Assembly (NCBI RefSeq): GCF_001653795.1
Contig: NZ_CP011514.1
Coordinates: 2,643,715-2,707,714 of the forward strand
DNA from: Mitsuaria sp. 7
GTDB lineage: Bacteria; Pseudomonadota; Gammaproteobacteria; Burkholderiales; Burkholderiaceae_C
DNA length: 64,000 nucleotides
Direction: 5' to 3'
Made by a program: the position numbers and the translations under genes. Each line of letters begins with the position of its first letter. The stretch's first letter is position 1. The notes beneath the pieces were generated by a model. That model did no database searches and was not told the DNA's origin. It was given only the letters and a program-made list of their open reading frames with translations. This document shows positions 1 to 64,000 of this stretch, piece after piece.

Positions 1-533
1 CGCTGGTCGCGATCCCGCTGGGCTTCGCGATCGGGATGAGCCCGCTGGTCCATCGCGCGCTCGATCCCTTCATCCAGGTGCTCAAGCCGATCTCGCCGCT
101 GGCGTGGATGCCGCTGGCGCTCTACACGATCAAGGACTCGGCGGCGAGCGGCATCTTCGTGATCTTCATCTGCAGCGTCTGGCCGATGCTGATCAACACG
201 GCCTTCGGCGTCGCCGGCGTGCGCAAGGAGTGGCTCAACGTCGCCCGCACGCTGGAGGTCCGCCCGCTGCGCCGCGCCTTCGAAGTGATCCTGCCCGCCG
301 CCGCGCCGACCATCCTCACCGGCATGCGCATCAGCATGGGCATCGCCTGGCTCGTCATCGTCGCCGCGGAGATGCTGGTCGGCGGCACCGGCATCGGCTA
401 CTTCGTCTGGAACGAGTGGAACAACCTCAGCCTGCCCAACGTGATCTTCGCGATCCTCGTGATCGGCCTCGTGGGCATGGCGCTGGACGGGCTCTTCGCC
501 CGCGCGCAGAAGGCGGTGACGTATGCGGATTGA
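1..533 (+). CDS. ABC transporter permease, nitrate/cyanate (NtrB/CynB) type, 5'-truncated by window edge
   Basis: The open frame runs in from the left edge (first full codon at base 3), so the N-terminus is missing. The visible 177 residues are hydrophobic membrane segments of a BPD-type inner-membrane permease. They include the loop region (around residues 65-95 of the visible part: GVAGVRKEWLNVARTLEV, then RAFEVILPAAAPTILTGMR) that forms the EAA-type contact with the ATPase. The stop overlaps the start of the ATPase gene, so the genes are co-transcribed and probably translationally coupled. The cyanase gene that follows points to cyanate as substrate. Nitrate or taurine cannot be excluded from the permease alone. 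Confidence 0.85.
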   Translation, partial: LVAIPLGFAIGMSPLVHRALDPFIQVLKPISPLAWMPLALYTIKDSAASGIFVIFICSVWPMLINTAFGVAGVRKEWLNVARTLEVRPLRRAFEVILPAAAPTILTGMRISMGIAWLVIVAAEMLVGGTGIGYFVWNEWNNLSLPNVIFAILVIGLVGMALDGLFARAQKAVTYAD

Positions 534-1362
534 TCCGATGGAACACGGCGCCGCGGCGGCCGTCGATGCGGCACTGGTGCTGGTCCGCGTCGAGGGTCTG
601 GCCAAGCGCTACGGCGACACCACCATTTTCGAGGACGTGAACTTCACGCTGCGCCAGGGCGAATTCGTCTGCATCGTGGGGCACAGCGGCTGTGGCAAGA
701 CGACGATCCTCAACGCGCTGGCGGGTCTGGAGCAGGCCAGCGAGGGCCACGTGATCGTCGACGGCCGCGAGGTCGTCGGACCGGGCCTCGATCGCGGCGT
801 CGTCTTCCAGGGTCATGCGCTGATGCCCTGGCTGACGGTGCGGCAGAACATCGCCTTCGCGGTGCGCAGCAAGTGGCCGGACTGGTCGAAGGTGCAGGTC
901 GATGAGCAGGTCTGCAAATACGTCGCGCTGGTCAGCCTGACGCCGGCGCTCGACAAGAAGCCGAGCCAGCTCTCAGGCGGCATGAAGCAGCGCGTAGGCA
1001 TCGCGCGCGCCTTCGCGATCGAGCCGCGGATGCTGCTGCTCGACGAGCCTTTCGGCGCGCTGGATGCGCTCACGCGCGGCACCATCCAGGACGAGCTGCT
1101 GAAGATCTGCGCCGCGACGCGGCAGACGGTCTTCATGATCACGCACGACGTCGACGAGGCCATCCTGCTCGCCGACCGCGTGATGCTGATGTCGAACGGT
1201 CCGCGTGCGCGCGTGGCCGAGATCGTCGTGAACACGATGCCCCGCTCGCGCCAGCGCGCCACGCTGCACCACGATCCCCAGTACTACCCCATGCGCAACC
1301 ACCTGATGGACTTCCTGGTGGAGCGCAGCCATCCCGTCACCACGCCAAGGAGCATTGCATGA
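523..1362 (+). CDS. ABC transporter ATP-binding protein, nitrate/cyanate (NtrD/CynD) type
   Basis: This 279-residue ATPase drives the permease encoded just upstream. Walker A is GHSGCGKTT (about residues 53-61). The signature is LSGGMKQRVGIARA, Walker B is MLLLDEPFGALD and the switch is THDVDEA. The order and C-terminal tail (HDPQYYPMRNHLMDFLVER) are those of the nitrate/sulfonate/cyanate importer ATPases. The first ATG overlaps the permease stop by 11 bases; a second ATG at 538 is an alternative start. Its stop overlaps the cynS start by four bases, which makes one compact operon for import and hydrolysis of cyanate. Confidence 0.9.
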   Translation: MRIDPMEHGAAAAVDAALVLVRVEGLAKRYGDTTIFEDVNFTLRQGEFVCIVGHSGCGKTTILNALAGLEQASEGHVIVDGREVVGPGLDRGVVFQGHALMPWLTVRQNIAFAVRSKWPDWSKVQVDEQVCKYVALVSLTPALDKKPSQLSGGMKQRVGIARAFAIEPRMLLLDEPFGALDALTRGTIQDELLKICAATRQTVFMITHDVDEAILLADRVMLMSNGPRARVAEIVVNTMPRSRQRATLHHDPQYYPMRNHLMDFLVERSHPVTTPRSIA

Positions 1363-1802
1363 GCCGACTCGACGTCACCGAAAAGATCATCGCCACCAAG
1401 GTGGCCAAGGGCCTGAAGTGGTCCGACGTGGCCGAGCAGGTCGGCCTCAGCAAGGAGTGGGTCACGGCCGGCTGCCTCGGCCAGATGACCTTCGACGACG
1501 CGCAGGCCGCGACGCTCGCGGCGATATTCGATCTCACCGAGGCGGAGACGCAGTGGCTCAAGGTGGTCCCGTACAAGGGCAGCCTGCCGACGTCGGTGCC
1601 GACGGATCCGCTGATCTACCGCTTCTACGAGTTGATCAGCGTGTACGGCACGACGTTCAAGGAACTGATCCACGAGGAGTTCGGCGACGGCATCATGAGC
1701 GCGATCGACTTCCGCATGGACCTGCAGCGCGAGCCCGATCCGAAGGGCGACCGCGTCAGCATCGTGATGAGCGGGAAGTTCCTGCCGTACAAGACGTATT
1801 GA
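1359..1802 (+). CDS. cynS: Cyanate hydratase (cyanase)
   Basis: Cyanase converts cyanate and bicarbonate to ammonia and carbon dioxide in the cytoplasm, detoxifying cyanate and supplying nitrogen. The 147 residues cover the whole family: an N-terminal helix-turn-helix-like domain (about 1-75) and the catalytic domain. R88, E91 and S114 keep exactly the spacing of the E. coli catalytic trio (96/99/122). The start codon overlaps the stop of the ABC ATPase gene (ATGA), so uptake and breakdown are made from one message. The 3' end overlaps the convergent unknown gene on the other strand by 47 bases, leaving no room for a dedicated terminator. Confidence 0.97.
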   Translation: MSRLDVTEKIIATKVAKGLKWSDVAEQVGLSKEWVTAGCLGQMTFDDAQAATLAAIFDLTEAETQWLKVVPYKGSLPTSVPTDPLIYRFYELISVYGTTFKELIHEEFGDGIMSAIDFRMDLQREPDPKGDRVSIVMSGKFLPYKTY

Positions 1803-2358
1803 GGGCTTCATCCGCCGTCTGGGCTTCGAACTGGCGAAGCGCCTTCTCAAAGGCCACGGTGGGACGATCTGCTCCACCCTCCTCGGCATGCCAGATCGTG
1901 GCGCCGGGAGCCCGACGATGGATCTGGGCGAGGAAGGCCAGAAACGCGGTGATGGTGGCCTCTGTCCATGCGGGCCCCTTCCTGTAATCAAAGGAAATGC
2001 AGTCGGGGGCTTCCAGACAGAGGGTCAACTCGGGCAGCTCCACGCCTGCAGACCGCAGCATGACAAGACCATGCCGGAATCCTTCTATGTCACCGTCGAC
2101 AAAGGAACGGGCGGCCGAGGGAAGCAATGCCAGGGGAATGTCCCGCTGTTCGGCCTTGTGCCAGGCGGTCGGATTTCCGAAGACGCCGCATTGGGACGTG
2201 ACCCAGGCGTACACGTCGATCATTTCCTCATACGACATGCCGTCGATGAAGACATCGGGCAGCGATCCGTCGTCGGGAGTGAAGAGGTCCAGGATCTGGC
2301 GCCACGGGGGCATGCGGCCTCGCAGAGGAGCGTGATGACGCGCCGCATCGTACGGCAC
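1756..2358 (-). CDS. Hypothetical protein, about 200 residues
   Basis: I do not recognise this family. The frame stays open upstream to 2610, but that part lies inside the VOC gene in another frame and reads as arginine-rich shadow. The plausible start is the GTG at 2358 (protein begins VPYDAARHH), just after the VOC stop, so translation may be coupled. The product is acidic to neutral and soluble, with no signal peptide or membrane segment. It contains a tract rich in D/E and aromatic residues (SYEEMIDVYAWVTSQ; EAPDCISFDYRKGPAW). Codon use fits the neighbours. The start is uncertain. Confidence 0.55.
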   Translation of the reverse strand: MPYDAARHHAPLRGRMPPWRQILDLFTPDDGSLPDVFIDGMSYEEMIDVYAWVTSQCGVFGNPTAWHKAEQRDIPLALLPSAARSFVDGDIEGFRHGLVMLRSAGVELPELTLCLEAPDCISFDYRKGPAWTEATITAFLAFLAQIHRRAPGATIWHAEEGGADRPTVAFEKALRQFEAQTADEALNTSCTAGTSRSSRC

Positions 2359-2366
2359 GAACTCAT

Positions 2367-2774
2367 TCAGCCCGCTGGCATCGCCGTCGGATCCATCCAG
2401 AGGGCGGCCCACAGATGACCGTCGGGATCGGCGAGGTCGCGGGTGTACATGAAGCCGTGGTCCTCCATCGGATTCACATCGGCCTGCCCGCCATTGGCGG
2501 CGGCAGCCTCGTTCATCGCGTCGACGGCGGCGCGACTCTCCAGGGCCAGCGACAGCATCAGCCCGCAGGAACCGGCCGGCGGGAACGGCCGCTGGGTGAA
2601 GGTCCGCCACTTGGCGTGCGTGACCAGCATGACCTGGATCGCGTCGCTCCAGACCATGGCGGCGCCGTCTTCACCGCTGAACTGCGGGTTCTGGCCGAAG
2701 CCCAGGGCCTTGTAGAAGGCGATCGAGGCGCCGAGGTCGCTGACCGGAAGGCTGATGAAGAGGCTCTTGGGCAT
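2367..2774 (-). CDS. VOC (glyoxalase/bleomycin-resistance) family protein
   Basis: This 135-residue protein has the beta-alpha-beta-beta-beta vicinal-oxygen-chelate fold. It opens with MPKSLFISLPVSDLGASIAFY and ends with the characteristic DPDGHLWAALWMDP strand. The start has a good ribosome site (GGAGCG about 6 bases upstream). Members of this subgroup are often annotated as extradiol-dioxygenase-like or glyoxalase-like without a known substrate, and no substrate can be assigned here. It is probably co-transcribed with the unknown gene that follows at 2358. Confidence 0.85.
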   Translation of the reverse strand: MPKSLFISLPVSDLGASIAFYKALGFGQNPQFSGEDGAAMVWSDAIQVMLVTHAKWRTFTQRPFPPAGSCGLMLSLALESRAAVDAMNEAAAANGGQADVNPMEDHGFMYTRDLADPDGHLWAALWMDPTAMPAG

Positions 2775-2902
2775 GGTTCGCTCCGTGGGCAGGTTGAGTC
2801 GGGTCCCGCAGTGCGCAAGACGCCTTCTTCATCACGACGATCGAGCAGCCTCAGAATCGACACCGCCGCGCGGATACCTTGGAGGCCGTTGTCCCCCGTC
2901 AG

Positions 2903-5032
2903 CTACTTCGCCAACAGATCGATCGCGTCGTCGCGGCTGCCGGCTCTCAATCGGGTCACATGCAGCGCGACCAGCTTGTCATCGGGACGCTGGGCCGCCA
3001 GGACTTCGAATGCCGCGAGCGCGGCATCGTCGCCGCGTCGCATCCATTCGAAGGCGCTCGCGTAATCGACATCCGCTTCGACGGATTGCCCGTCCGCCGC
3101 CTGGGCCTCGTGGACCATCAGGTAGGTCGAACGTCCGGCCAGTCGCAAGCGTCCCACCGGCCGCGTCACGGCGCCTGGGCAGCCCCGCAGCGTGTCCTCC
3201 GAGACGCACAGCGAGGTCCCCAGGAACTTGTTGGCGCCTTCCAGCCGCGCCGCCGTGTTCACCGGATCGCCCAAGGCGCGGTAGTCGAAGAGCGTCGCCC
3301 CGCCGAAGTTGCCCACGGTCACTTCGCCGGTGTGCACGCCGATGCGCGTGTCGCAGAACGCGATCCCCTGCCGCTGCAACGCGTCGACATGCTCCCGCGC
3401 GAACGCCTGCATCTCCAGCGCGCAACGCAGCGCGCGCGCTTCGTGGTCGGCCTGCGGCACGGGCGCGGAGAACATGATCGCCACCGCGTCCCCCACGATC
3501 CGGTCCAGCGTGCCGTCATGCTTGAACGCGATGGCGATCATCCGGTCGAGGTAGGTGTTCAGCACCGACACCGCAACCGCCGGATCCATCGTTTCCATCC
3601 TCGCCGTGAAGCCTTGCAGGTCCGTGAACACGAAGCTGCATCGCTGGCGACGCCCACCCAGTTCAAGCGCCTGCGGGTTCGCGACCAGGTAGTCGATCAG
3701 GTTGGGCGACACGTAGCGCGAGAACGTCGTCTGCATCCAGCGTTGACGTCGCTCCGCCCACCGGTGACGCATCAGCATGGTCGGGGCGAAGACCAGCGCC
3801 ATCGCCAGGACGGGTGCACCCGGATCCAGGAGCAGCCGCCCGAAGCGGAAGGACGTCCACGCCGCCAGTCCGATGGCCCCCACGAGACCCAGGAAAAGGA
3901 GACTCGACCGGCCCGGACGCGCCCTCATCGCGACGATCCCCACCGCGATGCAGCCGATCAACGCGACGATCGCCTCCGTCGCCGGTACCCATCCGGGTCT
4001 GCGCAGTTGCTGGCCCGACACGATCTGCTCCAGCGCCTGCGCATGGACTTCGACACCCGGGATGACGCCGCCCAGGGGGCTGAAACGCAGGTCGAGCAGG
4101 CCTTGCGCCGAGGTGCCGATCAGGACGATCCTGCCCTTCAACGACGCCGGCGGGACTCGCCCCTCCAACACCTGCCATGCCGGCAGGTAGCGCTCGGCCT
4201 GCGGGCGCGCGAAATGCATCCACAGGGCGCCGGTCTGATCGGTGTCGATCCGATGCGTGCCGATGCGCAGGTCGATGACTCCGCCCGCGTCCGCGGCGGC
4301 GTGGACGACATAGGCGTCCGCGCCGGCGGCCAGGCGCAGCGCCTCGGCGGTGAGCGAAGGCACCGGCCGCCCTTGCAGGCTGAACAGGAGCGGCACGCGG
4401 CGCACGACGCCGTCCACGTCCGGCATGAAGGTCATCGCGCCCTGCCCCGCCGCGGCCAGCTGCAGGTCGCGGAGATTGGACACGCTGCTCGAGAACGCCG
4501 GCACCGAACGGGTCGGCTCGCCGCCGACGGCGATGAAGCCGGCCTTGAACAGCAAGGGCCCGCCGGCGGCGTCGGCCGCGTCGCCCCCCTGCCGCGGTCC
4601 GGTCAGCGCGACGCCGAGTGCGACCCGCCCGCGTCGCAGCGCCTGCGCCAGCGTCTGGTCTGGATCGTCGGAAGCACGGCCCCCCGCATCCGCGCGCGTC
4701 TGCCCTTCCGGTTCGGGAAACATGATGTCCAGCGAGACGGACGCGGGCTCGAGCTGCCGCGTGGCATCCAGCAGGCGCGCCACCTGGGCCCGGGACCACG
4801 GCCATTGCCCGATGCGTCGCAGGCTTTCCTCGTCGATGTCGATGATCCGCACGGGAGGCGCCAGGTAGGGCCTCGGATGCCAGCGCTGGAACTGGTCGAA
4901 CACCGCGTTGCGCGCCACGCGCAAAGGCACGGGATCGTGCACGACCAACGCCATCGCCGCCAGCATCGCGACCAGCGGCACCAGCCAGGCCAGGCGCGGC
5001 AGGCGTGGCAGACGGGCGCCGATCTCAGCCAT
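2903..5032 (-). CDS. CHASE2-domain class III adenylate/guanylate cyclase
   Basis: This is a 709-residue membrane receptor cyclase. It has an N-terminal membrane anchor (about 15-32), then a periplasmic CHASE2 sensor (about 40-340, starting with the typical VFDQFQRWHPRP...IIDIDEESL block). Three membrane helices follow (about 350-430), and a cytoplasmic class III cyclase domain (about 470-640). Metal-binding aspartates are visible in FVFTDLQGFT and RIVGDAVAIMF. The base-specificity pair reads R (in TLDRIVGD, where adenylate cyclases usually carry K) and D (in RALGDPVN), so ATP is the likelier substrate but this is not certain. It is the last gene of the four-gene operon and overlaps the HD-GYP gene by eight bases. 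Confidence 0.92.
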   Translation of the reverse strand: MAEIGARLPRLPRLAWLVPLVAMLAAMALVVHDPVPLRVARNAVFDQFQRWHPRPYLAPPVRIIDIDEESLRRIGQWPWSRAQVARLLDATRQLEPASVSLDIMFPEPEGQTRADAGGRASDDPDQTLAQALRRGRVALGVALTGPRQGGDAADAAGGPLLFKAGFIAVGGEPTRSVPAFSSSVSNLRDLQLAAAGQGAMTFMPDVDGVVRRVPLLFSLQGRPVPSLTAEALRLAAGADAYVVHAAADAGGVIDLRIGTHRIDTDQTGALWMHFARPQAERYLPAWQVLEGRVPPASLKGRIVLIGTSAQGLLDLRFSPLGGVIPGVEVHAQALEQIVSGQQLRRPGWVPATEAIVALIGCIAVGIVAMRARPGRSSLLFLGLVGAIGLAAWTSFRFGRLLLDPGAPVLAMALVFAPTMLMRHRWAERRQRWMQTTFSRYVSPNLIDYLVANPQALELGGRRQRCSFVFTDLQGFTARMETMDPAVAVSVLNTYLDRMIAIAFKHDGTLDRIVGDAVAIMFSAPVPQADHEARALRCALEMQAFAREHVDALQRQGIAFCDTRIGVHTGEVTVGNFGGATLFDYRALGDPVNTAARLEGANKFLGTSLCVSEDTLRGCPGAVTRPVGRLRLAGRSTYLMVHEAQAADGQSVEADVDYASAFEWMRRGDDAALAAFEVLAAQRPDDKLVALHVTRLRAGSRDDAIDLLAK

Positions 5033-6788
5033 TGGCGCCGGGGGCCTGGTAGGCGCTCGCGTCCTCGACGTCGATCTGCGACGGATCCAGGTGCTTGCGC
5101 GCGAAGTCGAGATAGACGCCCGAGCTCAGGAACAGGTTGAAGATGTCCGGATCGACGTGCGGTCCCGCCATCCGCTGCAGCACCGCCAGGGCTTCCGACA
5201 GTTTCTTGGGCTTCTTGTACGGACGGTCCGACGCCGTCAGCGCTTCGAAGATGTCGGCCACCGCCATGATGCGGCTCGGCACGGACAGCCGGTCCGGACC
5301 GAGCCGGCGCGGATAGCCCTTCCCGTCCATGCGCTCGTGATGCGTGCCGGCGTATTCCGGCACGCGGCGCAGATGCTTGGGGAACGGCATCTGTTCGAGC
5401 ATGGTGACCGTGTGCACCATGTGCTCGTTGATCTTGTAGCGCTCCTCCTGCGTCAGCGTCCCGCTGCGCACGCCGAGGTTGTGCAGCTCGCCGCGGTTGT
5501 AGAGATGCTCCGGCACGTCCATCCTGAAGCCGTACGACGGATCCGGCCGGTCTTCCGCCGGCCGCGGCACGATGTCGCGCAGGCGGTCCGACAGCAGCGG
5601 TTCGCTGCAGGGCAGCTCGGGGTCGGCCTCGCCGCTGCGGCTCGCCAGCTCGGCCGCCGACAAGCCCAGACGGTCGTCGAAGTATCTCGTCCAACGGCGG
5701 GCGCCGACGCGATGCAGTCGATCGACCGCCTCATCGTCCATCGCCTCCGTGCCGACGTTGCACTTGGCCACGAAGGCGAAGTCGGCGTCGAGCTGCGCCA
5801 GCGCGGACTCATGCGCGGCCTGCGCGTCGTCGCTCCAGGCGCCGGCCAGGCGCGCCTGCAGCGAGGCGATCTCCAGGTCGCGCCGCATCACCTCGAAGCG
5901 CATCCGGACCTCGTGGATGCGGTTGTGGATGGTCTCCAGCTTGGTGGCCTTGTCGATGACGTATTCGGGCGTCGTCACCTTGCCGCAATCGTGCAGCCAG
6001 GCGCCGATGCGGAACTCCTCCCACTCTTCCTCGGACCGGAAGGCGAAGTGCTTGAGCGGGCCCTCGGTCGCCTCGCTCGCGGCGCGCGCGAGCATGATCG
6101 CCAGCTCCGGCACGCGCTCGCAATGGCGGCCGGTGTACGGGCTCTTCGCATCGATGGCATTGGCGAGCACGCGGATCAGGCTGCTCATCAAGTCCTTGTG
6201 CGACTCCACCAGCGACAGGTTGTCCAGCGCCACCGCGGCCTGCGCCGCGATCGCCTCCACCAGGCCCACCGTTTCGGGATCGAAGGGCACGATGGCCCCG
6301 CTCGCCGGGTCCAGCGCGTTCATGAACTGCAGCACCCCGATCGGCGCGCCGCCGCGGGGCGCGATCGGGACCGTCAGCATGGACACGGTTCGATACCCCG
6401 TCGCGACGTCGAAGGCGCGCGTGCCGGTCAGGTCGAAGCGGCTCTCCGCATACACGTCGTCGATCAGCACGGCGCGGTTGTGCAGCGCCGTGTAGACGGA
6501 GACGAAGTTCTCGTTGGGCCGGCCGGTCTGCTCGTGGTACAGCGGGATCTGCTGGGAGGGCAAGGGGTCGCTGCGGGTGCGGAGCTCGAAGCACAGGGTC
6601 TGCTGCTCCGTCACCATGTACATGGTCGCGCCGTCGCAATGCAGCAGCCGGCGGCCTTCTCCGAGCAGCTGCTGCAGCAGCGCCTGACGGTCCCGGCTCA
6701 TGGACATCATGATGCAGGTCTCGATCAGGCCCTTGAGACGGACCGCGTCGGCGGAGCGCTCGGGAGCGCGCGATTCCGGGGACGTCAT
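5025..6788 (-). CDS. GAF - HD-GYP domain protein (probable c-di-GMP phosphodiesterase)
   Basis: This 587-residue soluble protein has a GAF domain (about 18-190) and an HD-GYP output domain (about 205-570). The metal-site motifs are intact: HDCGK at 266-270 and HHERMDGKGYP near 490. HD-GYP proteins hydrolyse c-di-GMP to pGpG/GMP. About 170 extra residues, charged and helical, separate the HDCGK block from the LGVRSGTLTQEE block, whereas a typical HD-GYP has only a short connector there. The gene lies four bases downstream of the FecR gene and overlaps the cyclase gene, so c-di-GMP turnover and cyclic nucleotide synthesis are made together. Confidence 0.92.
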   Translation of the reverse strand: MTSPESRAPERSADAVRLKGLIETCIMMSMSRDRQALLQQLLGEGRRLLHCDGATMYMVTEQQTLCFELRTRSDPLPSQQIPLYHEQTGRPNENFVSVYTALHNRAVLIDDVYAESRFDLTGTRAFDVATGYRTVSMLTVPIAPRGGAPIGVLQFMNALDPASGAIVPFDPETVGLVEAIAAQAAVALDNLSLVESHKDLMSSLIRVLANAIDAKSPYTGRHCERVPELAIMLARAASEATEGPLKHFAFRSEEEWEEFRIGAWLHDCGKVTTPEYVIDKATKLETIHNRIHEVRMRFEVMRRDLEIASLQARLAGAWSDDAQAAHESALAQLDADFAFVAKCNVGTEAMDDEAVDRLHRVGARRWTRYFDDRLGLSAAELASRSGEADPELPCSEPLLSDRLRDIVPRPAEDRPDPSYGFRMDVPEHLYNRGELHNLGVRSGTLTQEERYKINEHMVHTVTMLEQMPFPKHLRRVPEYAGTHHERMDGKGYPRRLGPDRLSVPSRIMAVADIFEALTASDRPYKKPKKLSEALAVLQRMAGPHVDPDIFNLFLSSGVYLDFARKHLDPSQIDVEDASAYQAPGANG

Positions 6789-6792
6789 CGGT

Positions 6793-8640
6793 TCAACGCT
6801 TGAAGACGATCACGCCCGACACGTTGCCGATGCGGCTGTCGAAACCGTAGGCCACCCCGGCCCGCGTGCCCGCGGCGCCGGCGATCTGTCCGATCACCGA
6901 GACGTTGTTGCCCAGGCTGCCGGTACATCCACCCAGACATCCGGTGCCGGTGCTGGAGATCAGCGAGACCCCCGAGAAGCCGGACGCCGAAGTCTGCGTC
7001 GCCACGCCCACCAGCGAGAAGGTCTGGCCGGCCACGGGCACCGTGAGCGAATAGCTGGCCCTCCCGCCGAGTTGCAGCTGCAGCGAGGCGTTGAACGAGC
7101 CGGTGGCGCCGTTCACGGCGCCGGTGGCGACCAGCTTGCCGTCGGACTGCACGGTCGGCGCAGTGGACGCCATCGACGAGAACAGGCCGCTCACGGCGCC
7201 GACCGGCGTCTCGGCGATGGCGAAGTAGTGCAGCGTCGACAGGTTGCCGTTGCCAACGCCCTTGCCGTTGCCGGTGCCCTTGACCTTGCTCTGACCGTCG
7301 GTCCAACGGCCCCAGCCGATGACACCGTCGGAGCCGACGTCGATCGGCTTGCCTTTCTCGAGCATCGATTTGCCGGTCGTCGGGTTGTCCGCATCCACCA
7401 GACCGCCCGTCGGGTTGAAGTGCGCCTTGCCCTGGGTCAGTCCGGACGCGACTTCGCCCTTGTCGGTGCTCCACACCAGACCGAGCGTGACGTTGCCGTC
7501 CGGCAGCGGGATCGGACCGGGACCCGGTCCCGTTGGCGGTCCGGGCGGCGCCGGCGGCGCCGGAGGAGCCGGCGGCCCAGATGGGCCCGGTGCCGGTGCC
7601 GGTGAAGGTGAAGGTGAAGGTGAAGGTGAAGGTGAAGGTGAAGGTGCCGGTGTTGGTGCAGGTGCAGGTGCAGGTGCAGGTGCAGGTGCAGGTGCAGGCG
7701 ATGGCGATGGCGAGGCTGCGGGTGGAGTCACCACCACGATCGGCGCGTTCTGGCCACCGGCGCCGGCGCCCGAAGGGGTTCCGACGACCGTGGCGCCCGG
7801 GAGTGGAGGCAGCGCATCGTCGTCCGCAGGCGCGCCGCCGGCCGTCCCCGGGGCGGCGACGGCCGGCGGCGTGAGGGCCGCCACCAGGAACTGCGACACC
7901 TGCTCGCCCGACGTTGGTGAGTGGCGGGTCGCGGGGACTTCCGCGGCGGGCGTCGCCGTCTCGGCCGAAGCGATCGCGACCGCGACCGCGTTGGCAGGCT
8001 GCAGGAGCACCAGCGGCTTGACGCTGACCGCCGGCTTCACGGCCCGGTTGGGCGTCAGGGCCATGAAGCCTTTGGGCACATCGACGCAACCCCCGTCGTT
8101 GCAGACCGCCACACGGCCGCCGATGACGCCCACCTCCAAGCCGCCCTCGCTGCCGACGGCCGCGGTGTACTCCGTCCCCCGGATGCCGATCGTGCCGGAG
8201 GGCGTGTCCAGCCGGTACTCCTCCGCGCGCGGATGGCCGATGCTTCCGCTGATCGTGCGCAGCGCGCCGCGGATCAGGCTCATGAAACCGCGCTCCTCGG
8301 CACCCGGCGCGTCCGCCACGCGGTAATCGTCCAGTCGCAGCGTCGTCTGCTCGCTGAGCGCCATCAGCGCGCCGTCGACCATGCGCAACTGCACGCGTCC
8401 TTTTCCGGTCTGCACCGTTTCGCCGGACTCGATCTGTGCACCGGTCTTGAGCTCGCGCACCTCGCCCTTGGCGGACACCGCGCGCACCTCGCCGCTCGAG
8501 AACAGCACCGTCGCAGACGGGCTCGACCAGGCCACGCCAGACACCGCGCACAGCGCGGCCATCGCCACCAGATGGCGCAGGCCGGGCGAGGAGGCGGCGC
8601 CGACGCGACGGTCGGAAGAACGTCGGAAGTCGAGGGTCAT
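6793..8640 (-). CDS. Secreted FecR-domain protein with Pro-rich repeat linker and C-terminal beta domain
   Basis: This is a 615-residue exported protein. A signal peptide (about 1-39) leads to a FecR domain (about 45-185, with SGEVRAVS, TLRLDDYRV and LDTPSGTIGIRGTEY). A low-complexity segment (about 200-300) and an (S/A)P-dipeptide linker (about 300-355) follow, encoded by a hexanucleotide repeat. The last 240 residues are glycine/serine-rich alternating beta strands ending in GVIVFKR. That C-terminal part resembles the small barrel of TbpB-type Slam substrates by eye, which is an inference. No anti-sigma membrane helix or sigma factor gene is present, so this is not a classic FecIR pair. The start overlaps the preceding TPR/barrel gene by four bases (ATGA). 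Confidence 0.85.
   Translation of the reverse strand: MTLDFRRSSDRRVGAASSPGLRHLVAMAALCAVSGVAWSSPSATVLFSSGEVRAVSAKGEVRELKTGAQIESGETVQTGKGRVQLRMVDGALMALSEQTTLRLDDYRVADAPGAEERGFMSLIRGALRTISGSIGHPRAEEYRLDTPSGTIGIRGTEYTAAVGSEGGLEVGVIGGRVAVCNDGGCVDVPKGFMALTPNRAVKPAVSVKPLVLLQPANAVAVAIASAETATPAAEVPATRHSPTSGEQVSQFLVAALTPPAVAAPGTAGGAPADDDALPPLPGATVVGTPSGAGAGGQNAPIVVVTPPAASPSPSPAPAPAPAPAPAPAPTPAPSPSPSPSPSPSPSPAPAPGPSGPPAPPAPPAPPGPPTGPGPGPIPLPDGNVTLGLVWSTDKGEVASGLTQGKAHFNPTGGLVDADNPTTGKSMLEKGKPIDVGSDGVIGWGRWTDGQSKVKGTGNGKGVGNGNLSTLHYFAIAETPVGAVSGLFSSMASTAPTVQSDGKLVATGAVNGATGSFNASLQLQLGGRASYSLTVPVAGQTFSLVGVATQTSASGFSGVSLISSTGTGCLGGCTGSLGNNVSVIGQIAGAAGTRAGVAYGFDSRIGNVSGVIVFKR
7589..7714. repeat. Hexanucleotide repeat tract coding the (SP/AP)n linker
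   Basis: On the + strand the tract holds seven consecutive GGTGAA units (7601-7642), one GGTGCC, one GGTGTT and seven GGTGCA units (7655-7696), flanked by GGTGCC and GGCGAT variants. Each 6-bp unit encodes one Ser-Pro or Ala-Pro dipeptide of the minus-strand FecR protein. Gain or loss of units keeps the frame, so the linker length can vary without inactivating the gene. Confidence 0.95.
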
Positions 8641-10001
8641 GGGAAGCTCCTGTGGAGGGTGAGCTGGAACGTGCTGCGCACGTAGTCGTACAGCACGACG
8701 TTGGACGCAGCGCGCGTGTAGCGCAGCTGGCCGGTGAATTCCCAGCGATCGCCCACGCGGTAGCGCAGGCCGGCCGAGGCCTCCTGCTGCCGGTCACGCC
8801 GGACGGTGTCGAAGAAGGCTTCCTCGCCGCCGTAGCGACGATCTTCGAACTGCGCTTCACCGACGAGGAACAGCTCGCCGGTCAGACGACGTTCGACGCC
8901 GACGCGAGCGCCGCGCCCGCGATGTCCGAAGGACGCGAAGGCGGGATCGGTGCGCTCGCGCGCGAGATAGACGCTGCCATAGACCAGCGTCGCGCCGCCG
9001 CCGAAGCTGCGCGCCAGGCCCAGACCCAGCACCGACCGGTCGTTGTCGCGGCCCGCGTCTTCGGGAAAGTCCTGGCGCGACCACTGACCGAAAAGGCTGC
9101 CCTGAAGCTGCTCATTGAACTGCGATTGCCATTGCGCGGTGATGCCGCCGACGTCGCGGTAACGCCGCGATCCGACCCGCGCGGACCCGGCCTGCAACGC
9201 GAGGGTCTGACTCTGCGAACCGGCCGTGTGCCGCACGCCGGCCGTCGCGTCCGCCAGCACCGTGTCCAGATCATGGACGTCGCGATTCGCGGTATGGCGC
9301 AGATTGGCGCCGCCGAGGAGGCTCCAGCCGTCCGACAGCGGCAGTTCCGCGAACGCCCCGGCCGCGGCGTTGCCGACGAGCGCGCCCTGGCGGCGGCTTT
9401 CCGGCGTGGTCTGGAAAAGGATGCCGCCGAATGCGGGGATCGCGAACTCGCCCTGGTTGGTCGCGCTGTTGACGTTGCTGTCGTAGCCGACACCGAGTTC
9501 CACATAGCCGGACACACGCGTCCCGCGCTGCGGGACGACCCGGTCGACGACGCCCAGCACGCGATCGATGGCGGCGGCGGCCTCCGGCGGCGCGTCGCCG
9601 GCCCGTGCGCGGGTCAGTTGCTCGCGCGCCCGTTGGACATCGCCGGCGGCCAGATAGGCCCGGCCCAGTTCGGCGCGCGCGAGCCTGTCGTCCGGACGTG
9701 CGTCGACGGCACGCTCCAACGCGAAGATGGCGCGCGTCACATGGCCGGCGTCCAGCGCGGCGATACCGAGGAGATAGTCGAATGCGGGATCGCCGGCCCG
9801 GGTGGGTTCCGCCGCGACCAGCAGGTCGTACGCGGCCGCGGCGTCATGCCGCGCCAGCAGGGACGACGCTCGATCAAGCAACGCATCCTGGGCCAGGAGG
9901 CCAGTGCTGCAGCAGGCGACGGCTGCGGCCAACGCAAGATGCCGTAGACCGGTCTTTCCGCTACGGGCGAAGAATCTGTTTTGGCGGGAACTCAATGTCA
10001 C
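8637..10001 (-). CDS. TPR plus outer-membrane beta-barrel protein (Slam/DUF560-like)
   Basis: This 454-residue exported protein has a signal peptide (about 1-38), TPR-type helical repeats (about 40-155: DYLLGIAALDAGHVTRAIFALERA, then ARAELGRAYLAAGDVQRARE), and a C-terminal 290-residue region of alternating beta strands ending close to an aromatic residue (HRSFP), as in outer-membrane barrels. A periplasmic TPR domain fused to a barrel is the architecture of surface lipoprotein assembly modifiers, although it could be another TPR-porin. The annotated start is GTG; a TTG two codons later is possible. It is the first gene of the operon and overlaps the FecR gene by four bases. Confidence 0.85.
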   Translation of the reverse strand: MTLSSRQNRFFARSGKTGLRHLALAAAVACCSTGLLAQDALLDRASSLLARHDAAAAYDLLVAAEPTRAGDPAFDYLLGIAALDAGHVTRAIFALERAVDARPDDRLARAELGRAYLAAGDVQRAREQLTRARAGDAPPEAAAAIDRVLGVVDRVVPQRGTRVSGYVELGVGYDSNVNSATNQGEFAIPAFGGILFQTTPESRRQGALVGNAAAGAFAELPLSDGWSLLGGANLRHTANRDVHDLDTVLADATAGVRHTAGSQSQTLALQAGSARVGSRRYRDVGGITAQWQSQFNEQLQGSLFGQWSRQDFPEDAGRDNDRSVLGLGLARSFGGGATLVYGSVYLARERTDPAFASFGHRGRGARVGVERRLTGELFLVGEAQFEDRRYGGEEAFFDTVRRDRQQEASAGLRYRVGDRWEFTGQLRYTRAASNVVLYDYVRSTFQLTLHRSFP

Positions 10002-10018
10002 CTCGTTTTTATGGTGAC
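9997..10018 (-). promoter_or_regulatory. Hairpin overlapping the start of the TPR/barrel gene
   Basis: The arms GTCACC (9997-10002) and GGTGAC (10013-10018) are a perfect 6-bp inverted repeat around a 10-base A/T-rich loop. On the minus strand the downstream arm contains GAGGTG, the only Shine-Dalgarno-like sequence, together with the GTG start. In RNA the hairpin would bury the translation start of the whole operon. It could also be a protein operator. Confidence 0.4.
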
Positions 10019-10303
10019 TGCGCGAACGCAGCCCAACGGAGCATCATCGGCGTCGCGTCGATCGATTGAAGGCAGGGCGCGGACACCGCTGTGATTTCCT
10101 GCGCGCGGGGAACAAGACCGGCAAAACACGAAACGCGAATGTTCGCGATGCAGTCACGCTAAGTTCGGTGTCGCACGTTGCAGACACCGCCGTACGCTGT
10201 CCTACAGAGAGCTGCGATGTGCGGCTGCAAGGCCAATCGTCCTGAGGGTCAGGCCTTGACGGCGCTTGGAGTGCCGATGGCGCGGCGTCATAGAATCCCG
10301 CGC
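10002..10303. other. Intergenic region between divergent operons
   Basis: About 300 bases separate the second-messenger operon (minus) from the copper cluster (plus). It holds a perfect inverted repeat CGCGAA-TG-TTCGCG at 10134-10147, a candidate operator between the divergent promoters. A TAGAAT box at 10291-10296 sits just upstream of the DUF2946 start. No ORF here looks coding. Confidence 0.5.
10291..10296 (+). promoter_or_regulatory. TAGAAT -10 element close to the DUF2946 start
   Basis: TAGAAT ends seven bases before the ATG at 10304, so transcription would start at or almost at the start codon and give a leaderless or near-leaderless mRNA. The candidate -35 (TTGGAG at 10266-10271, spacer 19) is weak. 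The same arrangement occurs ahead of lapA. Confidence 0.4.
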
Positions 10304-10699
10304 ATGCAAGCCACGCGGACATCGATCAGGCGCTGGGCATGGCTCGTGAGCTTCACGATCCTGCTCGCGGCGATGCTGCCGTCGTTGTCGCAGGCGATGC
10401 TGGTGCATCAGGGCGCATCGTTTGCAGAGATCTGCTCCGCGACCGGCGCCAAGCTCGTGGTGATCGGCGCCGACGGCAATGTCGACACGAGCCGCGACAG
10501 CGCATCGCTGATGAGCTCGTCGATGAACTGCCCGTACTGCGCCATCCACCATGGCGCACCCGATCTGCCTCCCGCCACCGTCCAATGGACGCCGCCCGAC
10601 GCGTTGAAGTTCGAGCGTCCGCAGCTGTTCTTCACCGCGCCGCGCCCGCTCTTCGCGTGGGCGCCTTCGCTCGCGCGCGGACCTCCCGCCGTCGCCTGA
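10304..10699 (+). CDS. DUF2946-type small exported protein
   Basis: This 131-residue protein has an N-terminal membrane/signal segment (about 10-28, WAWLVSFTILLAAMLPSLSQA) and a CPYC motif (about residues 76-79) in the context SMNCPYCAIHHG. These are the features of the DUF2946 group, which is repeatedly found beside copper genes. The longer frame from 10178 is rejected because the TAGAAT box lies between the two possible starts. The neighbours (SCO1, PCu(A)C) support a role in copper handling or cytochrome oxidase assembly. The biochemical role of this family is not established. Confidence 0.75.
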   Translation: MQATRTSIRRWAWLVSFTILLAAMLPSLSQAMLVHQGASFAEICSATGAKLVVIGADGNVDTSRDSASLMSSSMNCPYCAIHHGAPDLPPATVQWTPPDALKFERPQLFFTAPRPLFAWAPSLARGPPAVA

Positions 10700-10834
10700 T
10701 CGCCGCTCCGCGGTAGATGCGCACTTCGCTCCGTTCCGGACGCGAAGCACTCTTGGCCTGACCTGTTCGCCTTTGCCCGCGCTCACGCGCGCGTGCGCCC
10801 TGGCATGCCAAGGTCACTCCACGCCTTCTCGATC

Positions 10835-11443
10835 ATGCGACACCCTTCTCCCGCACCGCGCGCGCCCGACGCGCGCCGCCGTGCCTTGACCATCGCCGCC
10901 TGCCTGCTGCCGTTGGCGGCCTGCAAGCCCTCCCCATCCTTCCACGGCATCGATCTTTCGCTGGTGGGCTACGCGAGCGACTTCGCGCTCCAGGGCTCTG
11001 ATGGCCGACCGCATCGGCTGGCCGACTTCCGCGGCAAGGTCGTGATGATGTTCTTCGGCTTCACGCAGTGCCCCGATGTCTGCCCGACCGCGCTCACGCG
11101 CGCCGCGGCCGTGCATCAGATGCTGGGCGAGGACGCGAAGGACTTCCAGGTCCTCTTCGTGACCATCGACCCGGAGCGCGACACCGCGCCGGTGCTCGCG
11201 GCCTACACCGCCGCGTTCAACCCGAGCTTCCTCGGGCTCTACAGCGACCTCGACGGCACCGCCGCGGTCGCCAAGGAGTTCAAGGTCTATTACGGCAAGG
11301 TGCCCACGGGCAGCAGCTACACGATGGACCACTCGACGATCAGCACCGTCTTCGACCGCCAGGGCAAGGCGCGTCTGGCCATCAAGCATGAGATGAGCGC
11401 CGCGGACCTGGCCGCGGACGTGCGCCAGCTGCTCAAGGCCTGA
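10835..11443 (+). CDS. SCO1/SenC family copper-binding lipoprotein
   Basis: This is a 202-residue periplasm-facing lipoprotein with a thioredoxin fold, which delivers copper to the CuA site of cytochrome c oxidase or reduces its cysteines. The lipobox ends LPLAAC with C30 as the lipidated residue. The copper ligands C79 and C83 (CPDVC) and H166 (in TMDHST) are all present. The frame stays open to 10793, and the chosen ATG puts the basic n-region RHPSPAPRAPDARRR directly before the hydrophobic stretch. It sits between DUF2946 and the PCu(A)C chaperone, consistent with one copper-delivery operon. Confidence 0.9.
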   Translation: MRHPSPAPRAPDARRRALTIAACLLPLAACKPSPSFHGIDLSLVGYASDFALQGSDGRPHRLADFRGKVVMMFFGFTQCPDVCPTALTRAAAVHQMLGEDAKDFQVLFVTIDPERDTAPVLAAYTAAFNPSFLGLYSDLDGTAAVAKEFKVYYGKVPTGSSYTMDHSTISTVFDRQGKARLAIKHEMSAADLAADVRQLLKA

Positions 11444-11478
11444 CCCCTTTCCCACCACACATTTTTCGGAGAACCCCC

Positions 11479-11967
11479 ATGACCTTCAAGATCCACACGC
11501 TGCTGCTCGTCGCGGGCTCGCTGCTCGCTTCCGTCGCCCACGCCCAGGTGAAGATCGACGACGCCTGGGTGCGCGCCACCGTCCCGCAGCAGAAGGCGAC
11601 TGGCGCCTTCATGAAGCTGACCTCAGCCAAGGACACCCGGCTCGTCGCCGTCAGCACGCCGCTGACGCCCAAGGCCGAGGTGCATGAGATGGCCATGCAG
11701 GACAACGTGATGCGCATGCGCCAGATCCCGGCGATCGAGCTGCCGGCGGGCAAGACGGTCGAACTCAAGCCCGGCGGCTTCCATCTGATGTTCCTGGACC
11801 TGCCTGCGCAGGTGAAGGCCGGCGACCAGGTGCCGCTGACGCTGATCTTCGAGGACCGCAACGGCGCCCGGCAGACCGTCGACGTGAGAGCGCCGGTGCG
11901 CGCGCTCAATGCGGCGATGCCGGCGAAGGACGACAAGGGCGGCGGTCACGGCGACCACGCGCATTGA
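11479..11967 (+). CDS. Periplasmic copper chaperone PCu(A)C
   Basis: This 162-residue protein has a signal peptide (1-22, ends VAHA). It carries the full H-X10-M-X21-H-X-M copper(I) site: H69, M80, H102 and M104. These chaperones load copper into SCO1 or directly into CuA of cytochrome oxidase. The C-terminal tail is short and His-rich (GGGHGDHAH), an extra metal-binding tail seen in some members. A good ribosome site (CGGAGAA) precedes the ATG. Confidence 0.93.
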   Translation: MTFKIHTLLLVAGSLLASVAHAQVKIDDAWVRATVPQQKATGAFMKLTSAKDTRLVAVSTPLTPKAEVHEMAMQDNVMRMRQIPAIELPAGKTVELKPGGFHLMFLDLPAQVKAGDQVPLTLIFEDRNGARQTVDVRAPVRALNAAMPAKDDKGGGHGDHAH

Positions 11968-11999
11968 GGCCTCCCTGACCGCCCACTTCCGGAGCCCGC

Positions 12000-13427
12000 A
12001 TGTCGCCCACGCCCGCTTCAGCCATGCCGGATTCGTCGCTGTATCGACGCGTCTGGCGATGGCACTTCTACGCTGGTCTGATCTGCCTGCCGATCCTCGC
12101 GCTGATGGCCATCACCGGCGCCCTGTACCTCTACAAGGACGCCATCGAATCGCGCATCGATGCGGGGTGGCGCTTCGTCCCTCCGACGTCGAGCCCCGGG
12201 TTGGACGGCGAGTCGCTGGTGCGGCGCGCGCTCGCCGCGCAACCCGGCACGGCGATGCGCTTCGTCGCGCCGGTCGCATCGGACCGGAGCGCCGAGGTGG
12301 GTGTGCGCACCGACGCGGGCGTCGTCACGGTCTATCTGGACCCGGCGAGTGGGCGCGTGCTGGGTCAGCAGCGGGACGACCGCAAGCTGATGGAGGTGGT
12401 CAAGCGGCTGCACTCGCTGGCGCTCGCCGGACCGGCCGCGAATTACGCGGTCGAGATCGTCGCAGGCTGGGCCATCGTGCTGGTGGTGTCAGGTCTGTTC
12501 CTCTGGTGGCCGCGTGGCCGGTCAGGCGGCGTCCTTACCGTGCGAGGGCGTCCATCGCAACGCACCTGGTGGCGGGATCTTCACGCGGTGACCGGCGCGG
12601 CGGCCGCCGTGGCGATCCTGTTCCTCGCCGTCACGGGCATGCCCTGGTCGGCGTACTGGGGCAAGCAGTTCGGGCGCCTGACCAACGACTGGGGCGTCGG
12701 ATTGCCGAAGGACCTCTGGGGCAAGCCCGCCTCGACGCCGCCCTTGTCCAGCCTGGGCGACACGCCCTGGACGCTGGTGCAGGCGGCTCTGCCTGAATCG
12801 GAGGGACACACGGGCCATGACGCCGCGACGACCGCCGCCGATCATGCCGCCCACTCAGGCGCGAAGCATGGCGAGTCATCCGCCCCCGAGGCAGGTCCTG
12901 CGGTCGTGCCGTTCGGATTGAATCAGGCGATTCGCGTCTTCGAGGTCCAGGGGCTGCCGCCGGGCACGCCCGTGAGCCTGCCCGTCGGGCCCAAAGGCGT
13001 CTACACGGCCATGTCCATGCCGGATGACGTCGTGCAACAGCGCGTGGTCCATCTGGACCGGTACACGGGGCGGGTGCTGGCCGACGTCGGCTATCGGGAC
13101 TATGGCGTCGTCGGCCGGGCGGTCGAGTGGGGCATCCAGCTCCACACGGGTCGGCAGTTCGGCTGGCTGAACCAGCTCGTGATGCTCGCGGGCTGCCTGT
13201 CCATCGTGGGTCTGGCCGTCTCCGCCGTCGTGATGTGGTGGAAGCGTCGCCCCCGCGGCCGGCTCGCGGCGCCGCCGCGCCGGGCAGGTGATCGCGCGGC
13301 CATCGGGGCGATCGTCGTCGCCGCTGCGCTGGGCGCGCTCTATCCGCTGCTCGGTGCCTCCATGATCGCGGCACTCGTCATCGACGCCGTGGTGCCCAGT
13401 CGCTGGCATGAGCGCTTCGGGCTCTAG
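12000..13427 (+). CDS. PepSY-associated transmembrane protein with His-rich periplasmic loop
   Basis: This 475-residue inner-membrane protein begins with the family hallmark (RRVWRWHFYAGLICLPILALMAITGALYLYKD) and has four or five membrane helices in all. A histidine-rich stretch of about 35 residues (near 263-297, with GHTGHD, DHAAHSGAKHGE) is inserted in the large periplasmic loop and is unusual for the family. PepSY/PiuB-type proteins are usually linked to metal or siderophore reduction. Here the gene closes the copper cluster, 32 bases after PCu(A)C, so a copper-related role is the better guess. A CCGGAG ribosome site precedes the ATG. Confidence 0.88.
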   Translation: MSPTPASAMPDSSLYRRVWRWHFYAGLICLPILALMAITGALYLYKDAIESRIDAGWRFVPPTSSPGLDGESLVRRALAAQPGTAMRFVAPVASDRSAEVGVRTDAGVVTVYLDPASGRVLGQQRDDRKLMEVVKRLHSLALAGPAANYAVEIVAGWAIVLVVSGLFLWWPRGRSGGVLTVRGRPSQRTWWRDLHAVTGAAAAVAILFLAVTGMPWSAYWGKQFGRLTNDWGVGLPKDLWGKPASTPPLSSLGDTPWTLVQAALPESEGHTGHDAATTAADHAAHSGAKHGESSAPEAGPAVVPFGLNQAIRVFEVQGLPPGTPVSLPVGPKGVYTAMSMPDDVVQQRVVHLDRYTGRVLADVGYRDYGVVGRAVEWGIQLHTGRQFGWLNQLVMLAGCLSIVGLAVSAVVMWWKRRPRGRLAAPPRRAGDRAAIGAIVVAAALGALYPLLGASMIAALVIDAVVPSRWHERFGL

Positions 13428-13689
13428 TCCCGGGCGCGTCGGGCTTCTAACCACTCGCGCTTCCCGTCGAGCGCTTCAGGTGGGGCGAAGCCCGCCTCAT
13501 GCAGCAGCTGCGCGATCGCCGGCTCGTCCATCGGCACGACGGCGAACGAATGCGTCCACGCGTCGTCACCCATCGAGTACTTCAAGGTCATGCGCACGCG
13601 CAGCGTGCGCGGCGGTAGAGCTCGACTGAACAGCCGTCCTGGGTCTGCGCACCGGGACCGGTGCCGCTGAAGCTGAGGTCGTGGGACAT
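13424..13689 (-). pseudogene. Collapsed gene remnant, probably a small SAM-dependent methyltransferase
   Basis: The minus strand shows two coding-like blocks in different frames. The 5' block starts at the ATG at 13689 (begins MSHDLSFSGTGPGAQTQDG, then CSVELYR) and stops prematurely. The 3' block, ending at the TAG at 13424, reads TLKYSMGDDAWTHSF...EPAIAQLLHEAGF...LDGKREWLEARR. Both look like the two ends of one class I methyltransferase; the GTGPGAQTxDGCSVELYR start is one I associate with that family. The SAM-binding middle is absent, so most of the gene appears deleted with a frameshift at the junction. The family assignment rests on memory of the end motifs. Confidence 0.5.
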
Positions 13690-13765
13690 GGCCAGGGTCC
13701 TGGGAAAGGACCTGAACTCTACTGCCCCCAAGGAAGGCGCCGAAGGCGTCCGGCGCCGTCGCGAA

Positions 13766-14143
13766 TCAATCCGCCATCCACGCGCTGTTGGACAGCGTGC
13801 AGAGCTCGCCGACGAGGCGCTCGAAGTCGCAGGCCTTGTCGTAGAAGCCGTCCGCGCCGCAGGACAGCACGCGGGCCTCGTAGGCCGAGCGGTCTTCCGA
13901 GCTCAGCACCAGGATGCGGCCGCGGAAGCGCGCGGCGCGCAAGCGTTCGATCACGCCCAGGCCGGAACCGCCGTCGATGCTCAGGTCCACCAGCACCACG
14001 TCCGGCGCGCTCAGCGCGATCGTGCTGATCGCGGCGTTCTCGCTGGAGGCCTGGCCCACCACGGTGATGGACGCTTCGGACTGCAGGCGCGACACCATCA
14101 GGCGTCGGAGCAGCGCGTTGTCTTCAATCAGTGCAACCTTCAT
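13766..14143 (-). CDS. Single-domain response regulator (REC only)
   Basis: This 125-residue receiver domain has no output domain. The acidic pocket (E7, D8), the phospho-acceptor D53 (in VVLVDLSID) and the switch lysine K103 (YDKACD) are all in place. No histidine kinase gene is next to it, so it must receive phosphate from elsewhere and act by protein contact, in the CheY manner. A GGGAGAC ribosome site precedes the ATG. An inverted repeat (GGTCACGGGTGACTG, about 14174) lies just upstream. Confidence 0.92.
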   Translation of the reverse strand: MKVALIEDNALLRRLMVSRLQSEASITVVGQASSENAAISTIALSAPDVVLVDLSIDGGSGLGVIERLRAARFRGRILVLSSEDRSAYEARVLSCGADGFYDKACDFERLVGELCTLSNSAWMAD

Positions 14144-14328
14144 TTTTTGTCTCCCTGGAATGACTCAATGATGGGTCACGGGTGACTGTTTTTCGAGGCT
14201 GGACGGCCCCCAGCCGGGGTGGGGACGCTGGCCGACAGCGGGTCAGGCAAAGGACTACAGACGGATGGGATTCCCGCACACCCCGAAAGGACCACGGCCG
14301 CTGCGCGCCGCCGGTTCAAGAGGACGGA

Positions 14329-14619
14329 TCAACGCCGGCGCCGCTGAACCTTGCGCCGCTGCTGCACGATCAGGACGAGGAACACGACGCCCGCCGCGAG
14401 GCTGGTGTGGCCGCTGTAGCTGACGAGGCCCAGGCCCCAGCCCTGCACGCTCACGACGATCGCGAGGCTCGCCAGCAGCAGCGCCCAGCCCGCGGTGCGG
14501 AGCACGCGGGACTGGCCCGCGGGCAGCTCGCGGCCGAGCACGTCCGATTGCGCGCGGTCCGTCGCCATCGCGAGCGCCGTGAAGGCGGCCAGGCAGATCA
14601 ACAGGCTGAGGACGTGCAT
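14329..14619 (-). CDS. DUF3325 family membrane protein
   Basis: This 96-residue inner-membrane protein has three hydrophobic segments (about 1-20, 42-60, 70-88) and a basic tail (QQRRKVQRRRR). It is the small last member of the siderophore-uptake operon layout TonB receptor - DUF3649 - PepSY - DUF3325. Its ATG overlaps the preceding stop by one base (TGATG), indicating coupled translation. No biochemical function is established. Confidence 0.8.
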   Translation of the reverse strand: MHVLSLLICLAAFTALAMATDRAQSDVLGRELPAGQSRVLRTAGWALLLASLAIVVSVQGWGLGLVSYSGHTSLAAGVVFLVLIVQQRRKVQRRRR

Positions 14620-16376
14620 CACCGCGCGCCCTCCCCGCCTGAACGCAGCGCCATGCCGGCTTCGCCGGAAGGCGGCGGCGGTGGCAGGCGCGACGCCTTG
14701 ACTGACGCCCTCGCCGATGACTTCACCGATGACGCACCCTCTGCGGACGGCGATGCGCGTTTCGCCTTCGGCACGGCCTTGCCTTTCGGCACATGGCGCG
14801 CCGTCCGGATCGCCAGGTAGGCCAGCAGCGCCGCGAAGGCCCAGAACATCAGCTCGACGGCCGCGAAAGCCCAATCGCCCTGCCAGAGGCTGCGCCACAG
14901 CGGACGGTCCGTCGTCAGCGCGTTGCCCACGGGCAGCAGCGCCAGCGACGCGGCGCCCAGCCAGAAGAGCTCGATCCACGCGCGCTTCGCCGGCCGGACC
15001 AGCGCATGCAGCAGCGTCACCGCCCAGACGATGAACATCACGTGGACTTCCCATTCCCCGCGCTTGTCCAGGCCCAGCGGCAGCAGCCGGTTGGCCCACA
15101 GCATGCCGCTCATCGCCAGCGGCAGGCCCGCGATGGCGGCGATGTTCAGCCGCTCCACCACCATGAAGCCGATGTACGGCCTGTCCGGATCGGGCAGCTT
15201 CTGGCGGCGCTTGACGGTCCACATCACCAGCCCGCTGCCGACCATCGCCGTGCCCGCGAGACTGACGATGAAGTACAGCCAGCGCGTGGGGCCGTCGCCG
15301 AAGCGGCCCAGGTGCAGCCCGACCATCACGCCGCGCGTCTCGGCCGCGGCGCCGACGCCGCTGCGGTCTTCGAGCAGCTGGCCGGAGACGCCGTCGAACA
15401 GCAGGTACTGCGGGCTCATCGACACGCGGCCGCCTTCACCGCGCGTGATCGCCACGCGCGCCGAGGCGTCGCCCGGATTCGTCGCGGTGACGCGCGCGAC
15501 GTTGCCCGCGCCCCAGCGCTGCTCGGCCTCGCGCACCATCGCCTCGACGGACGCCAGCGGCGCCGCCTCGCCCGCCGGCTTGCCGGGCTGGATGAAGGCG
15601 TTGAGCTCGGAGGTCAGCTGCTTCTTCAGCGCCGGCGTGTTGATGCCGGCCTGCTCGCCCCACGGCATGTACAGCGCCATCAGCGTCACCAGGCCGGTGT
15701 ACGTGATCATCAGGTGGAAGGGCAGCCCGAACACCGACAGCGCGTTGTGCGCGTCCAGCCACGAGCGCTGGCCCTTGCCCCAGCGGAACGTGAAGAAGTC
15801 GGTGAAGATCTTCTTGTGCGTGATCACGCCGCTGACGATGGCCACCAGCATGAACATCGCCGCCAGCCCCGCGAGCCAGCGGCCCCACAGCACCGGCATG
15901 TAGTGGAACTGGAAGTGGAAGCGGTAGAAGAACTCGCCGCCCAGCGTCTCGCGCGCGTCGACCTTCTCTCCCGTCTGCGGATCGAAGACCGCGGACTTGA
16001 ACGCGCGTCGCGCGCCCTCCTTGGCCGGCAGGCGCCAGAAGGCATCGGCCACGCTGTGGCGGTCGTCGGTCAGGCGCAGGCTCCACTGCGAGGTGCCCGC
16101 AGCCATCGTCTCCAGCTCCTGGGCGATGCGGCCCGCCACGACGGCCGGCTCCGGCGTCACGGCCTGATGCGCGATCTCGGGCCGCATCCACTGCGACAGC
16201 TCCTCCTTGAAGTAGCTGACGGTGCCGGTGAGGAACATCGCGAACAGGAACCAGCCCAGCAGCAGGCCGGTCCAGATGTGCAGGTCCGACATGGTCTGCC
16301 GGATGCCGCGCGCTTGCGGCGCGGTCTTGCCGGAGGGCGCATCGGAGGGCGCGTCGGAGGAAACGTCGTCGGTCAT
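14619..16376 (-). CDS. PepSY-domain membrane protein of the iron-uptake operon
   Basis: This 585-residue inner-membrane protein carries the PepSY_TM architecture: the first helix after SDLHIWTGLLLGWFLFAMFLTG, a large periplasmic domain, and several C-terminal helices. Proteins of this type beside TonB receptors are thought to reduce ferric siderophores in the periplasm (inference from context). The frame runs up to 16406, but the ATG at 16376 overlaps the DUF3649 stop by four bases (ATGA) and gives the natural start MTDDVSSD. The tail (about 525-585) is rich in Lys, Ala, Ser and Pro and probably disordered. Confidence 0.88.
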   Translation of the reverse strand: MTDDVSSDAPSDAPSGKTAPQARGIRQTMSDLHIWTGLLLGWFLFAMFLTGTVSYFKEELSQWMRPEIAHQAVTPEPAVVAGRIAQELETMAAGTSQWSLRLTDDRHSVADAFWRLPAKEGARRAFKSAVFDPQTGEKVDARETLGGEFFYRFHFQFHYMPVLWGRWLAGLAAMFMLVAIVSGVITHKKIFTDFFTFRWGKGQRSWLDAHNALSVFGLPFHLMITYTGLVTLMALYMPWGEQAGINTPALKKQLTSELNAFIQPGKPAGEAAPLASVEAMVREAEQRWGAGNVARVTATNPGDASARVAITRGEGGRVSMSPQYLLFDGVSGQLLEDRSGVGAAAETRGVMVGLHLGRFGDGPTRWLYFIVSLAGTAMVGSGLVMWTVKRRQKLPDPDRPYIGFMVVERLNIAAIAGLPLAMSGMLWANRLLPLGLDKRGEWEVHVMFIVWAVTLLHALVRPAKRAWIELFWLGAASLALLPVGNALTTDRPLWRSLWQGDWAFAAVELMFWAFAALLAYLAIRTARHVPKGKAVPKAKRASPSAEGASSVKSSARASVKASRLPPPPPSGEAGMALRSGGEGAR

Positions 16377-16720
16377 GGCGAGGCGGAGGGAACGGCGGCG
16401 GTCCACACGGACCAGGCGAAAGGCAGCAGAGGCAGCGCGGCGACGATCAGGCCGACCCAGGCCCGCGTGGCGCTGCGCACCGCGAAGGCCCAGACGACCG
16501 CGCCGGCGTAGATCGCGAAGCTGCCCAGCATGCCGCCGATGACGGCCTGCGGCCGGCTCACCGGCAGCGCGAGCACCGCGACGCTGAGCAGCGCGGCGAG
16601 CACGTAGCCGCCACCGATCGCCGCGACGATGCGCGAGATCAAGGGCAGCACGCCCAGGACACGGATCGCCGCGACGGCGATCCGGGAGGTGCGGCCCGAT
16701 GGGGCGCTGACGGCGTTCAT
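16373..16720 (-). CDS. DUF3649 family membrane protein
   Basis: This 115-residue inner-membrane protein has three or four hydrophobic segments (about 20-55, 58-80, 88-108). The start at 16720 (MNAVSAPSGRTSR) has an AGGAG ribosome site. The gene lies 20 bases after the TonB receptor stop and overlaps the PepSY gene by four bases. DUF3649 is consistently found between a siderophore receptor and a PepSY protein; its own role is unknown. Confidence 0.82.
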   Translation of the reverse strand: MNAVSAPSGRTSRIAVAAIRVLGVLPLISRIVAAIGGGYVLAALLSVAVLALPVSRPQAVIGGMLGSFAIYAGAVVWAFAVRSATRAWVGLIVAALPLLPFAWSVWTAAVPSASP

Positions 16721-16740
16721 CGCTGCGCTCCTGCCCTGGC

Positions 16741-18969
16741 TCAGAAGTCGAACGACGCGGACAGCACCACGGTGCGGCCGGTGGCCACGGTCGCGTACGA
16801 GCCGCTGAGCAGCCAGTAGTGGCGGTCGAACACGTTGTCGATGTTGGCGCGCAGGACCGTCGGCACGCCGGCGATCTTGGTGGTGTAGCGGGCGCCGATG
16901 TCGGCGCGCGTCCACGCGGGCACGGCCAGCGTGTTGGCGTTGTCGATCCAGCCCGAGGACGTGTAGATCACGCGGCCGTTGATGCCCAGGCCCGGCAGGT
17001 ACGGCACGTCCCAGTCGGCGCCGACGCTCGCGGTCTTGTCGGCCACGCCGGTGGCGTCCTTGCCGTCGAAGGTGCCGCCGGCGGTGCGCTGCTGCTTGGC
17101 GTCGGTGTAGGACGCGCTGGCCAGCCAGCGGACGCTGCGGATGACCTCGCCCTGCGCCGACAGCTTCACGCCGCGGTTGCGCTGCTCGCCGTCCGCGGCG
17201 AAGCGGAACAGGGCGGTGCCGGGCACGGGCACGTTGATCGAGTTCGCCTTCTTGATCTGGTAGACGCTGAGCGAGGTCAGGAAGCTGCCCCAGTCCTTCT
17301 TCACGCCCGCCTCGATCTGCTTGGAGACGAAAGGCGGCAGCGCCTCGCCGGGATTGACGATGGTGGAATTGGTCGGCGCGATGGCGCCGCGCGTCAGGCC
17401 TTCGGCGTAGTTGGCATAGACCGACAGGTCCTCGGTCGCCTTGAAGACGACGCCGCCCAGTCGCGAGAGATTGCTCTTGTTGTAGTAGTTGGTCGCCGTC
17501 TTGGGATAGGCGGTGAGCTCGGCGGTCTGGTCGCGCAGGCCGACGGTGACGAGCAGGCGCTCGTTCAGGAAGGACAGCGTGTCGGCGATCGCCACGCCCG
17601 AAAGACGCGTGTCCGAGGACTTCGTCGGCGCTCCGCGCACCCCGATCACCGCCGGCATGGCCACCGGGTTGTAGATGTTGGACGGCACCGAGGTCGAGGC
17701 CGGATTGGCGAGGTAGAAGAAGCCGGTCTCCTGTTCCAGCCGGCTGATGCCGACCGACACCGAGTGGCCGATGCCGGCCGTCTCGAAGCGGGCCCGGGCG
17801 CCGGCGTCGGCGCTCCTGGTCTGGAAGTAGGCGTCGTACCAGGCGCCGATCAGGCGGAAGTCGCCGTTGGCGTCGGCCCGCGTGCTCGCGGTCGGGAAGT
17901 CCTGCATGGACCAACTGTCGCGCCAGCCGGCGCCGGCCCAGACGGTCACGCGGTCGTTGACGTCGTACTCGAACTTCGTCGCGAACATCTCGTCGTCGAT
18001 CGCCAGCGCGGCGTCGGGGCCGTAGATGTTCTTGCGCGGATCGGGCGTCTTCGGCAGGCGCGTCAGCCCGGTCACGAAGGCCGGCTGCGAGCGGAAGCCG
18101 CGGATGTTCTCGTGCTGCTTGAAGACGTCCGTGGTCCAGCGCAGCTGCGTGCCGCGGAAGTCCAGCGCCAGGGCGGCGAAGCGCTGACGCGCGTTGCCGT
18201 CATCGATGCTGGCCTCGCCGTCGCGGTAGCTGCCGTTGAAGCGGACGCCCCACTCCTTCTTCTCGCCGAAGCGGCGGCCCACGTCGACCGCCACGCCGAG
18301 CTGATCGCCGCTGGCGAAGCTGGTGGTCAGGCGCGTCAGGTTCTGGTCGCCGGCGCGCTTGGGGATCACGTTGATGCTGCCGCCGACGCTGCCGCCGGGC
18401 GGCATGCCGTTGACCATGGCGTTCGGGCCCTTCAGGACCTCGACGCGTTCCATGACTTCCGCCGGCATGCGGTTGGCCGACGCGAGGCCGAACAGGCCGT
18501 TGAAGCCCACGTCGCCGCTGGGCACGGGGAAGCCGCGGATCTGGAAGTCCTCGCCGAAGCCCTGCGCGGCCGTCATCACGCGCACCGAGGCGTCGTTCTG
18601 CAGCACGTCGGCCAGCGTGCGCGACTGCTGGTCGCGCATCAGCTGCTCGGTGTAGTTCAGCGTGCTGAACGGGATGTCCATCGCGTCCTGCGAACCCAGG
18701 ATGCCGACGCTGCCGCGCGAACCCAGGCCGGCCTTCTGGCGCTCGGCCTTGCCCTGCACGGTGACCTTGCCCAGCGCGGTGTTCGACGAGGTCGACGACG
18801 TCGAGACGGCGGAAGCGGCCTTGGCCGGAGCGGCGGGTGCCTCGGCGGTCTGAGCCATCACGCCGGCGGCGCCGACGGCCAGGCTGGCGCCCAGCAGCGA
18901 TTTCAGGGCTGCGGACAGCGGCGTCAGGACAACGGGCAGATCAGATCGGATGGACATGGGCGACGGCAT
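16741..18969 (-). CDS. TonB-dependent siderophore receptor
   Basis: This 742-residue outer-membrane receptor has a signal peptide (about 1-39, ends GVMAQ), a TonB-box/linker region rich in Ala and Ser, a plug domain (about 105-225, with LADVLQNDASVRVM, FQIRGF and VEVLKGPNAMVNG) and a 22-strand barrel ending in the outer-membrane signature VVLSASFDF. It imports a ferric siderophore with TonB energy; the ligand cannot be told. A strong Fur-type palindrome lies nine bases upstream of the ATG. MSIRSD, four codons on, is an alternative start. Confidence 0.95.
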   Translation of the reverse strand: MPSPMSIRSDLPVVLTPLSAALKSLLGASLAVGAAGVMAQTAEAPAAPAKAASAVSTSSTSSNTALGKVTVQGKAERQKAGLGSRGSVGILGSQDAMDIPFSTLNYTEQLMRDQQSRTLADVLQNDASVRVMTAAQGFGEDFQIRGFPVPSGDVGFNGLFGLASANRMPAEVMERVEVLKGPNAMVNGMPPGGSVGGSINVIPKRAGDQNLTRLTTSFASGDQLGVAVDVGRRFGEKKEWGVRFNGSYRDGEASIDDGNARQRFAALALDFRGTQLRWTTDVFKQHENIRGFRSQPAFVTGLTRLPKTPDPRKNIYGPDAALAIDDEMFATKFEYDVNDRVTVWAGAGWRDSWSMQDFPTASTRADANGDFRLIGAWYDAYFQTRSADAGARARFETAGIGHSVSVGISRLEQETGFFYLANPASTSVPSNIYNPVAMPAVIGVRGAPTKSSDTRLSGVAIADTLSFLNERLLVTVGLRDQTAELTAYPKTATNYYNKSNLSRLGGVVFKATEDLSVYANYAEGLTRGAIAPTNSTIVNPGEALPPFVSKQIEAGVKKDWGSFLTSLSVYQIKKANSINVPVPGTALFRFAADGEQRNRGVKLSAQGEVIRSVRWLASASYTDAKQQRTAGGTFDGKDATGVADKTASVGADWDVPYLPGLGINGRVIYTSSGWIDNANTLAVPAWTRADIGARYTTKIAGVPTVLRANIDNVFDRHYWLLSGSYATVATGRTVVLSASFDF

Positions 18970-18977
18970 TGTTGCAA

Positions 18978-18994
18978 ATGAGAATTCTTCTCAT
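18978..18994 (-). promoter_or_regulatory. Probable Fur box upstream of the TonB receptor
   Basis: ATGAGAA-TTC-TTCTCAT is a perfect 7-bp inverted repeat with a three-base centre, very close to the Fur consensus (alternating ATGA/TCAT half-sites). It sits within 25 bases of the receptor start, where Fur-Fe(II) would block transcription of the four-gene operon under iron sufficiency. Confidence 0.75.
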
Positions 18995-19101
18995 CATAGA
19001 GGCGCAGCATGTGAACGTCGTGAATGCCCGTGCGATTGATGGAAGCGGTGGCAGCGGTACCACCCTTTCCGTCAAGCCTCGAGACCGTCGAGGTTGTCGG
19101 G

Positions 19102-20163
19102 CTACGCGGCGTCGCCCGTCGAGCCCCGCAGCACCAGTTGGAAGCCGATGTCGACGATCGCCGGACCGGAAGCCTCCCCCCGGCCGCGGGCGATGAGCAC
19201 GTCGGCCGCGCGGCGGCCGATCTCGGCGCCGTCGATGTGGACCGTCGACAAGGACGGGTGCAGGAAGGCAGAGAACTCCGCGCCGCCGAAGCCGATCACC
19301 GCCAGATCCTCGGGCACGCGCAGCCCGCGCGCCAGGGCCTCGGTCAACACGCCTTCGGCCATGCCGTCAGAGCTGCAGAACACGGCGCGCAGGTCCGGCG
19401 CCTGCGCCAGCAAGGTCGACAGGGCACGTCGTCCGTGCGGCACGCCCGCCGGCACCTCGGTGACGGCGGTGGGGACATCCTTGCCGATCACCGAGAGAAA
19501 GCCGGCACGCCGCTGTCCTGCGCGCTGATCGCCTCCGGTGGCCAGGCCCACGCGGGTCCACCCTCGCGCCATGAAGTGGCCTGCCACCGCGGCGCCCACC
19601 TGCACATGCGAGAAGCCGACGACCGTGTCGAGCGGCCGTTCGGTCATGTCCCAGGTCTCCACGACCGGCACGCCCAGCCGCGCCAGACGGCGCGCGGTGT
19701 CGCCATGCTGCAGCAGTCCCGCCACCACGATGCCGTCGACGCGTCGGCCGATCATCGTGTTCAACAGCGCTTCCTCCCGCGCGTGGTCGTAGCCGGTCTG
19801 GCCGAGCAAGACCTGGTACCCCGCGCGATCGAGTTGCTCGGTCAAGACCTGGATCGTGGGCAGGAACTGCGGCACCGAGATCACCGGCACCAACGCCGCC
19901 ACCGTCATGCTGCGCCGCGACTTCAGCCCGCCCGCCAGCAGGTTGGGGATGTAGCCCGTCTGCGCGACCGCCTGCATCACCTTCTCGCGCGTGGCGGCGG
20001 ACACCACCTCCGGCGTGCGCAGCGCACGGGATGCGGTCATCAGCGACACGCCCGCCGCGGCGGCAACGTCATGCAGGGTCACGGCTCCAGCGCCGGGGCG
20101 GACAGGCGGCATCGATGAGGGCGGGTCGAAGGGGTGGCGCGGCGATTGTCCCGGCTTTGCCAA
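19102..20163 (-). CDS. LacI-family transcriptional repressor
   Basis: This 353-residue regulator has an N-terminal helix-turn-helix and hinge (about 27-80: TLHDVAAAAGVSLMTASRAL, YIPNLLAGGL) and a periplasmic-binding-protein-like effector domain. The GntR-like wording (SKSRRSMTVAALVPVIS-type start, GQTGYDHAREEALL) is typical of sugar-acid repressors. The first ATG is used; MPPVRPG, 17 codons on, may be the true start. It is transcribed away from the talarate/galactarate dehydratase gene. The two LacI-type operators in between suggest it represses both itself and that operon, with an aldarate or related sugar acid as inducer (inference). Confidence 0.93.
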   Translation of the reverse strand: MAKPGQSPRHPFDPPSSMPPVRPGAGAVTLHDVAAAAGVSLMTASRALRTPEVVSAATREKVMQAVAQTGYIPNLLAGGLKSRRSMTVAALVPVISVPQFLPTIQVLTEQLDRAGYQVLLGQTGYDHAREEALLNTMIGRRVDGIVVAGLLQHGDTARRLARLGVPVVETWDMTERPLDTVVGFSHVQVGAAVAGHFMARGWTRVGLATGGDQRAGQRRAGFLSVIGKDVPTAVTEVPAGVPHGRRALSTLLAQAPDLRAVFCSSDGMAEGVLTEALARGLRVPEDLAVIGFGGAEFSAFLHPSLSTVHIDGAEIGRRAADVLIARGRGEASGPAIVDIGFQLVLRGSTGDAA

Positions 20164-20184
20164 TGGAATCTTGCAAACCCGGTA

Positions 20185-20200
20185 ATGTTACCGTTACCAT
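20185..20200. promoter_or_regulatory. LacI-type operator 1 (near regulator gene)
   Basis: ATGTTACCGTTACCAT fits the LacI-family pattern TGNTANCGNTANCA with the central CG. It lies 22 bases upstream of the regulator start, which suits autorepression. Confidence 0.75.
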
Positions 20201-20271
20201 CGATCATCGCGGCGCTGAACAGCCACGGGCAATGACTGCCCAGTCTTTCAGCGCCTTTTCATTCACCTGAA

Positions 20272-20285
20272 TGTTAACGTTAACA
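20272..20285. promoter_or_regulatory. LacI-type operator 2 (perfect palindrome at dehydratase start)
   Basis: TGTTAACGTTAACA is a perfect 14-bp palindrome of the LacI-family type, ending four bases before the ATG at 20289. Together with operator 1 it is 86-87 bases away centre to centre, about eight helical turns, which would allow looping by a tetramer or independent repression. Confidence 0.8.
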
Positions 20286-20288
20286 ATC

Positions 20289-21431
20289 ATGCCAGGTATC
20301 GCCTCCAACGACCGCATCGAGTGGCTCCGGCTCTCGTCGTGCTACCTCCCGCTGGCCACGCCGATCAGCGACGCCAAGGTGCTGACCGGCCGGCAGAAGC
20401 CGATGACCGAGATCGCGCTGCTGTTCGTCGAGGTGGTCACGCGGGACGGCCACGAAGGACTCGGATTCAGCTACTCGAAGCGCGCCGGCGGACCGGGTCA
20501 GTTCGCCCACGCGAAGGAGATCGCACCCGCGCTGCTCGGCGAGGATCCGAGCGACATCGCCAAGCTCTGGAACAAGCTCTGCTGGGCCGGCGCGTCGGTC
20601 GGACGCAGCGGGTTGTCGACGCAGGCGATCGGGGCGTTCGACGTCGCGCTCTACGACCTGAAGGCGCGTCGGGCGCGGCTGCCGCTGGCCAAGCTGCTGG
20701 GCGCGTATCGCGACTCGGTCGCCTGCTACAACACCTCGGGCGGCTTCCTGCACACGCCGCTGGAGCAACTGCTGGTCAACGCGTCGGCGTCGATCGAGCG
20801 TGGCATCGGCGGCATCAAGCTGAAAGTCGGACAGCCGGACGGCGCGCTCGACCTGAAGCGGGTCGACGCGGTGCGGCGGCACCTCGGCGACAACGTGGCG
20901 CTGATGGTCGACGCCAACCAGCAGTGGGACCGGCCAACCGCGCAGCGCATGTGCCGGACCTTCGAGCCGCTGCGGCTCGTGTGGATCGAGGAACCGCTCG
21001 ACGCCTACGACCACGAGGGGCACGCGGCGCTCGCGGCGACCTTCGACACGCCGATCGCCACCGGCGAGATGCTGACCAGCGCGATGGAGCACGGCGACCT
21101 GATCCGTCACCGCGCCGCGGACTACCTGATGCCGGATGCGCCGCGCGTCGGCGGCATCACGCCGTATCTGAAGATCGCCGCGCAGGCGGAACAGGCGGGC
21201 CTGATGATCGCGCCCCACTTCGCGATGGAGCTGCATGTGCACCTCGCGGCGACCTATCCGACCGAGCCCTGGGTCGAGCACTTCGACTGGCTCGAACCGC
21301 TGTTCAACGAGCGCCTGGAGATCGCCGGCGGCCGGATGCTCGTGCCAGACCGGCCGGGGCTCGGCCTGAGCCTGAGCGAGCAGGCGCGCGTGTGGACGCG
21401 TGAACAGGTGGAGGTGGGCAAGCGCCCCTGA
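20289..21431 (+). CDS. L-talarate/galactarate dehydratase (enolase superfamily)
   Basis: This is a 380-residue mandelate-racemase-subgroup enzyme that dehydrates galactarate or L-talarate to 5-keto-4-deoxyglucarate. The sequence closely follows Salmonella TalrD/GalrD (SDAKVLTGRQKP, SYSKRAGG, WAGASVGRSG, CYNTSGGFLHTPL). The acid-base and metal residues fall at K177/K179, D208, E234, E260 and H310, with the family's spacing. The upstream ATG at 20271 lies inside the operator, so the ATG at 20289 is preferred although neither has a clear ribosome site. It is followed 54 bases later by a solute-binding protein, forming an aldarate operon. Confidence 0.9.
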   Translation: MPGIASNDRIEWLRLSSCYLPLATPISDAKVLTGRQKPMTEIALLFVEVVTRDGHEGLGFSYSKRAGGPGQFAHAKEIAPALLGEDPSDIAKLWNKLCWAGASVGRSGLSTQAIGAFDVALYDLKARRARLPLAKLLGAYRDSVACYNTSGGFLHTPLEQLLVNASASIERGIGGIKLKVGQPDGALDLKRVDAVRRHLGDNVALMVDANQQWDRPTAQRMCRTFEPLRLVWIEEPLDAYDHEGHAALAATFDTPIATGEMLTSAMEHGDLIRHRAADYLMPDAPRVGGITPYLKIAAQAEQAGLMIAPHFAMELHVHLAATYPTEPWVEHFDWLEPLFNERLEIAGGRMLVPDRPGLGLSLSEQARVWTREQVEVGKRP

Positions 21432-21485
21432 TCCATTTCAACACGACCCGATCCATCGCCTACACAACGACACCAGGAGACAACG

Positions 21486-22481
21486 ATGATCCGATCCCTT
21501 CGCCCCCTCACCCGCGCCTTGAAAGCGGGCGTCGCGCTCGCCCTGCTGAGCGCCTTGTCGATGAACACTGCGCTTGCGCAGACCTGGCCGGCGCGTCCGG
21601 TCACGCTGCTCGTGCCCTTCCCGCCCGGCGGTTCCACGGACATGGTCGCGCGCACGCTCGGCGTGAAGCTGCAGGAGAAGCTGGGCGGCACCTTCGTCGT
21701 CGACAACAAAGCCGGCGCCGGCGGCATGATCGGCGCGGCGGCGGCCAAGCGCGCAGTGCCCGACGGCTACACGCTGTTCGTGTCCTCGCTCGGTCCGTTC
21801 GTCATCGGACCGCACCTGACGAAGACCGCGGGCTACGACCCGCTCAAGGACTTCGACTACATCACCATCGCCGTGCAGGCGCCCAACGTCCTGGCGGTGC
21901 CGTCGGGCTCGCGCTTCAAGACCCTGGCCGACGTGATCGCCTTCATGAAGGCCAATCCCGGGCAGATGACCTTCGCCTCTGCGGGGCCCGGCACCTCGGA
22001 CCATCTCACCGCGGCGCTGTTCTGGCAGGAGACCGGCACCACCGCCACCCACGTGCCCTACAAGGGCGGCGCGCCGGCGATCACCGACCTGCTCGGGGGT
22101 CAGGTCGACACCACCTTCATGAACATCAACACCGCCCTGCCCCACATCAAGGCCGGCAAGATGCGCGCGCTGGCCATCACGAGCGCCAAGCGCTCGCCGC
22201 TGCTGCCGGACGTGCCCACGATGGAGGAGCTCGGCCACAAGGGCGTGACGGTCTACTCGTGGCAGGCGGTTGCCGCGCCCAAGGGGCTGCCGGCGGATAT
22301 CAAGACCAAGGTGCGCAGCGCCGTCGTCGAGAGCCTGAACGATCCGGCGGTCAAGCCCAAGCTGCTGGAGCTGGGCTTCGAGATCGTGGGCAACACGCCG
22401 GAGCAGTTCACCGCGTTCCAGTCCGCCGAATTCGCGCGCTGGAAGCAGGTGATCGAGCAGGGGAAAATCAGCATCGATTGA
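21486..22481 (+). CDS. Bug/TctC-type periplasmic solute-binding protein
   Basis: This 331-residue exported protein has a signal peptide (about 1-31, ends TALAQ) and the Bug fold, marked by WPARPVTLLVPFPPGGSTDMVAR near the N-terminus and PYKGGAPAITDLLGGQVD at mid-length. Such proteins bind carboxylates for tripartite tricarboxylate transporters, but no TctAB genes are nearby. This is common for Bug proteins. Its operon partner suggests the ligand is galactarate or a related sugar acid. A ribosome site (AGGAG) lies upstream and an intrinsic terminator follows at 22529. Confidence 0.92.
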   Translation: MIRSLRPLTRALKAGVALALLSALSMNTALAQTWPARPVTLLVPFPPGGSTDMVARTLGVKLQEKLGGTFVVDNKAGAGGMIGAAAAKRAVPDGYTLFVSSLGPFVIGPHLTKTAGYDPLKDFDYITIAVQAPNVLAVPSGSRFKTLADVIAFMKANPGQMTFASAGPGTSDHLTAALFWQETGTTATHVPYKGGAPAITDLLGGQVDTTFMNINTALPHIKAGKMRALAITSAKRSPLLPDVPTMEELGHKGVTVYSWQAVAAPKGLPADIKTKVRSAVVESLNDPAVKPKLLELGFEIVGNTPEQFTAFQSAEFARWKQVIEQGKISID

Positions 22482-22528
22482 CGAGCGACGCCCAGGGACG
22501 CAAAGCCCTAGACTCGCTCCCCGATGAA

Positions 22529-22551
22529 AACGCCCGGTCACGCCGGGCGTT
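22529..22551 (+). terminator. Hairpin after the Bug protein gene
   Basis: AACGCCCGG and CCGGGCGTT form a perfect 9-bp stem around TCACG. There is no strong T run, so it is a weak or bidirectional terminator ahead of the VOC gene. Confidence 0.55.
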
Positions 22552-22573
22552 CCGCATTCCACGGAGGATCTTC

Positions 22574-22951
22574 ATGCTTCATCACATCTCATTCCCGGCG
22601 AGTTCATTGGAGGTCAGCGGCAGGTTCTACGACGCCGCGTTCGGTGCCCTGGGTTATCGCCGCGTCTTCGAGGACGACGAGGCCATCGGCTACGGGCTCG
22701 AGGACGACAAGGACCTGTTCTGCCTCAAGCTGCGCTCGCCGGTCGTCGCGCCGGGGCCCGGCTTCCATCTGGCCTTCGCGGCGCCCAGCCGCGCGGCGGT
22801 CGATGCCTTCCATGCGGACGCGCTGGCGATCGCCGGTACGGACAACGGCGCCCCGGGCCTGCGACCGGACTACGGCGCCACCTACTACGCCTCCTTCCTC
22901 ATCGATCCCGACGGGCACCGCATCGAGGCCGTCTTCAAGGGCGCCGCCTGA
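22574..22951 (+). CDS. VOC family (glyoxalase-like) protein
   Basis: This 125-residue VOC-fold protein begins MLHHISFPASSLEVSGRFY and ends IDPDGHRIEAVFK, which carries the metal-site H and E positions of the family (H3 or H4, E118 region). The ATG has a strong GGAGGATC ribosome site. It is a single-gene unit between two hairpin terminators (22529 and 22981). The substrate is unknown. Confidence 0.88.
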   Translation: MLHHISFPASSLEVSGRFYDAAFGALGYRRVFEDDEAIGYGLEDDKDLFCLKLRSPVVAPGPGFHLAFAAPSRAAVDAFHADALAIAGTDNGAPGLRPDYGATYYASFLIDPDGHRIEAVFKGAA

Positions 22952-22980
22952 CGTCGCATCGACTTCTGCCCGCTCCAGAC

Positions 22981-23007
22981 AAAGCGCCCGGCCCTGCCGG
23001 GCGCTTT
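22981..23007 (+). terminator. Hairpin after the VOC gene
   Basis: AAAGCGCCCGGC and GCCGGGCGCTTT form a perfect 12-bp stem with a CCT loop 30 bases after the stop. The A/T ends of the stem make it usable in either direction. Confidence 0.7.
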
Positions 23008-23090
23008 GCATTGGGGCGCTGCAGAGGGTCGTGATTGTTGCGAGCGACACAACAACCCATTCGCGTCTGGGCCATTTATGCGATCCGGGC

Positions 23091-23507
23091 CCGCACCTAA
23101 CCTTCAGTCATCGGCAAACGAAGCCGGCCCCAGACCCCAGACACCCCGATCCAACGCTCTCTCAAAGGAAACCCATCATGACCGCCAAGACCCTGATCGC
23201 CACCGCCCTGATCGCTCTGTCCGCCGCCGCCGTGCCGGCCTTCGCGCAGAGCTACAGCCACCTCGATCCGATCACGCAAAGCCAGAAGAGCCGCGCTGAA
23301 GTGCTGGCCGATCTGGAGATCTATCGCGAGTCCGGCCTCGCCGCAGTAGACCGCACCGAAGACTTCGACCTGAGCGCCGGTCAGCGCGCCAAGGCCCAAG
23401 CCCGCTACGCCGAGCTGAAGTCCTCGCCGACGTATGCCGCGCTGGTCCAGCGCTTCGCGGCGAAGGACGCCAAGGGTTCGACGACTGAAGGTGTGTCCGC
23501 TCGTTGA
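23091..23507 (+). repeat. Duplicated unit, copy A (leader plus DUF4148 gene)
   Basis: This unit and copy B at 24702-25119 share the leader (CCGCA-C/T-CTAACCTTCAGTC onward), the ribosome-site region (CTCTCTCAAAGGAAAC) and most of the coding sequence. Similarity continues weakly upstream. Three unrelated segments (a small exported-protein gene, a GNAT gene and terminators) lie between the copies. Confidence 0.9.
23178..23507 (+). CDS. DUF4148 family secreted protein, paralogue A
   Basis: This 109-residue exported protein has a signal peptide (1-24, ends AFAQ). The mature part carries the DUF4148 core (KSRAEVLADLEIYRESGLA) and an Ala/Arg-rich helical end. DUF4148 proteins are abundant small periplasmic proteins of Burkholderiales with no established function. 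AAAGGAAA precedes the ATG. Paralogue B at 24787 differs at only a few positions (SAGQ/SIGQ, RFAAKDAKGST/RYAAKEANQGA). A strong terminator follows. Confidence 0.9.
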   Translation: MTAKTLIATALIALSAAAVPAFAQSYSHLDPITQSQKSRAEVLADLEIYRESGLAAVDRTEDFDLSAGQRAKAQARYAELKSSPTYAALVQRFAAKDAKGSTTEGVSAR

Positions 23508-23542
23508 GCAGCCTCCCCGCCTCTCCTGTCTCCCCGGCCCCA

Positions 23543-23585
23543 AAGCGCCGGCAGGACTTCGGGTCCTGTCGGCGCTTCGCCTTTT
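23543..23585 (+). terminator. Intrinsic terminator after DUF4148 A
   Basis: AAGCGCCGGCAGGAC and GTCCTGTCGGCGCTT form a 15-bp stem with one G-T pair and a TTCGG loop, followed by CGCCTTTT. A similar hairpin follows paralogue B, so the terminator was duplicated too. Confidence 0.85.
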
Positions 23586-23727
23586 GAGGCTTCGGGCCCA
23601 ACGGTTCATCCGCCGCGCATGCAGTTCACGCCGCCGCGGTGAAGGTTCGTCGCCAGGCGCTCGAAAGGCGGGGTTCCGATGACGACACTGACTCCATCGA
23701 CACAGCAAACGCCTTCAGGAGAACGAC

Positions 23728-23979
23728 ATGAACGCCACCCGCCTCAGCATCACTTCCGCCACCAGCACCACTGTCAAGGCCGTCGCCTTCGGTGCCATCG
23801 CGGCGCTGGCCCTGGGCCTGGGTATCGCTCATGCACAAGGTCAACGCGAGATGCGTGCCTCGATCGTCACGCTGGATCCGGTGGTGATCACCGTGAAGCG
23901 CGAACAGCTGCCCACCGTCTACATCACGGGCCGCCGCAGCGCCGACGCCGCCGACACGCAAGTCGCCTCGGCCGAATGA
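23728..23979 (+). CDS. Small exported protein of unknown function
   Basis: This 83-residue protein has a clear membrane/signal segment (about 17-37, AVAFGAIAALALGLGIAHAQG) and a short mature part with two similar Val/Thr-rich strands (LDPVVITVKRE, LPTVYITGRR). I do not recognise the family, although small Burkholderiales proteins with a VVVTAKR-like motif are common. A CAGGAGAA ribosome site supports the start. It stands alone between two terminators. Confidence 0.7.
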   Translation: MNATRLSITSATSTTVKAVAFGAIAALALGLGIAHAQGQREMRASIVTLDPVVITVKREQLPTVYITGRRSADAADTQVASAE

Positions 23980-24047
23980 ACGCCACAGGTCGCGCTGTTT
24001 CGGTGGAGCGATACACGGACTGATAACGACCGGTTCGCTCACGCAAG

Positions 24048-24069
24048 ACGCCTGGCTGATGCCAGGCGT
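24048..24069. terminator. Bidirectional hairpin between convergent genes
   Basis: ACGCCTGGC and GCCAGGCGT form a perfect 9-bp stem with a TGAT loop, between the small exported-protein gene (+) and the GNAT gene (-). Confidence 0.6.
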
Positions 24070-24096
24070 TCTGCATTCTGAGCCGCCGGTCCTTGA

Positions 24097-24609
24097 TCAG
24101 GCACCGGCGCGCAGGAAGACCCGGTCGCCCGCGTCGTAGGTCATCAGGTCGGGCGCCGTGGCCGGATCGACCTCCTCGTAGCCGCATGCGATCAACAGCC
24201 GGCTGCTTCGCACATTGGCCGGCAGGGTCGTGGCCCAGCATGGCGACTGCGGGGCGACGCGCGACAACTCGTCATGCAGCCAGCCCAGTCCCTCCTGGGC
24301 GAAACCATGGCCCCAGTGCAGCGGGGCCAGCAGGAAGGCCACTTCCGCGATCCCGTCGTGCACCGTCGCTTCCAGCCGTCCGATCAGTCGACGGTCCGCG
24401 CGAAGTCTCACGGCGTAGTTGAGCCACCGCTCCGACGTCCGTCCGGCTGGAGGACCTGCCAGAGCACGCCGCAGCCCGAGCGCCACCAGGTCGGCGCCTG
24501 AAGGCAGACCGCCGATGTGTTCGTAGACACGTTCATCCCAGAGCAGACCCGCCAGTTCATCGATGTCGGCATCGACGAGCGGGGCAAGAGTGAGGCGGGC
24601 AGTCTGCAT
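24097..24609 (-). CDS. GNAT-family N-acetyltransferase
   Basis: This 170-residue protein has the RimJ/RimL-like GNAT layout: it opens with TARLTLAPLVDADIDELAGL, has a central beta strand AEVAFLLAPLHWGHGFAQEGL (the acetyl-CoA pyrophosphate loop, here degenerate HWGHGFAQE instead of Q/RxxGxG/A), and ends with NVRSSRLLIACGYEEV. It probably acetylates a small molecule or protein N-terminus; the substrate is unknown. It sits inside the DUF4148 duplication, on the opposite strand. Confidence 0.88.
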   Translation of the reverse strand: MQTARLTLAPLVDADIDELAGLLWDERVYEHIGGLPSGADLVALGLRRALAGPPAGRTSERWLNYAVRLRADRRLIGRLEATVHDGIAEVAFLLAPLHWGHGFAQEGLGWLHDELSRVAPQSPCWATTLPANVRSSRLLIACGYEEVDPATAPDLMTYDAGDRVFLRAGA

Positions 24610-24701
24610 GGATCGGGAACTCTCAAGCGTCGACGGTGGCCAGGATTATTGCGGCCACCACAACGAGGCATTGCGGCGCAACCCGTTTATCCCAACAGGG
24701 T

Positions 24702-25119
24702 CCGCATCTAACCTTCAGTCATCGGCAAACGAAGCCGGCCAAGACAACAGACACCCCGATCCAACGCTCTCTCAAAGGAAACCATCATGACCGCCAAGAC
24801 CCTGATCGCCACTGCCCTGATCGCCCTGTCCGCCGCCGCCGTGCCGGCCTTCGCTCAGAGCTACAGCCACCTCGACCCGATCACGCAGAGCCAGAAGAGC
24901 CGCGCTGAAGTGCTGGCCGATCTGGAGATCTATCGCGAGTCCGGCCTGGCCGCCGTCGACCGCACCGAGGACTTCGACCTGAGCATCGGCCAACGCGCCA
25001 AGGCGCAAGCCCGTTACGCTGAGCTGAAGGCTTCGCCGACCTACGCCGCGCTGGTGCAGCGCTACGCAGCCAAGGAAGCCAACCAGGGCGCCGCCACCGA
25101 AGGTGTCGCAGCCCGCTGA
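24702..25119 (+). repeat. Duplicated unit, copy B (leader plus DUF4148 gene)
   Basis: This is the partner of copy A at 23091-23507. The leader is two bases shorter, and the ribosome-site region and signal-peptide codons are nearly identical, with mostly third-position changes, which indicates an old but selected duplication. Confidence 0.9.
24787..25119 (+). CDS. DUF4148 family secreted protein, paralogue B
   Basis: This 110-residue exported protein has the same signal peptide as paralogue A (1-24) and the DUF4148 core. It is one residue longer, with changes concentrated in the C-terminal 20 residues. The same leader and AAAGGAAA ribosome site are present, so the two genes are probably expressed under similar conditions. 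The function of the family is unknown. A hairpin terminator follows. Confidence 0.9.
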   Translation: MTAKTLIATALIALSAAAVPAFAQSYSHLDPITQSQKSRAEVLADLEIYRESGLAAVDRTEDFDLSIGQRAKAQARYAELKASPTYAALVQRYAAKEANQGAATEGVAAR

Positions 25120-25152
25120 AATCGCTCGGGCTGCGAAGCCCGGAACGATGAG

Positions 25153-25184
25153 CGCCGACAGGACCTCGATCCTGCCGGCGTTTT
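25153..25184 (+). terminator. Intrinsic terminator after DUF4148 B
   Basis: CGCCGACAGGA and TCCTGCCGGCG pair with one mismatch around CCTCGA, followed by TTTTCGCTT. It matches the terminator of copy A. Confidence 0.8.
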
Positions 25185-25211
25185 CGCTTGTGACGATTGA
25201 CAGACCAGTCG

Positions 25212-25532
25212 TCAGTGATGACCAGCGCGCGCGGCCGCATTGCGCTTGCGCGTCGCCGCGGCCTTCTTCGCGGAGGCTGAGCGCTCCGCCGCCGTGCGGC
25301 TGGCCGCGGCCTTGCCGCCCAGGCGCCCGCCCTTGCGGGAGGGCTCATGGTTCTCGGGCTGGCCGCGTCCGGAGCCGGATTTCTTTCCGCCGCCGGTTTC
25401 CTTGTTGACCGTGGCCCAGGCGCGCTTCTCCGCTTCGGCCTTGGGGACGCCGCGATCCTCGTAGCCGCTCTCGATGTGCTCGGCCTGCCGCTTCTGCTTG
25501 TCCGTGTAGGACGACTTGTCGCCTCTGGGCAT
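25212..25532 (-). CDS. Small basic plasmid-stabilisation-like / Lys-Ala-rich protein
   Basis: This is a 106-residue, strongly basic, probably disordered protein. The N-terminal third (GDKSSYTDKQKRQAEHIESG, then YEDRGVPKAEAEKRAWATVNK) is a conserved short domain seen in proteins often labelled plasmid stabilisation. The C-terminal half is KAAASRTAAERSASAKKAAATRKR-like, resembling histone H1-type tails, so DNA binding is plausible. The start at 25532 is chosen over 25562 because of the GGAGATC ribosome site. It lies 80 bases after the stress-protein gene on the same strand. Confidence 0.75.
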   Translation of the reverse strand: MPRGDKSSYTDKQKRQAEHIESGYEDRGVPKAEAEKRAWATVNKETGGGKKSGSGRGQPENHEPSRKGGRLGGKAAASRTAAERSASAKKAAATRKRNAAARAGHH

Positions 25533-25612
25533 GATGATCTCCAGTGGGTCGTCGATCAGCAATGGAGAGCGCCGGCTGATCCCCAGGAGGATCCGCCAGA
25601 CCCGTCACCGCC

Positions 25613-26128
25613 TCACTTCATGCGCACTTCGCCGGTCTCGGCCAGGCCGGTGGGCGGCTTGCCGGTCACCGCCGCCTTCGCCATCGCGTAGAGCTGCGTC
25701 AGCTTGGACGCCTTCACGTCCCAGTAGCTGGCGTGGCTGATGCGCACGCGCACCACCGCCAGGTCGGGATCGTCGATGCCCTTGGTGAACCAGGCCTCTG
25801 CGGCCTTGTTCCAGAGCTCCTGGCGCTTGGCGCGATCCTCGTTGAGCTCCGCGGTGCCGGACACGGAGACGTAGGTGTCCTCGCTCCGATCGGCGAAGCC
25901 GACGTTCACCTGCGACGACGACACGATGTCGCTGTAGGGCTCCCCGCTGCGGGACATGAAGAACCACAGCGATTCACCCTCGTCGAGGTCCTTGTTCTGC
26001 AGCGTCATCGGGCGCGAGTGCAGATGCCCGTTCGTATGGTGGGTCGTGAACAGTCCGACCTTGACGTCCTTGATGAGATCCCAGAGCTTCTCGCGTCGCT
26101 CGGTATCGGAGAGGGGCTTGTCGGTCAT
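25613..26128 (-). CDS. General stress protein 26-like, FMN-binding split-barrel protein
   Basis: This 171-residue protein has the pyridoxamine-5'-phosphate-oxidase-like split barrel: HLHSRPMTLQ near 36-45, SLWFFMSRSGEPYSDI, VNVGFADRSEDTYVSVSGTAEL, and the C-terminal ARVRVRISHASYWD type strand. Proteins of this group bind FMN, F420 or heme and are induced by general stress. No specific reaction is known. A GGAGCAA ribosome site precedes the ATG. Confidence 0.88.
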   Translation of the reverse strand: MTDKPLSDTERREKLWDLIKDVKVGLFTTHHTNGHLHSRPMTLQNKDLDEGESLWFFMSRSGEPYSDIVSSSQVNVGFADRSEDTYVSVSGTAELNEDRAKRQELWNKAAEAWFTKGIDDPDLAVVRVRISHASYWDVKASKLTQLYAMAKAAVTGKPPTGLAETGEVRMK

Positions 26129-26210
26129 GGGTTGCTCCTTGAAAGAGGTGGAAGGTTTCCCTTCTCAACAGCAAGCCCCGCTCCCGGCCTGCCCCGCCCC
26201 GCTCATGCGT

Positions 26211-27317
26211 TCAAGCCGCGCCGTTGCCTCGCACCGGATCGTGGATCGGGCATCGGTTGAACGACGACCGGAACTCGCGAGAGGCCGCCATGACGATCTT
26301 GCGCGCGCGGTTCACGCCGCCCAGCGGGCGATGCGCGGCGAGGCCGTTCCACGGGCTGAAGGCCAGCGCGTCCTCTTCGGCCTGCGTCGTGTCGCCCTGC
26401 CAGCTGTGCTGCGACGCCAGCGAGAGCGTCGCCACCTGCACCCAGGGGCTCATCTCTTCGTCCCATTCGACGGAGGCATCCTCGATGGGCATCTCGTCGG
26501 TGTTCACGCAGAGCTGCACGCGCAACGCCCACTCGACCGGCTCGGTCTGCGCGGCGAAGAACTGCGCGATGGTCTCGCGTTGCGCATCGTCCCCGTCGGT
26601 CTCCAGCGCCGCGCCCTTCAGCGCGGTCAACGCGGGTGACAGCGGGGCCAGCGAGAACTTCGCCACGTACGGTCCGAACAGGTAGGGCGTCTGCGAGAAG
26701 TAGGTCTCCCCGAGCGGATGCACCTTCGGGTGGCCGCCGAGCGACTTGAGCTTGCCGCTCTCACCGCCGATCGCCTCCAACGCGTGCTCCGCCCCCCGCA
26801 ACACCGCCGACAGCACTTCCTTGCCTCGCGGCGACTTCTCCGTCGTGGCGGCCAGCATCTTCACGTCCTTCAGGAAGCCGCGCGGATCGGGTCGGGAGAA
26901 CGCCGGCCCGTTGACCATGAGGAAGTCCTGCGCGTCCGGACCCAACGCGTCCGGCAGGCGATCGCCGGGAACGCCGAGGATCTTGAGCGCGACCGCGCGC
27001 GGCGTCGACACGTCATCGGTCAGTTGCTCCGCCGGCGGCGCGGACAGTCGCATCAGCGCCGCGTAGACGCCGGGCCCGGCGAACAGGCCCTGCGCGAAGA
27101 TTTCCGGCAGTCCGTCCGCCACGGTGAGTTCGCCGCGCAGCAGCCCCTGGCCCTTCGCATGCACGGCGCGGAAGGCGTGGCCTTCGGTGTCGGCCACGGT
27201 CCGGGCCATGCCGACGAAGGTCTTCACCAGCTCGGCGATGGTCGTCGCTTCGCTGGGCTCCTCGCGTTCGAGCGCGGACTCGAAACGCACGGGCATCACA
27301 TCGGTAGAAAGGTTCAT
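26211..27317 (-). CDS. Catalase-family heme protein, short form
   Basis: This 368-residue protein keeps the start of the catalase fold. The distal histidine region reads FRAVHAKGQGLLRGELTV (about 40-57), and the substrate-channel region FLMVNGPAFSRPDPRGFLKD is recognisable. It is far shorter than true catalases (about 480 or more). The C-terminal heme-ligand helix reads NRARKIVMAASREFRSSFN with no obvious R-x-x-x-Y tyrosine, so catalase activity is doubtful. Such short members are often grouped with allene-oxide-synthase-like or SrpA-like proteins. The ATG at 27317 is preferred to 27401. Confidence 0.75.
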   Translation of the reverse strand: MNLSTDVMPVRFESALEREEPSEATTIAELVKTFVGMARTVADTEGHAFRAVHAKGQGLLRGELTVADGLPEIFAQGLFAGPGVYAALMRLSAPPAEQLTDDVSTPRAVALKILGVPGDRLPDALGPDAQDFLMVNGPAFSRPDPRGFLKDVKMLAATTEKSPRGKEVLSAVLRGAEHALEAIGGESGKLKSLGGHPKVHPLGETYFSQTPYLFGPYVAKFSLAPLSPALTALKGAALETDGDDAQRETIAQFFAAQTEPVEWALRVQLCVNTDEMPIEDASVEWDEEMSPWVQVATLSLASQHSWQGDTTQAEEDALAFSPWNGLAAHRPLGGVNRARKIVMAASREFRSSFNRCPIHDPVRGNGAA

Positions 27318-27492
27318 GGCGACGGCTCTGAAGTGGAGCCCTCCAAAGGCAACGGCCATGCCCGTGCCCAGGCGGGTATCCACGCCAGTTTCCGTAGGCA
27401 TCCAGCTTGCTGCTCACTCACACCGACCGATACTTCGCCCCCGCCATCCCGTCGTTCCAGCGCGCGTCGCGCAGATCACCCGAGGTTCCGTC

Positions 27493-30096
27493 TTGGCCAA
27501 ACGCCCTGCCCCTGCTCCGCAGCCTTCCCCATCGCCAATGCCCGCACCGACGCCGACGCCGATCGACGATGCCATCGGTGAACGCCCCGGACGCTCCGCC
27601 TTCGTGCAGGTCCGCGGCGCGCGCGAGCACAACCTCAAGAACGTCGACGTGGACGTGCCGCGCGACGCGCTCGTGGTCTTCAGCGGCGTGTCGGGTTCCG
27701 GCAAGTCCTCCCTCGCCTTCGGCACGATCTACGCGGAAGCGCAGCGGCGCTATTTCGAATCAGTGGCGCCGTACGCGCGACGGCTCATCGACCAGGTCGG
27801 CGTGCCCGCCGTCGATTCGATCGACGGCCTGCCGCCCGCCGTCGCGCTGCAGCAGCAGCGCGGCACGCCGAGCGCGCGTTCGTCCGTGGGCAGCGTGACC
27901 GGGCTGTCGTCGCTGCTGCGCATGCTGTATTCGCGCGCCGGCCGCTATCCGGCGAAGCAGCCGATGCTGTACGCCGAGGACTTCTCCCCCAACACGCCGC
28001 AGGGCGCCTGCCCGCATTGCCACGGGCTGGGACGCGTGTACGAGGTCACCGAGGCCTCGATGGTGCCCGACGACACGCTCACCATCCGCGACCGCGCCGT
28101 CGCCGCCTGGCCGCCCGCCTGGCATGGCCAGAACCTGCGCGACATCCTGGTCACGCTGGGCATCGACGTCGACAAGCCCTGGCGCGAGCTGCCGCGCAAG
28201 ACGCGCGACTGGATCCTGTTCACCGACGAGCAGCCCACCGCGCCCGTCTACGCCGGCTTCACGCCCGCGGAGACCAGGGATGCGCTGCGCCGCAAGATGG
28301 AGCCCAGCTACCAGGGCACCTTCAGCAGCGCGCGGCGCTACGTGATGCACACCTTCGCGACCACGCAGAGCGCGCTGATGAAGCGCCGCGTGTCGCGCTA
28401 CATGATCGGCGGCGCCTGCCCGGTCTGCGACGGCAAGCGGCTCAAGCGCGAGGCCCTGTCCGTCACCTTCGGCGGACTGGACATCGGCGCGCTGTCGCAG
28501 TTCCCGCTGGCGCAGCTGGCGGACCACCTCGGCGACGCCGCCACCGACGGGCTCAGCGAGGAGAAGCGCCTCGCCGCCCGGCGGCTGGTCGACGACGTGC
28601 TGATGCGGTTGCGTCCGCTGCTGTCGCTCGGACTCGGCCATCTGTCGCTGGACCGCGCGACACCGTCCGTGTCGCCCGGCGAGCTCCAGCGGCTGCGGCT
28701 GGCCACGCAGATCTGCTCCAACCTCTTCGGCGTCGTCTATGTGCTCGACGAGCCGTCCGCGGGACTGCATCCGGCCGACAGCGAATCGCTGCTCGCCTCG
28801 CTGCGATCGCTGAAGGCGGCGGGGAATTCGGTCTACGTCGTCGAGCACGACCTGACCCTCATGCGCGCGGCGGACTGGATCGTCGACGTTGGGCCGGCCG
28901 CCGGAGAACTCGGCGGCCGCGTGCTGTACAGCGGTCCGCCGGACGGACTGCGAGGCCTCGCGGAATCGCGCACCGCCGATTACCTCTTCCCCGATGGCGC
29001 CGACGCGGAGGGCCGATCCGGGCGCAAGCACGCGCGCCGTGCGCCGAAGGACTGGCTGCGCCTCGAAGGCATCACGCAGAACAACCTCGTCGATGTCGAC
29101 GCCGCATTCCCGCTCGGCGTGTTCACGGCGGTGACGGGCGTGTCGGGCTCCGGCAAGTCGTCGCTCGTGAGCCGCGCGCTGGTGGACCTGGTCGGCGCGC
29201 ACCTCGGGCACGAGCCCGCGTCGACCGAGGATGAAGAGGATGCCGATATCAGCGCCGACCTCCAGGCGGCCACCGGCGGCCGGATCGCCAGCGGCGCCGA
29301 CACGATCCGCCGGCTGGTGCAGGTCGATCAGAAGCCGATCGGCCGCACGCCGCGCTCCAACCTCGCGACCTACACGGGGTTGTTCGATCACGTGCGCAAG
29401 CTCTTCGCCGCGACGCCGGCCGCGCGCACGCGCAAGTTCGACGCGGGGCGCTTCTCCTTCAACGTCGCCAAGGGCCGCTGCGAGACCTGCGAGGGCGAAG
29501 GCTTCGTCAGCGTCGAGTTGCTGTTCATGCCCAGCGTCTTCGCGCCCTGCCCCGCCTGCCACGGCGCGCGCTACAACGAGGCCACGCTGAAGATCCGTTA
29601 CCGCGATCGCAGCATCGCGGAGGTGCTCGGCATGACGGTGGATGCCGCGTTCGAGTTCTTCGCTGAGGAACCCGCGCTCGCGCGACCGCTGGGGCTGCTG
29701 AAGGGCATCGGCCTGGGCTATCTGCGGCTGGGCCAGCCGGCGACCGAGCTGTCCGGCGGCGAGGCGCAGCGCATCAAGCTCGTCACCGAGCTGCAGCGCA
29801 CGCAGCGCGGCCACACGCTCTACGTGCTGGACGAGCCCACCACGGGCCTGCATCCGTCCGACGTCGACAAGCTGATGGTGCAGCTGCGCGATCTCGTCGA
29901 CGCGGGCCACACGGTCGTGGTCGTCGAGCACGAGATGCGCGTGGTCGCCGCCGCGGATTGGGTCATCGACCTCGGTCCCGGCGCGGGCGGCGACGGCGGT
30001 CGGGTCGTGGTCGCGGGAACGCCGGACGAGGTGGCCGCCAGCGCGGACTCGCGCACGGCCCCGCATCTGAAAGCGGCGATCGACAGCGAGCGCTGA
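27493..30096 (+). CDS. UvrA2-like (class III UvrA) ABC ATPase
   Basis: This DNA-damage-recognition-type ATPase has about 867 residues. Two nucleotide domains carry Walker [10 protein letters not shown] near 65 and 548, and zinc-module pairs CPHCHG (about 172), CPVCDG (about 310), CETCEGEG (about 663) and CPACHG (about 682). The signatures are degenerate VSPGELQR (first) and intact LSGGEAQR (second). It is about 100 residues shorter than UvrA, and the region between the first Walker A and first signature is reduced, consistent with loss of the UvrB-binding domain. The TTG start has a GAGG site eight bases upstream; ATG 27538 is the alternative. It is divergent from the catalase-like gene. Confidence 0.88.
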
Positions 30097-30102
30097 CGCT
30101 GA

Positions 30103-30513
30103 TCATCGACTCGGCTGGAAGCCTTCGGGATCCAGCGCGAACTGCCATGCGCTGGAGCGCTGCAGCGCCGCCTTCAACTCACGCGAACTGGGTCGCACGA
30201 GCGCGGACAGCTCCTCGCTGAAGAACTCGCAACCCAGCGCGTGGGCGACGTCGCAGACGACCTCGATGAAGTGGTCGGTCTCGCTCGCGCAGGCGTCCAG
30301 GCGCGCGTGCAGTTCGTAGCGGCCATCGGGGTCGGAGACCATGTCGATGCAGTTGCCCGCTTCGTTGCCGAAGTAGCGCCAGCCTTCGAGCATCGGCGTG
30401 CTCGGACCGACGCGCGAGGCGAGGTAGTGCATGACATCGGAGCGCGAGGCCGGCAACCACGATGCCGCCGCGCCGCCTTGTGCAAAGGCGAGATCGAATT
30501 GCCAGACGGACAT
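30103..30513 (-). CDS. Hypothetical protein, 136 residues
   Basis: I do not recognise this family. It is a soluble, acidic protein (net negative, several Cys) without signal peptide. It contains WRYFGNEAGNCIDMVSDPDG and an HFIEVVCDVAHALGCEFFSEE helix, reminiscent of immunity or small single-domain bacterial proteins, but no named motif is visible. It is convergent with the UvrA2 gene, with six bases between the stops, and is not obviously part of an operon. Confidence 0.65.
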   Translation of the reverse strand: MSVWQFDLAFAQGGAAASWLPASRSDVMHYLASRVGPSTPMLEGWRYFGNEAGNCIDMVSDPDGRYELHARLDACASETDHFIEVVCDVAHALGCEFFSEELSALVRPSSRELKAALQRSSAWQFALDPEGFQPSR

Positions 30514-30615
30514 GACGGGGGACGCATGAGTCCGAGGAATCTCGATGCTACGCCCCGGTCCCTGGCCTTGTCATGCTGCGCCGCGGCAATGCGCGGCGCC
30601 CCGTTCACCGGTGGT

Positions 30616-31500
30616 TCACTGGTGGACCAGCTCGGGCAGCAGCATGAATTCGAAGGGCCGCAGCAGGCGGTTCACCGCCTCGGCGGACAGGGCGGGCGGA
30701 CGGTCCTCGTCGGCGAGCAACTGGCTGCGATGCGCGGCCAGCGCGGTGCGCTTGTCTTGCAACGCCCGGGCGTTGAGCGGCAGACGCCGCATCAGATGCC
30801 AGGGCACGGCGGCATCGCCGGGACGCGCCCAGTGCCACGCCCAGATCGGCAGCTCGACGAGCGAGGCGCCGGTCAACAGCGCGGCGCGAGCGCAGGCGCG
30901 GCCGGTCGCCTCATGATCCGGATGGCCGTCCAGGCGCCACGACGTCAGGACGACGTCGTCCGGCCGCAGACGGCGGCACAACTCGAGCACGAGGTCATCC
31001 TCGTGCTCCGCCACGTGCCCGTCCGGCACGCAGAGCGAATGAACCGGCACATGCAGGCCGAGGCGCCGCAGGCCTGACGCGCGCTCGTGACGGCGCTGCA
31101 CGGCGAGCCGCTGCGGCGTCCAGCGTGGCGAGCCGGGATGGCTGGCTTCGCCGTCGGTCACGGCCACCAGCTCCACGGGCGGCGTGAAGGCTCGATCGGG
31201 GGGGAGGCTCGCCCGGTGGCGCGTCACCAGCAGCGACAGCAGGCCCCCGCAGCCGAGGACCTCGTCATCGGGATGCGGCGCGACGACGACGGCGCGACGG
31301 CCTTCAGGCACCAGCTCATCGAGCGAGGTCAGCGGCGCGCCCCACAGCGGCTGCCATTGGCGCCAGGCCCATTCGGGCGTGCCCTCGCCGTCGAGGCGGC
31401 GATCGGACGGCGAGCGCAACAGCGGCTCGCCGGAGGCGAGACCGGCGGACATGCCCTCGTTCACGGTACGGAACGGGCGTCGATGCATCAGAGCGTCCAT
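30616..31500 (-). CDS. PIG-L/LmbE family deacetylase
   Basis: This 294-residue zinc hydrolase of the N-acetylglucosaminyl deacetylase type has the metal motif AVVVAPHPDDEVLGCGG (PHPDDE, about 70-75) and the second histidine site in WRLDGHPDHEATG. Members deacetylate GlcNAc-linked small molecules such as mycothiol/bacillithiol precursors or antibiotic sugars; here the substrate is unknown. The ATG at 31500 has a GGAAGGAAC ribosome site, so the longer frame to 31638 is not used. Confidence 0.88.
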   Translation of the reverse strand: MDALMHRRPFRTVNEGMSAGLASGEPLLRSPSDRRLDGEGTPEWAWRQWQPLWGAPLTSLDELVPEGRRAVVVAPHPDDEVLGCGGLLSLLVTRHRASLPPDRAFTPPVELVAVTDGEASHPGSPRWTPQRLAVQRRHERASGLRRLGLHVPVHSLCVPDGHVAEHEDDLVLELCRRLRPDDVVLTSWRLDGHPDHEATGRACARAALLTGASLVELPIWAWHWARPGDAAVPWHLMRRLPLNARALQDKRTALAAHRSQLLADEDRPPALSAEAVNRLLRPFEFMLLPELVHQ

Positions 31501-31728
31501 GGCGTGGCGGTTCCTTCCAGGTTTTCGGTATCCCGGGCGATCGTCAGTCGATCGCCAAGGGCTGGCGGAGGAACAGAGGCAAAGGGCCTGCCAGGGTCGT
31601 GAAACGGTTTGTGTCCGGGGACAGCGTGTACCGCTCAACAGCGTCGGAGCCGTCGGCGCAGCTTGAGTTCACACGCTCGGCTTTTAAAGTCAAACGCTGC
31701 GCGCCTCACCGGCACTTCTGGGGAGCGC

Positions 31729-31890
31729 ATGAATAGATTCCTGCGCATCGCCGGTTTCATGTTGGCCACGCTCGCGGCGAGTTCGAACTCGACCGCGCCA
31801 TCCGTTCCCGCGGTGGCCGGCACCGTCAGCTTTAATGCCGCGACCCAGCTCTACACCTACACGCTCGATGCTTTCCCGGCCATGGCCTTA
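31729..31890 (+). pseudogene. Truncated secreted-protein gene (signal peptide plus start of mature domain)
   Basis: From the ATG (ribosome site GGGAGCG) the frame reads a convincing signal peptide (RFLRIAGFMLATLAASS) and then AGTVSFNAATQLYTYTLDAF. That phrase is common at the start of PEP-CTERM-type exosortase substrates. After about 50 residues the frame runs antisense into the next gene and becomes arginine-rich nonsense. The original 3' end seems to be replaced. Family assignment is by eye only. Confidence 0.35.
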
Positions 31891-32136
31891 GCGCCCCGCG
31901 TTGTCCGGACTCGCCTTCTCAACGACAGTCACGCGAATCGGAAGATTGCGTGGGACGGGAGGCGCCGCAACCATGTCGCCGGGTCCAGAGCTTCCCGGAA
32001 AGAACTGAGGCGGCGGCACATCAATTTCCATGCCTTCGTCTTCTCCGACGAAAAGCACTTTCCAAGCAAGCAGCAAACAGAGGCCGACCGCCGTGGTGAA
32101 CGGAATCGCGATCTTCAACCGGGAAGGTTGCTGCAT
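31888..32136 (-). CDS. Small single-pass membrane protein, unknown
   Basis: This 82-residue protein has one N-terminal membrane helix (about 8-27, IAIPFTTAVGLCLLLAWKVLF) followed by an acidic, Pro-rich extracytoplasmic part. The ATG has a GAGGAACG ribosome site. No family is recognised. It lies 146 bases after the Cys-containing exported-protein gene on the same strand, probably in one transcript. Confidence 0.55.
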   Translation of the reverse strand: MQQPSRLKIAIPFTTAVGLCLLLAWKVLFVGEDEGMEIDVPPPQFFPGSSGPGDMVAAPPVPRNLPIRVTVVEKASPDNAGR

Positions 32137-32282
32137 TTCGTTCCTCAGGAGACGTAACAGCGGGTGCCGATGGACTACATCGGCAAAATCAACACCACTG
32201 ATACTAACAATCTATTCCGGACGCGCTTGTGGCGACGACGATGGAGAGAACGTTCCATGACGCCCATAGCGGCCAAACGCGG

Positions 32283-32783
32283 TTATCGCGGCGGCCCTGA
32301 ATCTGGTTCAACCAGTGGAAACGGCGTAAAGCATCGTCCTTGGGAGGGTCCCGCGTCGCAGTCATACGTAAAACGAAACCTCCTCACACCTACGCCGATC
32401 TGCCCGCAGACTCTGTCGTCCCATTCGCGGAGCGCGTAGGTGACGGACGACTTTGGGACGGGAAGCGCTGTTGATCGCTGCGCCTCGTCCCGCGGATTAA
32501 TAGCTGGGCCATCGAAACCGGAACGGACGACAGTTCCCGCTATGACGGCAGTCCGATGCTTGCGCTCAACCACATAGTGAGGGGTGTCTCGCGGAGCCGT
32601 AAAAGTGACAGCCGAGCATGTTTGGACGTTGACGTCGATCCACACCCAATTGTTCGGAGGTGGCGCGTCGGCTCGCGCCCGTGACGTGATAGCGGCGATC
32701 AAAAACAATGAGCAGAGCGCAAGAGCGGAACGGCTCAATTTGAAGCGCGTCCTTCTTTCGATGTCGCCGCAGAACACTGCCAT
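32283..32783 (-). CDS. Exported Cys-containing protein, unknown
   Basis: This 166-residue protein has a clear signal peptide (about 15-39, SALALCSLFLIAAITSRARA) and four Cys in the mature part (QTCSAV, RVCGQ, YDCDAG, GRCF), suggesting two disulfides. The ATG at 32783 is eight bases after AAGGAGG; the upstream GTG at 32789 is too close to it. A recognisable promoter lies at 32820-32847. No family is recognised, and codon use is less GC-biased than in the neighbours. Confidence 0.6.
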   Translation of the reverse strand: MAVFCGDIERRTRFKLSRSALALCSLFLIAAITSRARADAPPPNNWVWIDVNVQTCSAVTFTAPRDTPHYVVERKHRTAVIAGTVVRSGFDGPAINPRDEAQRSTALPVPKSSVTYALREWDDRVCGQIGVGVRRFRFTYDCDAGPSQGRCFTPFPLVEPDSGPPR

Positions 32784-32819
32784 TGGCACCCCCTCCTTGC
32801 TCTCAAGCGCAAAGTGGGC

Positions 32820-32847
32820 ATGTTAAGCGCCATGACCAGCGCGTCAA
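32820..32847 (-). promoter_or_regulatory. Candidate sigma-70 promoter of the exported-protein gene
   Basis: On the minus strand TTGACG (32847-32842) is followed after 16 bases by TAACAT (32825-32820), about 37 bases upstream of the ATG. Confidence 0.5.
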
Positions 32848-32890
32848 CGTGCCAGATATGCAATGCAAGACGCAATGCCGACCACGCGCG

Positions 32891-32931
32891 CAAAAAAGAA
32901 AAAGGGCCCGGACGAAACGTCCGGGCCCTTT
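32891..32931 (-). terminator. Intrinsic terminator of ssrA
   Basis: On the minus strand a perfect 14-bp stem (AAAGGGCCCGGACG / CGTCCGGGCCCTTT) with a TTT loop is followed by TTCTTTTTTG, nine bases after the tmRNA 3' end. Confidence 0.92.
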
Positions 32932-32939
32932 CAGGAAGA

Positions 32940-33313
32940 TGGTGGAGCCGGCGGGAATTGAACCCGCGTCCGCAAGCCTTCATCGGGCAGTTCTACATGC
33001 TTAGCTCTCTGATTTGGTTCTCACCTACCCGGTCGCGCAGGAGCACGCTACCGGACGGGCCAGCACCCTAAATCTCGCCATCATCCAAGGTGCCCGGATA
33101 ACAGCCAGCCAATGTGTATAACCTCTCTGTGTCAGGACTTGCGTCCCATCACCCGGCCCATTGGCCAACCGGTGAGAGGTCCGCGGGGTTTAAGCCGCGA
33201 GAGCGTACGTGTTATCGTTCGCAGTTGGTTTGTTCCAGATGGATTTACGAGGTGCCTGGCCCTCGGCATGCCCTACTCCAAATCCGTACCCACGTCGAAA
33301 CCAGGTCGGCCCC
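32940..33313 (-). ncRNA. ssrA: tmRNA (transfer-messenger RNA)
   Basis: The RNA rescues stalled ribosomes by acting first as alanyl-tRNA and then as message for a degradation tag. The 5' end GGGGCCGACCTGG and the 3' end ...GCCGGCTCCACCA pair to make the acceptor stem, and the T-arm GCGGGTTCAATTCCCGC is intact. The tag frame (33222 down to 33190) reads ANDNTYALAA then TAA, the usual betaproteobacterial tag. The length is 374 bases. A CATAAT -10 lies at 33336-33331, placing the primary 5' end a few bases upstream of the mature one, as expected for RNase P processing. Confidence 0.97.
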
Positions 33314-33429
33314 AGAGAGAGAAGTCTCACATTATGCCTGCCGCCGGGACTTCAAGAGCCATGTCCGAGCGACTCTACAAAAATAGGCGCTGAAGTTCGA
33401 CAGGCGTGTGTCACCCGACAAGCACACGC

Positions 33430-34149
33430 TCAACGCGATGCGCGCAGCCACTCGATCAGTTGCGACGGCGTCTCCAGCACCACGTCCGCCCCCCAGGCCT
33501 CGATGGGCTCGCCATCGCCGAGGTAACCCCAACGCACCGCCACCGTGAGCATGCCCGCCGCGCGACCCGCCACGATGTCGCGCGCATCGTCACCGACATA
33601 GATGCATTCCTGCGCAGACACGCCGGCACGGCGCGCTGCTTCGAGCAAGGGCGCAGGGTGCGGCTTGCTGTGCGGCGTCGTGTCGCCACCGATGACCGCC
33701 GCGGCTTGCACGTCCCAGCCGAGACCCCGCGTCAACGGCAGCGCGAAACGCTCGGACTTGTTGGTCACGATGCCCCAGCTCAGGCTGTCGTCCTTCAGCG
33801 ACTGCAGCATCTCGGCGACGCCATTGAACGGGAAGGTGGAGCGCAGCAGGCGCTGCTCATATCGATCGAAGAATTCGTCGCGCAGCGCGGGGAACGACCT
33901 CTCCATCGGGGACACGCCGAAGGCCACGCCCATCATGCCGCGCGCACCCGTGCCGACCATCGGACGCAGCCGCTCGAACGGGACTTCGGGCAGACCGCGT
34001 GCCACCAGCATCTCGTTGGTCGCGCCCGCCAGATCAGGGGCGCTGTCCACCAGCGTGCCGTCGAGATCGAACAGCACCGTCCGGATCGTCGTGCGCACCG
34101 GCGCATCGACCGGCGCATCGACCGGCGCATTCAGCATCACCGTGTTCAT
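33430..34149 (-). CDS. gph: Phosphoglycolate phosphatase
   Basis: This 239-residue HAD hydrolase converts 2-phosphoglycolate to glycolate. The catalytic D28 and D30 lie in [10 protein letters not shown], the middle motif is IVTNK, and the final motif is YVGDDARD. The ATG overlaps the ubiG stop by four bases (ATGA); the longer frame to 34272 is not needed. The N-terminus is extended by about 20 residues containing a tandem APVD repeat encoded by a 12-bp DNA repeat. The ubiG-gph pair is typical for the order. Confidence 0.93.
34098..34131. repeat. 12-bp tandem repeat in the gph 5' end
   Basis: CCGGCGCATCGA is repeated nearly three times on the + strand and encodes APVD units of the Gph N-terminal extension. 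Changes in copy number would stay in frame. Confidence 0.85.
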
Positions 34150-34847
34150 GCGGGACGGCGGCAGGCCAGCAGGTAGTTCACGTCGGTGTCCGCGTTCAAT
34201 GCATACCGCTGCGTGATCGGATTGAAGGTCAGCCCCTTGGCGCCCTGCACTTCCAGACCCGCGTCGCGGCACATCTGCGCCAGCTCCGACGGACGGATGA
34301 AACGTGCGTATTCGTGCGTGCCGGCCGGCAGCATGCGCAGCACGTATTCAGCCCCGACGATCGCGAAGAGGAAGGACTTGGCGTTGCGGTTCAGGGTCGA
34401 CAGGAAAACCCATCCACCCGGCTTCACCAGTTGCCCCAGTGCGGTCACCACCGACGCAGGATCCGGCACGTGTTCCAGCATCTCCATGCAGGTCACGACA
34501 TCGAAGGACGCGGGCCGCTGCGCAGCCAGCTCCTCGACCGCGATCTCCTGGTAGGCGACGTTCTCGGTGCCCGCCTCCATCGCGTGCAGCTCGGCCACGC
34601 GCAAGGACTTCGTCGCCAGGTCGATGCCCAGGACGTTCGCGCCCTTGCGCGCCATGGCATCGGTCAGGATGCCGCCGCCGCAGCCGACGTCGAGCGCCGT
34701 CTTGCCTTGCAGGCTGCACAACCCGTCGATCCAGTTCAATCTCAAGGGATTGATCTGGTGCAGCGGCTTGAATTCACTTTCGGTATCCCACCAGCGGTGG
34801 GCCAGCTCGCTGAACTTCTCGAGCTCTTTTGCATCGACATTCGCCAT
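34146..34847 (-). CDS. ubiG: Ubiquinone biosynthesis O-methyltransferase
   Basis: This 233-residue SAM methyltransferase performs both O-methylations of the ubiquinone ring. The SAM site LDVGCGGGI lies at 52-60, and the family's opening [26 protein letters not shown] is intact. The start at 34847 gives the usual length; the frame continues open to 35252 through non-coding sequence. No ribosome site is obvious. Its stop overlaps the gph start. Confidence 0.96.
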
Positions 34848-34946
34848 GGTCGCAATGGTAGCCGAGCAGCGCCGCGGCAATACCCGAGATCGCGCAGATT
34901 GCCGATGCCATGCCCCCTCCCGGGCGCCACCCACGTGACACGGGAA

Positions 34947-34983
34947 TGAAAAAACCCCGCGAGCCTGACGGCTGGCGGGGTTT
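34947..34983 (-). terminator. Intrinsic terminator of ompA
   Basis: On the minus strand AAACCCCGC and GCGGGGTTT pair around a 14-base loop and are followed by TTTTTTCATT, 36 bases after the ompA stop. Confidence 0.88.
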
Positions 34984-35019
34984 GTCGGATGGCGACCGGA
35001 GTCGCCATCGCATCGTCGC

Positions 35020-35670
35020 TTACTTGACGGCGCGAGTACCGACCACTTCGATTTCGACGCGGCGGTTCTTGGCGCGGCCTTCCGCGGTCTTGTTGTCGGC
35101 GATAGGCTGCTTCTTGCCCTTGCCTTCGGTGTAGACGCGGTTCTTTTCCAGACCCTTGGACACCAGGTAGGACTTGACCGATTCAGCACGCTGAACCGAC
35201 AGCTTCTGGTTGTAGGCGTCGGAACCGATGCCGTCGGTGTGACCCACGGCAATGATCACTTCCAGGTTGATGCCACCGGTCTTGGAGACCAGGTCATCCA
35301 GCTTGGCCTTGGCTTCCGGCTTCAGGGTCGACTTGTCGAAGTCGAAGAAGGCGTCAGCGGCGTAGGTGACCTTTTCGCTGGTCGGTGCCACCGGCACCGG
35401 CACGACGGCAGGAGCCGCCGGCTTGGCTTCCGGCGCCTTCTCAGGCTGGGCCGCCGGAGCCTGCGCGACCACCGGCTTCAGCGCGCCGTCGCAGTCCTTG
35501 GCAGCCGTGGCCGGGGTCCAGAAAGCATCGCGCCAGCACAGTTCGTTGGTACCGTTCTTCCAAACGGTGCCATCGGTAGCGCGCCAGTTATCCACGGTTT
35601 GGGCCATAGCGCCCGAGGTGGCGACGGCGGCGACAGCGAAGAGCGCTGCCACGCGGTTCAATTTCTTCAT
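35020..35670 (-). CDS. ompA: OmpA-family peptidoglycan-binding outer-membrane protein
   Basis: This 216-residue protein has a signal peptide (1-23, ends GAMA), a short cysteine-containing N-terminal segment (Cys near 45 and 60), a Pro/Ala hinge (about 70-98) and the C-terminal OmpA domain (about 100-210). The peptidoglycan-contacting residues are visible in the [23 protein letters not shown] and [10 protein letters not shown] motifs. It has no eight-strand barrel, which is the usual short OmpA of this order. A strong GAGAGGAGA ribosome site suggests high expression. It has its own terminator. Confidence 0.93.
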
Positions 35671-35929
35671 GATTCTCCTCTCAAGGAAAGCCGCAGTTGC
35701 CCTGCGAAACGTCCAATGTCGGAACTAAAACCTCAGGAGTCTCCCTGACCAAGGGTTTCTCCTAGGGACGAACCGATTGTGCCATAGGGCAACAGGACGT
35801 CTGCATTCTCACGGCAGCCGGGACTTCCGTTCATGAAGCTGTTGCAGAAGCACGACAAGCGCGCGCAATTAGAATCACCGTCTTCCGATCTCTCCAGAGG
35901 CCGCGCAGTTCCCTGCGCGCCCCACGCGC
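35671..35929. promoter_or_regulatory. Divergent ompA/gyrA promoter region
   Basis: The 259-base gap contains a CACAAT-type -10 for ompA on the minus strand (about 35790) and TAGAAT at 35870-35875 upstream of gyrA on the plus strand, 55 bases before the gyrA ATG. No ORF of its own is visible. Confidence 0.45.
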
Positions 35930-38626
35930 ATGACCCAGTTCGCCAAGGAAACCCTGCCGATCAGCCTCGAGGAGGAGATGCGCCGCTCCTACCTCGACTA
36001 CGCGATGAGCGTGATCGTCGGCCGCGCGCTGCCAGACGCCCGCGACGGCCTCAAGCCGGTGCACCGGCGCGTGCTCTTCGCGATGCACGAGCTCAACAAC
36101 GACTGGAACCGGCCCTACAAGAAGTCGGCCCGTATCGTCGGCGACGTCATCGGTAAATACCACCCGCACGGCGACAGCGCCGTGTACGACACCATCGTGC
36201 GGCTGGCGCAGGACTTCTCGCTGCGCCACATGCTGGTGGACGGCCAGGGCAATTTCGGCTCGATCGACGGCGACAACGCCGCGGCCATGCGATACACCGA
36301 AATCCGGTTGTCGAAAATCGCCCATGAAATGCTGGCCGATATCGACAAGGAAACCGTCGATTACGGTCCGAACTACGATGGCAGCGAGAAAGAACCGCTG
36401 GTATTGCCGGCCCGCCTGCCGAATCTGCTGATCAACGGATCGTCCGGTATTGCGGTCGGCATGGCGACGAATATCCCGCCGCACAACCTGAACGAGTCGG
36501 TCGACGCCTGCCTGCATGCGCTGAAGAACCCGGACTGCTCGATCGACGAGCTGATGGAGATCATCCCGGCGCCCGACTTCCCCACCTCCGGGATCATCTA
36601 CGGCCTGAGCGGCGTGCGCGAGGGCTACCGCACCGGCCGCGGCAAGGTCGTGATGCGCGCCAAGGTCCATTTCGAGGACATCGACCGCGGCCAGCGACAG
36701 GCGATCATCGTCGACGAGATCCCCTACCAGGTGAACAAGAAGACCCTGCTCGAGCGCATCGCCGAGCTGGTCCAGGAAAAGAAGATCGAGGGCATCAGCC
36801 ACATCCAGGACGAGTCCGACAAGGACGGGATGCGCGTGGTGATCGAGCTCAAGCGCGGCGAGGTCCCGGAAGTCGTGCTGAACAACCTGTACAAGCAGAC
36901 GCAGCTGCAGGACAGCTTCGGCATGAACATGGTGGCGCTGATCGACGGTCAGCCCAAGCTGTGCAACCTGAAGGACCTGATCACGGTCTTCCTGGAGCAC
37001 CGCCGCGAGGTCGTCACCCGCCGCACCGTCTTCGAACTGCGCAAGGCCCGCGAGCGCGGCCACGTGCTGGAAGGCCTGGCCGTCGCGCTGGCCAACATCG
37101 ACGACTTCATCGAGATCATCAAGCGCAGCCCCAGCCCGCCGGTCGCCAAGGCCGAGCTGATGGCCCGCGCCTGGGATTCGTCGCTGGTGCGCGAGATGCT
37201 GTCGCGCGCCGAGACCGAAGCCGCCGGCGGCCGCAACGCCTACCGTCCGGAAGGCCTGCCCGCGCAGTACGGCATGCAGGACGACGGCCTCTACAAGCTG
37301 TCCGATGACCAGGCCGGCGAGATCCTGCAGATGCGTCTGCAACGCCTGACCGGACTGGAGCAGGACAAGATCGTCGGCGAATACCGCGACGTGATGGCCC
37401 AGATCGCCGACCTGCTCGACATCCTGGCCACGCCCGCCCGCGTGACGACCATCATCGGCGACGAGCTGGCCTCGGTCCGCCAGGAATTCGGCCAGACCAA
37501 GCTGGGCGCGCGCCGCAGCGTGATCGAGCACAACGCGCAGGAACTCGGCACCGAGGACCTGATCACGCCGACCGACATGGTGGTGACGCTCTCGCACACC
37601 GGCTACATCAAGAGCCAGGCGCTGAGCGAGTACCGCGCGCAGCGTCGCGGCGGCCGCGGCAAGCAGGCCACCGCCACCAAGGACGACGACTGGATCGACC
37701 AGCTCTTCATCGCCAACACGCACGACTGGATGCTGTGCTTCAGCAACCGGGGCCGCGTGTACTGGCTCAAGGTCTGGGAAGTGCCGCAAGGCTCGCGCAA
37801 TGCGCGCGGCAAGCCGATCGTCAACATGTTCCCGCTGCAGCCGGAAGAGAAGATCAACGTCATCCTGCCGCTGACCGGCGAGTTCCGCACCTTCCCGGAA
37901 GACCACTTCATCTTCTTCGCCACGGCGCTGGGCACGGTCAAGAAGACCTCGCTGAAGGACTTCAGCAACCCGCGCAAGGCCGGCATCATCTCGGTCGACC
38001 TGGACGAGGGCGACTACCTGATCGGCGCCGCGCTGACCGACGGCCAGCATGACGTGATGCTGTTCTCTGACGGCGGCAAGGCGGTGCGCTTCGACGAGGA
38101 CGACGTCCGCCCGATGGGCCGCCAGGCCCGCGGCGTGCGCGGCATGATGCTCGAGCCCGACCAGCGCCTGATCGCGATGCTGGTGGCCGAGGACGAGACG
38201 CAGAGCGTGCTGACCGCGACCGAGAACGGGTACGGCAAGCGCACCAACATCGCCGAATACACGCGCCACGGCCGCGGCACGAAGGGCATGATCGCCATCC
38301 AGCAGAGCGAGCGCAACGGCAAGGTCGTGGCCGCGACGCTGGTCCGGCCGGAAGACGAGATCATGCTGATCACGGACACCGGCGTGCTGGTGCGCACGCG
38401 GGTTGCCGAGATCCGCGAGCTGGGTCGCGCCACGCAGGGCGTGACGCTGATCTCGCTGGACGAGGGCGCGAAGCTCTCGGGCCTGCAGCGCATCGTGGAG
38501 AACGATGCGGTTGAATCGATCGAACCGACAGAATCGACCGACGCGGACGCCACCGGCGCCGACGGTTCCGATGCCGGAGACGCCACGGGCGCCGCCGGTG
38601 ACTCCACCCCCGACGTGAAGGAATGA
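35930..38626 (+). CDS. gyrA: DNA gyrase subunit A
   Basis: This 898-residue type II topoisomerase subunit introduces negative supercoils together with GyrB. The catalytic Y122 lies in AAAMRYTE. The quinolone-determining positions S83 and D87 are the wild-type residues ([11 protein letters not shown]). The GyrA box QRRGGRGK is present and six beta-pinwheel repeats follow (about 540-840). The C-terminus has an acidic Asp/Ala/Gly tail typical of the family. Its stop overlaps the DUF2059 start by four bases. Confidence 0.98.
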
Positions 38627-39249
38627 CCTTGTTGCTGAAGTCCATCCAAGCCGGCGCCATCGCCGCCTCGCTGCTGGCGAGCCCCGTCGTCTTCGCGCAG
38701 AAGGCTGACAGCCCGCAGTCCAAGAAGGATGTCATCGCGAAGATCCTCAAGATCCAGCAGCCCGCGATCGAGGCGCTGACCATGGGCGTGCTGAGCCGCC
38801 CGGTCAACGAGCTGGCCGCCAAGGCCGCGCCCGCGCTGCGCAACGTGCCCGAAGCCAAGCGCGAAGCCACCGCCAAGCAGATCGACGCCGACCTGCGCAA
38901 GTTCCTGGAAGACAACGCCAAGCCGCTGGTCGACAAGGGCACCAAGCTGGCCCCCTCGACGATGGGCGTGGCGCTGGACGAGAAGTTCACCGAGGACGAG
39001 CTCAAGCAGCTGCTGGCCTGGCTCGAATCGCCGGTGAGCAAGAAGTTCGCCGAGTCCTCGGGAGAACTGCAGAGCCTCTACACGAAGAAGCTGATCGACG
39101 ACAACGGCAAGCAGCTCGACGAGAAGTTCACCGCGCTGCAGCAGAACATCGCCAAGCAGCTCGGCCTGGAAGCGGGGCCGCCGCCGTCGGGCGCCGCCTC
39201 GGCACCGAAGCTGAACACCAACAAGCCGGCGACCACGCCCAAGAAGTAA
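38623..39249 (+). CDS. DUF2059 family exported protein
   Basis: This 208-residue protein has a signal peptide (about 1-25, ends VVFAQ) and a DUF2059 helical domain (about 95-175, including [23 protein letters not shown]). It is placed invariably between gyrA and serC in this order. The ATG overlaps the gyrA stop (ATGA). Its function is not established; the conserved placement suggests only co-expression. Confidence 0.88.
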
Positions 39250-39264
39250 AGCGCCCACACGCTC

Positions 39265-40392
39265 ATGCCCGCTGTCCGCCCGTTCAACTTCTCTGCCGGT
39301 CCCGCCGCGCTCCCTCCCGAGGTCCTGAGCCTGGTCGCGGAAGAGATGCTCGACTGGCACGGCTCCGGCATGAGCGTCATGGAGATGAGCCATCGCGGCC
39401 GCGAATTCATCTCGATCTATGAAGCCGCCGAAGCGGACCTGCGCGAACTGCTGCAAGTCCCGGCGAACTTCCGCATCCTGTTCATGCAGGGCGGCGGCCT
39501 CGGCGAGAACGCCATCCTGCCGTTGAACCTGTCGCGCGGCGGCGCCGTCGACGTGGTCGTCACTGGCTCGTGGTCCAAGAAGAGCGCCGGTGAAGCGAAG
39601 CGCTACGCCGACGTGAAGATCGCCGCCAACGCTGCCGAACTGGACAGCGCCGGCGGCCGCTACCTCGACATCCCCGATCCGTCGACCTGGCGGCTGCGCA
39701 AGGACGCCGCGTACGTCCACGTCTGCAGCAACGAGACGATCGACGGCATCGAATTCCAGACCCTGCCCGACCTGAAGGCGCTGGGCTGCGACGCCCCGCT
39801 GGCGATCGACTTCTCGTCGCATGTGGCCTCGCGCTCCGTGGACTGGCCGAAGGTCGGCATCGCCTTCGCCGGCGCGCAGAAGAACATCGGTCCGGCCGGC
39901 CTGACGCTGGTCATCGTCCGCGAGGACCTGCTGGGCCATGCCTTGCCGATCTGCCCGTCCGCCTTCGACTACAAGATCGTGGCCGACGCGGAGTCGATGT
40001 ACAACACGCCGCCGACCTTCGGCATCTACGTCGCCGGCCTGGTCTTCCAATGGCTCAAGCGCTTCGAGTACGCCGGCAAGACCGGCCTCGCCGCGATCGA
40101 GCAACGCAACATCGACAAGGCCGCCCTGCTCTACCAGGCGCTGGACGGCTCCTCCCTCTATGAAAACCGCGTGGCGGCGCATTGCCGCTCGCGGATGAAC
40201 GTTCCGTTCTTCCTCCGCGACGAGCGTCTGAACGACGCCTTCCTGGCCGGCGCCAAGGAACGCGGACTGCTGCAACTCAAAGGCCACAAGTCGGTGGGCG
40301 GCATGCGGGCATCGATCTACAACGCGATGCCGCTGGAGGGCGTACAAGCCCTGGTGAGCCACCTCCAAGACTTCGAGACCCGACATGGCTGA
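39265..40392 (+). CDS. serC: Phosphoserine aminotransferase
   Basis: This 375-residue class V aminotransferase makes phosphoserine from 3-phosphohydroxypyruvate and also serves pyridoxal phosphate synthesis. The PLP lysine is K206 in [12 protein letters not shown]. The N-terminal [12 protein letters not shown] signature is intact. Its 3' end overlaps pheA by eight bases. Confidence 0.97.
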
Positions 40393-41545
40393 CACGCCGT
40401 CCCCTTCCGATCCGGTCGAGCCCATCGATCTGGCGGGCGCTCCGGTGCCTCCCGCGCCGGTGGCCGATCCCGAACTGCTCGCGCTGCGCGACCAGATCGA
40501 CGCGCTCGACTCGCAGCTGCTGACGCTGCTGAACCAGCGCGCCCACGTCGCCGAGCAGGTCGGCGAGATCAAGCGCCGCGACGGCACGCCCTTCTTCCGT
40601 CCCGACCGCGTCGCGCAGGTCATCGCCAAGATCAAGACCGCCAACCCCGGTCCGCTGAAGGGCGAGCATGTCGCCGCGATCTGGCGCGAGATCATGTCCG
40701 CCTGCCTCGCGCTGGAGTCGCCGCAGCGCGTCGCCGTGCTGGGCCCGTTCGGCACCTTCTGCGAGCAGGCCGCGATCGAATACTTCGGCGGTGCGGCCGA
40801 CCTCATCTACTGCAACAGCTTCGACGAGGTCTTCCACGCGACCGCCTCCGGCAGCGCGCAGTACGGCGTGGTCGGCGTCGAAAACATGACCGAGGGCGTG
40901 GTGACGCGCTCGCTTGACCTCTTCCTGCACACGCCCACGCACGTGGTCGGCGAGGTCAGCCTGCTGATCCGCCACAACCTGCTGCGCAAGGAGAACACGC
41001 TCGAGGGCGTGGAGGCCGTGCTGGCCCACCCCCAGGCGCTGGCGCAGTGCCAGAACTGGCTGTCCAAGCACCTGCCCAACGCCGAACGCCGCGCCGTCTC
41101 CAGCAACGCCGAAGGCGCCCGGCTGGCCGCCGAGAACCCGGCCTACGCCGCGATCGCCAGCGAGCGCGCGGCCACGCTCTTCGGCCTGCACATCACCGCG
41201 CACGCGGTGCAGGACGAGGCGTACAACCGGACCCGTTTCGCCGTGATCTGCCTGCCGCAGACCATGGCCACCCCCCCGGCCACGGGGCGGGACTGCACCA
41301 GCCTCATCGTCTCCGTGGCGAACCGCCCCGGCGCGATGCATGATCTGCTGGTTCCTTTGAAGAAGCATGGCGTGTCGATGACACGCCTGGAATCGCGCCC
41401 GGCCCGCACCGGTCAGTGGGAGTACTACTTCTACATCGACCTGGACGGCCACCCGTCGCAGCCGCATGTCGCGGCCGCACTGGCGGAGTTGCGGGAGCTG
41501 TGCGCGTTCTACAAGGTCATCGGCGCCTACCCGCTGAAGTCCTGA
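40385..41545 (+). CDS. pheA: Bifunctional chorismate mutase / prephenate dehydratase (P-protein)
   Basis: This 386-residue enzyme has an AroQ-type chorismate mutase domain (about 30-115), a prephenate dehydratase domain (about 115-290, with TRF at 283-285) and a C-terminal ACT domain (about 300-380) with the phenylalanine-sensing ESRP motif. It makes phenylpyruvate and is feedback-inhibited by phenylalanine. The first 25 residues are a Pro-rich extension. The start lies within the end of serC. Confidence 0.97.
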
Positions 41546-41578
41546 CGCTGACGTCCTGAGCGAAAGAGGTTTCTCGCG

Positions 41579-42469
41579 ATGTACAACCAACTCGGCGTGA
41601 TCGGTTGCGGCCTGATGGGCGGATCGTTTGCGCTGGCCATGAAGAAAGCCGGCCTCGTGCGCCGGGTGGTCGGCTACAGCAAGAGCCCGTCGACGACTGA
41701 GACCGCCCGTCGCATGGGCGTGATCGACATCGCCGCGGAGTCGGCGCTGCTGGCTGTGTCCGGCTCGGACATCGTGCTGGTGGCCGTGCCGGTCGCCGCC
41801 ACGGAGTCGACGCTGAAGGCGATCCGCCACCTGGTGCGCGCGGACGTGCTGCTGATGGACGTGGGTTCGACCAAGAGCGACGTGGTCGACGCCGCCAAGC
41901 GCGCGCTGGGCAAGCAGTTCTCCAGCTTCGTGCCCGCGCACCCGATCGCCGGCAAGGAGAGCGCCGGCGTGCAGCACGCCGACGCGGCGCTGTACCAGGG
42001 TCGCCAGGTCATCCTGACGCCGCTGGAACAGACCAAGCCGGAGATGGTGCAGAAGGCGACGGACCTCTGGTCCGCGCTGGGCTGCCAGGTGCTCAAGATG
42101 GCGCCGCACCACCACGACGAGGCCTTCGCCGCGGTCAGCCACCTGCCGCACCTGCTCGCCTACGCCTACTTCAGCTCGGTGCAGAAGCAGCCGTCGGGCC
42201 GCGACTTCCTGAGCTTGGCCGGCCCCGGCTTCCGCGATTTCACCCGCATCGCCGCGAGTGATCCCACGATCTGGCGCGACATCCTGGTGGCCAACAAGCA
42301 GGACCTGCTCACGCAGTCGCAACGCTTCCGCGAAGTGCTCGACCAGATGGAACAGGCCATCCGCGAGGGGGACACCCACGCGCTGGAGGCGATGATCCGC
42401 CAGGCCTCCGAGGGCAGAGCACAGTGGCAGCTGGGCGCACCCGCGCCGTCCTCGTCGAAGTCCAAGTAG
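41579..42469 (+). CDS. tyrA: Prephenate dehydrogenase
   Basis: This 296-residue NAD(P)-dependent enzyme of tyrosine synthesis has the Rossmann motif GCGLMGGS at 9-16 and the conserved HPIAGKE block (about 120) with its catalytic histidine. There is no ACT or mutase domain. It lies 33 bases after pheA; AAAGAGG precedes the ATG. Confidence 0.96.
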
Positions 42470-42524
42470 CCCTCTCCTTCTCCTCTTTCTCCGCCGGCAC
42501 GCCTGCGCGTGCGCGGACAGCGCC

Positions 42525-44546
42525 ATGTACAAGATCCCCTTCCTGGACCTGCCCCCGCTGCGCGGCGCCGCCGGCACCGTGTCGCTGCCCGGCTCCAAGA
42601 GCATCTCGAACCGCGTGCTGCTGCTGGCCGGACTGTCCGACGGCGTGACGCGCGTGCACGACCTGCTGGATTCGGACGACACCAAGGTCATGCTCGCCGC
42701 GCTGCGCGAGCTCGGCTGCCGGCTTGAGACGGATGCCGACGGCGTGCTGTCGGTGACCGGCATCGGCGGCACGCTGCGGACGAAGGAAGCCAAGCTCTTC
42801 CTCGGCAACGCCGGCACGGCGATGCGTCCGCTGACGGCGGCGCTGGCGCTGCTGGCCGCGACGCAGGGCGGCGCGTTCGAGCTCTCCGGCGTGCCCCGCA
42901 TGCATGAGCGTCCGATCGGTGACCTCGTCGACGCGTTGCGGGCGCTGGGCTGCACCATCGATTGCCTGGGGCAGGAAGGTTATCCGCCGCTGCGCCTGAG
43001 CGGGCCGACGACATTGACGCTTGACGCGCCCGTGCGCGTGCGCGGCGACGTGTCCAGCCAGTTCCTGACCGCGCTGCTGCTGGCGCTGCCGCTCGTCGCG
43101 GCGAACGACATCGTCATCGAAGTCACCGGCGAACTGATCTCCAAGCCCTACGTCCACATCACACTGGAACTGCTGGCGCGCTTCGGCGTGAATGTCCGCC
43201 GCGACGACGATTGGCAGCGCTTCGTGATCCCCGCCGGCAGCCGCTACCGCTCGCCGGGCGAGGTGCACGTCGAGGGCGACGCGTCGTCGGCCTCCTATTT
43301 CGTCGCGCTCGGTGCGATCGCGGCCACGGACGCGCCGGTGCGCATCGAGGGCGTGGGCTCGACGTCGGTCCAGGGCGACGTCCGCTTCGTCGAGGCCGCC
43401 CAGGCGATGGGCGCGCGCGTCGAGATCGGCCCGAACTGGCTCGAGGTCCGCCGCGGCGCCTGGCCGCTGAAGGCGCTGGACCTCGATTGCAACCACATCC
43501 CCGACGCCGCGATGACGCTGGCCGTGATGGCGCTCTACGCCGACGGCCCGACGACGCTGCGCAACATCGCCTCGTGGCGCGTGAAGGAAACCGACCGCAT
43601 CGCCGCGATGGTGGCGGAACTCGGCAAACTCGGCGCACAGGTCGAGGAAGGCCCCGACTGGCTGCGTGTCCACCCGCTGAAGGCCTGGAAGCCCGCCGCC
43701 ATCCACACCTACGACGACCATCGTGTGGCGATGTGTTTCTCGCTGGCCACGTTCAACGGTCTGCAGGATGACCAGCAAGGCCCGGCCGTGCCGGTGCGCA
43801 TCCTCGATCCGCAATGCGTCGCCAAGACCTTCCCAGACTACTTCGAGACGTTGTTCGGCGTGGTCCGCGCGAACGTCGAGGACATCCCCGTCATCACCAT
43901 CGACGGCCCCACCGCCTCCGGCAAGGGCACGCTGACGGACGAGGTCGCCCAGGCCCTGGGCTACGACGTGCTGGACTCGGGGGCGCTGTACCGGGTGACC
44001 GGCCTGGCGGCCTCGCGCAAGGGCATTTCCCTGGACGACGGCGAGGCCGTGGCCGCCGTGGTCCCGACGCTGGACCTGAAGTTCGAATCCGGTCGCGTGC
44101 TGCTCGATGACGAAGACGTCTCCGGCGACCTCCGCCAGGAAGCCACCGGTCTGATGGCCTCGCAGGTCGGCGCCCATCCGGCGGTCCGCCGCGCGCTGCA
44201 TCAGCTGCAGCTCGACTTCCGCCGCCTGCCCGGGCTGGTGGCCGACGGACGGGACATGGGCACCGCGATCTTCCCCGCCGCGCCGCTGAAAGTCTTCCTG
44301 ACCGCCAGCGCCGCCACGCGGGCCGAGCGGCGCTACAAGCAATTGATTTCCAAGGGCATTTCGGCTAGTATCGAGGGCTTGCGCGCTGATCTTGAGGCGC
44401 GGGACGCTCGCGACAAAGGTCGCAGTGCGTCTCCGCTCCAGGCCGCCGCGGACGCGATCGAGCTGGACAACTCGCAGCAGACCATCGGGGAATCCCGTGA
44501 TCTGGTGTTGAGCTGGTGGAACGAACGGCGTCCGTTCAAGGCCTGA
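42525..44546 (+). CDS. aroA-cmk: Fused EPSP synthase (AroA) and cytidylate kinase (Cmk)
   Basis: One uninterrupted 673-residue frame joins two enzymes of unrelated pathways. Residues 1-446 are class I EPSP synthase ([10 protein letters not shown] at 21-30; [11 protein letters not shown] at 93-103, the glyphosate-sensitive form). Residues about 452-673 are CMP kinase (P-loop GPTASGKG at 461-468; [11 protein letters not shown]). The linker is only about eight residues. Separate genes are the rule in enterics; fused forms are known in some Burkholderiales. A possible rpsA promoter lies within the cmk part. Confidence 0.96.
44343..44371 (+). promoter_or_regulatory. Probable rpsA promoter inside the cmk segment
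   Basis: TTGATT (44343-44348) and TAGTAT (44366-44371) are separated by exactly 17 bases, an unusually A/T-rich island in this gene. It lies about 370 bases ahead of rpsA, as in E. coli where rpsA promoters sit in cmk. Confidence 0.6.
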
Positions 44547-44578
44547 CCCTCGCGGTCCGGATCCTCCGCAAGACAGAG

Positions 44579-44619
44579 CGTCACCCCTCCCTCCGGACGT
44601 CAGTCCACTGGGGGTGACG
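44579..44619 (+). promoter_or_regulatory. Structured rpsA leader (candidate autoregulatory element)
   Basis: CGTCACCCC (44579-44587) and GGGGTGACG (44611-44619) are a perfect 9-bp stem. An inner GGAC-GTCA-GTCC hairpin sits in the loop. It lies in the 199-base gap before rpsA, where S1 proteins control their own translation in E. coli. Confidence 0.5.
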
Positions 44620-44745
44620 TGTTCTACAACCTAACCCGCAAGTCCGCTTGCAACACACGCCCGCGCACCTCTCGGATCAGGCAGCCTGAATCGCTCTTCA
44701 GCGCTCAAGCCGCCGGACGCTCTGTGCCTGGCAAGGAAATCTCAC

Positions 44746-46440
44746 ATGTCCCAAATGGAATCTTTCGCCGCCATGTTCGAGGAGTCGCTGCAGCGCGCAA
44801 ACATGCGCACTGGCGAAGTGATCTCGGCTGAAGTCGTCCGCATCGAGCACAACTTCGTGGTGGTGAACGCCGGCCTGAAGTCGGAAGCCTACGTGCCGGT
44901 CGAAGAGTTCAAGAACGACCAGGGCGAAGTCGAAGTCCAGGTCGGCGATTTCATCTCGGTGGCGATCGACGCCATCGAGAACGGCTACGGCGACACCATC
45001 CTGTCGCGTGACAAGGCCAAGCGCCTGGCCTCGTGGCTGTCGCTGGAGAACGCGCTGGAATCCGGCGAGTTCGTGACCGGCACCGTCTCCGGCAAGGTCA
45101 AGGGCGGCCTGACCGTCCTGGTCAACGGCATCCGCGCCTTCCTGCCCGGTTCGCTGCTCGACACCCGCCCGGTGAAGGACATGAGCCCGTTCGAGGGCAA
45201 GACCATGGAGTTCAAGGTCATCAAGCTGGACCGCAAGCGCAACAACGTTGTGCTGTCGCGTCGCGCGGTGGTCGAGGCGTCGATGGGTGAAGAGCGCGCC
45301 AAGCTGCTGGAAACGCTGACCGAAGGCGCCATCGTCAACGGCGTGGTCAAGAACATCACCGAGTACGGTGCGTTCGTGGACCTGGGCGGCATCGACGGCC
45401 TGCTGCACATCACCGACATGGCCTGGCGCCGTGTCCGTCACCCGAGCGAAGTGGTGACGGTGGGTCAAGAGCTGACCGCCAAGGTCCTGAAGTTCGACGC
45501 CGAGAAGAACCGCGTCTCGCTGGGCCTGAAGCAGCTGGGCGACGACCCGTGGTTCGGCGTGTCGCGCCGCTACCCGGCCAACACCCGCCTGTTCGGCAAG
45601 GTCACGAACATCGCCGACTACGGCGCGTTCGTCGAGATCGAACCCGGCATCGAAGGCCTGGTGCACGTCTCCGAAATGGACTGGACCAACAAGAACGTCG
45701 CGCCTTCCAAGGTCGTCTCGCTGGGCGACGAAGTGGAAGTCATGGTCCTGGAGATCGACGAAGACAAGCGTCGCATCTCGCTGGGCATGAAGCAGTGCCG
45801 CGCCAACCCGTGGGAAGAGTTCGCCGAGAACGTCAAGCGCGGCGACCGCGTCAAGGGCCCGATCAAGTCGATCACCGACTTCGGCGTGTTCGTGGGCCTG
45901 GCCCAGGGCATCGACGGCCTGGTGCACCTGTCCGACCTGTCGTGGAACGAGCCGGGTGAAACCGCCGTCCGCAACTACAAGAAGGGCCAGGAAGTCGACG
46001 CCATCGTGCTGGCCGTGGACGTCGAGCGCGAGCGCATCTCGCTGGGCATCAAGCAGCTGGACGGCGATCCGTTCACGACCTTCGTCTCGGTCAACGACCG
46101 CGGCATGATCGTGACCGGCAAGGTCAAGACCGTCGACGCCCGTGGCGCCGAGATCGACCTGGGCGAGGAAGTCACCGGCTACCTGCGTGCTTCGGAAATC
46201 GGCCGCGACCGCGTGGAAGATGCCCGCAACGTGCTGAAGGAAGGCGACGAAGTCTCCGCCGTGATCGTCAACGTCGACCGCAAGTCGCGCAGCATCCAGC
46301 TGTCGATCAAGGCCAAGGACAACGCCGACGAGCAGCAAGCCATGCAGCGCCTGTCGCAGTCGAACGAGCGTGAAAACGCCGGCACGACCAGCCTGGGCGC
46401 CCTGCTGCGCGCCAAGCTGGACAACCAGAACAACGGCTGA
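44746..46440 (+). CDS. rpsA: 30S ribosomal protein S1
   Basis: This 564-residue ribosomal protein captures mRNA and is essential in most Gram-negatives. Six S1 RNA-binding domains are visible (about 20-87, 105-171, 192-260, 277-347, 364-434, 451-520), with the repeated [16 protein letters not shown] type motifs in the last four. The ribosome site is only a weak AAGGA. The gene has a long structured leader. A terminator follows at 46568. Confidence 0.98.
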
Positions 46441-46567
46441 TCTTCTTGAACATCGGGCGTGGCGCGCAAGCGTCGCGTCCGGTCTCAAGAGAATCCCTTG
46501 TTCTGGCTGCAGGCGGGCTGAGTTAGCCTGTCTTCCCAGACGCCAATTCGACGCACAAGCGCTTCGA

Positions 46568-46599
46568 CAGGCTCGCTCCAAGGCGAGCCTGTTTTTCTT
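46568..46599 (+). terminator. Intrinsic terminator between rpsA and ihfB
   Basis: CAGGCTCGC and GCGAGCCTG form a perfect 9-bp stem around TCCAAG, followed by TTTTTCTT. The T run ends four to six bases before the ihfB ATG at 46603. Confidence 0.9.
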
Positions 46600-46602
46600 C
46601 AG

Positions 46603-46929
46603 ATGCCGACAACCATGACCCGATCCGACCTGGTGGCCCACTTGTCCGAGCGCTTCGGCCAGCTCACGCAACGAGACACCGAGTTCGCGGTCAAGACCAT
46701 CCTGGACGCGATGTCCGACGCGCTGGCCCGTGGCCACCGCATCGAGATCCGCGGCTTCGGGAGCTTCTCGATCAACCGCCGTCCGCCCCGCATGGGCCGC
46801 AACCCGCGCAGCGGCGAACAGGTGCTGATCCCCGAGAAGCTGGTGCCCCACTTCAAGCCGGGCAAGGCCCTGCGCGAGGCCGTCGACGCGCAACTGCCCG
46901 TCACCGACGACGACCAGCAGGCCGCCTGA
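46603..46929 (+). CDS. ihfB: Integration host factor subunit beta
   Basis: This 108-residue DNA-bending protein (also called HimD) pairs with IhfA. The HU/IHF signature [19 protein letters not shown] is present. The first ATG is used; [10 protein letters not shown] at 46615 matches the usual family start and is equally likely. Neither has a good ribosome site, because the rpsA terminator occupies that position. The C-terminal tail (VTDDDQQAA) is acidic. Confidence 0.95.
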
Positions 46930-46964
46930 GCCGCAGGCGAACACGCACTGAAGCACCGACCAAG

Positions 46965-46991
46965 GCGCCGCGATCCGCGGCGCTTTTTTTT
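46965..46991 (+). terminator. Intrinsic terminator after ihfB
   Basis: GCGCCGCG and CGCGGCGC with an ATC loop are followed by eight T. Confidence 0.93.
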
Positions 46992-47064
46992 CGTCCCCGG
47001 TTTGCCGAATGTATTCAGGGGTTAACTCGCCCTGCCATCGGTCATGGCGTACTCCGCACGCGCC

Positions 47065-47070
47065 TAGAAT
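47065..47070 (+). promoter_or_regulatory. TAGAAT -10 element of lapA
   Basis: TAGAAT ends eight bases before the lapA ATG, implying a very short or absent leader. Confidence 0.5.
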
Positions 47071-47078
47071 CGCCCCCC

Positions 47079-47378
47079 ATGCGAATCCTGGTCTGGCTCT
47101 TCAGAGCATTCCTGTTCTTCTGTCTCTTCGCCTTCGCGCTGAACAACAGCCAGGAGGTCGTCGTGCACTGGTTCTTCGGCCAGTCATGGCGGTCTCCGCT
47201 GGTGATCGTGGTGCTGCTCACCTTCGGGATGGGCTGCGCCTTCGGCGTGCTGGCGATGGTCCCGGCCTGGTGGCGCCACAAGCGCGCCGCCGCCCGCTCG
47301 TTGCCCCCGGCGGACGACCTCCCGCCTCCTACGGCGACCGCGACCGCCAACGACCCCAAGATCCCCGATGGAATTTGA
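47079..47378 (+). CDS. lapA: LapA-domain inner-membrane protein
   Basis: This 99-residue protein has two membrane helices (about 5-22 and 40-62) and the LapA (DUF1049) core NNSQEVVVHWFFGQSW. LapA works with LapB in controlling LPS assembly. The C-terminal tail is Pro/Ala/Thr-rich. It overlaps lapB by 11 bases. Confidence 0.93.
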   Translation: MRILVWLFRAFLFFCLFAFALNNSQEVVVHWFFGQSWRSPLVIVVLLTFGMGCAFGVLAMVPAWWRHKRAAARSLPPADDLPPPTATATANDPKIPDGI

Positions 47379-48525
47379 TCTCAGCTGGCTGCTGATCGGC
47401 GTGCCCCTGGTTTTCGGACTGGGCTGGCTGGCCTCGAAGCTCGACGCCCGCCAATGGAAGCGCGAACAGCGCGATGCGCCGCGCGCCTACTTCAAGGGCC
47501 TGAACCTGCTGCTGAACGAGCAGCAGGACAAGGCCATCGACGCCTTCATCGAAGCGGTGCAGGCCGATCCCGACACGTCCGAGCTGCACTTCGCGCTGGG
47601 CAACCTGTTCCGCCGCCGCGGCGAGTACGAGCGCGCCGTGCGCGTGCACCAGCATCTGCTGTCGCGCGGCGACCTGCCGAAGTCCGAGCGCGACCGCGCG
47701 CAGTACGCGCTGGCGCAGGACTTCTTCAAGGCCGGGCTGTTCGACCGTGCCGAGTCCGCCTACGAGGCGCTCAAGGGCACGAGCTTCGACCACGACGCGG
47801 CACTGGCGCTGCTGTCCCTGTACGAGCGTTCGCGCGAATGGGCGAAGGCGGCCGACGTCTCCGAGCAGCTCGAGGCCGCCGGCACCGGCAGCTTCGCGAG
47901 CCGCATCGCCAACTACTGGTGCGAGCTGGCGCTCGAGGCGCAGGCCCGCCAGGACGAGCCGCAGGCCCGCCGCTGGCTGGACCAGGCCCGCGAGCGCGCG
48001 CCGCAATCCGCGCGCGCCTACGTGCTGCTGGGCCAGATGCTGGCCCGCCAGGGCGACCAGACCGGCGCGATGGGCCTCTACGGGGATCTGCTGAGCACCA
48101 ATCCCGACGCCTTCAACCTCGTCGCGCGCGACTACGCGCAGGGCGCGCAGGCCACCGGCACGGTGGCGCAGGCGCTCGCGCTGATCGAGGCCCAGTACCG
48201 TCGCCATCCGAGCATGGCGCTGCTCCAGGCCATCGCGCTGCTGGAGCCCGCGCCCGAGGCGCAACGCCGCCGCCTGACCGACCACCTGCGCGTCGAGCCG
48301 GCGCTGTCGGCCGCGACGCAGCTGCTGCAGCAGAGCCAGGCGCGCCAGCAGCCGCTCAATGACGACGAGGCCCAACTGGTCGGCACCGCGCTGCAACGCG
48401 CCGTGCGGCCGCTGCAGCGCTACCGCTGCGCCGCCTGCGGCTTCGAGTCGCAGCACTATTTCTGGCAATGCCCGGGCTGCCTCAGCTGGGACAGCTATCC
48501 GCCCCGCCACGTCGAAGAGCTCTGA
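47368..48525 (+). CDS. lapB: Lipopolysaccharide assembly protein LapB (YciM)
   Basis: This 385-residue protein is anchored by one N-terminal helix (about 5-22), followed by cytoplasmic TPR repeats (about 40-340) and a C-terminal rubredoxin-like zinc/iron knuckle (CAACGF ... CPGC, about 352-371). In E. coli LapB regulates LpxC degradation by FtsH and hence LPS amount. It leads directly into glycosyltransferase genes, seven bases apart. Confidence 0.96.
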   Translation: MEFDLSWLLIGVPLVFGLGWLASKLDARQWKREQRDAPRAYFKGLNLLLNEQQDKAIDAFIEAVQADPDTSELHFALGNLFRRRGEYERAVRVHQHLLSRGDLPKSERDRAQYALAQDFFKAGLFDRAESAYEALKGTSFDHDAALALLSLYERSREWAKAADVSEQLEAAGTGSFASRIANYWCELALEAQARQDEPQARRWLDQARERAPQSARAYVLLGQMLARQGDQTGAMGLYGDLLSTNPDAFNLVARDYAQGAQATGTVAQALALIEAQYRRHPSMALLQAIALLEPAPEAQRRRLTDHLRVEPALSAATQLLQQSQARQQPLNDDEAQLVGTALQRAVRPLQRYRCAACGFESQHYFWQCPGCLSWDSYPPRHVEEL

Positions 48526-48531
48526 CTGCCG

Positions 48532-49359
48532 ATGAACACCCCGATGAGCGCCGCACCAGGCCCGGCCACCGCCGCGATGACCGGCACGACGGCCGGCACG
48601 CCGGCAAGGACTGACCCCGCGTCCGCCGGCCGCGTCATCCTCTGCATGAAGTGGGGCACGAAGTACGGTCCCGAGTACGTCAACCGCCTGTACGCGATGG
48701 TGCGCCGGCATCTGCGCGGCGACTTCCGCTTCGTCTGCCTGACCGATCGCGGCGAAGGCGTGCGGGCCGAGGTCGAATGCCTGCCGATCCCGCCGCTGGA
48801 CCTGCCGCCCGGCAGCCCCGAGCGCGGCTGGACCAAGCTGACGACCTTCAGCGACGACCTGGTGCAGAAGTACGGCCTGCGCGGCACGGCGCTGTTCCTC
48901 GACCTCGACGTGGTGATCGTCGACGACATCACGCCCTTCTTCGAGGAGCCCGGCGAGTTCCTCATCATCCATGACTGGAAGCGCCCCTGGCGCATCACCG
49001 GCAACTCCTCGGTCTACCGCTTCACGCTGGGCGCGCACCCTGAGGTGCTGGCCAAGTTCCGGCGCGAGTTCGACACCATCCGGAAGCAGGTCCGCAACGA
49101 GCAGGCCTACCTGTCCGACGAGATGCACCGCAAGGGCCTGCTGAAGTACTGGGACGACCGCTGGTGCGCCAGCTTCAAATACCACAGCATCCCGCGCTGG
49201 CCGATGAACTACTTCCAGGCGCCCTTCATCCCCGACGGCGCGCGCATCCTGATCTTCCACGGCGTGATGAATCCGCCCGACGCGCTGGCCGGTCGCAGCA
49301 ACGGCAACTGGCGCCGGCCCAAGCCCGCGCCGTGGATCGCCGACCACTGGCACGAGTGA
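48532..49359 (+). CDS. Predicted glycosyltransferase (GT8-like, DxD motif)
   Basis: This 275-residue cytoplasmic protein has a nucleotide-sugar DxD-type motif in ALFLDLDVVIVDDI (about 120-133) and KWGTKYGPEYVNRLY near 40-54, as in GT-A enzymes that act on LPS core or capsule. The first 33 residues are Ala/Thr/Pro-rich and may not be translated if a later start is used. Its position between lapB and a GT2 gene supports LPS-core synthesis. Confidence 0.75.
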   Translation: MNTPMSAAPGPATAAMTGTTAGTPARTDPASAGRVILCMKWGTKYGPEYVNRLYAMVRRHLRGDFRFVCLTDRGEGVRAEVECLPIPPLDLPPGSPERGWTKLTTFSDDLVQKYGLRGTALFLDLDVVIVDDITPFFEEPGEFLIIHDWKRPWRITGNSSVYRFTLGAHPEVLAKFRREFDTIRKQVRNEQAYLSDEMHRKGLLKYWDDRWCASFKYHSIPRWPMNYFQAPFIPDGARILIFHGVMNPPDALAGRSNGNWRRPKPAPWIADHWHE

Positions 49360-49369
49360 GCCACGCATC

Positions 49370-50413
49370 ATGAGCCATTCCCTTCCGTCGGCGTCCCCCT
49401 GGCTGTCCGTGCTCATCCCCGTGCACAACGTCAAGGACTACCTGCGCGAATGCCTGGACTCGGTGCTGGCGCAGGCCGATGCGGGCGTCGAGGTGCTGAT
49501 GGTGGACGACTGCTCCACCGACGGCTCCGACGAACTCGTGCGCTCGCTGGTCACGGCCCATGCCGGCGGTCCGGTGCGCGTGCGGGGGCTCTTCCATGAG
49601 CAGAACCAGGGGCTGTCCGGCGCGCGCAACACGATGCTGCAGGAGGCCCGCGGCGAGTACGTCTGGTTCCTCGATTCCGACGACTACCTGATGCCCGGCG
49701 CGATCCCGCGGCTGCGCCAGATCGTCCAGGGTCACGCGCCGGCGCTGGTGCTGTGCGACTTCTTCATGCTGCGCGAGCGGACGAAGCTCAAGCACCGGCT
49801 GCGCGGCGAGCTGCACCGGCGCACCTTCGCCGGTCCGGAGCGCCAGCTGCTGCGCGACCCGTCACCCTTGATCCGCGGGCTGTTCGAGGCCGGCCAGATG
49901 CACAGCTGGTCCAAGATCGCGCGGCGCAGCGTCTGGGGCGAGCAGGTGCGCTTCCCGGTCGGCCGCTACTTCGAGGACATGGCGACCACGCCCCTGCTGG
50001 CGCTGCTCGCGGAGAGTTCCTGGTACGAGCCGGAAGTCTGGGTGGCCTACCGCCAGCGGGCCGGCTCCATCCTCAGCACGCCCAACATGACGAAGGCGGA
50101 GCATCTGGCCCACGCGCTGGCCAACCTGCGCGACGCGGCCCTGGCCGCGCCGCTGGACGACGCGGCGCGTTTCGCCTGGGCGCACTTCGCGGCGCGCAAC
50201 TTCATCGGCGCCTCGCGCATGGCCGACAAGGCGCAACCCGAGGGCTGCGCGGACCGGGTGGCGATGTTCCGCCAGGCCTTCGAGGAAGCGTCGCCGATCC
50301 CGCTGCGCGAACTCGATCGCGCCTACAAGCGCCGAGGCTGGTTCATGCGTGCGATGCGCCTGCGCTACTGGCTGCGTCGGGCCGAGGACCAGCGCAGCGC
50401 CGCCACGGCCTGA
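49370..50413 (+). CDS. Family 2 glycosyltransferase
   Basis: This 347-residue GT-A glycosyltransferase has the N-terminal WLSVLIPVHNVKDYLRECLDS and EVLMVDDCSTDGS nucleotide-sugar binding motifs, and FLDSDDYLMPGA as the DxD/acceptor loop (about 100). The C-terminal half is helical. It follows the GT8-like gene by ten bases. The acceptor is unknown, but the setting suggests LPS or a surface glycan. Confidence 0.93.
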   Translation: MSHSLPSASPWLSVLIPVHNVKDYLRECLDSVLAQADAGVEVLMVDDCSTDGSDELVRSLVTAHAGGPVRVRGLFHEQNQGLSGARNTMLQEARGEYVWFLDSDDYLMPGAIPRLRQIVQGHAPALVLCDFFMLRERTKLKHRLRGELHRRTFAGPERQLLRDPSPLIRGLFEAGQMHSWSKIARRSVWGEQVRFPVGRYFEDMATTPLLALLAESSWYEPEVWVAYRQRAGSILSTPNMTKAEHLAHALANLRDAALAAPLDDAARFAWAHFAARNFIGASRMADKAQPEGCADRVAMFRQAFEEASPIPLRELDRAYKRRGWFMRAMRLRYWLRRAEDQRSAATA

Positions 50414-50497
50414 AGCGGACGATCACGCGGGCGGTCATGCGGACGGTCACGCCGGCGCCGGGCCGGACGATGCCGGCCCCCAGGTGACGCTCCCAGA

Positions 50498-51631
50498 TCA
50501 GAGCGCCAGCAGCATGTCCTCGTAGCGCCGCATCATCAGGTCGACGCCGTGCTCCTCGATCGCCCGTGCGCGCGCCGCCGAGCCGAGCCGTCCGGCCAGC
50601 GCGGGATCCCGCAGCAGCCGCTCCAGCGCACCGGCCAGCGCCTCCGGATCCGCGGCCGGCACGAGCAGGCCGGTGCGGCCGTCCTCGATCACGCCTTCGA
50701 CGCCGGGCACCAGCGACGCGACGCAGGCGCAGCCCGCTGCCATCGCCTCCAGCAGCGCCAGCGGCATGCCTTCCCAATGCGTCGACAGCACGAAGATCCG
50801 CTGGCTCATCAGCAGACCCGGGATGTCGCCGTGATGCCCCAGGAAGCGCACCTGGTCGCCGAGACCGAGCTGCCGCGTCAGGCGCTCCGTGGCGCGCCGA
50901 TAGGCCTCCTTGCCGCCGCCGGCCAGGTGCAGCACCGGCTGCAGCCCGCGCTCGCGCAGCAGCGCCAGCGCCCGGATCAGCGTCTGAGGATCCTTCTGCC
51001 GTGCGAAGCGGGCCGACATGACGATGCCGGGCTCGCGACGGTCGACCGGATGCTCGTCGGCCGTCGCGAAGCGGTCGAGGCGGATGCCGTTCGGGATCGC
51101 CGTGGTCTTCTCCTCCGGCATGCCCAGCGCGACGAGGCGTTGTCGGACGCCCTCCGACACCCCGACCAGCTTCGCGCTGAACCCGCTCAGCCGACGCGCC
51201 TGCGCGCGCTTGCAGCGGGTGTAGCGCTCGCGCGAGTTGTGCTCGACCTGCACCAGCACCGGCACGCCGGCCAGTCGCCCGGCGCGACGGCCGAGCAGGT
51301 GTTCGGGGAAGCCATGCGCCATCAGCACGTCGGGGTGCAGCTGCATGCAGAGGCGACGCAGCGCCCAGATCGTCGCCAGGTGCGCCCAGCCGGGCACGAC
51401 GTACACCGGCAAGCCCTGCTCGCGCAGCGCCTGGATGCGGGCCAGCTTGGTGGCGTTCTCGGTGCGCATCTTGCGGCGCAGCACGAGGATGGGTTCGATG
51501 CGGTCGCTCTTCAGCTGCGCCAGGCACAGATCCACCGCCACCTGCGTGGCGCCGGAGAAGCCGCCGGTCACGAAGTGCAGCACGCGGCGACGCCCGGGCG
51601 ACGGCGACGTGCTCGAGGAAATCTCAGACAT
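50498..51631 (-). CDS. Family 4 glycosyltransferase
   Basis: This 377-residue GT-B enzyme has the N-terminal glycine-rich acceptor loop (HFVTGGFSGATQVAV), the mid-protein GVSEGVRQRL...IPNGIRLDRF, and the C-terminal donor motif STHWEGMPLALLEAMAAGCACVAS (E-x7-E type). It is on the opposite strand to the other GT genes and has its own promoter side toward 51650. It is probably a surface polysaccharide transferase. Confidence 0.92.
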   Translation of the reverse strand: MSEISSSTSPSPGRRRVLHFVTGGFSGATQVAVDLCLAQLKSDRIEPILVLRRKMRTENATKLARIQALREQGLPVYVVPGWAHLATIWALRRLCMQLHPDVLMAHGFPEHLLGRRAGRLAGVPVLVQVEHNSRERYTRCKRAQARRLSGFSAKLVGVSEGVRQRLVALGMPEEKTTAIPNGIRLDRFATADEHPVDRREPGIVMSARFARQKDPQTLIRALALLRERGLQPVLHLAGGGKEAYRRATERLTRQLGLGDQVRFLGHHGDIPGLLMSQRIFVLSTHWEGMPLALLEAMAAGCACVASLVPGVEGVIEDGRTGLLVPAADPEALAGALERLLRDPALAGRLGSAARARAIEEHGVDLMMRRYEDMLLAL

Positions 51632-51752
51632 CGCGGCAGTGTATTCGGGGCACGTTCGGTTACTGGCGAGGTACGGCCGCCCGCCGCAGGAGGTTCGTCG
51701 TTGCCGCGGCGCGGCAGCGTGGGGCCCCTCGCCGCGCCAACATAATGGCGGG

Positions 51753-52625
51753 ATGAGCGTTTACTCCGAAGACCGGACGCCTCCCGCGATCCGGCGTCCC
51801 GTCGTGCTGGTGTCCTGGGACGGCACCAGCGAACCGCTGAGCCTGGTCCACCTGGACACCGTGCCGGAATTCGACTGGATCCTGTTCGACTACACCGGCC
51901 GGCAGGCCCCCGGCCCGCGCATCCTGCGCGGCCAGCCCACGACGGTGCTGTCCGCGAAGACCGAGTGCAAGGGCGAGATCTTCAAGCACCTGGCGGAGCA
52001 CCTCGGCACCACTGCGGAGAACGCCGGATCAAGTCCCTGGCCCGAGTACGTCGGCGTGATCGACGACGACATCCTGTTGTCCGTCAGCCAGATCAACACC
52101 ACGCTGCACCTGGGGCGTGCCGAGCGGCTGGACGTGTTCTCGCCCTCGCTGAGCCACGACAGTCCTTACTCGCACCAGTGGATGCGCCATCAGCCCAACC
52201 GCCTCTACCGCGAGGTCGACTGGGTCGAGGTGATGATGCCCTTCTACCGCGGCGACCTGTTCATGGCGGCGCGCGCGCACTACCAGGACAACGTCTCGTC
52301 CTGGGGGCTGGACCGTTTCCTCATCCCGACCCTGCAGCAGCTGCGCGGCCAGACCCGCACGGCGCTGCTGGACGCGGTGATGGCCAGCCACCGCCGCCCG
52401 GTGACGAGCGGCGGCAAGGTCTACCGCAACGGCCGCACCGCGTGGGAGGAACGACAGATCCTGCGCCAGGCCAGCATGGACCTGATCGCGCGCGAAGCGC
52501 CGCAGCTCGTGAACGGCCCGTGGTACCACCGCACCTTCGTGCAGCGGGAGACACCCAACAAGTGGATCCGCTGGAAGCGCCGCGCCGCGCGCGTCGTCAC
52601 GGCCTGGCTCGATGCATCGAGCTGA
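51753..52625 (+). CDS. Unknown glycosyltransferase-like protein
   Basis: This 290-residue protein begins SVYSEDRTPPAIRRPVVLVSW and contains a GVIDDDILLS motif (about 103-112) that looks like a DxD metal site, followed by SHDSPYSHQWMRHQPNRLYREVDWVEVMMPFY. The layout resembles DUF707-type GT-A-like proteins, but I do not recognise it with confidence. CATAAT lies nine bases before the ATG, again a short-leader promoter. It precedes msbA. Confidence 0.6.
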   Translation: MSVYSEDRTPPAIRRPVVLVSWDGTSEPLSLVHLDTVPEFDWILFDYTGRQAPGPRILRGQPTTVLSAKTECKGEIFKHLAEHLGTTAENAGSSPWPEYVGVIDDDILLSVSQINTTLHLGRAERLDVFSPSLSHDSPYSHQWMRHQPNRLYREVDWVEVMMPFYRGDLFMAARAHYQDNVSSWGLDRFLIPTLQQLRGQTRTALLDAVMASHRRPVTSGGKVYRNGRTAWEERQILRQASMDLIAREAPQLVNGPWYHRTFVQRETPNKWIRWKRRAARVVTAWLDASS

Positions 52626-52709
52626 GCCGCGACTCCGGCACAATCCCCGCTTCCTCCCATCGATCCCCTGGCCGGGGCCGGCGCATCGCGCGCGGCGCCG
52701 ACCTGCGCC

Positions 52710-54515
52710 ATGACCGACCAAGCCTCCGCCAAAGACAACGATTCGCTCGCTCCCACCGCGAGCCGCCTGTGGCGCTTCATGAAGCCGCACCGCTGGGGGC
52801 TGCTGCTGTCGGTGATCTCCTTCGTGCTGGTGGCGCTGACCGAACCGCTGATCCCGCAACTGCTGGGCTTCGCGCTCGGCGAGGGCTTCCAGGGCAAGAG
52901 CGCCGCGGCGACCACGCTGCCGGGCGGCGCGGCGGTGCCGGACATGCACGTCCAGTACAGCTTCCCGATCTGGATGGTCCCCATCGTGCTGATCGGCCTG
53001 TTCGCGCTGCGCGGCCTGTTCAGCTTCTGCGGCCAGTACATGCTGAACTGGACGATCTCGCGCACCGTCATGGACCTGCGCGCCGCGCTGCTGCAGGTGC
53101 TGCTGCGCGCCGACGCCCGCGTCTACACGAGCCTGCAGCCGGCCACCGCGGTCACCAAGGTCGTCAACGATCCGCAGCATGTCGTGACGCTGATCGCCGG
53201 CGCGCTGGTCACCATCCTGCGCGACGGACTGCCGGCGCTGGCCTTGATGGGCTACCTGTTCTTCATCAACTGGAAGCTGACGCTGCTGTCGCTGATCACG
53301 GTGCCGGGGCTGGCCTTCGTGGTGCGCAAGGTCAACAAGCGCGTGCGGCGCATGGGCACCTGGGCCTATGACGCGCAGCTGCGGCTGGTCTCCGTCGTCG
53401 AGGACGTCACCCGCGCCTGGCGCGTGGTGCGCAGCTTCGACGCGGCCGACTACGAGACGCGCCGCTTCGCCGACCGCGCGCGCGAGGTGCAGCGCAGCTC
53501 GCTGAAGACGGCGGCGTCGAACGCGATGGCGCAGCCGCTCTCGCAGTTGATGGCCAGCATCGGCATCTCGGTCATCGTGAGCCTGGCGCTCTACCAGTCA
53601 CGGGTGAACGGCACCGGCGTGGGCGACTTCGCGGCCTTCGTCGCCGCGCTGCTGCTGATGAGCTCGCGGCTGCGGCACCTGAGCGACGTGATGCAGCCCA
53701 TCACGAACGCGCTCGTGGTCGCGCGCGGCTGCATCGGGCTGCTGGACACCCCCGCCGAGCCCGACACCGGCACGCGCGAATTGACCGACGTGCGCGGCGA
53801 CATCGCGTTGGAGCAGGTCACGCTGCGTTATCCGGGCGCGAACCGCGACGCGCTCGCCGCGCTGCAACTGCACATCCCGGCGGGCAAGACCACCGCGCTG
53901 GTGGGCAGCTCGGGCGCGGGCAAGAGCTCGGTGGTCAACCTGCTGCTGGGCTTCGAGCGTCCGGACAGCGGCCGCATCCTGCTGGACGGCGTCTCCATCG
54001 ACGAGCTGACGAAGGCCAACCTGAGACGCCAGTTCGCGGTCGTGTCGCAGGACATCGTGCTGTTCGACGCCTCGGTGGCGGACAACATCGCCTACGGCCA
54101 GACGCGCGACGACGCGAAGCTGGAGCAGGCCTTGCGCGCCGCGGCGCTGTGGGACTTCGCGCAGGGGCTGCCCGAAGGCCTGGACACGACCGTCGGAGCG
54201 AACGGCAGCAAGCTGTCCGGCGGTCAGCGCCAGCGGCTGGCGATCGCGCGCGCGCTGTACAAGGACGCGCCGGTATGGATCTTCGACGAGGCGACCTCGG
54301 CGCTGGACACCGAGAGCGAGCGTGCCGTGCAGCAGGCCTTGGAGCAATGGCAGGGCCGCAAGACGCTGATCGTGATCGCGCACCGCCTGTCGACGATCCG
54401 TCGCGCGGACTGCATCCAGGTGATGGCCGACGGCCAGGTCGTCGAGTCCGGCGACCACGACGAACTGGTCGCCAAGGGCGGCGTCTACGCGGGCATGGTG
54501 AAAGTGCAGCACTGA
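52710..54515 (+). CDS. msbA: Lipid A flippase MsbA (ABC transporter)
   Basis: This 601-residue half-transporter has six membrane helices (about 20-335) fused to a nucleotide-binding domain: Walker A LVGSSGAGKSS (about 395), signature LSGGQRQRLAIARAL and Walker B WIFDEATSALD. It flips lipid A-core across the inner membrane. The location after lapAB and four transferase genes fits an LPS biogenesis locus. A CACAAT -10 lies at 52639-52644. Confidence 0.9.
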   Translation: MTDQASAKDNDSLAPTASRLWRFMKPHRWGLLLSVISFVLVALTEPLIPQLLGFALGEGFQGKSAAATTLPGGAAVPDMHVQYSFPIWMVPIVLIGLFALRGLFSFCGQYMLNWTISRTVMDLRAALLQVLLRADARVYTSLQPATAVTKVVNDPQHVVTLIAGALVTILRDGLPALALMGYLFFINWKLTLLSLITVPGLAFVVRKVNKRVRRMGTWAYDAQLRLVSVVEDVTRAWRVVRSFDAADYETRRFADRAREVQRSSLKTAASNAMAQPLSQLMASIGISVIVSLALYQSRVNGTGVGDFAAFVAALLLMSSRLRHLSDVMQPITNALVVARGCIGLLDTPAEPDTGTRELTDVRGDIALEQVTLRYPGANRDALAALQLHIPAGKTTALVGSSGAGKSSVVNLLLGFERPDSGRILLDGVSIDELTKANLRRQFAVVSQDIVLFDASVADNIAYGQTRDDAKLEQALRAAALWDFAQGLPEGLDTTVGANGSKLSGGQRQRLAIARALYKDAPVWIFDEATSALDTESERAVQQALEQWQGRKTLIVIAHRLSTIRRADCIQVMADGQVVESGDHDELVAKGGVYAGMVKVQH

Positions 54516-54544
54516 TCGCGAGACGCCGCGGTCCGGGCGGCTGC

Positions 54545-54572
54545 TTGTCAGCGCTGACACAAAGACGATAAG
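54545..54572 (+). promoter_or_regulatory. Promoter with palindromic operator
   Basis: TTGTCA (54545-54550) and GATAAG (54567-54572) are separated by 16 bases. A perfect 14-bp palindrome TGTCAGCGCTGACA (54546-54559) covers the -35 and part of the spacer, where a repressor would block the promoter of the dioxygenase-like gene. It could alternatively be an msbA 3' hairpin. Confidence 0.5.
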
Positions 54573-54625
54573 CCACCGACAAGGCCGATCGGTCCAATGC
54601 GGAGCATCCCCTTCAGGAGCGCCGC

Positions 54626-55540
54626 ATGCAGCCTCACCGCCACACCGCACACGAATCCGATACCGAAGCCGGCCATGACCACGATCAAAGTCTGGCGCAC
54701 GACCTGGCCGTGCTGCAGCAGCGCCGGCGCGCGCTCGGACTGCTGGCGGGCGTTGCCAGCCTCGGCGGCCTGACCCTGCTGGGCTGCGGTGGGGGCGGCT
54801 CCGAAGCGGGCACAAGCACAGTGAGCACGGTGAGCACGGGCGGCTCCACGGGCTCCACCGGATCGACGGGCTCCACGGGCTCGACCGGGAGCTGCTCGGT
54901 GATCCCGGAAGAGACCGCCGGCCCCTACCCCGGCGACGGCTCCAACAGCAACGGCAGCGGGACCGCCAACGTGCTGGCGCTGAGCGGCATCGTGCGCAGC
55001 GACATCCGCACCAGCATCGGTACGGCGAGCGGCACCGCCGGCGGCGTGCCGCTGACCCTCACGCTGAAGCTGGTGAACGCGAGCAGCAGTTGCACCGACC
55101 TGTCCGGCTACGCGATCTACCTGTGGCATTGCGACCGCGAGGGTCGCTACTCCCTCTACAGCGCCAGCGTCGTCAACGAGAACTACCTGCGCGGCGTGCA
55201 GAGCACCGGCAGCGACGGCACCGTCACCTTCACGACCATCTTCCCCGGCTGCTACGACGGCCGCATGCCCCACATGCACTTCGAGGTCTACCGCAACGCC
55301 GGCGCCGCGACCTCGTACGCCAACAAGATCAAGACCTCGCAGATCGCTTTCCCCACGGCGGTCTGCTCCACGGTCTACAGCACCGCCTCGGGCTACGGCA
55401 GCAGCCTGACGAATTTCAACCGCATCAGCTTCGCCTCCGACAACGTCTTCAGCGACGGTTACACGACGCAGCTGGCCACGATCACCGGCGATGTCGCGAG
55501 CGGTTATGCCGCGACGCTGACGGTGGGCATCGCCGCCTGA
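54626..55540 (+). CDS. Secreted intradiol-dioxygenase-like lipoprotein
   Basis: This 304-residue protein has an N-terminal Arg-rich (RRRALGLL) hydrophobic signal and lipobox LLGC (C54), then a Ser-Thr-Gly repeat linker (about 60-90) and a beta-sandwich of the protocatechuate 3,4-dioxygenase type. The Fe(III) ligands of intradiol enzymes appear to be kept: Y175 (EGRYS), Y210 (PGCYDGR), H216 and H218 (PHMHFEV). Exported members of this family are known but their substrates are mostly unclear. The long His-rich N-terminus (HRHTAHESDTEAGHDHD) before the signal is odd. Confidence 0.8.
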   Translation: MQPHRHTAHESDTEAGHDHDQSLAHDLAVLQQRRRALGLLAGVASLGGLTLLGCGGGGSEAGTSTVSTVSTGGSTGSTGSTGSTGSTGSCSVIPEETAGPYPGDGSNSNGSGTANVLALSGIVRSDIRTSIGTASGTAGGVPLTLTLKLVNASSSCTDLSGYAIYLWHCDREGRYSLYSASVVNENYLRGVQSTGSDGTVTFTTIFPGCYDGRMPHMHFEVYRNAGAATSYANKIKTSQIAFPTAVCSTVYSTASGYGSSLTNFNRISFASDNVFSDGYTTQLATITGDVASGYAATLTVGIAA

Positions 55541-55678
55541 CCGCCGCAGATGCCGCGCTACATCCCCTCCCCGCGCACCGATGGCTTCCACGGCGCCCAC
55601 GGCGCCCACAGCACGGACCCCGGTGTATCGTCCACCACGGGGCTGGGCATGCCGCCTAGCCCGCCGGTGGAGAGTTGC

Positions 55679-56383
55679 ATGACGCGGTGTCTGGTGGTCG
55701 ACGACGATGCGGAGATCCGCCGATCGCTCGAGGAGTATCTGCAGAAGTTCAGCGTCGCGGTGAGCACCGCCGGCGACGGCCGCGACATGCGCCGGCTGAT
55801 GGCGACGCAGGTCTTCGACGTCGTCGTGCTGGACCTGATGCTGCCCGACGAGAACGGCCTGACGCTGTGCCAGTGGATCCAGCAGCATCACCCGTCGGTG
55901 CCGGTGATCATGCTGACGGCGCACGGCGATCCGATCAGCCGCGTGCTCGGCCTGGAGATGGGCGCCGACGACTACCTGGCCAAGCCTTTCGAGCCCCGCG
56001 AGCTGGTGGCCCGCATCCATGCGATCCGGCGCCGCGCGCGCCGCGGCGAGCATGAGACGCAGACGCGCCGCGAGTTCCGTTTCGAGGGCTGGGCCTTCGA
56101 CCGGCTGCTGCGGCAGCTGGTGTCGCCGCAGCAGGTCGTGGTGCCCTTGTCGAGCGCGGAGTTCCGCATGCTGAGCGCGCTGGTCGAGCGACCGGGACGC
56201 GTGCTCAGCCGCGAGCAGTTGATCGAGCTGACGCGCGCGCCCGGCGTCGAGGTCAACGATCGCAGCGTGGATCTGACGATCTCGCGGCTGCGGCAGAAGC
56301 TGGGCGACTCGCCCAAGGAACCGCGCCTGATCCGCACGATGCGCGGCGAGGGCTACCTCTTCGACGCGCAGGTGCAGGCTTGA
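55679..56383 (+). CDS. OmpR-family response regulator
   Basis: This 234-residue regulator has a receiver domain (about 1-120: acidic VVDDD at 6-10, phospho-acceptor D52, lysine in AKPFEPRE) and a winged-helix DNA-binding domain (about 135-230). The ATG at 55679 has a GGTGGAG ribosome site; the longer frame from 55550 is not used. It is followed directly by its histidine kinase. Confidence 0.95.
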   Translation: MTRCLVVDDDAEIRRSLEEYLQKFSVAVSTAGDGRDMRRLMATQVFDVVVLDLMLPDENGLTLCQWIQQHHPSVPVIMLTAHGDPISRVLGLEMGADDYLAKPFEPRELVARIHAIRRRARRGEHETQTRREFRFEGWAFDRLLRQLVSPQQVVVPLSSAEFRMLSALVERPGRVLSREQLIELTRAPGVEVNDRSVDLTISRLRQKLGDSPKEPRLIRTMRGEGYLFDAQVQA

Positions 56384-56421
56384 GGGATTCCGACCCGAGG
56401 ACGGACCGCAGCCCGCATCGC

Positions 56422-57750
56422 ATGAAGCGTTGGGGGATCGCGATCCGCGGCGGATTCGCGCGCGCCTTCGGCGACACGCTGGCGCGGCGCATCTTCCTGC
56501 TGCTGTGGGTGACGCTGGTGGTCGCGCAGGCGCTGGCGATCGGCGTCGTGACCTGGACCCGCGGCGACCTCTATGCCATGCGGATGCACGGCGCGCCCTC
56601 GCTGCCGCCGATACCCGGGCTCATGCGCGGGCCGCAGCCGCAAGGTCCCGGGCCAGGGCCCGGCCCCGAAGCCGGTCCAGGACAGCAAGGCATGGGCGCC
56701 GATGCCGGCTTGCGCGAGGAACCGCCACTCCCGGGCGACGTCCCCATGCTGCCGCGCGAAGGCTTCCGCGGTTTTCCGCCGCCCTCGCAGACGCAGGGAT
56801 CCCAATGGACGCAGGGTCAAGGTCCTCAGCCGCAATGGCGCGGGCCGTTCCGCGCGCTGACCGCGTGGGAGCTGACGCTCGATTACGGCATCCGGCTGCT
56901 CGTCACGGGGCTGGCGGCGTGGATCGCCTCGCGCTGGCTGTCGCGTCCGATGCGCGACCTCGTGCGGGCGTCGCAGGAGCTGGGGCAATCGCTGCACAAG
57001 CAGGACCGTCTGCCGCTGCTCGACGAGCAGCGCGGCACGCTCGAAGTCCGCGAGAGCGCGCAGGTCTTCAACGCGATGGCGCGCCAGTTGCGCCGGCAGT
57101 TCAACGAGCGCGGGCTGATGGTGGCGGCGATCTCGCACGACCTGCGCACGCCGCTGACGCGGCTGCGCATGCGGCTGGAGACGCTGGACATCGAGGAGAT
57201 CCAGCGCCAGCGCTCCGTCGAGGACATCCGCGAGATGAATGCGCTGGTGGACGCGGTGATGGAGCTGTTCCGCGGCGACGGCCCCGGCGCGGCCGAGCCG
57301 CTCGTCGACGTCGACCTCGGCGCGCTGGCGCAGGCGCTGACGGACGACCTCATCGAGCAGGCGATGCCGGTGACCTTCGACGACGGCGGCGGACTGGGGC
57401 ATGCCGAGCCGGTGCTCGCGAAGGGGCAGCCGATGGCGCTGCGGCGCGTGCTTGGCAACCTGATCGGCAACGCAGTGCGTTATGGCGGCAGCGCGGAAGT
57501 CCGCGTCGGCCGGGACACGCAAGGCGTCTGGCTGCGCGTGACCGATCCAGGCCCGGGCATTCCGGAGGACAAGCTGGAAGCGGTGTTCGAGCCGTTCTAT
57601 CGCCTGGAAGACTCGCGCAACCGCCATACCGGCGGCGCGGGACTGGGGCTCTACATCGCGCGGGAATTGACGCTGAGGCAGCGTGGCACCCTGGTCCTGG
57701 GCAACCGGGCCGGAGGCGGATTGATCGCCGAGCTGCGACTGTCGGAGTGA
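56422..57750 (+). CDS. Sensor histidine kinase
   Basis: This 442-residue inner-membrane kinase has a first membrane helix (about 25-48), an extracytoplasmic loop of about 100 residues that is unusually rich in Pro, Gly and Gln, and a second membrane helix (about 156-174). HAMP, HisKA (H239 in ISHDLRTPL) and HATPase (NLIGNAVRYGG, DPGPGIP, GGAGLGLYIARE) domains follow. The ATG at 56422 is preferred; an upstream TTG at 56380 overlaps the regulator stop. The periplasmic loop has no recognised sensor domain. Confidence 0.9.
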   Translation: MKRWGIAIRGGFARAFGDTLARRIFLLLWVTLVVAQALAIGVVTWTRGDLYAMRMHGAPSLPPIPGLMRGPQPQGPGPGPGPEAGPGQQGMGADAGLREEPPLPGDVPMLPREGFRGFPPPSQTQGSQWTQGQGPQPQWRGPFRALTAWELTLDYGIRLLVTGLAAWIASRWLSRPMRDLVRASQELGQSLHKQDRLPLLDEQRGTLEVRESAQVFNAMARQLRRQFNERGLMVAAISHDLRTPLTRLRMRLETLDIEEIQRQRSVEDIREMNALVDAVMELFRGDGPGAAEPLVDVDLGALAQALTDDLIEQAMPVTFDDGGGLGHAEPVLAKGQPMALRRVLGNLIGNAVRYGGSAEVRVGRDTQGVWLRVTDPGPGIPEDKLEAVFEPFYRLEDSRNRHTGGAGLGLYIARELTLRQRGTLVLGNRAGGGLIAELRLSE

Positions 57751-57888
57751 TCGTCCGACCGGTTGAAGGTCTGCCAGGGACAAGGCCTGTCCCTCTTCCA
57801 TCCTCAAGCCTGCGGATGGACTGGCGTGAGTACCGATGGCGCGGCGGGCGCGGGGCGGGACATTGGCGGGAAGCCAATGGGAGGCCGC

Positions 57889-60800
57889 ATGAACGCAGCA
57901 CAGGACCCTCGCGCACCCGGACCGGGCCGGGCCGACGACAACGGGACGCAGACGCACGCCGGATCGCTGCCGACCAGGGATGATGAAGTCCTGATCGCCG
58001 AAGCCATGGCCCTGCTGCCGAGCTTGCGGCACAGGCTGCTCGCGCTGACGCGCCGGATCGACGTGCCGCCGCCGTGGGACCACGAGTCGCTGCGAAACGA
58101 GTGGATCCGGCGCCACCCGCGCGTCGGCGATCCGCTGGATTGGGCCGCCTACGAGGATCAGCGCAAGCGGCTCATCGCAGCCCGCCTGCGGTGGCTTCGC
58201 GCCTGGATCCATCGCCTCGCCGACGAGGACGCACCGGCGGCGCTCTGCCTGTCGGGCGGCGGCATCCGCAGCGCGACCTTCAGCCTCGGCGTGGTCCAGG
58301 GCCTGGCCGCCCAGGGCGTCATGGGCGACTTCCACTATCTTTCCTCGGTCTCGGGCGGCGGCTACCTCGCGAGTCTGCTCTCGGCGTGGATCCGCAACGA
58401 GGCGCTGCTGCAACAGGCTAGCGCCGCGGGCCAGAGCCTGGCCGAGTACCTGAGCGCCGGCCTTGGCACGCGGGAACCGATCCGGATGGAGGGCGCGGCC
58501 CATCGCGACGCCCGCAACGAGGTGCTGGCCTCTCTCGGCAAGGTCGGCAACGCCCAGGTGGAGGAGCCGCGCCCGGTGCGTCGGCTCCGCGCCTTCAGCA
58601 GCTACCTCAGCCCGATGCGCGGTATTTCGGCCGACTTCCTCACGCTGCTGGCGATCTATGCGCGCAACCTCACGCTCAACTGGATGGTGTGGATTCCCGC
58701 GCTCCTGTGCGTGCTCGTCATTCCGCGGATCTATCTGGCGTGCCTCCAGGCGACGGCACCCTCCGACGACTGGCGCAAGGCCATGGCGGGCCTGGCCTGG
58801 CTGTTGATCGTCTGGACGATCGCCTACATGGCGTCCGACCTGCCCGCGCCGCCAGAGAAGCGCAAGCGCGACGGCACCGGGAACGACCCGGCTCCCGGGG
58901 CACGGCCGGCCGGCGGGTCGCCGCCGACAGCGCCCCCGCCGGCCAAGCGGATCGAGGGACCGTCCCCGAAATATCCGGACGACATGTGGCAGATGGTGCT
59001 GCCCCTGTTTCTGGCCGCCCTGCTGCTGACCTGTCTCATCGGATGGGAAGCGAAGGGGGCGACGATCCGGTCCGTCTGGCTCCTGTGGCTGCCGGCCCGG
59101 GTTCAACTCTGGCTGAACCACAGCGCCCTGCCGACGGAGTGGCAGGTCACGCTGCTCGGTTTCCTGCTGGGCGGCCTCACGCAGGGGGCCGCCTCGCTGC
59201 TCGGCGGACTGGGACTCAGGAAGCTGCGCGCGCGGGAGGCGGGCAAGCGCCCTGCGGACCTGTGGGCGTTCTTCGCCGTGATGGTCGCCGGCGGCGCGAC
59301 CGGCGCCGGCCTGTACTGGCTGATCCGCTGGCTTCTGACGATGTCGCCGCGTCCGGAAGTCCACGCATGGCGGCTGCCCGCGGAGCTCGGCACGCCGCCG
59401 CAGGATCTCCGTCTGCTCGCGCTGTGGGCCGTGCCGCTGCTGATGACGCTGTTCTGGCTGGGCGTCACCGTCTACGCCGGCTGGCGTCGACCGGCGGGGC
59501 TGGAAGACGAGCGGGAATGGTGGGCGCGGGCCGCCGCGCGCTGGATGCTGCCCTCCGCCGTCTGGATCCTCGGCGTCGGGCTGGTGTTCTATCTGCCGGG
59601 CCAGATGCTGGCGATGGCCAAGCTCCAGTCCGGCGAACAGGCGGCCGCGTTCGGCGCCGGCACCGGCCTCCTCGGCGTCCTCCTGGCGGCCATCGGCTTC
59701 ATCAGCAAGCAAGGGCCCGCCTGGCGCCAGAAGGCGGAGACCCTCGCGGGCAAGACCGGCATGCGGATGGCCGACCTGCTGTCCATCGCGTTCATCGTCA
59801 TGCTCCTGGCCGGCCTGTCCTATTCGGTCACTGCGATGATGCGCCTGCACGAGCCCTACCTGCAGATGCAGGAATCTCGCATCGCCGTCGATCTGCAGGC
59901 GCCGGCCTTCACGCGGATGATCTGCAAGGGCTTGAAGGCGCAGGACCCGGACACCCGTTTCACGCTGGGCACCACCTGCCGTCCGCTCGACTGCGGTCAT
60001 GCCGACAACCCCTGTGCGCCGTGGACGGACCGCGCAGCCCACTACTACGTCGCCTCGCTGCTGACGCTGGACGATCCGGGACCGCTGTGCATGGCGATGC
60101 TCGTCGCCGCCATCCTGGCACTCGGGACTTCGTGGCGCATCGGCGTGAATGCCTTCTCGCTCCACAGTCTCTACGGCAACCGGCTCGTGCGGGCCTATCT
60201 GGCGGCGAGTCGACGCGACGAGGATCGCCGCCCGCACTGGTTCACCGGATTCGATCCCCAGGACAACCTGCCCATCCACGAGACCTGGCCGGAGACCGGT
60301 GCCGCGGAGGACGCGCGGCCCCGCCTCATGCACATCGTCAACGTGGCCTTGAATCTGGTGAAGGCCTCGGGCAGCCGCCTGGAATGGCAGGACCGCAAGG
60401 CGGCGCCCTTCACCATCTCGCCGCTGTTCTCGGGCAGCAGGACCACGGGCTACATCCCTTCCAAGGTCTATCTGCGGACCGAACACATCGACGGCATCAG
60501 CCTCGGCTGCGCCATGACGGTGTCCGGGGCCGCGGCGTCGCCCAACATGGGTTATCACAGCTCGATCCCGCTGGCGCTGGTGATGACGCTGTTCAACGTG
60601 CGCCTGGGCCTGTGGTCGCCCAATCCGACACGCGCAAAGCCCACGGGCTGGCCCCAGGAGCGCGCAGAGCCCGGACTCGGCTTGACGACGCTGTTCGACG
60701 AGGCCATGGGCAACACGTCCTCCGACACCGCTTTCGTGAACCTGTCGGACGGCGGCCATTTCGACAACACGGGGCTCTACGAAATGGTGCGCCGCCGGGT

Positions 60801-61956
60801 GCGGCACATCGTCGTCGTCGACGCCGGCGCGGACCCCGAGTATCAATACGACGACCTGCTTTCCACGGTGCGCCGCATCCGTGTCGACATGGGCATCGGC
60901 ATCGAGTTCACGACGAACATGCCGGGGCCGCTGGAGCGCAAGCGATCGGGTGCCGCCGTGGCCCGCGCCCGGATCCGGTACGACCATGCGGACCCGCAGG
61001 GCAGGCACGGGACCCTGCTGCTGATCAAGCCCGCGCTGGTGCACGATGACAAGGACGGCCCCTGGCTGCCGCTGGATGTGCGGCGTTATGCCGAAGAGAG
61101 TCGACGCGGGACCAACCGCTTTCCACAGCAGCCGACATCGGACCAGTTCTTCGACGAATCCCAGTTCGAGAGCTATCGCATGCTGGGCTTGCACACCGTG
61201 CTGGCGGCCTATGGCCCGAAGCAGGGCCCTCAGGCGCCGGACAGCGGCACGCCGCCGCTGGGTCCGCTCGGCTTCGGCGCTTTCGCGGCGGCGGTGGGAT
61301 CGATCGCGGTCTCCCCCCCGCCGCCGCAGGGGCCTGCGGCCGAAGGCGGTCAGGCCGATGCGGCGCAAGCCTCGGCGCTGAGCAAGCTCATCGGCGGGCT
61401 GAGCGACAACGCGCAGATCCTGGCCGCCGGGACCCTGGTGAGCGTCGTCACGGTCACGGGCGTGAGCTCGATCGGTCCGCCCGCCCCGCCTCCGACAGGT
61501 CCCGGTACGGCGCCGCCGGTGACCGGCCCGGTCACCTCCGGCGACCCGTCGGTGCAGGTCAACCAGGCCAACATCGCGCTGGCCGAGTTCGTGACCCAGA
61601 TCCGCAACGCCTCCACGTCGGCGGTGGACTTCTCGATCGAGGTCGGATCGGCGGCCTCGGCGGCCTCGGCGGCGAGCGGTGCGGGCCGGGGTCCCGTCGG
61701 CCCTCCGGGACCGAGCGGCGTCGTCAGGCTCAACCAGGCCGATATCGACAAGCTGACCGCCGCCGCGACGAACACCGCCAAGGCGGCGGACAGCGCCGAC
61801 ACGGCCGCATCCAAGGCAGAGAAGGCTGCGGCGGCCGCCGCAGGGGCGGCCCAGGCCATGGAGGGCATGGCCGGCAACATTGCCGACATCAAGCGCGGCG
61901 TCACGCAAATGCCGCCGCGGTCCAACGTGCGCGGCGGCGAGGGAGCACGGCAATGA
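57889..61956 (+). CDS. Very large membrane patatin-like phospholipase
   Basis: This 1355-residue protein has a split patatin domain. The oxyanion loop LSGGGIRSATF lies at about 121-131, the nucleophile is S155 in SSVSGGG, and the catalytic aspartate is D954 in LSDGGHFDNTG. Between these lie about 600 residues with eight or more membrane helices (from about 265 on) and loops. After the catalytic part come a Pro/Gly-rich stretch including GPPGPSG and an Ala-rich coiled-coil-like end. The ATG at 57889 is four bases after GGGAGG, so the longer frame from 57763 is not used. The ATGA overlap with the lipoprotein gene couples them. Confidence 0.85.
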   Translation: MNAAQDPRAPGPGRADDNGTQTHAGSLPTRDDEVLIAEAMALLPSLRHRLLALTRRIDVPPPWDHESLRNEWIRRHPRVGDPLDWAAYEDQRKRLIAARLRWLRAWIHRLADEDAPAALCLSGGGIRSATFSLGVVQGLAAQGVMGDFHYLSSVSGGGYLASLLSAWIRNEALLQQASAAGQSLAEYLSAGLGTREPIRMEGAAHRDARNEVLASLGKVGNAQVEEPRPVRRLRAFSSYLSPMRGISADFLTLLAIYARNLTLNWMVWIPALLCVLVIPRIYLACLQATAPSDDWRKAMAGLAWLLIVWTIAYMASDLPAPPEKRKRDGTGNDPAPGARPAGGSPPTAPPPAKRIEGPSPKYPDDMWQMVLPLFLAALLLTCLIGWEAKGATIRSVWLLWLPARVQLWLNHSALPTEWQVTLLGFLLGGLTQGAASLLGGLGLRKLRAREAGKRPADLWAFFAVMVAGGATGAGLYWLIRWLLTMSPRPEVHAWRLPAELGTPPQDLRLLALWAVPLLMTLFWLGVTVYAGWRRPAGLEDEREWWARAAARWMLPSAVWILGVGLVFYLPGQMLAMAKLQSGEQAAAFGAGTGLLGVLLAAIGFISKQGPAWRQKAETLAGKTGMRMADLLSIAFIVMLLAGLSYSVTAMMRLHEPYLQMQESRIAVDLQAPAFTRMICKGLKAQDPDTRFTLGTTCRPLDCGHADNPCAPWTDRAAHYYVASLLTLDDPGPLCMAMLVAAILALGTSWRIGVNAFSLHSLYGNRLVRAYLAASRRDEDRRPHWFTGFDPQDNLPIHETWPETGAAEDARPRLMHIVNVALNLVKASGSRLEWQDRKAAPFTISPLFSGSRTTGYIPSKVYLRTEHIDGISLGCAMTVSGAAASPNMGYHSSIPLALVMTLFNVRLGLWSPNPTRAKPTGWPQERAEPGLGLTTLFDEAMGNTSSDTAFVNLSDGGHFDNTGLYEMVRRRVRHIVVVDAGADPEYQYDDLLSTVRRIRVDMGIGIEFTTNMPGPLERKRSGAAVARARIRYDHADPQGRHGTLLLIKPALVHDDKDGPWLPLDVRRYAEESRRGTNRFPQQPTSDQFFDESQFESYRMLGLHTVLAAYGPKQGPQAPDSGTPPLGPLGFGAFAAAVGSIAVSPPPPQGPAAEGGQADAAQASALSKLIGGLSDNAQILAAGTLVSVVTVTGVSSIGPPAPPPTGPGTAPPVTGPVTSGDPSVQVNQANIALAEFVTQIRNASTSAVDFSIEVGSAASAASAASGAGRGPVGPPGPSGVVRLNQADIDKLTAAATNTAKAADSADTAASKAEKAAAAAAGAAQAMEGMAGNIADIKRGVTQMPPRSNVRGGEGARQ

Positions 61957-62639
61957 GCGCCGCAAAGAACGAGACCGGCGTCGCCGCCTCCCTTCTGCGT
62001 GTGCCGGCACTGTCAGCCGCCCTGTGTCTCACCGCATGCGCGCCCATGCCGCGGATGAGCGCCAACTGGTACACGGTCGTCGATGCGGAACCGGTCGCCA
62101 AGCCCGGCATCGGGTCGGCGACCGCTGGCCAGGCCAAGGACAAGAACACCGCACAGACACAGGATGTCTCGCGCCTGCTGCTGGCCATCCTCAACCAGGA
62201 GTCCGTCACGGTCGACGTGTCGGACATCGTGATCAACCCGGGATGGAACAAGGAAGGCCAATCGACGCAGAGCTGGAGCTTCACGGGCAAGGCCGCGACG
62301 CCCGTCGCTCCCGGCCAGATGTTGTTGCTCGAGATCCATCGGTCGCCGCCATCGGATCCGGTCAAGGAGAAACCCAAGCCGGACACGCGAACGGGCGATC
62401 TCAGGACGTGGACCTGCACCATCCCGACGCGGGTCCGGATGAAGGTGAGTTTCACGAGACAAGGCATGCTGGGCAACTGCGATGTCCAGCAGACGATCAC
62501 CCTGGATCTCCGCAGCCCGATGCCCTCCGCGTTGCCTTACGACTGGCAGCACTGCTGGGAAGAGGCGTCGACCGCTGCCGCTTCCGGGTCAGCGATCGGC
62601 GCGAGCCAGCCTGCGGTTTCAGCGCCCGCCGACCGCTGA
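61953..62639 (+). CDS. Lipoprotein of unknown function coupled to the large patatin
   Basis: This 228-residue protein has a signal with lipobox LTAC (Cys at 29) and a mature beta-rich domain with two Cys pairs (WTCTIP, GNCDVQ and QHCWEE). No known family is recognised. Its ATG overlaps the patatin stop by four bases, so the products are made together and may form a complex across the membrane. The last 21 bases overlap the convergent patatin gene. Confidence 0.75.
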   Translation: MSAAKNETGVAASLLRVPALSAALCLTACAPMPRMSANWYTVVDAEPVAKPGIGSATAGQAKDKNTAQTQDVSRLLLAILNQESVTVDVSDIVINPGWNKEGQSTQSWSFTGKAATPVAPGQMLLLEIHRSPPSDPVKEKPKPDTRTGDLRTWTCTIPTRVRMKVSFTRQGMLGNCDVQQTITLDLRSPMPSALPYDWQHCWEEASTAAASGSAIGASQPAVSAPADR

Positions 62640-63938
62640 GCCTGCGACCAATCTTGGCGGCCCCGGCGGATTCGGTGGCACCTGCAGCGCGAAGCCGCCG
62701 GCGCGCTTGCGCATCGCGGCGGGGTCCATCTGCGGCGCCTGCGCGGGCCAGTCGAAGAACTTCTGGATCTCGGTGCGTCGGGCCAGCGTGTCCGACATGC
62801 CGAGCGTGATCAGCTCGTTGGTGTACTCGGGCTCGAAGAGCAGATAGCTGACCAGCGCTGAGCCGCTGGCGGTGGCGCCCTCCCCCGACACGCCGACGCT
62901 GCGCAGCAGCGCGCGGATAGGCGGCGGCAGCGAGCCCTGATGCTCGGCGGCGAGGCTGTCGAGCGGCCGGCTCGGCGCGATGACCAGAGCCTCGATCGGC
63001 TTGAGCGGCGTGTTGCGCAGCGCCTCCTCGGGCAGCAGCGCGAGCGTGCTGTTGATGCGCTTGAGGCGTTCGATGTCGACGGCCAGCGCATCCAGGAAGA
63101 TGTTGGACAGCGCGTGGCCCGCGATCTGCGCGAGGCTGGGATGGCCGGTGGGCGTGGGCCCGTGCTGGCCCTCGCCGCCGGCCTCGTGCATGCGGCCCGC
63201 GCCGATGACGAGGACCTTCTCCGCGCCCAGGTGCACGGCCGGCGAGATCGGCGCGGTCTGGCGCATCGAGCCGTCGCCGAACCACTCGACCTCGCCCCCG
63301 AGCTCCAGCGGCTCGGCGGGGAAGATGAACGGGATCGCGGACGACGCGACCAGGTGCTCGATCGACAGCTTCGGGATGCGTGTGGCGATGCGTTGCGTGC
63401 GGACCCAGGGATCGCGCTGCTGGTGCGTCTGATAGAAGGTGACGTGGTGGCCGGAGGTGTAGCTGGAGCCGGTCACCGCGAGCGCGTCGATGTAGCCCTT
63501 GGCGAGCATCTCGTCGAGCCGGTCGAAGTCGATCCACTGGCCGAGGAGGCCGCGCAGCGGCGTGTTGTTCAGCAGGCTGCGCGGGCGGGTGCGGCGCCAG
63601 CGGTTCAGCGCCCAGCCCAGCGAGAGCATGCTGAGCCACTTCGCGCCGGAGCGGATGACGCCGAAGGAATCGGCGGCGTAGACCTGGTTGACGTGGATGT
63701 TCTGCCAGATGTACATGAGGCCGTCGACGGCGGAGCAGAAGTCGTCGGCCCGGCAGGCGAGCGTGGCGGCGTTGATGGCGCCGGCCGAGGTGCCGGAGAT
63801 CACCTGGAAGGGGTTGTCGCCGGTGGTGCAGGCGTCGCGGCGCAGCTGCGCGATGGCGGCCAGCACGCCGACCTGGTAGGCCGCGCGTGCGCCTCCTCCG
63901 GTAAGGATCAGGCCGGTCCGGGGCTTGGCATCCTGCAT
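62619..63938 (-). CDS. Patatin-like phospholipase, RssA/NTE type
   Basis: This 439-residue cytoplasmic lipid acyl hydrolase has the oxyanion loop TGGGARAAYQVG (about 13-24), the nucleophile S51 in GTSAG and the catalytic D222 in FGDGSM. The last 80 residues are a C-terminal extension ending in a Pro-rich tail. Family members cleave phospholipids or lysophospholipids. It faces the other patatin operon with a 21-base tail overlap. Confidence 0.92.
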   Translation of the reverse strand: MQDAKPRTGLILTGGGARAAYQVGVLAAIAQLRRDACTTGDNPFQVISGTSAGAINAATLACRADDFCSAVDGLMYIWQNIHVNQVYAADSFGVIRSGAKWLSMLSLGWALNRWRRTRPRSLLNNTPLRGLLGQWIDFDRLDEMLAKGYIDALAVTGSSYTSGHHVTFYQTHQQRDPWVRTQRIATRIPKLSIEHLVASSAIPFIFPAEPLELGGEVEWFGDGSMRQTAPISPAVHLGAEKVLVIGAGRMHEAGGEGQHGPTPTGHPSLAQIAGHALSNIFLDALAVDIERLKRINSTLALLPEEALRNTPLKPIEALVIAPSRPLDSLAAEHQGSLPPPIRALLRSVGVSGEGATASGSALVSYLLFEPEYTNELITLGMSDTLARRTEIQKFFDWPAQAPQMDPAAMRKRAGGFALQVPPNPPGPPRLVAGSAVGGR

Positions 63939-64000
63939 GGGGGCAGCTTACGCCTGACACCCCCGGCGTGGGGTGGGGGAAGCACCCGTCAAATGGGGGA
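63939..64000. other. Upstream edge of the window
   Basis: Sixty-two G/C-rich bases precede the NTE-type patatin gene on the minus strand. No recognisable promoter, repeat or ORF could be supported here. Confidence 0.6.

Follow-up and report, generated by a model that had tools for sequence, protein, structure and literature searches.

A four-gene cluster of the kind analyzed here has been published for Campylobacterota, where genes for a CHASE2 adenylate cyclase, a phosphodiesterase, a FecR-domain outer-membrane protein and a TPR protein lie together (PMC9239204; statements on cited papers, here and below, apply to the portions of their text on which we draw). The BiofilmReg operon of Burkholderia joins an exported LysM-FecR protein to a CHASE2 histidine kinase and a response regulator, and the same source states, as of 2016, that the ligand of CHASE2 was not known (PMC5192318). 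Targets of the cAMP regulator Clr in S. meliloti include a FecR-domain protein and a TPR protein, and cAMP was raised there by means of a cyclase with the CHASE2 domain removed (PMC5498481). FecR is absent from the main text of two surveys of type 11 secretion systems (T11SSs), one of which is PMC12282271.

Our locus lies on the minus strand of a window of 64,000 nucleotides from Mitsuaria sp. 7 (by "the window" we always mean this whole stretch of DNA). Compared by description, it contains the same four kinds of gene as the Campylobacterota cluster; however, cAMP is the stated substrate of the phosphodiesterase there, and the section describing that cluster gives neither a secretion identity nor a barrel (PMC9239204). 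As in BiofilmReg, an exported FecR-domain protein adjoins a CHASE2 receptor, but BiofilmReg, as described, has no SlipAM protein, barrel, cyclase or HD-GYP protein (PMC5192318), while the window has no LysM match and a cyclase instead of a kinase. As in T11SSs, the gene for a SlipAM-family protein adjoins one whose product has a cargo-like barrel fold of the TbpB/fHbp/haemophilin type at its C-terminus. In contrast to T11SSs, the predicted cargo here has an N-terminal FecR domain followed by a long proline-rich linker, the SlipAM protein forms part of a separate branch, and the operon includes a cyclase and an HD-GYP protein.

Two further groups of proteins share the FecR-like region. Cell-surface signaling regulators such as FecR and PupR have the domain in common with our protein, which, however, has a signal-peptide-like N-terminus and no detected anti-sigma domain. 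We rejected an anti-sigma identity, given that no other Pfam family matches at E<=1 and the protein begins with what looks like a signal peptide. The retention module of the LapA/MpAFP type (5ix9) aligns with the FecR region in both sequence and fold over about 74 residues; however, the corresponding NCBIfam model (NF033682) scores 33 bits against a cut-off of 50, the four genes encode neither an RTX adhesin nor type 1 secretion, and the exporter is of another family. In the open-access literature (supplements aside), we found no paper that joins FecR with SlipAM, DUF560 or T11SS, and none that joins it with LapA and the retention module.

The initial annotation had set the joining of all four genes in one operon against the known proximity of CHASE2 to FecR in some proteobacteria. 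The combination is not unprecedented, because a four-gene cluster of this kind has been published for Campylobacterota (PMC9239204). We regard the locus as a new combination of known parts, with a predicted new type of T11SS cargo.

Gene organization of the locus

The initial annotation had treated the four genes as one unit, and their minus-strand junctions are exactly as it described (Table 1). Between positions 2600 and 10300, a sigma-70 scan found no promoter-like site, and a terminator scan found 2 sites compared with 2.5 in shuffled sequence; both scans are a weak type of evidence.

Table 1. Genes, gene junctions and protein regions of the locus, in window positions.
Feature	Positions	Strand	Evidence
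SlipAM/DUF560 (type 11 secretion) outer-membrane protein, TPRs N-terminal	8637..10001	-	PF04575
FecR/proline-rich linker/T11SS-cargo-like barrel protein, 615 aa	6793..8640	-	PF04773, E 7.6e-11; structure models
GAF and HD-GYP protein	5025..6788	-	PF01590, E 4.5e-13; PF13487, E 3.4e-45
CHASE2 and class III nucleotide cyclase	2903..5032	-	PF05226, E 8.4e-60; PF00211, E 9.3e-15
Junction of SlipAM and FecR genes, 4-base overlap (ATGA)	8637-8640	-
Junction of FecR and HD-GYP genes, 4-base gap	6789-6792	-
Junction of HD-GYP and CHASE2 cyclase genes, 8-base overlap	5025-5032	-
FecR N-terminal region, 178 aa	7999..8532	-
Linker, 190 aa, 29% Pro, 22% Ala, coded in part by a hexamer repeat (7589-7698)	7498..8067	-
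C-terminal all-beta domain, TbpB C-lobe-like fold (predicted T11SS cargo barrel)	6796..7500	-
CHASE2 sensory domain, residues 26-366	3935..4957	-	Pfam
Cyclase catalytic domain, metal Asp present, selecting positions Arg/Arg	3227..3646	-

The SlipAM gene more likely starts at a TTG codon (9995-9993) behind a GAGG motif than at the GTG of the open reading frame list, because all five relatives compared retain both the TTG and the GAGG, whereas three of them (L005, L006 and L017) lack the GTG.

A glyoxalase-like gene downstream (2774..2367) was rejected as a fifth member, as only the window's own copy matched among the collected frames. Glyoxalase genes have been reported near cluster 3 T11SSs (PMC12282271). 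Elsewhere in the window, positions 36-1802 hold frames whose translations resemble an ABC transporter permease and an ATPase, followed by a cyanate lyase gene (Pfam).

The SlipAM protein and its FecR partner

The first protein had been annotated as an exporter-like barrel, which its SlipAM match bears out (E 7.5e-20; 72.1 bits against a curated Pfam cut-off of 22). N-terminal to this match (residues 167-453) lies a TPR_19 match (residues 82-144, E 3e-8). A polysaccharide exporter of the BcsC, EpsL or PEP-CTERM kind was rejected, since the NCBIfam matches are far below cut-off whereas SlipAM is above its own. The initial annotation included neither the type 11 secretion identity of the barrel nor the cargo-like fold at the end of the FecR protein.

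We found 87 SlipAM matches in 60 of 250 Burkholderiales genomes. These matches comprise 66 with wide flanks (60 at loci chosen by SlipAM alone and six that were also chosen by the barrel), the window's own, and 20 outside the count; the 60, which are used for the neighbor counts, are what remains of 68 loci after subtraction of the eight chosen by the barrel. At 40 of the 60 SlipAM-chosen loci, a FecR gene lies on the same strand at most 400 bases downstream of SlipAM, and at 45 it lies within 3 kb; a SlipAM frame exceeds 60 bits on our own profile at 51. Because this profile was built from FecR-linked members, we take 40/60 as the safer figure, with a floor of 40/80 should none of the 20 further, mostly stronger SlipAM matches have FecR. 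There was no FecR match in eight short loci of strong SlipAM matches (L052-L059), whose flanks are about 1.5 kb.

The barrel is rarer, occurring in nine of the 250 Burkholderiales genomes and in 9/398 genomes across the phylum, the window's own included each time; in the phylum-wide set, the match in L156 looks false. At each of the other eight Burkholderiales loci with the barrel, the FecR-barrel gene directly follows a SlipAM gene, and three barrels stand in a row at two of these loci. Our barrel profile matches 17 of the 40 SlipAM-adjacent FecR partners; a similar motif is visible by eye at the end of many of the others, and those in L090 and L110 seem to have no barrel. Tandem cargo-type barrels were also observed in other SlipAM-linked FecR proteins, with three in L043 and L044 and four in L099, and a protein of 1512 aa in L101 seems by eye to hold several.

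A SlipAM tree with 84 rows separates, with support of 100/99, 14 that lack FecR from the remaining 70, of which 62 have FecR. In reading this tree, it is important to consider that 21 of the 84 rows were chosen via the barrel, the cyclase or the window itself, and that the 14 FecR-less rows include two identical pairs and five known with short flanks only. The strongest PF04575 matches are among these 14 and are taken for classical Slam. Two rows labeled FecR-less (L152 and L153) have three barrel matches behind an N-terminal region with no FecR profile match.

The initial annotation had proposed a complete sensing system that runs from the outer surface to the cytoplasm. We accept such a module as plausible, but the recurrent unit is the SlipAM/FecR pair, usually with no CHASE2 gene, and CHASE2 and HD-GYP are additions in some lineages.

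The FecR-linker-barrel protein

The N-terminus of the FecR protein reads as signal-peptide-like and has no lipobox. The AF2 model of the C-terminal domain has a pLDDT of 91.7, and its leading fold matches are TbpB, NHBA, fHbp and haemophilin, with TM scores of at most 0.51 and one unrelated barrel among the matches. The predicted fold is thus nearest to T11SS cargo types, while the link in sequence is weak: Pfam TbpB_B_D matches none of the window's proteins, it matches two of 50 C-terminal regions at E<=0.1 (best 1.3e-4), and our barrel profile has no match among PDB sequences. This C-terminal domain occurs in 5/16 genomes of the genus, counting the one that holds the window, so the four-gene block is patchy.

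The linker is 190 aa in the window, 301 aa in L003 and 176 aa in L004. Its length differs between close relatives, and a hexamer repeat codes for part of it; the linker is a likely site of length variation. We do not claim an association of long linkers with CHASE2: linkers of 166-301 aa occur in the window clade, which is one lineage, and the measured set covers few of the other cyclase-linked FecR proteins. Outside this clade, the measured linkers are mostly 47-152 aa, and two longer ones (356 and 461 aa) may reflect a missed barrel. As a separate observation, L157 encodes a lipoprotein-like product (6629-7504) that matches the barrel profile, with no FecR or SlipAM match within the stretch.

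The CHASE2 cyclase, the HD-GYP protein and their neighbors

The cyclase retains its metal-binding Asp in the motifs FTD and GD, and the nearest solved cyclase by sequence is 6fht (E 2e-29). We take Lys and Thr/Asp at the usual substrate-selecting positions to select adenine. Here, both positions are Arg (LDRIVGD and YRALGD), in the window and in 28/28 relatives, and because these residues are unusual, cAMP is not assured as the product.

A neighborhood search across Burkholderiales, as suggested in the initial annotation, finds the four genes together in records of Roseateles, Pelomonas and, in rearranged form, Pseudorhodoferax, the nearest relatives being Roseateles noduli and other Sphaerotilaceae. 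Among 28 cyclase loci, all four genes occur in the same order in six (L003, L004, L005, L006, L017 and L028), while L020 has the last two swapped. The full block therefore recurs in six loci of the Roseateles/Pelomonas type, which is more than chance. The initial annotation had also noted FecR beside CHASE2, and both Pfam domains are indeed found in the block. A FecR gene is present at 26/28 cyclase loci, seven with the long kind of FecR protein and SlipAM and 19 with a short, FecR-only kind; the two loci lacking it extend 1.5 and 2.2 kb beyond the cyclase.

The HDxGK-, HHE- and GYP-type motifs of the HD-GYP protein appear intact by eye, and we predict that it is a c-di-GMP phosphodiesterase. 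The HD-GYP gene accompanies the cyclase more often than it does the SlipAM/FecR pair, with strong matches at 11/28 cyclase loci versus 1/60 SlipAM-chosen loci (L103).

Approached from the pair, a CHASE2 cyclase is nearby at five of the 60 SlipAM-chosen loci (L088, L091, L098, L103 and L104), in orders unlike the window's; weak cyclase matches in L082, L084 and L110 (34-42 bits) were left out of this count. The cyclases of these five loci have the usual Lys/Thr residues, as opposed to Arg/Arg in the window clade. Given these two cyclase types, the pair and a CHASE2 cyclase probably came together at least twice. A Paracoccus plasmid has TPR-barrel, FecR and CHASE2-cyclase genes in the window's order with no HD-GYP gene; its TPR-barrel protein scores 37 bits on our SlipAM profile and is not called SlipAM by Pfam, and its FecR protein has TbpB_B_D and FHBP_C matches below the cut-offs. 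CHASE2 itself is found in at least 173 of the 250 Burkholderiales genomes, and is thus common without SlipAM.

Some additional neighborhoods were observed. The only other CHASE2 gene of the host genome has a FecR-domain frame just upstream (G000:C1:3476777-3478398, L158). In L104, a gene for a GAF-MshEN-type II secretion ATPase (7224-9635) adjoins the SlipAM/FecR pair and the CHASE2 cyclase. On an Ensifer plasmid (L159), the gene for a cyclase related to the window's is oriented divergently to small TPR and FecR genes, which are in line with an NHLP bacteriocin exporter.

Possible function of the locus

The gene order, the domain identities, the predicted barrel fold, the SlipAM/FecR pairing and the recurrent joining to CHASE2 cyclases were all computed. 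On balance, and with modest confidence, we favor the reading that the block joins a surface-export pair to a signaling output of two enzymes, with the FecR domain reporting to CHASE2. We infer the export, the final place of the FecR domain and the contact between FecR and CHASE2. The C-terminal barrel would cross the outer membrane via SlipAM, in the way that TbpB- and haemophilin-type barrels do via T11SS proteins, and the FecR domain and long proline-rich linker would remain at or inside the outer membrane. From there, the FecR domain would report the state of the barrel or exporter to CHASE2 and so change cyclase output, and the HD-GYP enzyme may provide a second, c-di-GMP-type output or feedback. 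The parts of this reading differ in confidence. That SlipAM and the FecR-barrel protein form an export pair is likely, and we consider it well founded. A coupling of the FecR protein to CHASE2 is a good inference that we nonetheless hold tentatively; the main argument for FecR as the link is its association with both CHASE2 and SlipAM, which is distinct from contact.

It might instead be supposed that SlipAM exports the FecR-barrel protein entirely, as a surface or released binding protein for nutrients or adhesion, and that the cyclase and HD-GYP protein are merely co-expressed regulators that make no contact with it. Our profiles detected neither CHASE2 cyclase nor HD-GYP genes at the eight barrel-chosen loci (some on short contigs); most of the flanking genes that Pfam names there have housekeeping functions, and three of the loci have TPR glycosyltransferases. 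The lone lipoprotein of L157 matches the barrel profile and has no FecR match. However, at 19/28 loci this cyclase clade has a FecR gene alongside it even though SlipAM and barrel are absent, and the FecR fold matches signaling and anchoring domains. Domains of this kind act in the periplasm or at the outer membrane. We consider full export rather unlikely.

Other alternatives give the FecR domain or SlipAM a different role. The anchoring domain of LapA/MpAFP probably stops in the pore of its exporter, and the FecR end might similarly be a retention plug, such that the barrel passes out through SlipAM, the N-terminal domain halts in the pore and second messengers set retention or release. Yet the two share only about 70 residues, we saw no LapG-type site by eye, and the LapG-like gene is far off and may serve another adhesin. 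We give this explanation a low probability. (The gene, with protease domain PF06035, lies elsewhere in the genome at G000:C1:42309-42674.) SlipAM could also be an outer-membrane signaling partner and not an exporter, with its periplasmic TPRs contacting the FecR domain in the way that FecR is bound by FecA-type transducers, and with the barrel binding a ligand in the periplasm. This is quite improbable, in that T11SS cargo gives the closest match to the C-terminal fold, the barrel can occur in one to four tandem copies, and the FecR-barrel gene adjoins that of a T11SS-family protein.

Implications

If the reading of an export pair joined to a signaling output is true, a large SlipAM branch would have FecR-headed cargo, a type that neither of the two surveys names in its main text, and CHASE2 receptors would gain a concrete candidate input. 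In a bolder version, which we regard as doubtful, a single protein would link the outside to the inner-membrane cyclase: its barrel would reach the surface through SlipAM, the proline-rich rod would span the outer membrane and periplasm, and the FecR end, anchored like a plug, would dock on CHASE2. If this were true, FecR domains would supply the ligand still missing for CHASE2 receptors, and the T11SS would be a signaling as well as a secretion system.
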